Part shown: one piece after another, positions 1 through 37,640 of the stretch
How the letters are laid out: each line of letters starts with the position of its first letter
Position numbering within the stretch: the stretch's first letter is position 1
From: a virus
IMG/VR virus record: IMGVR_UViG_3300034418_006594
Location: 1-37,640 of that record
Strand: one strand, 5' to 3'
DNA: 37,640 nt
Made by a program: the position numbers and the translations under genes
The notes under the pieces: generated by a model
Seen by the model: only the letters and a program-made list of their open reading frames with translations
Told to the model about the DNA's origin: nothing
Database searches by the model: none

Positions 1-123
1 ATGGACCTCAAGACTATGACCTGCCTTTGTTATGATTATCTGAATGAAGGTTATGATAAGTATTCGGATGCAGAGTTGACTGAAGAGTGTAAAGAATACT
101 ACCCTGAATTGTTGGAGGAGTGA
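1..123 (+). CDS. Small acidic protein of unknown function, 40 aa, possibly N-terminally incomplete
   Basis: The reading frame is open from the first base of the window, begins with ATG and ends with TGA at 121-123. It encodes 40 residues with the pattern MDLKTMTCLCYDYL followed by a Glu/Tyr-rich tail that ends ELLEE. The protein is acidic and has two Cys near its start; no signal peptide or membrane segment is visible. Because the window begins on the ATG, the true start could lie upstream, and an internal Met at base 16 is another option. Codon use is like that of the genes that follow, and a hairpin-containing gap follows the stop. I do not recognise a family. Confidence 0.5.
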   Translation: MDLKTMTCLCYDYLNEGYDKYSDAELTEECKEYYPELLEE

Positions 124-134
124 TACAAACCGTT

Positions 135-155
135 CGGGAGTTCTTTATACTCCCG
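135..155 (+). terminator. Hairpin downstream of the first gene, weak terminator candidate
   Basis: CGGGAG (135-140) can pair with CTCCCG (150-155) across a nine-base loop, TTCTTTATA. The loop itself holds TTCTTTATAC, which reappears after the much clearer terminator at 1015-1037, so the two gaps look related. There is no T-run after the stem. It may be a terminator remnant, or the TATACT at 146-151 may act as a -10 element. Confidence 0.3.
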
Positions 156-185
156 TTCGGCCGCCCGTGTGCCAGTCGTGGCAGT

Positions 186-226
186 GTCCACCAATTGCCC
201 CATTGCCCCCTGATCGGTGCAATACT
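186..226 (+). promoter_or_regulatory. Cassette promoter 1: GTCCAC box plus AATACT -10
   Basis: GTCCAC lies at 186-191 and AATACT at 221-226, a start-to-start distance of 35 bases. The interval is C-rich (two ATTGCCCC units) and holds no TTGACA-like -35 box. The expected transcript would begin near 233 and reach the ATG at 254 after about 21 bases of A-rich leader without a Shine-Dalgarno sequence. The layout matches five other gaps in the first 3.3 kb. Confidence 0.6.
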
Positions 227-253
227 AAGGCATACCAAACGAAACGAAACCAA

Positions 254-430
254 ATGCGCCTTGACGTGATCTGCCCCGCTGCTCCCTGGGAGAACACTAC
301 CACCGACGCCGATCGGGCATGGGACCTCTGCTTCTCCCTGTCTGAGGAGTACGGTTACTGTGAGATCCGCCAGGACGGCATCGTGATCGGAGACTACGGC
401 AACCCCGCCACCTTCCTGGACTGGCGGTGA
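254..430 (+). CDS. Small protein of unknown function, 58 aa
   Basis: The start ATG at 254 follows the -10 element at 221-226 by the distance expected for a short leader; a longer in-frame extension to 167 would run through the promoter and is rejected. The 58-residue product begins MRLDVICPAAPWENT and ends NPATFLDWR, with a mixed hydrophobic and acidic composition. No membrane segment is apparent. It is GC-rich (many GCC, CTG and ATC codons) compared with the tail genes. The stop is 12 bases before the next GTCCAC box, so this looks like a single-gene transcription unit. I do not recognise the family. Confidence 0.6.
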   Translation: MRLDVICPAAPWENTTTDADRAWDLCFSLSEEYGYCEIRQDGIVIGDYGNPATFLDWR

Positions 431-442
431 CAGTCGGGGGAG

Positions 443-484
443 TGTCCACCATTCTCCCCATTGCCCCCCATCTGCTGCCATACT
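443..484 (+). promoter_or_regulatory. Cassette promoter 2: GTCCAC box plus CATACT -10
   Basis: GTCCAC at 443-448 is followed 36 bases later by CATACT at 479-484. The 12 bases before the box (CAGTCGGGGGAG) resemble those of cassettes 1 and 4. Downstream, CAGTTCACACGACAC leads into the ATG at 511 and resembles the leaders of the genes at 1137, 3027 and 3319. Confidence 0.6.
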
Positions 485-510
485 AACCTCAGTTCACACG
501 ACACAGACTC

Positions 511-861
511 ATGCGTAAGATCGAACGTGAAATGAACGCTGCCATTTCTGACTCCCGCAACTGGCAATCTGGCAACACTGCTGTCGCTTACAACCCTGAA
601 ACTAACGAGTCGACAGTGTTCCTCCATGGTAACAAGATCGCCGTGGTTGGTGATGACTTCGTTCAAATCTTTGACGGTGGTTATCAGTCAAAGACCACTA
701 AGTCCCGCCTGAATGCTATTCTTTCGGAGCATGGAATCAAGGGCGAATGTGTATTTCAAAAGAACTTCAATTGGTTCGTTCATAAGTTCATCGGACAGAC
801 CTCAATCACTGGTCCTGTCTATAACGAATACGACTTCACCAACGGTTTCATGTTCGCCTGA
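511..861 (+). CDS. Conserved cyanophage/cyanobacterial hypothetical protein, 116 aa
   Basis: The product starts MRKIEREMNAAISDSRNWQS and continues with NTAVAYNPETNESTVFLHGN, a pattern I recall from a small family widespread in cyanophages and some bacteria, of unknown function. It is a soluble alpha/beta-looking protein with a predicted N-terminal helix and strands around residues 24-55. The central segment NFNWFVHKFIGQ and the C-terminal YDFTNGFMFA are aromatic-rich. The ATG at 511 follows cassette promoter 2 and its conserved leader. The next small gene begins two bases after the stop, so the two are probably co-transcribed. Function is unknown. Confidence 0.7.
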   Translation: MRKIEREMNAAISDSRNWQSGNTAVAYNPETNESTVFLHGNKIAVVGDDFVQIFDGGYQSKTTKSRLNAILSEHGIKGECVFQKNFNWFVHKFIGQTSITGPVYNEYDFTNGFMFA

Positions 862-863
862 TT

Positions 864-1007
864 ATGATGAAAACTTACAAAGTTACTTTCACTGTCGTTT
901 GTGACGGTCATCCTCGCAAATGGGTTCCTGATGCTATCTGGGAAAACCTGAATTCTGGTGATGGTGAAGATGTTCTGGAGTACAACTTTGAGGAGGTTGA
1001 AGAATAG
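864..1007 (+). CDS. Small acidic protein, 47 aa
   Basis: This frame starts with a double ATG (864 and 867) two bases after the previous stop and ends with TAG at 1005-1007. The 47 residues begin MMKTYKVTFTVVCDG, continue with HPRKWVPDAIWENL, and end in an acidic tail (EEVEE). The KTYKVTFTV opening resembles a beta-strand. A strong terminator follows within eight bases, so this gene closes a two-gene unit started by the 116-residue gene. I do not recognise a named family; similar short WVPxAIxE proteins occur in cyanophages as far as I recall. Confidence 0.6.
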   Translation: MMKTYKVTFTVVCDGHPRKWVPDAIWENLNSGDGEDVLEYNFEEVEE

Positions 1008-1014
1008 GAATTAG

Positions 1015-1037
1015 GGGGCATTCGTGCCCCTTTCTTT
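1015..1037 (+). terminator. Rho-independent terminator
   Basis: GGGGCA (1015-1020) pairs perfectly with TGCCCC (1025-1030) across a TTCG tetraloop, and is followed by TTTCTTT. This is the clearest intrinsic terminator in the window. It ends the 511-1007 unit before cassette promoter 3. Confidence 0.85.
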
Positions 1038-1072
1038 ATACCCAGGTCGGCTGCCCGACCAATTGGCGCACT

Positions 1073-1114
1073 GTCCACTACATACCCACAAGCGCCCTCA
1101 CCTGCCCCTATAAT
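1073..1114 (+). promoter_or_regulatory. Cassette promoter 3: GTCCAC box plus TATAAT -10
   Basis: GTCCAC (1073-1078) lies 36 bases before a consensus TATAAT (1109-1114). The bases before the box, TTGGCGCACT, form the best left half of the proposed palindrome. The expected start near 1121 gives a leader of about 16 bases, AGTTCAAACGACACCG, leading into the ATG at 1137. Confidence 0.7.
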
Positions 1115-1136
1115 GACTTCAGTTCAAACGACACCG

Positions 1137-1724
1137 ATGCCCGTCACCGCTGCCAACCTTGCCAACATCAACCTGGCAGACATCCTGGAGGAGAACACCG
1201 AAGCACTCGCCGCTCGTGAGGCAGAGAACAATAAGTGGATCAATGCAGACGGTACTCCTAAGAAGAACCATATCTGGAAGTATGCATCCAAAACTCCTCA
1301 AGGTGATGCTGGTGAGAATGTAGTTGCCACCAGTATTCTTGTGATTCTGAATGCAGTCTACGGTGATGATGTTCAGTGCCGTGTGATTAACAAAGGTAAG
1401 GGTGAGTATGACATTCTCATCACTCTTCCTACTGGCAAAGAGTATAAGATTGAGGTGAAGACTGCCACTGAAGATGTCAATGGTTCTCATCAATTCAATG
1501 GTCTTCGTAAGGACGTTGACTATGACTTTGCCTTCTTGTTTGGTGTTGGACCCGAAGAGTTTTTCTTTGACATTGCCTCCCACAAGTATCTTTGTGAGAC
1601 GATGACTACCAACATGAGCAAAGAAGTCGTGGGTTCTTATAAGCACACCATTTCCCAAAAGAACCTGAAGCGTTTCAATACTGAGAACCTTTATAACATG
1701 CTGGAGACCTGCGGCATCGTGTGA
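1137..1724 (+). CDS. PD-(D/E)XK nuclease-like protein, 195 aa
   Basis: I place the start at 1137. The upstream in-frame ATG at 1113 overlaps the -10 box, whereas 1137 ends the leader CAGTTCAAACGACACCGATG that is shared with the gene at 3319. The key feature is residues 90-110: an Asp in EYDILI (D92), a hairpin, then KIEVKTAT with E106 and K108. This D-x(n)-E-x-K arrangement is the catalytic signature of the PD-(D/E)XK restriction-endonuclease fold. An upstream helix with GDAGENVVATSI (E60) suits the accessory acidic residue of that fold. It could be a phage nuclease acting on host or competitor DNA, a structure-specific nuclease, or a restriction-like enzyme. No methyltransferase neighbour is visible. 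The fold call is an inference from the motif. Confidence 0.65.
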   Translation: MPVTAANLANINLADILEENTEALAAREAENNKWINADGTPKKNHIWKYASKTPQGDAGENVVATSILVILNAVYGDDVQCRVINKGKGEYDILITLPTGKEYKIEVKTATEDVNGSHQFNGLRKDVDYDFAFLFGVGPEEFFFDIASHKYLCETMTTNMSKEVVGSYKHTISQKNLKRFNTENLYNMLETCGIV

Positions 1725-1727
1725 CAG

Positions 1728-1777
1728 TTGGGGAACCGTCCACCAAACCGACACAGGACCCCCAGACCCCCTATACT
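1728..1777 (+). promoter_or_regulatory. Cassette promoter 4: palindromic GTCCAC site plus TATACT -10
   Basis: The 19 bases 1728-1746 (TTGGGGAACCGTCCACCAA) form an imperfect palindrome with seven of nine arm pairs. GTCCAC is at 1738-1743 and TATACT at 1772-1777, a spacing of 34. The ATG at 1784 begins seven bases after the -10 element, which is where transcription would be expected to begin. Confidence 0.6.
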
Positions 1778-1783
1778 AAGGGC

Positions 1784-2017
1784 ATGAACAACGACGGACC
1801 CATGCCCAAGATGATGGACATCACGATCAGTGAGGAGACCTACGCCATCATTCAGAAACTGGCAGCGGATCGTATGGATGACCTGCTGAGCATCTATGAT
1901 GAGTGTGATCAGGTGCCCTACCATGCCCAACGCATCCTAGAAGCGGTCACCATGTTCAGCAGTTGGGATCGGGGTGCAATCGAACAACTGGCACAGTTCC
2001 AACGCCTGATGCCCTGA
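1784..2017 (+). CDS. Small protein of unknown function, 77 aa
   Basis: The start at 1784 sits directly at the expected transcription start of cassette promoter 4, so the message could be leaderless. In-frame Met codons at 1802 and 1811 are alternatives that would restore a short leader. The product, from MMDITISEETY onward, looks helical (AIIQKLAADRMDDLL, then a second helix with HAQRILEAV), and the TISEETYAIIQKL part resembles the recognition-strand and helix opening of ribbon-helix-helix or CopG-like proteins. That resemblance is weak. Its frame is GC-rich. The next gene's -10 element lies eight bases after the stop. Confidence 0.6.
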   Translation: MNNDGPMPKMMDITISEETYAIIQKLAADRMDDLLSIYDECDQVPYHAQRILEAVTMFSSWDRGAIEQLAQFQRLMP

Positions 2018-2024
2018 TCCCCCC

Positions 2025-2030
2025 TATACT
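2025..2030 (+). promoter_or_regulatory. TATACT -10 element just upstream of the KxDG gene
   Basis: CCCCTATACTAAGCACATG at 2021-2039 closely matches the layout at 1768-1786. No GTCCAC box is present 34-36 bases upstream; that position is inside the preceding coding region. The ATG at 2037 lies six bases after the hexamer, again at the expected +1. Confidence 0.45.
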
Positions 2031-2036
2031 AAGCAC

Positions 2037-2954
2037 ATGCAAAACAAACACATCGAACACCCCGAAGACACCATCCTGACGGGTGACCTGAATGCCCTGG
2101 ACTGGTTTGAGGCAGCAGGTGCCCTGTCAGTGAAGATCGACGGTGCTCCCGCTATTGTTTGGGGTCGCAATCCTGCCACGGGTAACTTCTTCGTGGGCAC
2201 CAAAAGTGTCTTCAACAAAGTTAAGATTAAGATCAACGAATCTCATGCGGAAATCGATCAGAACCACACAGGCGAAGTTGCAAAAATTCTGCACGCTTGT
2301 TTTGATTGGTTACCTCATACAGACGCCATTTTTCAAGGCGACTTTATTGGGTTTGGCGGAGAGTCTGAATACACTCCCAACACTATCACTTACAGTTTCG
2401 GAGAAGTAATCGACCAGGAAATCATCATTGCTCCGCATACCTATTATGAGGCAAATGGTGATCTCCGTGATAGTTGGGCAATCCCTATGTTGTTCACCAT
2501 TACTGACACTGCCTATTGTAAGTTTGTGAAACCCAAGGCACGGATCTTCTCTGGCAATTATGACATCTCTCTCCGTTCCTTTAGTGATCTCTCTGAGGTG
2601 ATTCAGTTTGCTAAAGTAATGGCACAGAATGTGACCTTTGTCGATGAGAAGAAAGCAAAGCAGATTAAGCAGGAACTGAATAAGTGTATCCGCGAAGGTG
2701 TGGAGATTGATGATAATGCATTTGACTGTGATTACACTCTGATTGCTTACTGGAAACTGATCAAATCTATCAAAGATGATGCACTCTACCTTTGCCGTAA
2801 TGATGGTCCTGCTGCTTACATCGGATACGATCAGATTGATGCCGAAGGTTATGTCTACTCCAATGAGTTCGGTACAATGAAACTGGTCAATCGTGAGCGT
2901 TTCAGTCATGCTAACTTCAACAACGCTAAATTTAACAAAGAGGTGTGCCAGTGA
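2037..2954 (+). CDS. KxDG nucleotidyltransferase / ligase-like phage protein, 305 aa
   Basis: Residues 33-36 are KIDG in the context SVKIDGAPAIVWGRN, the motif I of covalent nucleotidyltransferases (ATP-dependent DNA/RNA ligases and capping enzymes), where the Lys carries the nucleotide. Further motifs follow in the right order: IFQGDFIGF (residues 98-106) resembles motif III, DAEGYVYSN (268-276) resembles motif IV (EGxVxx), and MKLVNRERF (281-289) supplies a motif V-like Lys at 282. A related phage family has, I believe, been called DUF6267; that label is unverified. It may seal or modify nucleic acid ends during infection. No OB-fold domain is evident, so the exact substrate is unclear. Base composition falls from GC-rich in the first 150 bases to AT-richer later. 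The upstream -10 element implies almost no leader. Confidence 0.7.
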   Translation: MQNKHIEHPEDTILTGDLNALDWFEAAGALSVKIDGAPAIVWGRNPATGNFFVGTKSVFNKVKIKINESHAEIDQNHTGEVAKILHACFDWLPHTDAIFQGDFIGFGGESEYTPNTITYSFGEVIDQEIIIAPHTYYEANGDLRDSWAIPMLFTITDTAYCKFVKPKARIFSGNYDISLRSFSDLSEVIQFAKVMAQNVTFVDEKKAKQIKQELNKCIREGVEIDDNAFDCDYTLIAYWKLIKSIKDDALYLCRNDGPAAYIGYDQIDAEGYVYSNEFGTMKLVNRERFSHANFNNAKFNKEVCQ

Positions 2955-2961
2955 GCGCACT

Positions 2962-3003
2962 GTCCACCCATGCCCCTTGGGCGGCGGATCTGCCCCCTAT
3001 AAT
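2962..3003 (+). promoter_or_regulatory. Cassette promoter 5: GTCCAC box plus TATAAT -10
   Basis: GTCCAC (2962-2967), eight bases after the preceding stop, is 36 bases upstream of TATAAT (2998-3003). The left flank GAGCGCACT resembles GGCGCACT of cassette 3. The leader TTCAGTTCAGACGACCCCCG leads into the ATG at 3027. Confidence 0.65.
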
Positions 3004-3026
3004 GGTTTCAGTTCAGACGACCCCCG

Positions 3027-3251
3027 ATGACCTTCGCCGTTCAACCCGCCTACTGGACCAAGTTCGATCAGCATGGGTGCTGGTGGGCAACCTCCCTCAA
3101 CCACGCCCAGCGGATCGCTGAATTCCATGGGATGGGTGAGGAGTGCATGATCTGGCGCGTCCCCGCTAGCGGTCGTGCTTACAAGTGGATGCGAGCAGGT
3201 GGCAAGGTGGATCAGGTCGATCAGATTGCCGACCTGGTGTACGGTGCCTGA
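3027..3251 (+). CDS. Small protein of unknown function, 74 aa
   Basis: The start at 3027 follows the conserved leader of cassette promoter 5. The product begins MTFAVQPAYWTKFDQHG and has an aromatic N-terminal half with CWWATSLNHAQRIAEFHG, then EECMIWRVPASGRAYKWM. This looks like a small alpha/beta domain; no catalytic motif is recognisable. It is GC-rich. The stop is four bases before the next GTCCAC box, so the gene is most likely a single-gene unit. No family recognised. Confidence 0.6.
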   Translation: MTFAVQPAYWTKFDQHGCWWATSLNHAQRIAEFHGMGEECMIWRVPASGRAYKWMRAGGKVDQVDQIADLVYGA

Positions 3252-3254
3252 ACC

Positions 3255-3296
3255 GTCCACTATCCGCCCCGAAGGGCACCCCTAACCCCTTATACT
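3255..3296 (+). promoter_or_regulatory. Cassette promoter 6: GTCCAC box plus TATACT -10
   Basis: GTCCAC (3255-3260) is 36 bases upstream of TATACT (3291-3296). The leader CAGTTCAAACGACACCGATG at 3302-3321 is identical to that of the nuclease-like gene at 1120-1139. Confidence 0.7.
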
Positions 3297-3318
3297 GATC
3301 TCAGTTCAAACGACACCG

Positions 3319-3582
3319 ATGAGCACCGCTACCTACAACGGTTGGGCAAACTACGAAACCTGGAACGCCGCCCTCTGGATCGGAAACGATGAGTTTCTGT
3401 ACAACACCGCTAAGGCATGTGTTGAGTTCTGCGACTCTTGGGATACCCCTTGGGAGAAATTCCAACGTTGCATGTTGAATGGCATGATCGGTCGTTTCCC
3501 CGCTGGCACTGGTGACGGTGTGGCATGGGACAACGCCGCCATCGACGCCCAGGAGATGAATGAGATGATGGCAGAACTCTGA
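3319..3582 (+). CDS. DUF7249-like small protein, 87 aa
   Basis: The N-terminal motif YNGWANYETWNAALWIGND (residues 6-24) is characteristic of a short family found in cyanobacteria and phages that I believe is named DUF7249; its role is unknown. The rest, with EFCDSWDTPWEKF and a C-terminal acidic helix (DAQEMNEMMAEL), fits the family's usual length. The start codon follows a leader identical to that of the gene at 1137. No SD-like sequence is present, so initiation may rely on the leader itself. The next gene follows after a 44-base gap with no obvious promoter, so the two may be co-transcribed. Confidence 0.75.
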   Translation: MSTATYNGWANYETWNAALWIGNDEFLYNTAKACVEFCDSWDTPWEKFQRCMLNGMIGRFPAGTGDGVAWDNAAIDAQEMNEMMAEL

Positions 3583-3626
3583 TCCTCCCCCCCCTTTCCT
3601 TTCAAACCACAAACCAACATCCTACC

Positions 3627-3794
3627 ATGACCCGCGACCTCGCTACCGCTCTTCTGAACCGTGCCGCCGATGGCACCCAACTCCTGGCAATCCTGGACAC
3701 CATCGCCACCGACATGGAAACCCAGGGCATTGAGGATTGTGCCGCTCATTATGCTGCCATCTCTGCCCCCACTTCGGAACCGATCGCCTTCTGA
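3627..3794 (+). CDS. Small conserved cyanophage protein, 55 aa
   Basis: ATG at 3627 opens a 55-codon frame ending TGA at 3792-3794. The product starts MTRDLATALLNRAADGTQLL and continues AILDTIATDMETQGIED, which is two predicted helices and then a Ser/Pro-rich tail. Short proteins with this MTRDLAxxLL...LLAILDTI pattern are familiar from cyanophage and cyanobacterial genomes; function unknown. It lies two bases upstream of the HicA-like gene. I considered that it might be the cognate antitoxin, but it bears no likeness to HicB. Composition is strongly GC-rich. Confidence 0.6.
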   Translation: MTRDLATALLNRAADGTQLLAILDTIATDMETQGIEDCAAHYAAISAPTSEPIAF

Positions 3795-3796
3795 TC

Positions 3797-4024
3797 ATGG
3801 CATCCCCGATTAAAGTCCGCGACGCCCGCCGCTTGATTCACAAGGCAGGCGGCGTCATTCGGTCGGGTGGCAGTCACGACAAGGTGACCCACCCTGACCT
3901 TTCCCAAACCTTCCACCTTCCCTCCCATGGCAGCAAAGGACGCTCAACCCTCTCCCCTGGCATGTCGTCAGAGTTTCGTAAATTCCACGCTCTCATGCTG
4001 ACGGCAAAGGCATCCGCTGCCTGA
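3797..4024 (+). CDS. HicA-like toxin family protein, 75 aa
   Basis: The start at 3797 is preferred over an upstream extension because it lies two bases after the previous stop. The protein shows the HicA (YcfA) pattern. An N-terminal helix KVRDARRLIHKAGGV is followed by a strand, SGGSHDKVTHP with the conserved Gly-Ser-His (H27), and then HLPSHGS before a final helix. HicA proteins are small double-stranded-RNA-binding-fold mRNA interferases, with the His in GSH as the catalytic residue. The length of 75 residues suits the family. No HicB-like antitoxin (RNase H-like plus HTH/RHH) is adjacent, so this is either an orphan or a repurposed RNA-binding protein. Confidence 0.65.
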   Translation: MASPIKVRDARRLIHKAGGVIRSGGSHDKVTHPDLSQTFHLPSHGSKGRSTLSPGMSSEFRKFHALMLTAKASAA

Positions 4025-4031
4025 TCCGTGC

Positions 4032-4037
4032 TACAAT
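4032..4037 (+). promoter_or_regulatory. Possible -10 element TACAAT
   Basis: TACAAT lies eight bases after the HicA-like stop. The leader AAGCAACCGACACCGACCC to the ATG at 4061 resembles the ACGACACCG leaders further upstream. There is no GTCCAC box. This is a weaker promoter candidate than the six cassettes. Confidence 0.35.
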
Positions 4038-4060
4038 TCCAAAGCAACCGACACCGACCC

Positions 4061-4237
4061 ATGACCAAGCGCAACCCCACCTGCTTCCGCCTTGCCTCCG
4101 ACATCAGCACCCGCCAGACAGGATGGGTCAGCAGCAACACTCTACAGGGCACAGCACACAGCGCCGCGCTCATTGCTGGGGTGTTTGCTGAGACCTTCCA
4201 TGATGAGGCAGTCGCTGCCATCCCCTGCTTTGAGTGA
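4061..4237 (+). CDS. Small protein of unknown function, 58 aa
   Basis: The start at 4061 follows a CCGACACCGACCC leader like those of other genes in this region; an in-frame ATG at 4028 would overlap the putative -10 element. The product begins MTKRNPTCFRLASD and ends AVAAIPCFE, with a helix-forming Ala-rich middle (TAHSAALIAGVFAETF). It is too short and too polar for a confident membrane call. Strong GC bias matches its neighbours. It is the last gene of the GC-rich cluster, and the composition changes sharply after it. No family recognised. Confidence 0.5.
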   Translation: MTKRNPTCFRLASDISTRQTGWVSSNTLQGTAHSAALIAGVFAETFHDEAVAAIPCFE

Positions 4238-4269
4238 CCCTCATGCGTTCGTAGATCAGCAGTTGTGCG

Positions 4270-4289
4270 CCGTCCCCCTTCTGGGGCGG
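4270..4289 (+). terminator. Hairpin at the end of the GC-rich gene cluster
   Basis: CCG (4270-4272) and CCCC (4274-4277) pair with GGGG (4283-4286) and CGG (4287-4289), with one bulged T and a five-base loop. No T-run follows, so termination is uncertain. The 130-base gap 4238-4367 holds this hairpin and TATA-rich motifs and no gene that I can support. Confidence 0.4.
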
Positions 4290-4354
4290 TCGCCGCCGTG
4301 TATATAAAATCCATGGGTCCCTCCAAGCTATAAAGTGTTACACTCGACCTTTCT

Positions 4355-4362
4355 ATATAAAT
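4355..4362 (+). promoter_or_regulatory. Late-promoter-like ATATAAAT upstream of the AbrB-like gene
   Basis: CTATATAAATC (4353-4363) resembles the T4/cyanophage late element NATAAATA and lies only six bases before the ATG at 4368, too close for a normal leader. A second TATAAA lies at 4330-4335. It could instead be part of the gene's AT-rich leader, so confidence is low. Confidence 0.25.
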
Positions 4363-4367
4363 CTAAA

Positions 4368-4565
4368 ATGGAAACACAAAAACCTGAGATGCAAAAAAAT
4401 CCCGGAGAAAATATTACGACCGTAGAAGTCGATCCAATAACTGGTGAGTATTATGTTACAATTCCCGAATGGATTTTGAATGACTTTGGATGGTACGAAG
4501 GCACCGAAGTAAACATGGAGGTCGAAGGAGATTGCATTGTGATTACCGAAATCAAGCGCGATTGA
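4368..4565 (+). CDS. AbrB/MazE-like (SpoVT-AbrB) small protein, 65 aa
   Basis: ATG 4368 gives 65 residues. An upstream ATG at 4335 is in frame but lacks support. After a polar N-terminus, residues 16-62 read as a swapped-hairpin beta domain: TTVEVDPITGEYYVTIPEWI, then LNDFGWYEGTEVNMEVEGDCIVITE. The VTIPxxIxxxxGWxxGTxVxxxxxxxxIxIxE pattern is that of the AbrB/MazE DNA-binding fold used by antitoxins and transition-state regulators. Similar short proteins are common in T4-like cyanophages. It may regulate transcription, or it may be an unpaired antitoxin-like protein. The next gene's promoter overlaps its stop codon. Confidence 0.7.
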   Translation: METQKPEMQKNPGENITTVEVDPITGEYYVTIPEWILNDFGWYEGTEVNMEVEGDCIVITEIKRD

Positions 4566-4590
4566 CTTCACCTAGATAATGTTGTATGAT
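4562..4590 (+). promoter_or_regulatory. Sigma70-type promoter for the glycosyltransferase gene
   Basis: TTGACT (4562-4567) and TATGAT (4585-4590) are separated by exactly 17 bases. The -35 box overlaps the TGA stop of the AbrB-like gene. Transcription would begin near 4597, 16 bases before the ATG at 4613. This is the only canonical two-box promoter I found, and it suggests early expression by host RNA polymerase. Confidence 0.65.
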
Positions 4591-4612
4591 ACTGAAGTAA
4601 TTACACTCTATT

Positions 4613-5371
4613 ATGGCTAAAGGATTTACTGTAAAAGCAAAGGCACCCACACCATCTCAAAGCGAAGCAGAGTGGGACTATGACAAGGCAAGAGAGATGA
4701 TCAGAGGAAAGTCGATCGTCTTCTGCCTTCCTGGAAGAGGAGTCTCCTATGCATATCTGAAAAATTTTGTGCAATTGTGTTTTGATATTGTGCAGGCAGG
4801 TGCAAGCATTCAAATTTCACAAGACTATTCATCAATGGTGAATTTTGCTCGTTGCAAATGTCTTGGTGCTAATGTTCTCAGGGGACCAGATCAAATTCCC
4901 TGGGATGGTAAATTGAAGTATGATTATCAGTTATGGATTGATAGTGATATCATCTTTAATACCGAAAAATTCTATCAATTGGTTTTGATGGACCAGGACA
5001 TTGCCAGTGGTTGGTATTGTACCGAAGATGGTAGAACGACTTCTGTTGCACACTGGTTAGATGAAGAAGACTTCTCAAATAATGGAGGAGTCATGAATCA
5101 CGAGACACTCGAAAGCATTCAGAAGCGTCGTAAACCATTTACCGTTGATTATGCTGGATTTGGTTGGTTGTTGATTAAACACGGTGTCTTTGAGCACACA
5201 GAAATGAAGTATCCATGGTTTGCTCCCAAGATGCAAGTCTTTGAATCTGGAAATGTTCAGGACATGTGTGGAGAAGATGTATCGTTCTGTTTGGATGCAA
5301 AGGAAGCAGGCTTTGAAATCTGGTGTGATCCTCGCATTCGCGTCGGACACGAGAAGACAAGAGTAATTTGA
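4613..5371 (+). CDS. GT-A fold glycosyltransferase, 252 aa
   Basis: The core of a family-2-like glycosyltransferase is visible. The segment KSIVFCLPGRGVSYAYLKNF (residues 33-52) forms the nucleotide-binding start. YQLWIDSDIIF (105-115) carries the metal-binding DxD (D110, D112). The C-terminal CGEDVSFCLDAKEAGFEIW (219-237), followed by a His in VGHEK (H246), resembles the acceptor-side GED/ED motif. The enzyme would move a sugar from a nucleotide donor to an acceptor, possibly phage DNA, virion protein or host surface glycan. The substrate cannot be deduced. Proteins of this kind are common near the tail genes of T4-like cyanophages. It has its own sigma70-like promoter, and the next gene starts one base after its stop. 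Confidence 0.8.
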   Translation: MAKGFTVKAKAPTPSQSEAEWDYDKAREMIRGKSIVFCLPGRGVSYAYLKNFVQLCFDIVQAGASIQISQDYSSMVNFARCKCLGANVLRGPDQIPWDGKLKYDYQLWIDSDIIFNTEKFYQLVLMDQDIASGWYCTEDGRTTSVAHWLDEEDFSNNGGVMNHETLESIQKRRKPFTVDYAGFGWLLIKHGVFEHTEMKYPWFAPKMQVFESGNVQDMCGEDVSFCLDAKEAGFEIWCDPRIRVGHEKTRVI

Positions 5372-5372
5372 C

Positions 5373-5537
5373 ATGTCTAACGAACTTTACAATATCTACT
5401 GTAAGGGACGTAAATTATACTCCAACTTGACACAGGAGGAGTATTTCGATACAATGGAGGACCTGTCGGTAGAGTTTTATCAGACAGGTGCTCCAAGACC
5501 TGAAGATCTTAACACTGAAATTATTAAGGAGAACTAA
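5373..5537 (+). CDS. Small conserved cyanophage protein, 54 aa
   Basis: ATG 5373 is one base after the glycosyltransferase stop. The product begins MSNELYNIYCKGRKLYSNL, continues TQEEYFDTMEDLSVEFYQTG, and ends in PEDLNTEIIKEN. This LTQEEYFDxMEDL...EFYxTGxPxPxDL pattern is one I recall in many T4-like cyanophages next to the following small basic protein. It is acidic and probably helical; function unknown. It is likely co-transcribed with its neighbours from 4562. Confidence 0.75.
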   Translation: MSNELYNIYCKGRKLYSNLTQEEYFDTMEDLSVEFYQTGAPRPEDLNTEIIKEN

Positions 5538-5539
5538 TT

Positions 5540-5677
5540 ATGGCTATGCGTAAGGGCGGCGGTTATATCGAAGGTGCCCCAAAGAAAACTCGTCAGGGCG
5601 CAGGAATGAATACTAAGTATGCAGCGTCTTCTCGCAATAAAGCAAAGAAGAAGTACCGTGGTCAAGGTAAGGGTTAA
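5540..5677 (+). CDS. Small basic conserved cyanophage protein, 45 aa
   Basis: ATG 5540 lies two bases after the previous stop. The 45 residues include KGGGYIEGAPKKTRQGAGMN and SSRNKAKKKYRGQGKG, making the protein very Lys/Arg/Gly-rich with almost no hydrophobic core. This sequence type is highly conserved among T4-like cyanophages as far as I recall. A nucleic-acid-binding or ribosome/RNA-associated role is plausible from charge alone but not shown. The stop overlaps a late-promoter-like site. Confidence 0.75.
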   Translation: MAMRKGGGYIEGAPKKTRQGAGMNTKYAASSRNKAKKKYRGQGKG

Positions 5678-5680
5678 ATA
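5673..5680 (+). promoter_or_regulatory. Late-promoter-like GTTAAATA
   Basis: GTTAAATAAG matches seven of eight positions of NATAAATA, overlaps the stop codon at 5675-5677, and lies 19 bases before the ATG at 5700. Its downstream AAG matches the stronger site at 6655. Confidence 0.4.
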
Positions 5681-5699
5681 AGACAGTCAATAAAGTCTC

Positions 5700-6368
5700 A
5701 TGAGTTGTTTAATCACCAATCTTCCATCAATTGAGGTATGGGTTCGTAAAGAATACCTTACAGACCATCAAAGTGGACATGGTGAATTTGTAAAGGGCGT
5801 TTGGGTTTCGGCAAAGTCGATTCCTGGACGCGCTTTTTATTTTGAAACTTATTTGCCAGAATATGCGGCAATGTACGATAAATTGCCCATCAGTGCCTTT
5901 CTCTCGTCACCAGAGACACCAGACCCTGATATGGACCTACCTAACCTACAGTTTTGGAACTGTATGGACTATGGTGTAGTCAGTATTGATAAAAAGTTCA
6001 TTGGTAGTATGGACTTTGAGTGTTATACACGGGACTTTGGTATTCAAAAAGGAACTTATGTCTGCACAATTGACAATTATCACCGCGACCCAGACATGGT
6101 TGACTGGGCAACAAGTGAAAATCCTGCCGAACACAAGTCTCATAACCTTATTGAACTGAAAAATGGGCAATATGCACTCTATCCAAATAATAGATTACGT
6201 ATTTTTGACAATAGTTTGACGCCTGCGGAACCAAAGATGCCAGATTTTAAGGTTTCGACTCAATATTATCAGGTAGAATGTGGTTATGATCGTCTTGGTA
6301 TGGGCGATGAAGATGAATATCACTGGAAAACTGCCCAGGAAAGAAAAATAAATACTGATAAGGGATAG
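5700..6368 (+). CDS. Conserved cyanophage hypothetical protein, 222 aa
   Basis: The product starts MSCLITNLPSIEVWVRKEYL and has an aromatic-rich soluble sequence. Blocks such as FYFETYLPEYAAMYDKLPIS (residues 47-66), LQFWNCMDYGVVSIDKKFIG (84-103), and YVCTIDNYHRDPD are probably mostly beta. No transmembrane segment, catalytic motif or repeat is recognisable. I recall proteins of this kind upstream of gp25/gp6 in T4-like cyanophages without assigned function. It could be a virion or assembly factor given its place beside the baseplate genes. A late-like promoter precedes it. Confidence 0.65.
   Translation: MSCLITNLPSIEVWVRKEYLTDHQSGHGEFVKGVWVSAKSIPGRAFYFETYLPEYAAMYDKLPISAFLSSPETPDPDMDLPNLQFWNCMDYGVVSIDKKFIGSMDFECYTRDFGIQKGTYVCTIDNYHRDPDMVDWATSENPAEHKSHNLIELKNGQYALYPNNRLRIFDNSLTPAEPKMPDFKVSTQYYQVECGYDRLGMGDEDEYHWKTAQERKINTDKG
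6347..6354 (+). promoter_or_regulatory. Late-promoter-like AATAAATA
   Basis: AATAAATA lies inside the last codons of the 222-residue gene, 60 bases before the ATG at 6414. A transcript from here would carry the hairpin at 6386-6405 in its leader. Confidence 0.4.
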
Positions 6369-6385
6369 CAACCCCTCTAAAAGTT

Positions 6386-6405
6386 CTGTTTTTGCCAAAA
6401 AACAG
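6386..6405 (+). promoter_or_regulatory. Perfect 8-bp hairpin abutting the Shine-Dalgarno of the next gene
   Basis: CTGTTTTT (6386-6393) pairs fully with AAAAACAG (6398-6405) around a four-base loop. The 3' arm runs into AGGAG (6404-6408), a good Shine-Dalgarno six bases from the ATG at 6414. The stem holds two bases of the AGGAG, so it could tune initiation. No T-run follows, so it is not a standard terminator in this direction. Confidence 0.55.
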
Positions 6406-6413
6406 GAGCTAAA

Positions 6414-6659
6414 ATGGGAAATTTACCTGTAGATAGAAACACAGAGTACATGAGAGAGATGTGGGGAACCACAAAACTCATTTCAGATTATGGATCAATG
6501 CAAGAAAAACCAAAAAGAGTGATCACAGAGGTAATGCACGACCTTGCACCACGCCATGATCTTAAAAAACAGACGGAATTGCACGAAAAAATTCGCAATG
6601 ACGATGATTATGATGATTGGGAGTATGGAACCGAACCTTCTTATGGAACTGAGGTATAA
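6414..6659 (+). CDS. Small charged protein upstream of gp25, 81 aa
   Basis: The start is well supported by AGGAG six bases upstream. The product begins MGNLPVDRNTEYMREMWGTT and ends in an acidic segment with NDDDYDDWEYGTEPS. It is hydrophilic and probably disordered at the C-terminus, with no recognisable motif. Its position between the 222-residue protein and the baseplate gene gp25, and its late-type promoters, suggest expression with the structural genes. A DNA-mimic or chaperone-like role would be a guess from charge. Its last codons overlap the gp25 late promoter. Confidence 0.6.
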   Translation: MGNLPVDRNTEYMREMWGTTKLISDYGSMQEKPKRVITEVMHDLAPRHDLKKQTELHEKIRNDDDYDDWEYGTEPSYGTEV

Positions 6660-6662
6660 ATA
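6655..6662 (+). promoter_or_regulatory. Late promoter TATAAATA for gp25
   Basis: TATAAATA exactly matches the T4-type late consensus. It overlaps the TAA stop of the preceding gene and lies 22 bases before the gp25 ATG. In T4-like phages this element is read by the gp55/gp33/gp45-modified RNA polymerase. It probably drives the gp25-gp6-gp7 unit. Confidence 0.7.
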
Positions 6663-6684
6663 AGTTCAGAAAACTCTAACCAAA

Positions 6685-7086
6685 ATGGCGGTTCAAAGGA
6701 TATCAAGATCATTTAAAGATATTAGTTTATCCTTTGAACCACATCCTGTGACAAAGGACTTACCAATCCTTAAAAATGAGAATGCAATTAGAAGATCTGT
6801 ACGAAATTTGGTAGAAACCATACCAACTGAGAGATTTTTTAACTCTCTTCTTGGTTCTGAAGTTCGTTCAAGTTTATTTGAGTTTGTTGATTTTGGTACT
6901 GCTTCGGTAATTCAGCAACAAATTGAGATTACGATTGAAAATTTTGAACCAAGAGTTGAAAATCTTCAGGTTCTCGTTGATCCTCGTCCAGACTTAAACG
7001 AATTTGAGGTTACTGTAATATTTGATATTGTGGGTCAGGAGTTTCCGACACAAGAATATTCGTTCCTACTAGAGGCAGCAAGATAA
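6685..7086 (+). CDS. 25: Baseplate wedge subunit gp25, 133 aa
   Basis: The length (133 residues against 132 in T4) and sequence fit the gp25-like family. This includes the TPRS-like N-terminus with FKDISLSFEPHPVTKDLPIL and the conserved NFEPRVENL (EPR at residues 88-90). gp25 forms the conserved core of the contractile baseplate wedge with gp6 and contacts the sheath-initiating end of the tail. The family was once called lysozyme-like, but enzymatic activity is doubtful. The gene follows a late promoter and is one base from gp6, consistent with coordinated synthesis of wedge parts. Confidence 0.92.
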   Translation: MAVQRISRSFKDISLSFEPHPVTKDLPILKNENAIRRSVRNLVETIPTERFFNSLLGSEVRSSLFEFVDFGTASVIQQQIEITIENFEPRVENLQVLVDPRPDLNEFEVTVIFDIVGQEFPTQEYSFLLEAAR

Positions 7087-7087
7087 T

Positions 7088-9064
7088 ATGCCTTTTACTA
7101 AGTTTACAAATCTAGATTTTGATCAGATAAAGACCTCAATCAAGGACTATCTTCGTGCTAACAGCACATTTAGTGACTTTGATTTTGAGGGATCAAACTT
7201 TTCTGTACTAATTGATACATTAGCATATAACACTTATATTACGGCATTTAACTCCAACATGATTGTTAATGAGTCCTTCCTGGACTCGGCAACACTCCGT
7301 GAGAATGTCGTTTCTTTAGCAAGAAATATTGGTTATACACCACGCTCTAGAACCGCAGCAAGGGCGACGATATCCTTTACTGTATCAACTAGCGAAAACA
7401 CACCTACACTGACCTTACAGAGGGGTTTGGTGTGCGTAGGGAATGCAAATGATACTACCTATACATTCTCCATACCAGAAAACATAACCGCGACTGTAGT
7501 TGATGGTGTGGCATCCTTTAGCAACATAGACGTTTATCAAGGAACATATCTAACAAAAAGATTTGATTATGATGGATCTTTAGACCAAAGATTTATTCTC
7601 GATAACTCTTTTATCGATACCTCAACATTATCGGTTTATGTTAGAAAAACAACAGAAAGTGGATTGGGTATTGAGTATGCCGGAATAGACAATATTTTAC
7701 AAACTGATGGAAATTCTAGAATTTATATTCTGCAAGAAGTTCAAGATGAAAAATATGAGATAAGATTTGGCGATGGAATAATTGGAAAAAAACTTGGAGA
7801 TCAAGTTGGTGGTGATGGAACTGTTATAACCGCAAATTATATTATTTCTGATGGTGAAGAGGGAAATGGTGCCAGCGTCTTTTCTTTCTCGGGAAGCATT
7901 GTAACTGCCTCTAACACTCTGATTAATCCTGGAAATATTACAATAACGACAAACCAGGCATCTCAAAATGGTTCTAGTATTGAACCAATTAATTCTATCA
8001 AATACTATGCACCAAGAATGTATTCGGCACAAAACAGAGCCGTTACTTCACGTGATTATGAAGCTATCATAAAAAGGATATATCCAGAAACTGAATCCGT
8101 CGCTGTTGTTGGTGGAGAAGAATTAGATCCGCCAGAGTATGGAAATGTTTTATTGAGTATTAAACCAAAGAACGGAAGTTTTGTCTCTGATTTTAATAAG
8201 TCAAGAATATTAAGTCAGTTAAAACAATACACTGTTTCTGGTATCAATCCAAGAATAGTAGATCTTAAGATTCTTTATGTTGAGATAGATTCATCAGTCT
8301 ATTATAATAGCACGCAAGTTTCTAGTGCGGATTCATTAAAAACGAGAGTATTAAATGGTTTGACAAAGTACTCAGAATCATTAGATCTTAATAAGTTTGG
8401 TGGTAGATTCAAATATAGTAAGGTTCTCAGAGTAATTGATGATACTGATACTGCAATCACTTCTAACATTACTAAAGTTAAAATAAGGAGAGATCTAAAG
8501 GCATCTTTAAATCAATTTGCCCAATATGAATTATGCTTTGGAAATAGATTTCATGTAAATCCTACCGGACTTAATATCAAATCCACAGGATTTAAAATTT
8601 CTGGCGAATCTTCCACAGTATATCTTACAGATACTCCCACAATTGCTTCTGGTGGAAGGGATATAACAAATGTTAGTGATGCTGGAAATCTATTTTTAAC
8701 CAGACCAACTAATCTTAATGTGAAGACGGGTGTTATTTCTGTAGTTAAAATGGATAGCACTGGCAATAGAACCACTGTTATTAAAGATGCTGGAACAGTT
8801 GACTATGAAAAAGGTGAGATTATTCTCAGTACAATCAATATAACATCCACTACTAAAGAAAACGGAATCATTGAGATACAAGCATTCCCAGAATCTAATG
8901 ATGTTGTGGGATTAACAGATTTGTACCTATCTTTTGATGTTTCAAAAAGCACAATAAATATGGTAAGAGATGTGATTGCCTCTGGCGATGAAATAACAGG
9001 AAATGTATTCACTAGAGATTATTATACATCAAGTTACTCAAACGGGAATTTAGCAAGAAACTAA
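7088..9064 (+). CDS. 6: Baseplate wedge subunit gp6, 658 aa (Baseplate_J-like)
   Basis: Length is nearly that of T4 gp6 (660). The N-terminus TNLDFDQIKTSIKDYLRANS and the segment FEGSNFSVLIDTLAYNTYITA with the following LARNIGYTPRSRTAARATI are typical of Baseplate_J/gp6 proteins. SIKYYAPRMYSAQNRAVTSR (around residues 303-322) and the YEAIIKRIYPETESVAVVGG stretch are also family hallmarks. gp6 dimers join the wedges into the inner baseplate ring, with gp25 and gp7. The start is one base after the gp25 stop and gp7 follows one base after its own stop, so the three are translated from one message. Confidence 0.93.
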   Translation: MPFTKFTNLDFDQIKTSIKDYLRANSTFSDFDFEGSNFSVLIDTLAYNTYITAFNSNMIVNESFLDSATLRENVVSLARNIGYTPRSRTAARATISFTVSTSENTPTLTLQRGLVCVGNANDTTYTFSIPENITATVVDGVASFSNIDVYQGTYLTKRFDYDGSLDQRFILDNSFIDTSTLSVYVRKTTESGLGIEYAGIDNILQTDGNSRIYILQEVQDEKYEIRFGDGIIGKKLGDQVGGDGTVITANYIISDGEEGNGASVFSFSGSIVTASNTLINPGNITITTNQASQNGSSIEPINSIKYYAPRMYSAQNRAVTSRDYEAIIKRIYPETESVAVVGGEELDPPEYGNVLLSIKPKNGSFVSDFNKSRILSQLKQYTVSGINPRIVDLKILYVEIDSSVYYNSTQVSSADSLKTRVLNGLTKYSESLDLNKFGGRFKYSKVLRVIDDTDTAITSNITKVKIRRDLKASLNQFAQYELCFGNRFHVNPTGLNIKSTGFKISGESSTVYLTDTPTIASGGRDITNVSDAGNLFLTRPTNLNVKTGVISVVKMDSTGNRTTVIKDAGTVDYEKGEIILSTINITSTTKENGIIEIQAFPESNDVVGLTDLYLSFDVSKSTINMVRDVIASGDEITGNVFTRDYYTSSYSNGNLARN

Positions 9065-9065
9065 T

Positions 9066-12000
9066 ATGATACAGACTGGATTTGATTCTAGAGTTAAAGT
9101 TCAGCAAATTATTGAGAGCCAACTTCCAAGTTTTATATTGGAAGAATCTCCAAATGCGTCTGAGTTTTTAAAGCAATATTATATTTCTCAGGAATATCAA
9201 GGCGGATCAATAGATATTGCCGAAAATTTAGATCAATATCTTAAGATAGAAAATCTTACACCAGAAGTAGTAGTAGACAGCTCTATATTATCTTCCAGCA
9301 TCTCATCTTCTGATAGTGAAATACAAGTATCAAGTACTAAAGGATTTCCAAAAAAATATGGATTATTGAAGATTGATGAAGAGATTATTACGTATACGGG
9401 AATAAGTGGAAATACTTTTACTGGATGTATTCGTGGATTCAGTGGAATTACTAGTTACCACCAAGATTTAAATCAAGAAGAACTAACTTTTACATCATCT
9501 TCTGCAGCATCGCACGCTTCAAATTCTAGTGTCCAAAATCTAAGTTCACTATTTTTAAAAGAGTTCTATCAAAAATTAAAGTATACCATTGCACCAGGTC
9601 TTGAGAAAACTGACTTTGCATCAGAATTAAATGTAGGAAATTTTTTAAAGGAATTAAATTCTTTTTACAAAGCAAAAGGCACTGATGAATCGTTTAGAAT
9701 TTTATTTAATGTTTTGTATAATGAAAATCCAAAGATTGTAAATTTAGAAGAATTTTTAATCAAACCTTCATCATCAAAATATGAGAGACAAGAAGTAGTA
9801 ATTGTAGAAGTAATATCTGGTGATAACCCCCTTAATCTTCTGGGGCAAACCGTAAAAAAATCAACAGATGATAGTACTAGTGCTTCAGTTTCATCCATAG
9901 AACCTTTTAATAGAAATTCTGAACAATATTATAAATTATATTTGTTTGTGGGGAACAATGAATTTTCCGCTATTGAAGGAAATTTCTCAATCACTCCAAA
10001 TACAAAAACTGTTAGTGCATCATCAGTATCTTCGTCAGTAATTACAGTCGATTCCACTTTAGGATTTCCACAGAGTGGCACATTAGTATCTGGAAACAAT
10101 ACTATCACTTACACCGACAAATCAATTAATCAATTTTTAGGATGTTCTGGCATTAATGAGAATATATCAAAAAATTCGTTAGTCAGAAATACAGACACCT
10201 ACTTTGGTTATGAAGATGGTGATACTACCAAAAAAGTAGAATTTAGAATTCTGGGAGTATTATCCGATTTTGTACCAACATCGGAGGATATTAATGTTTC
10301 TGAAGGTGATATTATAACAATTAAAAATGTTGGCGATTTAATCAAAAACCCACAAAACAAAACCTATAAAGAAGTATTTGCAAATTCGTGGATATATAAC
10401 ACTTCTGCTAGGTACAAGGTATCTGAAATAGGATCAAATTATGTATTGGGAAGTAGCATTGACAGATCCAGTTTAAAGGTTGGAGACAGAGTAGAACTCT
10501 TAGAAAGAGATACAGAAATTTTAGCACCTGAGAACAACAACCCACATATTAGTCAAATTATTTCAGATAATACTGTAAAGATAGAGGGATCTTTTACAGT
10601 TGATTCCAGCAAAGTATATGATTTAAGAAGAAAGACTAACTTTGCTAGTAGTTCTGGTGTTTCTATTGAATATGGAAATGATGCGATTACTTCAGACATA
10701 CAAAATCTCTATACAGATGGTGAAGATTTCTCATATGTCGCATCCAATTCTTTACCATCATCAAACATTTCAGGATTTTCCTATCCATACAGATACACAA
10801 TAACGAGCAACATTAAAAGTGCTGGAATATCTTCGGAAAGTAATCTTTTTGATGCAGATTCAGATGGTAATTATAGTACAATAGGTTTTTCAGATTCTGC
10901 ACCATTCTTAACAGGGGACAGGATTTATTATCAACCAAATTCAACACCACTTGTTGGTTTGGATACTGGTAGCTATTATGTTGAAGTACTTCCATCAAAT
11001 AATAAAAGAATTCGTTTATATTCTTCGAGTTCATTTATAGGTGGATCTTCTTTCTTAAAATTTAGTGTTCCAGATTCTGGACTTGATCTTCAAACGTTTA
11101 CATTATATTCACAAAGATCATCTGAAATTGGTATTCAGAAAACACTTAAAAAATTCCCATTGAAGTCAAAAATAAGAAATCCTGGAAAAGAAACAATTCC
11201 TGGAACAACAGGAATGTTGATCAATGGTGTGGAAATTGGAAACTATAAGTCTTTAGATAAAGTTTACTATGGTCCTTTAAAATCAATAGATGTATTGAGT
11301 GGTGGAGAAAATTATGATGTTATTAATTTGCCAACAATATCAATTTCTTCAGGATCTTCCAGTGCATTAGCACAACCAGTAATAAGTGGATCCATTAAAG
11401 AAGTTTATATAGATTCTCAAAATTATGATATAGACAAAGTTGTTTCAGTTGATATCTCTGGTGGAAATGGTTCTGGTGCAATATTAGAACCAGTAGTCAT
11501 TAAAAGATCTAGAGACATAACTTTTGATGGAAGAACGTTAGAAACTGGTGGTGGAATTAGTACAACAGGAAATAGAATTACATTTTTAAATGACCACAAC
11601 TTAAACAATGGAGAGCAAGTAGTATATAACTCAAATGGAAATTTTCAAGTTGTAATTGGAATAGGAACGTCCACATTAATAAACAATGCGTCTTATTTTG
11701 TAAAAGTTGAAAATAATAATACCGTTAGATTGTTTGAATCATTGACAGATTATAATTCAGATTCAAATTCTGTTGGATTTTCTACTGGAACTCAAGGGAT
11801 ACACAAGTTCAGCACTGTAACTCCAAAAAATACAATATCTTCTATAAAGATAATTGATGGTGGTAGTGGATATACTAACAGAAAATTAATTGTTAAAGGT
11901 TCCGGAATATCTACAATTAATAATTCGGTTAATTTTGCAAATCATGGATTTAATACTGGAGATCTTGTAACCTATGATTATGAAACTAGTGGTATATCTG

Positions 12001-15000
12001 GTCTGTCAACATCAAATCAATATTACATTTTAAAAGTTGATGATGATTCTTTTAGAATTTGTAATGCTGGAGTTGGTGGAACTAGTACATCAGACTTTAA
12101 TAGAGAAAACTATGCAAAATTCTCTGATACTGGATCTGGATATCAATACTTTGCTTATCCTTCAATTTCCGTTACCGTAAAATATAATCCAGTTGGTTTT
12201 GGAACCAGTACTCAAACTTACCAAGAGATCGTTACAACACCAATTATCAGAGGATCTATAGAGAATGTTTATCTCTATGAAAATGGAACTGGGTATGGTT
12301 CTACGATTTTAAATTATGAGGATACTCCATCATTAACAATTAAAAATGGTAAAAATTCTTCATTGATACCAAATGTTGTTAATGGTCAAATTGTTTCTGT
12401 AAACATACAATATGGTGGAGAAGAATACTACTCTCTTCCAGATTTAATTGTAAATGATTTGAGTGGATCTGGATCTGGTGCAAAACTTAGACCAGTCATC
12501 ACTAATGGAAAGATAACTGATGTTATTGTAGTAAGTACTGGTATTGGTTATTCAAGTACTGACACCTCCATTTTGGTAAAAGCGGCTGGAATCAACGCAG
12601 TTCTGTCTCCAAAAATTAGAGATCTTACAGTAAATAATAATTATAAATTTGGTAATGAAATATTATTAGAATCTAACAATAAGTTAAAGTACACAGTATC
12701 TGGTTATTTTGACGGTTTAAGAAATTCATTCGGAGAAAGTTCTGGAAATATATCGGGAATTATTGGATGGGCATATGATGGGAATCCAATTTATGGTCCT
12801 TTTGGATACTCGGATCCTGAAAACATTTCATCGTCAATAGCAAGGTTATCATCAGGGTATACTTTAGATACATCATATGTTGATAGACCCTCTGGTTTTA
12901 CATCTGGATTTTTTGTAGAGGACTACAGATTTACAAATTCTGGGAATCTGGATCAATATAATGGAAGATTTGGTAAGACTCCAGAATTTCCAAACGGCGT
13001 TTATGCATATTTTGCATCAATTAATGCATCTGGTACTCCAACATTCCCATACTTTATTGGAAATTCATACAAATCTCAGACATTAGATGAGAATACAACA
13101 TTAGATCAAACATTTGATTTTACTAATACTAATTTACTAAGAAATACTTTACCATATAAAGTTTCAGACAATAATGCGGGATATGATTTTATTTCGGAAA
13201 TAGATGACATCACTCGTCAGAAAATTGTAGTTGAGTCTGTTACACGAGGTGGTGTGGAAAGTTTTGTTATAAAAAATGCGGGAACGGGATATAAAGTTAA
13301 TGATATTCTCAATTTTGATAACTCTGGTACAGATGGTGGCGGAGCTTACTCGTCCATTTCTTTTGTTGAAGGTAAGGAGATAACAGAAATAAACACAACA
13401 GTGAGTACATATGAAGATTCAGTATTCACTTGGGTTGATGGATCTAAGATAAAAGTAACAATTTCTCCAAACCACACTTTAAATGATAATGATTATGTTT
13501 CTATTTCTGGTTTCTCTACAAGTTTATCCTCACTAAATGGAGTTCATAAAATAAATGTAGATGTTAAGAATTCTGTTGCTATTTCTTCAATTCCATCTAC
13601 TGCAAGTATTGGTGGAACTGAAATTTATGTCTCAAGAATTCCTGAAAATATTTCAGTGGGAAGTAGCATTGGAATAGGATCTGAAACTTTAAAGGTTTTG
13701 GGTCTATTTAAGAATCAGAATATCATAAGAGTTGAGAGGGGGTTGACAGGAACATCACACAATGAAAATTCTTCCATATCATTCCTCCCAGATTCATTTA
13801 CGATTGATAGTCAAGTTGATTTCTTTGATTCAAAAGTAAACGATAAAGTTTTCTTCAATCCAACAGAATCTGTTGGATTTGGAACAACACCAGGTCAGTA
13901 TCACTTATCAACCTTTGATTTTGGTGATAAATCTGGAGTTACTAGAGGGATACCTAGTAAGTCAATATACCTTGAAAACCATCCTTTTAAAAATAACCAG
14001 AGGATCACATACACCACTAATGGAACTAATATTTTAATTTCCACCGACGGTGTAAACACAAGCAATTTGCCATCCGATCTTTTTGTAATTAATAAAGGAT
14101 CCAATCTAATTGGATTAAAAACTAGTTTAAATTCTAGTGAATTATTCTATCATAGTGGTGGTGATGATGATGATTTATATTCTTTTGAGTCATCTTACAG
14201 TCAAATAACTGGAAAAGTTGAAAAAATAAAAGCAACTGTTTCAGTATCAACTTCACATCAGATGTCAGTAAATGATGTTGTAGAACTTACTGTAAATCCA
14301 AATCTTTCGGTAGGAATAGGTACGTCAACGTCGGTAAGAGTTTCTAGAAATAGTGTGACCGAAAAATTATTGATAAATCCAATTGGATTTAGTTCTACAG
14401 GAGTTAATACTAATACAAATACAATTACGGTTAATAACCACCAATTAGATACTGGAGACAAAATTCATTATTCTTCAGATTCAGTAGCATCTGGATTATC
14501 AACAGGCAGTTACTATGTGTTTAAAATTGATTCTAATACCGTAAAACTTTGTGAAACGTATAAAGATTCTTTATCAATACCTCCAGTTTCTGTAAGTATT
14601 GCAAGCACCGGCGGTGAATCACAATTTTTATCTTTAATTAATCCAAAGATTGAAACAGTAAAAAATAATAATTTAGTATTTGATTTATCAGACTCTTCTC
14701 TGTCAGGGTATGACTTTAAAATTTATAGAGATAATCAATTTAAAGATGAATTCGTCTCTACTGCATCTACATCATCATTTAATTTGGGATATGGAACAAC
14801 CATTGGAACAGTTGGAGCTGCATTGACAATTTCTTATGACTCCAGTTTACCAAAAACTCTTTACTATAATATAGAAAAGTCTGGATTTATAAGCACTGCC
14901 GATACTGATGTAAAAAATTACTCTGAAATAGTACTAGTTGATAGTTTATATAATGGAAAATATAATGTTGTAGCGGTAGCAGCAACTACATTTGATATTG

Positions 15001-18000
15001 TTTTAGAAGAAGTTCCAGAGAATCTATCATACACTAAAAATAACTGCGATGTATTAAAGTATATTACGTCATCTACAACATCTACTGGAGGAATAGGGAA
15101 ACTAAACTTAATATCTAATGGATATGGTTATAAGAACTTACCAATTGTAGATGGAATTTTGACACAAAATGGAAAGGATTCCTACGTTCTTGCAAAATCT
15201 AATAGTGTAGGTAATGTAAATCAGATTAGAATTAAAAACGAAGAATTTGAATATTCATTTGATCCCACATTAAATCCAACTGCATTTGTTTCTCCTAATA
15301 TTATTTTAAATAATTCAAACACTTTAGAATCTATTACCGTCAATAACGGTGGAAGAGGATACACAGAATCTCCAGATGTTGTAATTGTTAATTCATCTAC
15401 GGGAGAAAAAATTGATTCTGGATTATTAACCGCAAACTTGGTTGGCGAATCTGTAAATTCTATAACAATAGAAGAAAATCCAAAAGGACTTCCCGAAGAC
15501 TCTGTTAGATTATTTACTATTAATAATACAAATGGTATAAGTGTTCAAAGAGTAGAATCCAATTCTACTGGCATATTTACTTGCTCTATAACAGTACCAC
15601 CTCTTGGTTTTTCCACATATCCATTTGCTGCTGGAGATCAAGTTTTTGTTGAGGGAATACAAAAATTTAGTTCAAGTGGTTCTGGTTTTAATTCTGAAGA
15701 TTATGGATATGTTTTATTCTCTGTGGATTCTTATATAGAATCATCTCCATATCATAAGGTTGTTTTTGATCTTTCTAGTGTATCTAATGGCGGATTAACA
15801 ACTAATACTGGAATTGCTAAAACCATCCAGGATGGATTTGCGACTTTAATACACGAAGATGAATATCCAACGTTTGATATAACACAAAGAAGATTGAATT
15901 TCAGTATTGGTGAACAGATTGTCTCTAATAACATTGTAAGAGATTTGTTTGTTTCGGATTATGATGGAACTATTCTTAAGGTATTTGGTACTTACGATCT
16001 AAGTTTAAATGAAGTTATAATTGGTAAAGAATCAGGAACAGTAGCAACTGTCAATGAAATTGGCATTAACTCTGGAACATTTAAAATTGGATATTCAATA
16101 CCACAAAATATTGGATGGATTGACGAAGTTGGAAAACTAAATTATGACAATCAAGTTACTCCAGATAATGACTACTATCAAAATCTTTCATATTCAATAC
16201 AGAGCACTAAGGAATATAGTGAAATCCAATCCAAAATTAAACCATTACTACACACTAGTGGATTAAAGGATTTTGCAGATACTGGTATTACCTCAACAAC
16301 AGACGCATCAGATCTTGTAGGAACTGATGAAACAATAGTTGTTCGTGATTTTATAGATGATCTTAGAGTAGATACAATTTACGATTTTGATTTGGTTCAG
16401 GATATTGACATTGATTCGGCAACAGGAAATTCAAAATATCTAAAATTAAAAAATACAAAACTTACAGATTATATCAAAAATATTGGTAATGATGTTTTAT
16501 CCATTGATGATATAAGTGATCGTTTCTCAAATTCAGAAAGTAACCCTAGTGAATTTTTTAACATCATTAAACTCGACTCTTCAAACTCTTATGAAAACTT
16601 CTTAATTCGTGTCACAAGTTCGGATAACAGTGAAATTCAATTCAGCGAAGTTGTAATTTTAAATGATGGAACTAATAGTTATCTTGTAGAAAAGGGTAGC
16701 ATTGTAAATGTGGGAGTTGATACAACTTTACACTCATTGAATGAGCAGTATGGTGAATTTTCTGTAGTAGTTGATGATCTTGGTGATAGTTATCTTAGGT
16801 TTATTCCTGTAGATCCATATGATACAGATTATGATTTAAAACTTGTAAGAAATACCTTTACTTCGTCCTCTGTCGGCGTCGGAACAACATCAGTTGGTTT
16901 CTCAAACTTGGTAAGTTCTACAGGAATAGCGACCTCTGGAATAACAACAAACATAGCCTCATTTAGCACTGCAGATTTTGAGTCTCTATATGCAAATGTT
17001 CAAGTAGTTAATTCCGCAACAAATGATATGAATTTTGTTGAGGTATATGTTTCTGCGGCAGGAACAGATACTTATATTTCGGAATACTATTTTGATTCAG
17101 ATCAAAATCTGAACTTCTCAAATAATTTTATAGGATCATTTGGAGCAAATATTTCTTCTGGAGTTCTAACATTAGATTACACCAATACTTCTTCAGATGA
17201 TAATTTACTGAGAGCAAAAATTGTTGGTTTTGGAACAACATCTACTGGTGTTGGAATTCCTTATAGATTTAAATTGGATAGACAACCAACAGGATCTGAA
17301 AGAACAGTCATCTATCAATCCGATTTTACTGTCGGTGTTGGAACAACTTCAATAGTTTCTGTAGATAAAACCTTATTCAATTCTATAAAATCACTAGTAG
17401 AAGTGAGCATTGGATCTACAAAAGCAGTTCATCAAGTAATGATGATACAAGATGATAATGATGTTTACGTACAACAATCAGCTCTTCTTAGTGTTAGTTC
17501 AAATTCCACATTTGATGATGTATTGGGAATAGGTACTTTTGGTGGAAATAATAGTGGATCAAACCTAGAACTCAACTTCTACCCAGATTCGGAGTTTTCT
17601 GCGGAAAATATTGTAATATCCGCATTTAGTCAGTGTTTTTATAATGATTTAGATACAGAAAATACACCACCAACTCTTAATTATGGAAATATTCAGGAAT
17701 CTGTAGATCTCAAGTTTTACAACGCTATAAATGGTGACAGAATTAATAGATCTAATTTTAATTTAACATCTGGTGGAACTCAAATATTTGTAAAATCATT
17801 CGATCCACAGGATACTTCAGTATTAAACTCCTCTACAGGAACTTTTACAGTACAAAATCACTTCTTTAAAAATGGTGAAGAGTTAATTTACACTCCAAAA
17901 TCATCAATAATTGGAATTGCAACAACTGCAATGACCTATACTGATGGCAGTGTTACAGATCTACTTCCCTCTACAGTTTTTGCAATTGTAAATAACCTAA

Positions 18001-20672
18001 ATGCTGATGTTTTCCAAATATCAACAGTAAGAAGTGGAACAGCAGTAACATTCACTGATCTTGGCGGTGGAAATAATCACCAATTTGAAATGTCTAAAAA
18101 GAATGAGAAATCCATTATCGTCATTGACAACTTAATTCAACATCCATTAATTTTTACAAACATTTCTCACACTTTATCTGAATCTATTGAAACATCTACC
18201 ACTACTTTTAGTTTGAGTGGAATATCCTCCATTAATCCACTCGATATTCTTAAAATAGATGATGAATTTGTCAGAGTCAATAATGTTGGTTTGGGGACAA
18301 CAAGTGTAGGTCCAATCACTAATTCCGGATCGTTTAATTTGGTAGAAACTGATAGAGGATTTGTCGGAACGTCATCAACATCACACACATCTTCAACACA
18401 AGTCGATATTTATAGAGGATCTTTTAATATTGTAGAAAATGAAATACATTTCACAGAATCTCCTAGAGGAAATCCTCAAATTACAAAAACAGAGTCTAAT
18501 TTAGATTTTGATACGTCAACTTTTAGTGGGCGTGTATTCCTGAGATCTGATTATACCACCAATAAAATATATGATGACTTGTCCGAACAGTTTAACGGCA
18601 TCGGAAGAACTTTCACATTACAAGTTGGTGGTGCAAATACAACTGGAATTGGATCTATTGGGGGTAGTGGAATTGTTCTCATAAATGGAATATTCCAACA
18701 ACCAACCACAACAAATAATCCAAGTGGCAATTATAAGATATTAGAAAATACTGTTGTTGGTGTTAGCACCATAGAATTTTCTGGTATTACAAAACCAGAA
18801 ACAGATCCTCTGGAGTATGTTATTTCAGATTATGATGTTAATCAAAATGAGACTCCAAGAGGTGGAATTATTGTTTCACTAGGATCAACACCAGGTCTTG
18901 GTTTTGCACCACTTGTAGGTGCTTCTGTAACTGCCATAGTGGGTGCAGGAGGATCTATTTCTGGAATAACAACTGCACTTCCTGGAGGTTCTTATGGTTC
19001 TGGTTATAATGGATTAACATCTATTGGAGTAACTGTTTATGATCCAACGCAAGATGCTGGTGGTGATCCAGCAATAATAACGGCAACTGTTGGAGCAGGA
19101 GGAACCCTTTCATTCTCAATTGTTGGATCTGGTGGAACTGGATATAATAATCCCAAAGTACATGTTTCTGAACCAACTTATGAAAATCTTTCTGTTATTG
19201 GTGTTTCTAGACTTGGTATTGGCAATACAACTCAGACGGGTATTGGTCTTTCTGTAAGTTTGAAAGTTGGTTCAGTTGGTATAGCATCAACATATTTTGG
19301 AGTGACTGAATTTGATATAACCCGAAATGGTTATTCCTTTAGAAGAGGTGATGTTTTTAAACCTGTCGGACTTGTTACAGACTCTACACTTTCCTCACCA
19401 ATTTCAGAATTTGAACTAACCGTTATTGAAACTTATTCTGATAAATTTGCGGCATGGGAATTTGGTGAACTAGATTTTATAGATTCTATTTCCGATTACC
19501 AAGATGGTGTAAGAACAACATTCCCACTATTTTATAACGGGGAACTTCTAAGTTTTGAGAAAGATCTTGATTCCAGAATAAGTCTGATAAACTGCTTATT
19601 AATCTTTATAAACGGAGTACTCCAAGAACCAGGTATTTCTTATGAATTTGATGGTGGAACATCGTTTAAATTTACAACCGCACCAAAAGTAGAAGATAAA
19701 ATCTCAATTTATTTTTACAAAGGCACAAATTCTGATGTCCAACTTATAACTGGAGTCTCAGAAACTCTGAAAAAAGGTGACATTGTTCAGGTTCTTAAGA
19801 GTAATGATTATCCAGGAATATTGGCTCAAGACAAGAGAACAATATATGATTTATCATTCTCCGATAAATTTGAAACGAATTTGTATTCTGGTCCTGGAAT
19901 TAGCGCAGAGTATAGACCACTCAGTTGGACTAAACAAAAGGTTGACAAAAAGATTAATGGAGAATTAGTATCAAAATCTAGAGACTCAATTGAATCTCTT
20001 GTATTCCCAACAGCAAATATAATAAGTGGTCTGTCCACAAGTGATACTCAGGTATTCGTAGATACTGTTGAATTGTTTAGATATGAGAATCCAGATTTGT
20101 CATCATTCGATTGTTTGATTGTTAATGGAATATCAACCAGTGCTAATGGATCTGTAGAATTAGTATCTAACTTTACAACAATACAAGGTGATTCTGGATC
20201 TATAGTTGGAATAGCATCAACTACCACACCAAATTTGGCAATAGAATTTACTCTAGATTCTTTAGTTTCTTCCAATTTACAAGTTGGATATCCTATTTAC
20301 ATATTTGATACTTTAGTTGGAAATGGCGTAACTTCTATTATAAGTTCAGATAGTGAAGTCATTGGAATAGGAACTACTTATTTGGATAATGTTTATCATG
20401 TTGAGGCAATAAACAACTCAACTGGAATTATTACTTGTCGTGTTCATTCCGCTTCATCTCTCTTAGGAATTAATACAACTGGAACTTCTAGTTATCCAGT
20501 TGGTAGATATTCATGGGGTAGATTGTCAAATACATCTGGTTTGGTTAGATCTTCTAATCCAATATCTATTGGTGTAACTGGAGGATTAGTTTCGGGTTTA
20601 TCAACATATCCAACTATTCAGAGGAGGAATGTTGGTATAAGGTCTACTGGCGCTCTACCTAAACTGTTATAA
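9066..20672 (+). CDS. 7: Giant baseplate wedge protein, gp7 homologue, 3868 aa
   Basis: One uninterrupted frame of 3868 codons occupies the position of T4 gene 7 (1032 residues). Residues about 190-280 (SFYKAKGTDESFRILFNVLY, then a GQTV segment) match, from memory, the C-terminal part of T4 gp7 that reads DFYSTKGIEASYKFLFKVLY and later LVGQTI, supporting gp7 identity. The rest is a chain of beta-rich modules. GFP...DEEIITY...RG modules lie at about 73-136, 317-365, 1504-1575 and 3035-3110. H..xxGD.V.Y modules start near 613, 838, 952, 1460, 1631, 1785 and 2924. GGxGY repeats lie near 744, 928, 1068, 1114, 1153, 1400, 2013, 2090, 3302 and 3351. A YHYH-like domain covers about 1234-1335 and two INGVLQxP modules lie near 3155-3242 and 3471-3558. 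It should form the outer wedge; the extensions may build baseplate arms or receptor-facing surfaces. Translation starts one base after the gp6 stop. Confidence 0.85.
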   Translation: MIQTGFDSRVKVQQIIESQLPSFILEESPNASEFLKQYYISQEYQGGSIDIAENLDQYLKIENLTPEVVVDSSILSSSISSSDSEIQVSSTKGFPKKYGLLKIDEEIITYTGISGNTFTGCIRGFSGITSYHQDLNQEELTFTSSSAASHASNSSVQNLSSLFLKEFYQKLKYTIAPGLEKTDFASELNVGNFLKELNSFYKAKGTDESFRILFNVLYNENPKIVNLEEFLIKPSSSKYERQEVVIVEVISGDNPLNLLGQTVKKSTDDSTSASVSSIEPFNRNSEQYYKLYLFVGNNEFSAIEGNFSITPNTKTVSASSVSSSVITVDSTLGFPQSGTLVSGNNTITYTDKSINQFLGCSGINENISKNSLVRNTDTYFGYEDGDTTKKVEFRILGVLSDFVPTSEDINVSEGDIITIKNVGDLIKNPQNKTYKEVFANSWIYNTSARYKVSEIGSNYVLGSSIDRSSLKVGDRVELLERDTEILAPENNNPHISQIISDNTVKIEGSFTVDSSKVYDLRRKTNFASSSGVSIEYGNDAITSDIQNLYTDGEDFSYVASNSLPSSNISGFSYPYRYTITSNIKSAGISSESNLFDADSDGNYSTIGFSDSAPFLTGDRIYYQPNSTPLVGLDTGSYYVEVLPSNNKRIRLYSSSSFIGGSSFLKFSVPDSGLDLQTFTLYSQRSSEIGIQKTLKKFPLKSKIRNPGKETIPGTTGMLINGVEIGNYKSLDKVYYGPLKSIDVLSGGENYDVINLPTISISSGSSSALAQPVISGSIKEVYIDSQNYDIDKVVSVDISGGNGSGAILEPVVIKRSRDITFDGRTLETGGGISTTGNRITFLNDHNLNNGEQVVYNSNGNFQVVIGIGTSTLINNASYFVKVENNNTVRLFESLTDYNSDSNSVGFSTGTQGIHKFSTVTPKNTISSIKIIDGGSGYTNRKLIVKGSGISTINNSVNFANHGFNTGDLVTYDYETSGISGLSTSNQYYILKVDDDSFRICNAGVGGTSTSDFNRENYAKFSDTGSGYQYFAYPSISVTVKYNPVGFGTSTQTYQEIVTTPIIRGSIENVYLYENGTGYGSTILNYEDTPSLTIKNGKNSSLIPNVVNGQIVSVNIQYGGEEYYSLPDLIVNDLSGSGSGAKLRPVITNGKITDVIVVSTGIGYSSTDTSILVKAAGINAVLSPKIRDLTVNNNYKFGNEILLESNNKLKYTVSGYFDGLRNSFGESSGNISGIIGWAYDGNPIYGPFGYSDPENISSSIARLSSGYTLDTSYVDRPSGFTSGFFVEDYRFTNSGNLDQYNGRFGKTPEFPNGVYAYFASINASGTPTFPYFIGNSYKSQTLDENTTLDQTFDFTNTNLLRNTLPYKVSDNNAGYDFISEIDDITRQKIVVESVTRGGVESFVIKNAGTGYKVNDILNFDNSGTDGGGAYSSISFVEGKEITEINTTVSTYEDSVFTWVDGSKIKVTISPNHTLNDNDYVSISGFSTSLSSLNGVHKINVDVKNSVAISSIPSTASIGGTEIYVSRIPENISVGSSIGIGSETLKVLGLFKNQNIIRVERGLTGTSHNENSSISFLPDSFTIDSQVDFFDSKVNDKVFFNPTESVGFGTTPGQYHLSTFDFGDKSGVTRGIPSKSIYLENHPFKNNQRITYTTNGTNILISTDGVNTSNLPSDLFVINKGSNLIGLKTSLNSSELFYHSGGDDDDLYSFESSYSQITGKVEKIKATVSVSTSHQMSVNDVVELTVNPNLSVGIGTSTSVRVSRNSVTEKLLINPIGFSSTGVNTNTNTITVNNHQLDTGDKIHYSSDSVASGLSTGSYYVFKIDSNTVKLCETYKDSLSIPPVSVSIASTGGESQFLSLINPKIETVKNNNLVFDLSDSSLSGYDFKIYRDNQFKDEFVSTASTSSFNLGYGTTIGTVGAALTISYDSSLPKTLYYNIEKSGFISTADTDVKNYSEIVLVDSLYNGKYNVVAVAATTFDIVLEEVPENLSYTKNNCDVLKYITSSTTSTGGIGKLNLISNGYGYKNLPIVDGILTQNGKDSYVLAKSNSVGNVNQIRIKNEEFEYSFDPTLNPTAFVSPNIILNNSNTLESITVNNGGRGYTESPDVVIVNSSTGEKIDSGLLTANLVGESVNSITIEENPKGLPEDSVRLFTINNTNGISVQRVESNSTGIFTCSITVPPLGFSTYPFAAGDQVFVEGIQKFSSSGSGFNSEDYGYVLFSVDSYIESSPYHKVVFDLSSVSNGGLTTNTGIAKTIQDGFATLIHEDEYPTFDITQRRLNFSIGEQIVSNNIVRDLFVSDYDGTILKVFGTYDLSLNEVIIGKESGTVATVNEIGINSGTFKIGYSIPQNIGWIDEVGKLNYDNQVTPDNDYYQNLSYSIQSTKEYSEIQSKIKPLLHTSGLKDFADTGITSTTDASDLVGTDETIVVRDFIDDLRVDTIYDFDLVQDIDIDSATGNSKYLKLKNTKLTDYIKNIGNDVLSIDDISDRFSNSESNPSEFFNIIKLDSSNSYENFLIRVTSSDNSEIQFSEVVILNDGTNSYLVEKGSIVNVGVDTTLHSLNEQYGEFSVVVDDLGDSYLRFIPVDPYDTDYDLKLVRNTFTSSSVGVGTTSVGFSNLVSSTGIATSGITTNIASFSTADFESLYANVQVVNSATNDMNFVEVYVSAAGTDTYISEYYFDSDQNLNFSNNFIGSFGANISSGVLTLDYTNTSSDDNLLRAKIVGFGTTSTGVGIPYRFKLDRQPTGSERTVIYQSDFTVGVGTTSIVSVDKTLFNSIKSLVEVSIGSTKAVHQVMMIQDDNDVYVQQSALLSVSSNSTFDDVLGIGTFGGNNSGSNLELNFYPDSEFSAENIVISAFSQCFYNDLDTENTPPTLNYGNIQESVDLKFYNAINGDRINRSNFNLTSGGTQIFVKSFDPQDTSVLNSSTGTFTVQNHFFKNGEELIYTPKSSIIGIATTAMTYTDGSVTDLLPSTVFAIVNNLNADVFQISTVRSGTAVTFTDLGGGNNHQFEMSKKNEKSIIVIDNLIQHPLIFTNISHTLSESIETSTTTFSLSGISSINPLDILKIDDEFVRVNNVGLGTTSVGPITNSGSFNLVETDRGFVGTSSTSHTSSTQVDIYRGSFNIVENEIHFTESPRGNPQITKTESNLDFDTSTFSGRVFLRSDYTTNKIYDDLSEQFNGIGRTFTLQVGGANTTGIGSIGGSGIVLINGIFQQPTTTNNPSGNYKILENTVVGVSTIEFSGITKPETDPLEYVISDYDVNQNETPRGGIIVSLGSTPGLGFAPLVGASVTAIVGAGGSISGITTALPGGSYGSGYNGLTSIGVTVYDPTQDAGGDPAIITATVGAGGTLSFSIVGSGGTGYNNPKVHVSEPTYENLSVIGVSRLGIGNTTQTGIGLSVSLKVGSVGIASTYFGVTEFDITRNGYSFRRGDVFKPVGLVTDSTLSSPISEFELTVIETYSDKFAAWEFGELDFIDSISDYQDGVRTTFPLFYNGELLSFEKDLDSRISLINCLLIFINGVLQEPGISYEFDGGTSFKFTTAPKVEDKISIYFYKGTNSDVQLITGVSETLKKGDIVQVLKSNDYPGILAQDKRTIYDLSFSDKFETNLYSGPGISAEYRPLSWTKQKVDKKINGELVSKSRDSIESLVFPTANIISGLSTSDTQVFVDTVELFRYENPDLSSFDCLIVNGISTSANGSVELVSNFTTIQGDSGSIVGIASTTTPNLAIEFTLDSLVSSNLQVGYPIYIFDTLVGNGVTSIISSDSEVIGIGTTYLDNVYHVEAINNSTGIITCRVHSASSLLGINTTGTSSYPVGRYSWGRLSNTSGLVRSSNPISIGVTGGLVSGLSTYPTIQRRNVGIRSTGALPKLL

Positions 20673-20675
20673 ATA
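20668..20675 (+). promoter_or_regulatory. Late promoter TATAAATA for gp8
   Basis: TATAAATA followed by TCT overlaps the gp7 TAA stop and lies 19 bases before the gp8 ATG. The extended form TATAAATATCT recurs at 29536. It would give gp8 and the following genes a fresh start after the 11.6 kb gp7 gene. Confidence 0.7.
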
Positions 20676-20694
20676 TCTAAAAAACTATGTTAAT

Positions 20695-22221
20695 ATGGCT
20701 GCTGTCGTAACAGATCAATTTAGAATATTGAATGCGAATAATTTTGTAGATTCAGTTTTAGATGATAATAATTCATACTATGTGTTTTTAGGTCTTCCAA
20801 ATTCAAGTGTCACTGGATTTGGAAGAACCTCTGATTGGAATACTTCGTCTAGTGGACCACCAAGTCCTACAGATAATTTGCAATATTTGTCTCATTACAA
20901 AGATACTGGATTGTTTGGTAAGAGAGTCACGAGTGCAAACATTAGAAGAGTTATAAGAAAAGTTCAATGGACAACCAACACTGCCTATGACATGTATAGG
21001 CATGATTATAGTGTATCAAATCCAACACCAAATTCCCAAACAAGTAGGTTATACGACTCAAATTATTATGTAATTAATAGTGACTATAAGGTGTATATCT
21101 GTATTGATAATGGATCGTCGGGTACAAATATTACTGGAAGCAGATCAAAATTTGAACCAACATCTACAGATCTGCAACCATTTTCTGCAGGTTCTGATGG
21201 ATACTTGTGGAAGTATTTGTTCTCAATCTCCCCAAGCGACGTTATAAAGTTTGACTCTACCGAATATATTGTAGTTCCAAACGATTGGGCAACTACATCA
21301 GACTCACAAATTCAGTCAGTTAGAGAGGCTGGGGATTCAGACACTAATAATAATCAAATTAAGAAAGTTTATATTAAGAGTGGTGGAACAGGTTATTCTA
21401 ATGGAACATACGATATTCTAGGAGATGGATCTGGTGCTAAGGTTTCTGTAACTGTTGATAGTAATGGTACAATTACATCAACAAACATAACCTCTGGTGG
21501 AAGTGGATATACTTTTGGTATAGTTGATTTAAAACGAACTGGAACAATATCTAGTGCAGCAAACTTAATACCAATCATACCACCATCAAAAGGTCATGGA
21601 TATGATATCTACACCGAACTTGGAACGGATAGGGTCTTAGTTTACTCTAGATTTGATAGTTCAACTAAAGATTTTCCAGTTGATACTAAATTTTCACAAG
21701 TTGGGATTGTGAAAAATCCAAAAGAATATGCAGGTGTTTCTACATTTACTGGATCAACTTATTCTGGTCTATATGCACTAAAATTAGACGCCTCTTATAC
21801 AGGAACACCTACTGTCGGAGAAACAGTTTCCCAAACTCAATCAGCGTCAGAGATTGCAAAAGGATACGTTGCTTCATATGACAGCACCACTAAAGTTTTA
21901 AAGTATTTTAAAGATAGATCACTTTTCCTTACAAATGGTGTAAGTCAAGAAGATAGAACAACTATTGGTGTAAATTCTAAAATTATAGAATTTAATAATA
22001 CTGATAGCATTTCCTTCACATCAGCAACTAGTACCACAGTTTCTGCTGGATTTACTGGAAGTTCTGAAAATGGAGTTAATCTCGGTGTAACCTTTACGGG
22101 TGGACTTGCAAATCCAGAGATAAATAAAAAGACGGGCGATATTATCTACATCGATAATAGACCTGAAGTTGAAAGAAATCTTAGGCAAAAAGAAGACGTT
22201 AAAATCATTCTGGAATTCTAA
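20695..22221 (+). CDS. 8: Baseplate wedge subunit gp8, 508 aa
   Basis: The N-terminal half fits gp8: VTDQFRILNANNFVDSVLDD, then YYVFLGLPNSSVTGFGRTSDW, PPSPTDN, and RRVIRKVQW. A later segment, GSDGYLWKYLFSISPSDVIK followed by EYIVVPNDW, parallels GDGYVWEYLFEIPPD and NEYIVVPWP in T4 gp8. It is longer than T4 gp8 (334). The excess follows the conserved core and includes two GGxGY beta repeats at about residues 223-279 (YIKSGGTGYSNGTYDILGDG and TNITSGGSGYTFGIVDLK). gp8 dimers sit on gp7 in the T4 wedge, which fits its place after gp7. A late promoter precedes it, and the next gene starts five bases after its stop. Confidence 0.88.
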   Translation: MAAVVTDQFRILNANNFVDSVLDDNNSYYVFLGLPNSSVTGFGRTSDWNTSSSGPPSPTDNLQYLSHYKDTGLFGKRVTSANIRRVIRKVQWTTNTAYDMYRHDYSVSNPTPNSQTSRLYDSNYYVINSDYKVYICIDNGSSGTNITGSRSKFEPTSTDLQPFSAGSDGYLWKYLFSISPSDVIKFDSTEYIVVPNDWATTSDSQIQSVREAGDSDTNNNQIKKVYIKSGGTGYSNGTYDILGDGSGAKVSVTVDSNGTITSTNITSGGSGYTFGIVDLKRTGTISSAANLIPIIPPSKGHGYDIYTELGTDRVLVYSRFDSSTKDFPVDTKFSQVGIVKNPKEYAGVSTFTGSTYSGLYALKLDASYTGTPTVGETVSQTQSASEIAKGYVASYDSTTKVLKYFKDRSLFLTNGVSQEDRTTIGVNSKIIEFNNTDSISFTSATSTTVSAGFTGSSENGVNLGVTFTGGLANPEINKKTGDIIYIDNRPEVERNLRQKEDVKIILEF

Positions 22222-22226
22222 AAAAG

Positions 22227-25200
22227 ATGGCACAAAAAACAGACTTAAATATCAACCCTTATTTTGATGATTTTGATTCGGGTAAAAACTTTTATAAAGT
22301 CTTATTTAAGCCAGGATATCCAGTTCAGGCACGAGAACTGACTACTTTACAATCAATACTTCAGAACCAAATTGAATCTTTTGGAAGTTATACTTTTAAG
22401 GAAGGCACAGTTGTAATTCCAGGAAATGTTGCATATGATGGTCAGTTTTATGCCGTAAAATTAAATTCCACCACATTTGGTGTTGACATATCATTATACA
22501 TCAATGAGTTTATAGGTAAAAAAATAACAGGTCAAAATTCAGGAACTACTGCAACTATCCAATATGTTGCTCTACCTGATGGTGACTCAGTTGAAGAAGT
22601 TACAATTTATGTAAAATACGTAGATTCTAATAATAATTTTGTTTTTGATCAATTTGAAGATGGAGAGTCTTTATACGCGGACGAAAATGTAGTTTATGGA
22701 AATACTAATATCAGTGCCGGAACTCCTTTTGCATCTTTAATCAATAACAATGCAACTTCTATTGGATCAGCAGCGTCCATAGGAGAAGGAGTTTATTTCA
22801 TTAGAGGATTCTTTGCAAATGTTTCAAAACAAACAGTAATATTAGACTATTATACAAATACCCCATCATATAGAGTTGGTTTATCTGTACAAGAATTGTT
22901 AATTGGTGCAAAGGATGATTCTTCCTTATATGATAATGCTAAGGGATTTACCAATTTTGCAGCACCTGGAGCAGACAGACTTCAAATAAATTTAACATTA
23001 ACAAAAAAATTAATCACAGATACTAACGATACAGACTTTATAGAACTTCTTAGAATAGAAGATGGAAGAATAAAAAAAATTGAGAATAAAACTCAACTCA
23101 ATAGACTTGGCGATTATATTGCGGAAAGAACATATGAAGAATCTGGTCACTATGCATTAGATAATTTTAAAGTTGCATTGCATAATTCCCTCAACGATAA
23201 ATTGGGAAATGATGGATTATTTTTTGAAACTCAATCAACAGAACAATTAAACACACCATCAGATGATTTAATGTGTGTAAAAGTTTCTCCAGGAGAAGCT
23301 TATGTTGGTGGTTATAATGTAGAAAAAGTTTCTACTACTATTATAGATGTAGAAAAACCGAGAGATACTGCAACCGTATCAACTGCAAATATTCCCTTTG
23401 AGATGGGAAATCTTTTGAGAGTTAATAATGTATCTGGCGCACCAAAACAAAAAGAATCTATTGACTTATTCAATCAATTTGCGGGCGGAGGAACACAAAT
23501 TGGTGATGCAAGAGTCTATACATTTAATTTAACAGGATCTTCCTATCAAGACGAATCAACAAATTGGGATTTGTATCTATACGACATTCAAACATATACA
23601 TCTTTAACATTAAATACACCGGTAATACCTTTAGGATTAATAACGTCATCATACATTAAAGGTAAGAGTAGTGGAGCTAGTGGTTATGCAGTTTCTTCTG
23701 GATCTGGCAGCACTGTAAACATTAGACAAACTTCTGGGACTTTTTCTGTTGGGGAACAACTTACCATCAATGGTATTGATGTCTCTGCCACAGTTTCATC
23801 AGTTATAGTATACGGAACAAGAGATATTAAATCAGTTTCTCAATCTGGTGTATCTGGTTTCCCAACATTTACAGCAGATTCTCTCTTAGATTCTATAAGT
23901 TTACCAAATGGTGTTGTTGCTGGAACTATCAGTGGTGGAAATACATTAGTAAGTCCAGGTAAAGTTTTTACTGGTGTTAAAGTTGGCGACATTATTAGAT
24001 ATCAAACATCATCTGGAGATGAAACATTTAATAGAGTAACTGCAAATAATACCACGTCTCTCACATTAGCGTCTTCTACGACTGTTTCTGGCGTTCATGC
24101 AGGATCTGTTTCTAATGGAACATATTCCTCAATCAAACTCGGAATACCAGTTTTAAGAAATCAAGAAAGAGCATATTTGTATGCAGAACTTCCAGATTCC
24201 AACATTGAGTCTGTTAATCTTTCAGGTTCTACTTTAAAAATATCCGAACAAATTACAGGAGAAACCACAGATTCTTCTGGCGTATTAACTTTTAATCTTT
24301 CGTCTATTAGTGGTATCACTAGTGCATTCTTTGATCCATTTGATGAAGAAAGATATTCTGTTCACTATACAGGTGGTGGAATTGGCACTGTAACATCAGA
24401 TGCTTTTTCAATAAGTTCAAATACCGTAACTATTAATGGATTGACACCATCACAATCAAGCATTGTTGTTAATACGTCTCTGACAAAAAATGGTATTCAA
24501 AGTAAAATTAAAGATTACACGAGAAGTGCTGCTCTAGATGTAATATATTCAAAATATCCACAGTCTGGCGTAGGTGTTAATACTTCTGTCAATGATGGAT
24601 TAACATATAATGCAAATTATGGTTTACGAGTTCAAGATGAAGAAATTTCATTAAATTGGCCAGACGTAGTAAAAGTTCTTGCTATTCTTGAGTCTTTAGA
24701 TGAAAATTCTCCAACCTTAGATCAAATTCAATTTTTCGACACATCTGTTGTAAGTAATGCTATTATCGGAGAAAATATCATTAGTTCTTCTAGTAATGCA
24801 GTTGCAAGAGTTGTTGCTAAACCATCTGCACTTGTTTTATCTGTAGTTTATTTAAATCAAGATAGATTTATTTCTGGGGAATCAGTTACATTAGAGGAAT
24901 CAAATAATACGGTACAAATTCAGTCGTTAACTAAGGGATCATATAAAGATATAACATCTTCCTTTATTTTAGATAAGGGTCAAAAAGAACAATATTATGA
25001 TTACTCTAGATTAATTAGAAGTTCTTCCACACCAACACCATCAAGAAGATTAAAAATTATATTTGATCATTATACAATACCTGCATCAGACAATGGAGAT
25101 GTTTATACTGTATTGAGTTATGGTGATGACAGATTTGCGGAGGATATCCCCGAAATAGGACCAAGAAGAGTAAGAGCATCGGATACCCTCGATTTTAGAC

Positions 25201-28200
25201 CAAGAGTATCTCAATTTACTGTAACTAATAAATCGCCATTTGACTTCGACTCAAGAAGTTTTGGTACGCTACCAAAACTCATATTAAAACCAAAAGAGAC
25301 CTCTCTGATTGGATATAATTATTATTTACCTAGAATTGATAAGGTTTATTTGGACACCTTTGGCAATTTTATTGTTCAAAAGGGAATTTCTGGCATAAAT
25401 CCAAAAGCTCCATCAAATAATAATCCCAATGGATTAATGGAACTGGGAACTATTACACTTCCAGCATATCTTTATGATCCCAATGACGCCAATATATCAC
25501 TCGTTGATAATAGAAGATATACAATGAGAGATATTGGTAAACTTGAAGATAGAATTGAAAATTTGGAAAGAGTTACTTCACTTTCTCTCTTGGAAGTTAA
25601 TACCCAAACACTTCAGGTCCAAGATTCGCAAGGAAATAACAGATTTAAAACTGGATTCTTTGTAGATGACTTTAAAAATAATTCTCTTATTAATCTGGAT
25701 GTTTCCTCAATACAAGTCAACACTGATTCGCAAGAATTAACAACAATTGTAAGTAGTAATACTCTTAAAGGACAAATTGCACCATCTACAGATATCACGG
25801 ATGAAAATTTAGACCTTTCAACTAACTTTAGTTTGTTAGATTCTAATGTCCAAAAAACTGGAAATGCTATTACACTCAAGTACAATAGTGTTGGATGGAT
25901 TGAACAACCCCTCGCAACTAAAGTAGAAAATGTTAATCCATTCCATGTAGTTTCTTACAATGGATTTGTTAAGTTGTCTCCATCTAGTGATAGTTGGGTG
26001 AGAACTATAAGAATTCCTGGGACCAATTCTTCTATTACAAGAAACGTTCCAGATCCAAATCGTCAGGGATCAACTGCCACAACAGTTACGTCAAATGATG
26101 TCTTAATTTCTTCTGGTAACGAACAATATATGCGTTCCAGAAATACTCAATTTTCTGCAAATAATTTAAAACCATTAACTAAATTCTATCAATTCTTTGA
26201 TGGAAATGGGAGTGTGGATTTTATACCAAAACTTCTTGAAATTTCCAATGATTCCACATTAGTAAACTATGGATCTGTCGGATCTTTTGAGGTTGGAGAA
26301 ACTGTAATTGGTTACAGTGATGGAAATGAATTGATCAGATTTAGATTGTGTTCTGGAAATCATAAAGAGGGTTCTTTTAACTCACCATCAAAGACTTTCA
26401 ATATAAACCCATATGTAAAAGCAGAAAATCTTTCTGCAGCATATAGTCAGTCTTCCAAAGTCTTAAATATTGACACATTTGCACTTTCCGAAGAAGCACA
26501 GGGTAAGTATTATGGATATGTCAAAGCAGGAACAAAATTAGTTGGACAAACTAGTGGGGCAATTGCATATGTTAAGGATCTTCGTCTTATTAGTGATAAT
26601 TATGGCGATCTTTTAGGTTCTTTCTTCTTAAGAAATCCACACACAGTTCCATCTCCTGCTGTTAGAATTACAACGGGAACAAAAACTTACAAATTAACCA
26701 ATAGTTCAACTAATGCTGCTCCCATTCCTGGAAGCCAATTACAATCAACTGCAGAAACATCATATAAATCTGAAGGTAGATTTGAGGTTCGTCAACGTCA
26801 AACTACCACAGTAACTTCTAACTTCTATGATCCACTTGCACAATCATTTAGTGTCGGTGGAACAATTGATGCACCAGATTTAAATGGACAAAATAGTGAT
26901 GCTAATGGAGCATTTTTGACTGCTGTAGATCTATTCTTTGCTAACAAACCATCTGGAAATGATCCTGTAAGAATTGAAGTTAGAACGGTCGAGTTAGGAA
27001 CTCCAACTAGAACAATCATTGGAAATCCAGTTACTCTAACACCACCTGAAGTAAACATTTCATCAAACGGTACAACTGCAACAACAGTAACATTTGATTA
27101 TCCAATTTTCTTAGCACCTGGACAAGAATATGCGATTGTTGCTGTTGCAGAAACCACTGATGAATATGAATTGTGGATAGCAGAGATGGGAGAAAGAACT
27201 GTAAATACACAATCTCTCCCAGATGCAGAAGCAGTCATATATTCCAAACAGTTTGCCCTTGGAAGTTTGTTTAAATCTCAAAATGGGTCTATTTGGACTG
27301 CTAATCAGTATCAAGATCTTAAATTTAAATTATATAAGGCAAGTTTTACATCAACTACTGGAACAGCGTTCTTCTATAATCCAACTTTGGATGAAAGTAA
27401 TGGGTATGTTGAAACATTAAATAATAGTCCCATTACAACTTTACCAAAAACATTAACTCTTGGAATCACAACGGTCACTGATGCTGGAATTATTGGAATT
27501 TTAACAACTGGTAGGAAAATTTCTGGTTCGAATGGATTTGGATATGGATATGTTGTAGGATCTGGAAGTGCAGTTTCTAATGTTGCAATAACTGATGGTG
27601 GATCAAACTATCCAACAGGAACTTTTGCAAACTTAGAAACCACAAATATAGTTGGTAGTGGATCTGGTCTCAGATTAAGCATCACTGCTTCTGGTGGTGT
27701 CGTTACTGGTGTTGCAGCAACAACTGCAACAGGAAATGGATATCAAGTTGGTGATGTTGTTGGAATTGTTACAACTCTTGGAAGAGATGTAAGATTTACT
27801 ATTGAGTCTATCAGTGGATTAGATACACTTTATCTCTCCAATGTACAAGGTGAAAAAGGAGCATCTAAGTCATTCCAAGTTGGTGCAGCAGTTAGTTACT
27901 ACAATGATGCAGGAACTATTGTATCTCTTGCAACAACTACAATTACTGATAGGACATCAGAAGGTGCAAATCTGAACTCTGGAAATTATCTGAGAGTAAG
28001 TCATTTTGATCATGGAATGTATTCTTCCACGAACAAGGTTGTTCTTTCTGGAATTGAACCAAATGTCCCATCCACAACACTATCTTCATCTCTCAATATA
28101 GATGAGACAGCAACTATTAGTGTTGCAAGTACATCAAACTTTGCCACATTTGAGGGTCAAACTGTTTCAGGTTCTTATCTTGGATATGTCAAAATTGGAG

Positions 28201-29321
28201 ATGAAATAATCTCATATAATGATGTTGGAAGTGGAACATTATCGATAAGTTCAAGATCTGTAGAAGGAAAAGTTCAACCACATGAATCTGGATCTTTAGT
28301 TACAAAGTATGAACTTAATGGTGTATCTCTCAGAAGAATTAATGGAGTTACTCATGACATAAGTTCTTTGGGTAATGACATTGATCAATATCATATTGCG
28401 ATTGACATGTCTACTAATGGATCTGACAGATCAAATGATGGAGATACATCTGGAACTCCTCAACTTTCATTTAATTCCGAAGCATCTCTTGGAGGAGCAA
28501 ATTGTAAAGCAACTGAAAATATTCAATTCAATGAAATTGTTCCAAATTATGATATTTTGACTCCAGGTTCCTCAACTTCCGTAACTGCATCCGTAAGAAC
28601 GACTACAGGAACAAGTGTAGATGGAAATGAATCATCTTTTGTTGACAATGGATTTGAAAATGTTGAGATAAATGAAGTAAATAGATTGAGTTCTGTTAGA
28701 CTTGTAGCATCAAACATTAATGAAACAACGAGACTTACAAATCTACCTAGAAATAAGTCTTTCACTACAGGAATAACATTAAACACATCAGATACTAATT
28801 TATCACCGATAATCTACACTGATACTGCACTGACTGAATTTAGACTGAATAGATTAAATAATCCTATTTCGGACTATACGACAGATAATAGAGTAAATTC
28901 ACTACTATTCGATCCACATTCAGCAGTTTACGTTTCTAATACTGTAAATCTTACACAAGCTTCAACTTCTTTAAAAGTGATACTTGCAGCATACAGACAT
29001 GAATCTGCTGATTTTAGAGTTCTTTATAGTTTAATTAGAGCAGACTCTAGTGAAGTTACCCAAGAATTTGAGTTGTTCCCTGGATATGATAACTTAACTG
29101 TTGGTGCTGATGGAGCACTTTCTCCAGTTGATTCTGCTAAAAATAGTGGAAGACCTGATACCTTTGTTCCTGCAAGTTTGGAAAATCAATATCTTGAGTA
29201 TGAATTTACTGCTAATGACTTAGATCTGTTTACTGGTTATACAATTAAAATTGTACTGTCTGGAACTGATCAGGCACATGCTCCAAGAATCAAAGATTTG
29301 AGGACAATCGCTCTGGTATGA
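22227..29321 (+). CDS. DUF4815 baseplate/tail structural protein in the gp9-gp10 position, 2364 aa
   Basis: The N-terminus DLNINPYFDDFDSGKNFYKV and LFKPGYPVQARELTTLQSIL are the signature of the DUF4815 family of large phage virion proteins. The domain continues through about residue 400 (SPGEAYVGGYNVEKV). A short coiled-coil-like stretch lies near 1102-1124 (DIGKLEDRIENLERVTSLSL). Inserted modules recur: GQxSGxxAxV at about 98, 475 and 1437, a GGxxYP/GxGY pair near 1786-1840, and a KIGDEIISY module near 1953-2025. By synteny it replaces T4 gp9/gp10, whose products connect baseplate to long and short tail fibres, but homology to them is not visible. The C-terminus (HAPRIKDLRTIALV) is a recurrent ending in cyanophage relatives. 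Its stop overlaps the next start as ATGA. Confidence 0.8.
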   Translation: MAQKTDLNINPYFDDFDSGKNFYKVLFKPGYPVQARELTTLQSILQNQIESFGSYTFKEGTVVIPGNVAYDGQFYAVKLNSTTFGVDISLYINEFIGKKITGQNSGTTATIQYVALPDGDSVEEVTIYVKYVDSNNNFVFDQFEDGESLYADENVVYGNTNISAGTPFASLINNNATSIGSAASIGEGVYFIRGFFANVSKQTVILDYYTNTPSYRVGLSVQELLIGAKDDSSLYDNAKGFTNFAAPGADRLQINLTLTKKLITDTNDTDFIELLRIEDGRIKKIENKTQLNRLGDYIAERTYEESGHYALDNFKVALHNSLNDKLGNDGLFFETQSTEQLNTPSDDLMCVKVSPGEAYVGGYNVEKVSTTIIDVEKPRDTATVSTANIPFEMGNLLRVNNVSGAPKQKESIDLFNQFAGGGTQIGDARVYTFNLTGSSYQDESTNWDLYLYDIQTYTSLTLNTPVIPLGLITSSYIKGKSSGASGYAVSSGSGSTVNIRQTSGTFSVGEQLTINGIDVSATVSSVIVYGTRDIKSVSQSGVSGFPTFTADSLLDSISLPNGVVAGTISGGNTLVSPGKVFTGVKVGDIIRYQTSSGDETFNRVTANNTTSLTLASSTTVSGVHAGSVSNGTYSSIKLGIPVLRNQERAYLYAELPDSNIESVNLSGSTLKISEQITGETTDSSGVLTFNLSSISGITSAFFDPFDEERYSVHYTGGGIGTVTSDAFSISSNTVTINGLTPSQSSIVVNTSLTKNGIQSKIKDYTRSAALDVIYSKYPQSGVGVNTSVNDGLTYNANYGLRVQDEEISLNWPDVVKVLAILESLDENSPTLDQIQFFDTSVVSNAIIGENIISSSSNAVARVVAKPSALVLSVVYLNQDRFISGESVTLEESNNTVQIQSLTKGSYKDITSSFILDKGQKEQYYDYSRLIRSSSTPTPSRRLKIIFDHYTIPASDNGDVYTVLSYGDDRFAEDIPEIGPRRVRASDTLDFRPRVSQFTVTNKSPFDFDSRSFGTLPKLILKPKETSLIGYNYYLPRIDKVYLDTFGNFIVQKGISGINPKAPSNNNPNGLMELGTITLPAYLYDPNDANISLVDNRRYTMRDIGKLEDRIENLERVTSLSLLEVNTQTLQVQDSQGNNRFKTGFFVDDFKNNSLINLDVSSIQVNTDSQELTTIVSSNTLKGQIAPSTDITDENLDLSTNFSLLDSNVQKTGNAITLKYNSVGWIEQPLATKVENVNPFHVVSYNGFVKLSPSSDSWVRTIRIPGTNSSITRNVPDPNRQGSTATTVTSNDVLISSGNEQYMRSRNTQFSANNLKPLTKFYQFFDGNGSVDFIPKLLEISNDSTLVNYGSVGSFEVGETVIGYSDGNELIRFRLCSGNHKEGSFNSPSKTFNINPYVKAENLSAAYSQSSKVLNIDTFALSEEAQGKYYGYVKAGTKLVGQTSGAIAYVKDLRLISDNYGDLLGSFFLRNPHTVPSPAVRITTGTKTYKLTNSSTNAAPIPGSQLQSTAETSYKSEGRFEVRQRQTTTVTSNFYDPLAQSFSVGGTIDAPDLNGQNSDANGAFLTAVDLFFANKPSGNDPVRIEVRTVELGTPTRTIIGNPVTLTPPEVNISSNGTTATTVTFDYPIFLAPGQEYAIVAVAETTDEYELWIAEMGERTVNTQSLPDAEAVIYSKQFALGSLFKSQNGSIWTANQYQDLKFKLYKASFTSTTGTAFFYNPTLDESNGYVETLNNSPITTLPKTLTLGITTVTDAGIIGILTTGRKISGSNGFGYGYVVGSGSAVSNVAITDGGSNYPTGTFANLETTNIVGSGSGLRLSITASGGVVTGVAATTATGNGYQVGDVVGIVTTLGRDVRFTIESISGLDTLYLSNVQGEKGASKSFQVGAAVSYYNDAGTIVSLATTTITDRTSEGANLNSGNYLRVSHFDHGMYSSTNKVVLSGIEPNVPSTTLSSSLNIDETATISVASTSNFATFEGQTVSGSYLGYVKIGDEIISYNDVGSGTLSISSRSVEGKVQPHESGSLVTKYELNGVSLRRINGVTHDISSLGNDIDQYHIAIDMSTNGSDRSNDGDTSGTPQLSFNSEASLGGANCKATENIQFNEIVPNYDILTPGSSTSVTASVRTTTGTSVDGNESSFVDNGFENVEINEVNRLSSVRLVASNINETTRLTNLPRNKSFTTGITLNTSDTNLSPIIYTDTALTEFRLNRLNNPISDYTTDNRVNSLLFDPHSAVYVSNTVNLTQASTSLKVILAAYRHESADFRVLYSLIRADSSEVTQEFELFPGYDNLTVGADGALSPVDSAKNSGRPDTFVPASLENQYLEYEFTANDLDLFTGYTIKIVLSGTDQAHAPRIKDLRTIALV

Positions 29322-29515
29322 TAAGAGTTGACGGACATAAAAATCTCTACAGGGATGAAAAAAGTGGTGCCATAGTAAACTGTGACACCACTTCATATAA
29401 TCAATATGTAAATTCTCTACAACATAAAGAGATGCAAAGACAGGAATTGGATAGAATGAAAAATGATATCGATGAGATAAAATCACTACTAAAGGAATTG
29501 CTAAATAAGAAATAA
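29318..29515 (+). CDS. Small conserved cyanophage protein with C-terminal coiled coil, 65 aa
   Basis: The ATG overlaps the previous stop (ATGA). The N-terminus MIRVDGHKNLYRDEKSGAIV is well conserved in T4-like cyanophages as I recall. Residues 34-65 (LQHKEMQRQELDRMKNDIDE then IKSLLKELLNKK) show a heptad pattern expected to form a coiled coil. Translational coupling to the DUF4815 gene suggests a small virion or assembly partner. Function is unknown. Confidence 0.75.
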   Translation: MIRVDGHKNLYRDEKSGAIVNCDTTSYNQYVNSLQHKEMQRQELDRMKNDIDEIKSLLKELLNKK

Positions 29516-29535
29516 TTTAATGGACGTGCTGCAAA

Positions 29536-29543
29536 TATAAATA
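29536..29543 (+). promoter_or_regulatory. Late promoter TATAAATA before the fibre/neck genes
   Basis: TATAAATATCT (29536-29546) repeats the extended sequence at 20668. It lies 28 bases before the ATG at 29571, in the only clear gap (55 bases) between 22227 and 37640. Confidence 0.7.
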
Positions 29544-29570
29544 TCTGTAGGAATACTTTTAAATCTAATA

Positions 29571-29906
29571 ATGGCAGTTTATGTATCTAACATTGTAATT
29601 GAACAGGGATTTGACTTTGACACGTCTTTCCAGCTGGAAGATACTAGAACAAATTCTCCATTGGATTTAACTGGCACTACTACTTCAGGGCAACTAAGAA
29701 AACATTATGGATCTACATCTAAAGTATCTTTTGCATCTACAGTGAGTAATGCTGAAGGTGGTGTCATTACAATTTCATTGACTGGTACTCAAACACTTGA
29801 TTTAAAACCGGGGCGATATGTTTATGATGTGAAGATATTAAATTCTGGTAGAGAGTATAAAGCCGTTGAAGGGTCAGCACTAGTACGCGGGGGAGTCACC
29901 AGGTAA
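29571..29906 (+). CDS. Small virion structural protein, 111 aa
   Basis: The product starts MAVYVSNIVIEQGFDFDTSF and continues with LEDTRTNSPLDLTGTTTSGQ, then LRKHYGSTSKVSF. It is an all-beta-looking small domain that resembles N-terminal domains of phage fibre and BppU-like baseplate proteins (FDxxFxLxDxxxxxxDLTGxxxxxQ[ML]RK). The last strand segment is PGRYVYDVKILNSG. It is the first gene after the late promoter at 29536 and its TAATG overlap couples it to the fibre-like gene. I infer an attachment or adaptor role; related cyanophage proteins are annotated only as structural. Confidence 0.7.
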   Translation: MAVYVSNIVIEQGFDFDTSFQLEDTRTNSPLDLTGTTTSGQLRKHYGSTSKVSFASTVSNAEGGVITISLTGTQTLDLKPGRYVYDVKILNSGREYKAVEGSALVRGGVTR

Positions 29907-31630
29907 TGCCTAATATTAACGACAGGATTGGGTCACAGAACGTAATTAGGGTATTATCTAACGCTTCTGCACCCCCAACACGAATAGTCAACTTAAATGA
30001 CATAGATACCGCCCTAAAGACAAAGGACGGGGTGCTTCTTGTTTGGAACCTCTCGGATGAGAAGTTCTATATGACGGATACGATTGATTCGTCTTCGTTA
30101 ATTGCCACAGGAATAGTTACATTTTCTAATACCACACAATCTACGTCAACCACAACTGGAGGAGTAATTTTTAGTGGTGGTGTTGGTATTGCAAAGGATT
30201 TAAACGTAGGTGGTAACGCAAAGGTAGTAGGTGTCGTAACATTTGGAACTGGAACCATTGTTGTAAATGGTGATAGTAACATCATAACCGTAGGAACTGG
30301 TGTAACTATAAGTTCTTCGGAAGGAATAACGGCACCATCTCTCAATATTCTTGGACCACTAACAGCACAGTCACTGAATATTAGTGGAGTATCAACACTC
30401 GCTTCTGCTGGAGGAATCACAACCACTGGCGGAAATCTTTTTGTAAACAATGATTTAACTGTTGGTCAAAACTTAAAGGTTGATGGTACATCTGAATTTA
30501 TTGGTATTGTAACCTTTAGGGGAGGAACTATAAATCTTGGTGATGCTGTTAGTGATGACATTAACATTGGTGGTGAATTTATATCAGATCTGAATCCAAG
30601 TGATGATGCAAGTTATGATCTTGGTATTACAACACAAAGATGGAGAAATGCACGATTCTCCGGTCTTGTAACAACAACGGATTTATTCGTATCTGGTGTA
30701 TCTACCTTTATTGGTGATACAAATATTGATGGTAATGTTGATGTTGATGGAAACTTAGTAATTGATGACCTTCTGGTCTCTGGAATCTCAACATTTTCCT
30801 CGGATATTGACATCAATGCTTCTATTGATGTTGATGGTTTATCAGAACTTGATGAACTGAATGTTTCTGGTCTATCAACTTTTGCATCGGACGTAGATGT
30901 AAACGCATCGGTAGATATTTCCTCTAACTTAATTGTAGATGGATTATCAGATTTAGATGAACTAAATGTTGCAGGTCTTTCTACATTCGCTTCCAATTTA
31001 GACATTAATGCTTCTGTAGATATAAGTAGCAATTTAGTTGTTAATGGCAATCTGCAGACAGTTGGAGTAACAACACTTGCTTCTTCTGGTGGTATTACTA
31101 CAACTGGTGGAAATCTTTTTGTAAACAATGATTTAACTGTTGGTCAAAACTTAAAGGTTGACGGCACATCTGAATTTATTGGTATTGTCACATTTAGAGG
31201 TGGAACGATCAATCTTGGTGATCAAGACACTGATGATATTAATATTGGTGGCGAATTTGTATCAGATCTGAACCCAAGTGATGATGCAAGTTACGATTTG
31301 GGTATTGTCGGCAAACGCTGGAAGGATGCAAGATTTTCTGGTCTGGTAACCTCAACAAATTTATATGTTTCTGGGATATCCACATTTGAAGGGAATCAGT
31401 TTACTACTGGAAATGTATCAATTACTGGTTTTGCAACAGTAACCGATGGTTTGTTTTATGAAGTAGGAGATTTTGATGGTCCTAATGGAGTTGCATATTT
31501 TGATGATACTGGAAAACTGATTGGTGCTGCAAGTACAGAATCTGGAATAAGTACTAGTAATTATGTCTTAACAACAAATGCAAGTGGCATACCAGTTTGG
31601 ACAGATACAATTGATGGAGGACAGTTCTGA
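29906..31630 (+). CDS. Repetitive tail-fibre-like structural protein, 574 aa
   Basis: The N-terminus (MPNINDRIGSQNVIRVLSNA) is followed by low-complexity, Gly/Ser/Thr/Val-rich beta repeats. A block of about 107 residues occurs twice, 226 residues apart; each copy contains GNLFVNNDLTVGQNLKVDGT and SDLNPSDDASYDLGI followed by RW and ARFSGLVT. Between the copies lie tandem 35-residue units with DELNV(S/A)GLSTFAS and VDISSNL. The SDDxSYDLGxxxxRWxxARFSG motif is common in phage fibres. Position matches T4 11/12/wac, so it may be a whisker- or fibre-like trimer. The C-terminus ASGIPVWTDTIDGGQF resembles conserved ends of such proteins. Its stop overlaps the gp13 start (TGATG). Confidence 0.72.
   Translation: MPNINDRIGSQNVIRVLSNASAPPTRIVNLNDIDTALKTKDGVLLVWNLSDEKFYMTDTIDSSSLIATGIVTFSNTTQSTSTTTGGVIFSGGVGIAKDLNVGGNAKVVGVVTFGTGTIVVNGDSNIITVGTGVTISSSEGITAPSLNILGPLTAQSLNISGVSTLASAGGITTTGGNLFVNNDLTVGQNLKVDGTSEFIGIVTFRGGTINLGDAVSDDINIGGEFISDLNPSDDASYDLGITTQRWRNARFSGLVTTTDLFVSGVSTFIGDTNIDGNVDVDGNLVIDDLLVSGISTFSSDIDINASIDVDGLSELDELNVSGLSTFASDVDVNASVDISSNLIVDGLSDLDELNVAGLSTFASNLDINASVDISSNLVVNGNLQTVGVTTLASSGGITTTGGNLFVNNDLTVGQNLKVDGTSEFIGIVTFRGGTINLGDQDTDDINIGGEFVSDLNPSDDASYDLGIVGKRWKDARFSGLVTSTNLYVSGISTFEGNQFTTGNVSITGFATVTDGLFYEVGDFDGPNGVAYFDDTGKLIGAASTESGISTSNYVLTTNASGIPVWTDTIDGGQF
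30392..30713 (+). repeat. Direct repeat copy 1 within the fibre-like gene
   Basis: About 322 bp that recur at 31070-31391, 678 bases (226 codons) later, in frame. The block GGAAATCTTTTTGTAAACAA and the bases that follow are identical in both copies. Divergence elsewhere is mostly synonymous. Confidence 0.85.
30833..31042 (+). repeat. Two tandem 105-bp units in the fibre-like gene
   Basis: Units at 30833-30937 and 30938-31042 each encode 35 residues, DGLS-x-LDELNV through VDISSNL-x-V. A more divergent third unit precedes them from about 30746 (DGNLVIDDLLVSGISTF). The DNA of the two units is diverged at third positions, so the duplication is older than, or more selected than, the 322-bp repeat. 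Confidence 0.85.
31070..31391 (+). repeat. Direct repeat copy 2 within the fibre-like gene
   Basis: Partner of the block at 30392-30713. The encoded segments differ by few residues (for example AVSDD versus QDTDD, RWRNA versus RWKDA), so the second copy has kept the fold. Confidence 0.85.
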
Positions 31631-32469
31631 TGGCAAAACCAAGCACTAGACAAGGACTTATTGATTATTGTTTGAGAAGACTTGGAGCTCCTGTATTAGA
31701 AATAAACGTTGACGATGAGCAGATTGATGATTTAGTAGATGATGCCATTCAGTATTTTAATGAACGTCACTATGATGGTGTGGAAAAGATGTACTTAAAG
31801 TACAAAATAACTGATGATGATCTTGCTAGAGGTAGGGCAAAAAATACTGATGGAGTTGGAATTGTAACAACAACTGGAACCTCAACGATTGTTGGAACAG
31901 CAACTACTTTTAGTTTTTATGAAAACTCAAATTATATACAAGTTCCAGAATCTGTAATAGGAATTGAGAAAATATTTAAATTTGACACTAGTTCTATTTC
32001 TGGCGGAATGTTCAGTATAAAATATCAATTATTTTTAAATGACCTTTATTATTTTAATTCTGTAGAACTTTTACAGTATTCTATGGTAAAATCATATCTT
32101 GAGGATATTGACTTTTTATTGACAACAGACAAGCAAGTTAGATTTAATAAAAGACAAGATAGATTGTACCTAGATATTGATTGGGGATCTCAAGCAGCTG
32201 GTGATTATTTAGTTTTGGAATGTTATAGAGCATTAGATCCTGATTCATTTACTCAGGTATATAATGATAGTTTTGTAAAGCAATACCTTACTGCTCTCAT
32301 AAAGAGACAATGGGGTCAGAATTTGATTAAGTTCCAAGGAGTAAAACTTCCTGGAGGAACGGAATTAAATGGAAGACAACTTTATGAGGATGGCGTAAGA
32401 GACCTTGAGGAAATAAAACAAAGAATGTCTTCAGAGTATGAATTGCCACCCATGGACTTAATTGGATAA
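31630..32469 (+). CDS. 13: Neck protein gp13, 279 aa
   Basis: The N-terminus KPSTRQGLIDYCLRRLGAPV, then EINVDDEQIDDLVDDAIQYF and NERHYDGVEKMYLKY, is the standard opening of cyanophage/T4 gp13. The protein is shorter than T4 gp13 (309). A Gly/Thr-rich insertion (VGIVTTTGTSTIVGTATTFS) lies near residues 76-95. The C-terminal LTALIKRQWGQNLIKFQGVK and the LPGGTELNGRQLYEDGVRDL segment are also typical. gp13 and gp14 form the head-to-tail neck that closes the filled head. It overlaps the fibre-like gene by one base, and gp14 begins two bases after its stop. Confidence 0.92.
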   Translation: MAKPSTRQGLIDYCLRRLGAPVLEINVDDEQIDDLVDDAIQYFNERHYDGVEKMYLKYKITDDDLARGRAKNTDGVGIVTTTGTSTIVGTATTFSFYENSNYIQVPESVIGIEKIFKFDTSSISGGMFSIKYQLFLNDLYYFNSVELLQYSMVKSYLEDIDFLLTTDKQVRFNKRQDRLYLDIDWGSQAAGDYLVLECYRALDPDSFTQVYNDSFVKQYLTALIKRQWGQNLIKFQGVKLPGGTELNGRQLYEDGVRDLEEIKQRMSSEYELPPMDLIG

Positions 32470-32471
32470 TT

Positions 32472-33923
32472 ATGACTTTAAATCCATTTTTCCTACAAGG
32501 ATCTCCAGGTGAACAGAGACTTGTTCAAGATCTAATTAACGAACAACTCACTGTATACGGTGTTGAGGTATACTATCTACCAAGAAAGATTTTCAAAACT
32601 GATAATATAATCAGAGAAATACAATCATCAAAGTTTGATGATGTTTTTTTGATTGAGGCATATATTAACAACTATGACGGATATGCTCCAGGGAGTGATT
32701 TAATGACCAAATTTGGTCTTAAATTACAAAATGAACTTAGTCTAACTATATCAAGAGAAAGATACGAAGACTTTATCGCCCCATTTTTGGAGGGTATTTC
32801 ATCTGGTATTAGAGAGGGTAGAATTTTAGATTATGACTTTGCGGACTTGATTGAAAGACCAAAAGAAGGAGACTTGATTTATTTTCCTCTAGGAGAAAGA
32901 CTTTTTGAGATAAAAAGAGTAGAGTCTGAAAAACCTTTTTATCAATTAGGCAAAAATTATGTTTATGAATTGAATTGTGAACTTTATGAATATGAAAATG
33001 AACTTATTGACACCGCTATTGACGAAGTTGATAATACTGTAGAAGACGAAGGATATATTACAACTTTAAGATTAGTTGGTACTGCGATAACTGCCACGGC
33101 AGCTTCAAATATAACTATATCTGGTATAACGACAAACTTACCATCCATTGGTCAAATTATTTTGACTAATGATGGATCTGGATATACAAGCACACCAACT
33201 GTTACTATATCTCCACCATCTTCTGGTGTTGGAACGGTTACGGCAACTGCTGTTGCTATAACCACCTCTGTAGGAAATGTGCAGTCTATAAAGGAGATAC
33301 TCTTAACAAATACTGGATTTGGATACACAACTTCAGATCCACCAACGGTTACTATTAGTGGTGGTGGCGGTGCTGGAGCAGCTGCTACCGCAATAGTTGT
33401 AACTGGTGGAATATTGTCATTTTCTATTACTAATCAAGGAAAAGGATATTATGGTAGCGAACCAACTGTAACCATAACTGGACCTTCTATTGGACAAACT
33501 GCAATTGCAAAGGCGTCTGTGTCTGATGGTGAAGTCACTGGTCTTAAGATAGTGAATGCTGGATACGGATATACACAGGCACCAACCGTAACCATCTCAA
33601 GTCCAGTAGCTGGAGTTGGAACTTTCTATTACAATGAGGAGGTTACAGGACAATCTTCCGGTGTTACTGCAAGAGTTAGAAACTTTAAGAGAAGAACTGA
33701 TATTAGTGTTCAGTTTGCACCTGTAGACTTGCAAGTTTCCCTAAATACTGGAAACTTCTTAGTTGGTGAAACAATCATTGGTGGAATATCAACAGCAACT
33801 TATGTTGTAGAATCCTATAACCGTGAAAGTTATGATAATCCATATGATGTAAATGAAGAGATTGAAACTGAAGCAGACGGCATTTTAGACTTTACAGAGT
33901 CTAACCCATTCGGAGAATATTAA
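32472..33923 (+). CDS. 14: Neck protein gp14 with inserted beta repeats, 483 aa
   Basis: The N-terminal 190 residues (TLNPFFLQGSPGEQRLVQDL, VEVYYLPRKIF, GDLIYFPLGERLFEIKRVES) match gp14. T4 gp14 is 256 residues. The extra length here is mainly residues about 213-384, which hold four GGxGY-type beta repeats such as LTNDGSGYTSTPTVTISPP and VNAGYGYTQAPTVTISSP, followed by a GQSSGVTARVRNF module near 394. The C-terminal ESYNRESYDNPYDVNEEIET is typical of gp14 and resumes after the insert. gp14 joins gp13 in the neck. The insert would decorate the neck and could contact whisker or capsid. The gp15 start overlaps its stop (TAATG). Confidence 0.9.
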   Translation: MTLNPFFLQGSPGEQRLVQDLINEQLTVYGVEVYYLPRKIFKTDNIIREIQSSKFDDVFLIEAYINNYDGYAPGSDLMTKFGLKLQNELSLTISRERYEDFIAPFLEGISSGIREGRILDYDFADLIERPKEGDLIYFPLGERLFEIKRVESEKPFYQLGKNYVYELNCELYEYENELIDTAIDEVDNTVEDEGYITTLRLVGTAITATAASNITISGITTNLPSIGQIILTNDGSGYTSTPTVTISPPSSGVGTVTATAVAITTSVGNVQSIKEILLTNTGFGYTTSDPPTVTISGGGGAGAAATAIVVTGGILSFSITNQGKGYYGSEPTVTITGPSIGQTAIAKASVSDGEVTGLKIVNAGYGYTQAPTVTISSPVAGVGTFYYNEEVTGQSSGVTARVRNFKRRTDISVQFAPVDLQVSLNTGNFLVGETIIGGISTATYVVESYNRESYDNPYDVNEEIETEADGILDFTESNPFGEY

Positions 33924-34720
33924 TGTTAGGTACTTACTTTTATCACGAGATTATAAGAAAAACAATCATTGGATTTGGAACGTTGTTTAATAATGTTTAT
34001 ATTAGACACTCCAAAGACAATGGGAATGTATTGGACGAAACTAAAGTAGGTATTTCCTATGGTCCGATGCAAAAGTTTCTGACAAAAATTCAGGAACAGG
34101 CAGAGTTGAATAAATCTATTGCTATTACTCTACCAAGAATGTCATTTGAAATGGTTTCTATTCAATATGATCCTGCCAGAAAGGCAGGTGTCACTCAAAC
34201 TTTTAAAGCATCCGCTGGGGCAAATTTAAAAAAAGTTTATATGCCAGTTCCATATAATATTGGATTTGAACTTAATATTTTTAGCAAATTAAATGACGAT
34301 GCACTTCAAATAATTGAACAGATTTTGCCATTTTTCCAACCAGCATTTAATTTAACAATAGATTTAGTAAGTTCTATCGGGGAAAAGAGAGATGTTCCCA
34401 TAGTTTTGGATAGCATAGATTTCCAAGATGATTATGAGGGAGATTTTAATACTAGAAGGGCTCTGATATATACTTTAAGATTTACTGCTAAAACTTATCT
34501 GTTTGGACCTGTTTCAGATTCTACAGACAGTATCATTCGTAAGGTACAAGCAGATATTCACACAGATACCAATATAGCAACAGCAAAACGTGAAATGAGG
34601 TATACTGTTACACCAGATCCAATTTCTGCTGGACCAAGTGATGATTTTGGATTTAACGAATCATGGGAAATTCTTACAGACTCCAAAACATATAGTCCTA
34701 CTCAGCAGGAAGACATTTGA
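33923..34720 (+). CDS. 15: Tail sheath terminator gp15, 265 aa
   Basis: LGTYFYHEIIRKTIIGFGTL and FNNVYIRHSKDNGNV form the conserved gp15 opening, followed by LPRMSFEMVSIQYDPARK (residues 70-87) and PYNIGFELNIFSKLNDDALQ. Length (265) is near that of T4 gp15 (272). The hexameric gp15 caps the tube and sheath and forms the joining surface for the neck. It starts by a one-base overlap with gp14, and the next gene starts six bases after its stop. No unusual insert is seen, unlike in gp14. Confidence 0.93.
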   Translation: MLGTYFYHEIIRKTIIGFGTLFNNVYIRHSKDNGNVLDETKVGISYGPMQKFLTKIQEQAELNKSIAITLPRMSFEMVSIQYDPARKAGVTQTFKASAGANLKKVYMPVPYNIGFELNIFSKLNDDALQIIEQILPFFQPAFNLTIDLVSSIGEKRDVPIVLDSIDFQDDYEGDFNTRRALIYTLRFTAKTYLFGPVSDSTDSIIRKVQADIHTDTNIATAKREMRYTVTPDPISAGPSDDFGFNESWEILTDSKTYSPTQQEDI

Positions 34721-34726
34721 TAAATT

Positions 34727-35149
34727 ATGAATAATAATTATGATTCTATAGACAAGGCTCTCAACACCGAGAGTAGTATTGTGGAGACTAAAAATGTTTC
34801 TGCGGAGATAGATATTGTTAAACCAAAGGGTCCAGATATTGAAAAGGACTATGAATATACCCGCGCAAATTTATATTCATTGATTGAGAAGGGGCAAGAA
34901 GCAATTAATGGAATTATGGAACTTGCTGGTGAAGGTGGAAGTCCAAGAGCATATGAAGTTGCCGGACAATTAATCAAAAGTGTTGCCGATACAACAGACA
35001 AATTGATTGATTTGCAGAAAAAACTAAAAGATGTTCAGGATGAAAATGTAAAAACGACGAATAACGTTACCAATAACGCAGTATTTGTTGGATCAACATC
35101 TGAGTTGCAAAAATTACTTAAGCAAGGTTTTCTAAATAATAAAGAATAA
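34727..35149 (+). CDS. 16: Small terminase subunit gp16, 140 aa
   Basis: The sequence DYEYTRANLYSLIEKGQEAI, continuing NGIMELAGEGGSPRAYEVAG and then QLIKSVADTTDKLIDLQKKL, is the conserved helical hairpin and oligomerisation region of T4-like gp16. The polar C-terminus ends VGSTSELQKLLKQGFLNNKE. It is somewhat shorter than T4 gp16 (164). gp16 is the oligomeric regulator that recognises DNA and stimulates the gp17 packaging motor. gp17 is not found in the remaining 2.5 kb, so the usual 16-17 adjacency is interrupted here. Confidence 0.9.
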   Translation: MNNNYDSIDKALNTESSIVETKNVSAEIDIVKPKGPDIEKDYEYTRANLYSLIEKGQEAINGIMELAGEGGSPRAYEVAGQLIKSVADTTDKLIDLQKKLKDVQDENVKTTNNVTNNAVFVGSTSELQKLLKQGFLNNKE

Positions 35150-35161
35150 ACTTGTTTTCTG

Positions 35162-36802
35162 ATGGGTTGGTCTGAAAAATATAAAAAATCAATTGATTGT
35201 GGCAACCCAAAAGGTTTTAGTCAACGTGCTCACTGCCAAGGGCGAAAAAAGAAAATGACAGAAGAAAAAAAAGATCATGAATATTCTATGGCTCGTTCTG
35301 AGTTAAGAACGGTCTCTAATGCAGTTAAACGTCTTCAGAAGAAGATGGGTAAAAAGGGTGAAGGTAATTTAGAAGCATGGGTACAGTCTAAAATTACCAA
35401 AGCAGCAGATTATATTGACACAGCAGCAGATTATGTTGATAGTGGAGAAATGAAAGAAGAGGCAAATGGTAGGTGTAAATCTGGACACTACTATTGCTAT
35501 ACTGACAAAAAATGTAAACCAATTCCCAAGGGATTTAAGGTTGTTGGACCAGCAGGATATCTTCGTAAAGAAAATGGACACTCCGTAGATGATGATTCAT
35601 CCGAAGATTCGAATGGTTCAAATGGTAATGGTAATGGTAATGATGCTAGTATGGGTGAAGAAGTAGTTAATGAAGAAGGTCTCCTTGATTGGTTTGGCAA
35701 ATCCGAATCAAAAGATGGTAAGAAAGGTTGGGTCAACGTGGTGACTGGTGATTCTTGTGCCAGTGATAAACCAGGTGAAGGCATTCCTAAGTGCGTATCT
35801 TCTGCAAAGAGAGCAAGTATGTCTAAGAAGGAAAGACTTGCTGCCGCTGCTGCTAAAAGAAGAGAGGATCCAGGTCAGCAAGAAAAATCAGGTGCTTCTA
35901 AACCAACAATGGTAAAAACTGATAGAAAGGTAAGAAAAGAAGAAATGGAAGTTAATGAAGCAAAGGACAAACCAGGTAAGGGTAGTGGAAAGAAAGATGC
36001 TTGCTACAATAAAGTAAAGTCGCGCTATAGTGTTTGGCCAAGTGCATATGCTTCTGGTGCATTAGTCAAGTGTCGTAAAGTAGGTGCCGCTAACTGGGGT
36101 AACAAGTCTGAGAGTTATGACTTCTCAAACTGGAGAGATGACTTTAAAGCATTTGAAATTGAAACAGTAAATCTTATTGAACCAGAACCAATTAAAGGTG
36201 GACAACCTATTGATGAAAAATGTTGGGTTGGATATAAGCAACTTGGTATGAAAAAGAAGGGAGAAAAAATGGTTCCTAATTGTGTTAAGGAAGAAGAAAT
36301 AAACGAAATTCATAAACAAGCACACACACCACATGAAGTTCCTTCCGGAAGTAATCTTAAAAAATTAGTTAGTAAAGCATCAAAAAGAATTGACACTGAT
36401 GCTGATGGTGATGTAGATAATAATGATAAGGCAAAAGGAGAACTTGGAGAATTTATTCCTGGTGTAGGTAATAAAAGACTTTACAGTATGACTAGACCTA
36501 AAACCGCGAAAGAAAATTTCTCAAACTGGAGAGAAGATCTAGGTGAAGATTGGCAAAAAGTCAATAAGTCCGATAAAACTGATGGTATGAGTCCTGCAGC
36601 AGTTAAGGCATATCGCCGTGAGAACCCAGGTTCCAAACTTAAGACTGCTGTAACTGGTGATCCAAAACCGGGCAGTAAGGATGCCAAGCGCAGAAAGTCC
36701 TTCTGCTCGCGCTCTAAGGGGCAGCAAGACATGCATAACATTGATTGCTCAAAAGACCCCGATAAAGCAATTTGCAAAGCCCGTCGTCGCTGGAAGTGCT
36801 GA
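35162..36802 (+). CDS. Mosaic Cys/Lys-rich virion-associated protein with EF-hand-like loop, 546 aa
   Basis: A string of short modules that I recall as separate proteins or domains in marine T4-like phages. Residues 1-30 are MGWSEKYKKSIDCGNPKGFS with Cys/His and basic residues. Residues 43-95 hold a helical segment with AWVQSKITKAADYIDTAADY. Residues 105-135 are Cys-rich (CKSGHYYCYTDKKCKPIPKG). A DSC..C segment covers 186-215. KKDACYNKVKSRYSVWPSAY, followed by LVKCRKVGAANWG (277-313), resembles a module I believe is DUF5872. CWVGYKQLGMKKKGEKMVPN covers 354-373. An EF-hand-like loop lies at 411-422. FSNWR(D/E)D occurs twice (321, 453). The C-terminal module carries HNIDCSKDPDKAICKARRRW. Between residues 140 and 165 is an Asn/Gly/Ser/Asp-rich linker. 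Overall it is strongly basic and soluble. A role as a packaged head or virion protein is inferred only from its neighbours. Confidence 0.7.
   Translation: MGWSEKYKKSIDCGNPKGFSQRAHCQGRKKKMTEEKKDHEYSMARSELRTVSNAVKRLQKKMGKKGEGNLEAWVQSKITKAADYIDTAADYVDSGEMKEEANGRCKSGHYYCYTDKKCKPIPKGFKVVGPAGYLRKENGHSVDDDSSEDSNGSNGNGNGNDASMGEEVVNEEGLLDWFGKSESKDGKKGWVNVVTGDSCASDKPGEGIPKCVSSAKRASMSKKERLAAAAAKRREDPGQQEKSGASKPTMVKTDRKVRKEEMEVNEAKDKPGKGSGKKDACYNKVKSRYSVWPSAYASGALVKCRKVGAANWGNKSESYDFSNWRDDFKAFEIETVNLIEPEPIKGGQPIDEKCWVGYKQLGMKKKGEKMVPNCVKEEEINEIHKQAHTPHEVPSGSNLKKLVSKASKRIDTDADGDVDNNDKAKGELGEFIPGVGNKRLYSMTRPKTAKENFSNWREDLGEDWQKVNKSDKTDGMSPAAVKAYRRENPGSKLKTAVTGDPKPGSKDAKRRKSFCSRSKGQQDMHNIDCSKDPDKAICKARRRWKC
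36392..36427 (+). other. EF-hand/dockerin-like calcium loop in the 546-aa protein
   Basis: The encoded 12 residues (411-422) are DTDADGDVDNND. They give Asp at loop positions 1, 3, 5, 7, 9 and 12, Gly at 6 and Val at 8, which fits DxDxDGxΦxxx[DE] except that position 12 is Asp rather than the more usual Glu. Confidence 0.65.
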
Positions 36803-36805
36803 TCA

Positions 36806-37120
36806 ATGAAAAGTTTTCAAAAATTTCTATCAGAAAGCATCACCATCAATGGTGACTTTAATGGAACCCTCAATGTTGGGGGTTCTCAACCAGAACCAGA
36901 ACAACCACAAGAATCTTTCTTTGCTGATGTTGTCTGGGAAGGAAAGATGTACCGTCTAGAAGTAGAAGGTACAATGATTTCTAAGAATGAACTCGCAGAA
37001 CAAATTCAAGGAGAGTATCCTGGAGCGATTGTTCATCAGATCTATCCTGGTCAGGTAAATACTTCTAGAATCAAAAACGCACAGAGATATCAACCAGAAA
37101 GATTATCGTGGAGTGATTAA
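36806..37120 (+). CDS. Candidate internal head protein with capsid-targeting-like N-terminus, 104 aa
   Basis: The product begins MKSFQKFLSES. This closely resembles the T4 capsid-targeting sequence of internal protein III (MKTYQEFIAE), with a possible gp21 prohead-protease site after LSE at residue 10. The remainder is a short Gly/Asn strand (TINGDFNGTLNVGG), a Pro/Glu/Gln linker at residues 28-36 (PEPEQPQES region), and a compact domain with FFADVVWEGKMYRLEVEGTM and AEQIQGEYPGAIVHQIYPGQ. T4 internal proteins are packaged and injected with DNA. Here the role is an inference from the tag and the virion-gene context. The next gene starts by a one-base overlap. Confidence 0.65.
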   Translation: MKSFQKFLSESITINGDFNGTLNVGGSQPEPEQPQESFFADVVWEGKMYRLEVEGTMISKNELAEQIQGEYPGAIVHQIYPGQVNTSRIKNAQRYQPERLSWSD

Positions 37121-37640
37121 TGGCTCAGTGGAATAAAAAAGAACAAGACTTCCTAAACCAAGAGAGAAGTCTCTTTGAGGTTTATAATATCGCAGATCAC
37201 TGGGGAAACCAAACAGATTGGAGACCTCAGTTTTCTGACAATAACAGACTAAAGGTTGCTCCCTTCCAAACAGTTTTCTTCAATACTTTCCAGTATGGTA
37301 AGGAGACTGATGTTTGGGATGAGAGAGTCACTGGTGTTGGAACTGCTACTCATAATGCCAATTCCAGTAATGTGGTTATGGAAGTTGGTTCCACTGCTGG
37401 TAGTAAGGTTGTCAGGCAGACTAAACAGGTAATGAGATACATTCCTGGTAGACCAGCGACTCTCGCATTTGCAATTCGTCTAGAAGCACCACAAGTCGGT
37501 ATTCGCAGAAGATTCGGATTGTTTAATGAGACTGATGGTGCTTTCTTTGAGGATGATGGTGGCACATATTCTTATGTAATTCGCAGCAGTGCAACTGGTA
37601 TCACTACAGAAACAAGAGTAACCAGAGAAAACTGGAACGG
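37120..37640 (+). CDS. Large cyanophage virion structural protein, N-terminal part, 173+ codons (runs off the window)
   Basis: The ATG overlaps the preceding stop (TAATG). The first 173 residues include MAQWNKKEQDFLNQERSLFE, VVRQTKQVMRYIPGRPATLA and FAIRLEAPQVGIRRRFGLFN followed by ETDGAFFEDDGGTYSYVIRS. This is the opening of a conserved family of T4-like cyanophage structural proteins of unknown place in the virion. The IPGRPATLAFAI...GIRRRFGLFNETDGAFFE section looks like a beta-sandwich and recurs in relatives. No stop is reached by base 37640, so the gene is truncated by the window edge, not broken. A head or fibre-associated role is possible. Confidence 0.75.
   Translation, partial: MAQWNKKEQDFLNQERSLFEVYNIADHWGNQTDWRPQFSDNNRLKVAPFQTVFFNTFQYGKETDVWDERVTGVGTATHNANSSNVVMEVGSTAGSKVVRQTKQVMRYIPGRPATLAFAIRLEAPQVGIRRRFGLFNETDGAFFEDDGGTYSYVIRSSATGITTETRVTRENWN

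Follow-up and report, generated by a model that had tools for sequence, protein, structure and literature searches.

Middle promoters of phage T4 combine a MotA box centred at -30 with a -10 box about 12 nt away and are used together with AsiA. NtcA-dependent cyanobacterial promoters carry the site GTA-N8-TAC, usually near -41.5, and in promoter-early stem-loop cassettes (PeSLs) a standard early promoter is located downstream of a hairpin. T4-like cyanophages rank among the commonest marine viruses. Doron et al. (ISME J 10:1437, 2016) are said to have described a novel early-gene regulatory element in two of them, Syn9 and P-TIM40. PeSLs are found in T4-like phages, according to the part of PMC4503421 that cites Arbiol 2010 and Comeau 2014. 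Cyanomyoviruses harbor neither motA nor asiA, as an earlier sequence-only reading of the DNA studied here had assumed for MotA, and the way in which T4-like cyanophages take over host transcription without Alt, MotA and AsiA has been described as unclear (PMC2984593).

We analysed a stretch of viral DNA of 37,640 nucleotides (the window). Its + strand carries six GTCCAC-(28–30 nt)-[T/C/A]ATAMT units between positions 186 and 3296, with start-to-start distances from box to -10 of 35, 35, 36, 34, 36 and 36. All six pairs listed in the sequence-only reading are thus present, except that the second box starts at 444 rather than 443 and its distance is 35 rather than 36. The pattern GTCCAC-N26..32-HATRMT has six matches in the window, compared with an average of 0.47 over 100 dinucleotide-shuffled versions (maximum 2), and GTCCAC by itself is at chance frequency (12 versus 12.2 expected); therefore, the signal lies in the pairing and the position. 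The reported absence of a shared -35 also holds, as the best match to TTGACA in the gaps of 97 unique GTCCAC-type sites scored 2.61 versus 2.58 in shuffled gaps. A seventh site in the window has the box GGCACA. This site, the left arm of the dyad described below, and the TCAGTTC start region conserved at four of the seven window sites had been overlooked before.

GTCCAC forms the promoter-proximal arm within a dyad of the general form TGTG[A/C]CAGTT-N4-AACTG[G/T]CACA, in which the variants GGCACA and GTCACA are commoner than GTCCAC. The dyad centre is near -54 relative to the predicted start, and TATAAT is found 34–36 nt past the G of the proximal arm. Hence the earlier proposal of a recurring promoter cassette bearing a factor site upstream was right in kind, but its unit is a dyad of ~24 bp instead of a hexamer, and the predicted factor site extends from about -65 to -42 instead of being a box at about -48. 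Among dyads selected by patterns that ignore the -10, TATANT occurred at 34–37 nt in 24/109 and 48/111 cases, versus about 0.1 per offset elsewhere, corresponding to ~50–110 times the per-position frequency at other places. As TATANT is missing at the expected place in ~55–75% of dyads, this implies that some are degenerate or have another role. The half-site A[CG]TGGCACA occurs 198 times in the cyanophage set versus once in T4 and Syn5, with a TATAMT peak at 35/36. The GTCCAC arm lies on the -10 side in 85 and on the opposite side in 17 of 141 cases, and full palindromes point in either direction about equally often (17/18). GTCCAC is thus best read as a polarised, lineage-specific variant of the proximal arm that would fix promoter direction. 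We rejected TCAGTTC as a general part of the element: of the 63 GTCCAC-dyad sites that have a -10 and were not preselected, only one has CAGTTC at the start. TCAGTTC is the mark of a subfamily picked by the first search pattern.

Positions of the putative operators and -10 hexamers in the window, with the boxes and the downstream genes
Feature	Positions	Strand	Sequence	Box or downstream gene
Site 1 dyad operator	168..191	+	TGTGCCAGTCGTGGCAGTGTCCAC	box GTCCAC 186-191
Site 1 -10 hexamer	221..226	+	AATACT	predicted to drive small ORF 254-430 (58 aa)
Site 2 dyad operator	426..449	+	GGTGACAGTCGGGGGAGTGTCCAC	box 444-449
Site 2 -10 hexamer	479..484	+	CATACT, then TCAGTTC	ORF 511-861 (Kyano_Gp96, PF23790)
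Site 3 dyad operator	1055..1078	+	CCGACCAATTGGCGCACTGTCCAC	box 1073-1078
Site 3 -10 hexamer	1109..1114	+	TATAAT	ORF 1137-1724 (195 aa)
Site 4 dyad operator	1720..1743	+	TGTGACAGTTGGGGAACCGTCCAC	box 1738-1743
Site 4 -10 hexamer	1772..1777	+	TATACT	ORF 1784-2017
Site 7 operator	1972..1995	+	GGGTGCAATCGAACAACTGGCACA	common box GGCACA 1990-1995
Site 7 -10 hexamer	2025..2030	+	TATACT	DUF6267 gene 2037-2954
Site 5 dyad operator	2944..2967	+	TGTGCCAGTGAGCGCACTGTCCAC	box 2962-2967
Site 5 -10 hexamer	2998..3003	+	TATAAT, start region TTCAGTTC	ORF 3027-3251 (74 aa)
Site 6 dyad operator	3237..3260	+	GTGTACGGTGCCTGAACCGTCCAC	box 3255-3260
Site 6 -10 hexamer	3291..3296	+	TATACT, start region CTCAGTTC	ORF 3319-3582 (DUF7249, PF23907)

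We scanned 14 cultured T4-like cyanophages and the window with a matrix refined on this same set, using reversed sequences as controls, and found 443 sites versus 25 in the controls, so that the enrichment in related genomes, which the sequence-only reading had proposed as its test, is strong. Syn9 and P-TIM40 have 21 and 23 sites (1 and 2 in their reversed controls), and the outgroups T4 and T7-like Syn5 are at background with one site each. The element is present in all the T4-like cyanophages checked, being common to phages of Prochlorococcus, marine Synechococcus and freshwater Synechococcus, and absent from phage T4; within the sets tested, it is restricted to cyanophages. The extended pattern GTCCAC-N-TATAMT-TCAGTTC occurs in at least 120 viral stretches, with a spacing of 28–30 in 127 of 131 sites although 26–32 was allowed, and a matrix trained on these contigs also picks up the sites of the window, with scores of 38–67 for the best five. 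When 84,980 species genomes were scanned for the full cassette, the three matches were all outside cyanobacteria and all lacked the dyad; a host origin of the full cassette was rejected accordingly.

The sites stand in front of genes: the ATG of an ORF of at least 30 codons lies within 60 nt of 87% of them versus 24% at random, with a peak at 20–29 nt, and the genes preceded by cassettes are small accessory genes, as had been predicted. At site 3, a terminator-like hairpin (1013-1032) is located upstream of the operator, and the predicted +1 is A1121, within TTCAGTTCAAACGACACCG. The operators of sites 4 and 5 overlap the stop of the preceding gene, that of DUF6267 in the latter case, and at sites 4 and 7 the predicted +1 is on or beside the ATG (1784 and 2037, respectively), which would make these transcripts leaderless. 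Homologues of the DUF6267 gene in Syn9, P-SSM2 and others also bear the dyad element. In the genomes the sites cluster upstream of g25, a pattern that the window shares (its g25 is at 6703), and some lie outside the early region. Late genes in the window bear TATAAATA at 6655, 20668 and 29536, and the dyad element is absent from the late block. Since the sites are near g25 and late genes carry TATAAATA, this distribution points to the element-bearing genes being early genes.

The element probably corresponds to the novel early regulatory element of Syn9 (Doron et al. 2016), as the phage group is the same, Syn9 and P-TIM40 both bear the dyad, and the two are alike in their concentration within the small-gene block upstream of g25. 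The GTCCAC variant, the dyad polarity, the TCAGTTCAAAC start region and the in-promoter terminator found here may or may not also be in Doron et al. 2016; among the papers searched here, none was found to print the dyad motif. Like T4 MotA middle promoters, the sites pair an activator box with a -10 and no -35, but the cyanophage box is a 24-bp dyad of another sequence at about -54, and its arm starts 34–36 nt before the -10. NtcA promoters likewise have a palindromic activator site upstream of the -10 and a weak -35, but differ in sequence, arm length and position.

We consider it probable that each unit serves a T4-like cyanophage as an early promoter dependent on an activator. The activator, a symmetric and probably dimeric protein that binds DNA, would occupy the dyad, centred ~54 bp ahead of the start, and would recruit or position the host sigma-70-type RNA polymerase at the TATAMT -10, used with a weak -35 or none. 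Transcription would start 6–7 nt past the -10, shortly before the ATG of the small gene, or on it in two cases, and the GTCCAC variant would set the direction. The dyad, fixed spacing, gene-start position, polarity, swapped flanks and lack of arm covariation are features of the DNA itself; activator binding, early timing and start sites are predicted from them. The 24-bp operator with its fixed spacing offers a concrete bait (TGTGCCAGTTGAGGAACTGGCACA) for seeking the factor, and the element would allow prediction of early genes in uncultured phage contigs.

The factor might be a host transcription regulator exploited by the phages instead of a phage or virion protein, a serious possibility if somewhat short of an even one. 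Early genes need to be read before phage proteins exist, phages of all three host groups have the element in common, and we found no obvious dimeric DNA-binding protein among the phage-encoded proteins shared with Syn9. However, the full cassette had no match in the cyanobacterial genomes scanned, and an injected virion protein would do equally well. The only universal 'transcriptional regulator', phrog_385, occurs in 14 of 14 cyanophages and G002 and is absent from T4 and Syn5; it is only a weak candidate, since it has no Pfam match and its sequence looks like that of a zinc-ribbon-like protein lacking the cysteines. Tentatively, the element may be a cyanophage-specific switch, in which a phage- or virion-borne dimeric activator, replacing Alt/MotA/AsiA throughout the T4-like cyanophages, recognises the dyad and passes the host polymerase on to early genes, and some lineages have fixed the direction by GTCCAC and fused a mobile terminator-operator-promoter cassette.

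It is unlikely that the units are ordinary host-type sigma-70 promoters read by polymerase alone, with the dyad as a non-activating repressor, replication, packaging or recombination site. The -10 boxes do resemble the host's, the cassettes appear to be exchange junctions, and cyanomyoviruses have no Alt/ModA/MotA/AsiA and had been assumed to rely on the host polymerase in unmodified form (PMC2984593). A TTGACA-like -35 at 16–18 nt from the -10 accompanies ~17% of all family sites, and dependence on the factor is thus probably graded among sites. Yet GTCCAC-type sites have no such -35 and still keep the strict spacing of 34–36 nt, a constraint that would be unnecessary for a repressor or packaging site lying upstream of -42, and the sites stand before start codons. 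A far less likely reading takes the dyad for an RNA hairpin, i.e., a terminator or processing signal of the upstream transcript. This would suit an inverted repeat located after stop codons and the strong hairpin in one third of the GTCCAC-type gaps (33% fold below -12 kcal/mol versus 1.2% when shuffled; about one of the window's own sites has a stable one). However, these genuine terminator hairpins lie within the gap and are distinct from the dyad, GTCCAC breaks the pairing of the dyad, no T-run follows it, and its distance to the -10 is fixed. Moreover, there is no covariation at either of the two variable arm pairs (-14/+1, 0.46 observed versus 0.45 expected; -11/-2, 0.35 versus 0.44), and therefore the dyad reads as a DNA operator, not an RNA hairpin; an Rfam search of the window gave no match. 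Chance pairing of the hexamer with AT-rich -10 look-alikes, which the ordinary frequency of GTCCAC alone might suggest, has practically no likelihood left and is refuted by the pair counts, the matrix counts and the spacing of dyads picked blind to the -10.

In many relatives, a terminator hairpin occupies the gap that separates the operator from the -10, so that one cassette would end the upstream transcript and begin the next. Such cassettes share with PeSLs a terminator hairpin, a probable early promoter and a role as gene-exchange junction, but differ in that their hairpin falls within the promoter itself, in this gap, rather than upstream of a complete sigma-70 promoter, there being no -35. 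The cassettes are best read as swap points at which genes may be exchanged, and they could account for the swapping in of small accessory genes as units already equipped for transcription. Among 193 near-identical cassette pairs, 17 have one unrelated flank; L051 and L123 differ in the gene that two cassettes enclose, and window site 2 has a near-identical cassette in L066 with an unrelated upstream flank.

Each of the six GTCCAC boxes with -10-like hexamers described in the sequence-only reading is present in the window, with one correction to the coordinates, the second box beginning at 444 rather than 443 (see table). Since GTCCAC alone occurs at chance frequency in the window, it is pairing and position that carry the signal: there are six GTCCAC/-10 pairs, against a mean of 0.47 and a maximum of 2 in shuffled sequence. 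A seventh site carries the common box form GGCACA. A scan of the viral collection with the pattern GTCCAC-TATAMT-TCAGTTC, permitting spacings of 26-32, matched at least 120 viral stretches, and 127 of the 131 sites among the matches listed have a spacing of 28-30 and exactly four bases before TCAGTTC. Alignment of 97 unique sites revealed further conserved upstream columns (G[A/C]CAGT and ACTGTC, separated by six unconserved bases), and complete cyanophage genomes carry TGTG[A/C]CA[G/C]TT-N4-AA[C/G]TG[G/T]CACA at the same position, with near-perfect palindromes in P-SSM2, P-TIM40 and S-CRM01. Judging from these left-hand columns and dyads, the GTCCAC box is real and fixed in position as had been claimed, but it is the right, promoter-proximal arm of a larger dyad and not the commonest form of that arm (of the 289 sites whose -10 is good, 88 have GGCACA, 48 GTCACA and 28 GTCCAC).

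The sequence-only reading had proposed looking for the motif pair in related genomes, and it is enriched there: a refined matrix found 443 sites in the window together with 14 cultured T4-like cyanophages versus 25 in the same sequences reversed. T4 and the T7-like cyanophage Syn5 gave one match each, which is background. The count is in part circular, these genomes having also served to refine the matrix, and we therefore added two independent checks. Dyads picked in viral contigs without regard to a -10 have TATANT 34-37 nt away in 24/109 cases for the GGCACA form and 48/111 for the GTCCAC form, compared with roughly 0.1 for any other single offset. Cyanophages contain 198 copies of the half-site A[CG]TGGCACA, T4 and Syn5 together one. 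Cyanomyophage protein matches were found in 335 of the 350 contigs of three viral sets. For Syn9 and P-TIM40, Doron et al. 2016 reportedly described a novel early-gene regulatory element that is conserved across T4-like cyanophages; since both phages carry the present element, the two are likely the same.

With the -10 placed at -12 to -7, the dyad extends from about -65 to -42. As had been claimed, GTCCAC-type sites share no -35, and this, together with the strict 34-36 nt to the -10, points to an activator-dependent promoter, in which a symmetric protein on the dyad would activate a start at a -10 lacking a -35. A TTGACA-like hexamer lies at 16-18 nt in 17% of wider-family sites versus 1.9% in shuffled sequence, so factor dependence is probably graded. 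The dyad might instead act as an RNA hairpin, but the variable arm positions, when tested, showed no covariation, which argues for a symmetric protein reading double-stranded DNA. Fully palindromic dyads face both ways equally (17 and 18), whereas the GTCCAC arm mostly faces the -10 (85 vs 17, n=141), so the CAC extension marks direction. Three single dyads in P-SSM2 and P-TIM40 have a -10-like sequence on both sides and are possible divergent promoters with one common operator.

In its working the cassette, that is, operator plus -10, resembles a T4 middle promoter (activator box and -10), yet it is not one; cyanomyoviruses lack alt, modA, modB, motA and asiA (PMC2984593), bearing out the claim that T4-like cyanophages generally lack the MotA system. 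PeSL terminator-promoter cassettes are similar in behaviour but differ in layout. The reader of the dyad may be a host regulator, a virion-injected protein or a very early phage protein. A search with the full cassette found no match in cyanobacterial genomes of an 84,980-species collection. Nor did any clear dimeric DNA-binding protein emerge among the proteins that these phages have in common with Syn9 but that T4 lacks. The 'transcriptional regulator' phrog_385, which all 14 tested cyanomyoviruses have and T4 and Syn5 lack, is a weak candidate.

An open frame's ATG lies within 60 nt of 87% of well-scoring sites versus 24% of random positions, most commonly 20-29 nt past the -10. At two window sites it coincides with the expected transcription start, and leaderless messages are therefore predicted there. 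The start region TCAGTTCAAAC[A/G]AAC is conserved ahead of the ATG in a subfamily among contig sites L010-L129 and occurs at four of the window's seven sites; no Shine-Dalgarno sequence accompanies it. In most genomes site density is highest upstream of gene 25, and the window's structural block, which follows genes 25 and 6, has T4-like late promoters and no cassettes, so that by position the cassettes would be early promoters. GC content is 51% in the early-gene block versus 35% in the structural block, which suggests a different recent history for the accessory block. The element at the DUF6267 gene is kept in the window and Syn9 and, judged by start sequence, in P-SSM2, Bellamy and P-TIM40; the window gene's message from site 7 is predicted to be leaderless. 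This gene (PF19782, phrog_455) is a homologue of Syn9 gp183, and every cyanomyovirus in the comparison has kept it.

In one third of GTCCAC-type sites the gap from operator to -10 contains a strong hairpin, in many cases with T after it, which makes such a cassette a fused terminator and promoter. One flank is unrelated in 17 of 193 near-identical cassette pairs. Contigs L051 and L123 have matching cassettes with a different gene between them, on sequence comparison a clear case of gene replacement, and window site 2 and contig L066 share the downstream flank and not the upstream one. The cassettes thus serve as exchange points for genes.

Homologues of window ORF 5700-6368 are variously annotated PurM, ferredoxin and transcriptional regulator in phage records; PHROGs labels the ORF ferredoxin, and a Pfam search of it gave no match. 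In S-CAM9, minus-strand genes have been annotated across from the homologue of window ORF 3319-3582, and the annotated start of Syn9 gp61 lies upstream of its own -10 box; both are likely annotation errors. S-T4 carries identical sites about 171.6 kb apart, either because the record includes a long terminal repeat or as an artefact of assembly.

Positions of cassettes, genes and other features in the window and in other phage sequences
Sequence	Position	Feature	Remark
Window	186	Site 1, GTCCAC	-10 at 35 nt
Window	444-449	Site 2, GTCCAC	-10 at 35 nt
Window	1073	Site 3, GTCCAC	-10 at 36 nt
Window	1738	Site 4, GTCCAC	-10 at 34 nt
Window	2962	Site 5, GTCCAC	-10 at 36 nt
Window	3255	Site 6, GTCCAC	-10 at 36 nt
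Window	1990-1995	Site 7, GGCACA	TATACT at 2025
Window	2037-2954	DUF6267 gene	
Window	1-4330	Early-gene block	
Window	4331-37640	Structural block	
Window	near 6703	Gene 25	
Window	near 7100	Gene 6	
Window	6655	Late promoter TATAAATA	directly 5' of gene 25
Window	20668	Late promoter TATAAATA	directly 5' of gp8-like gene
Window	29536	Late promoter TATAAATA	directly 5' of ORF 29571
Syn9	175642-175872	phrog_385	
Syn9	44804	gp61	
L051	around 2504-2934	Matching cassettes	oriented positions
L123	around 498-1257	Matching cassettes	oriented positions
P-SSM2	66596-/66609+	Two-sided dyad	
P-SSM2	129353-/129366+	Two-sided dyad	
P-TIM40	52471-/52484+	Two-sided dyad	
S-CAM9 KU686204	48009-48254	Homologue of window ORF	
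S-T4 NC_048049	4261, 175830	Identical sites
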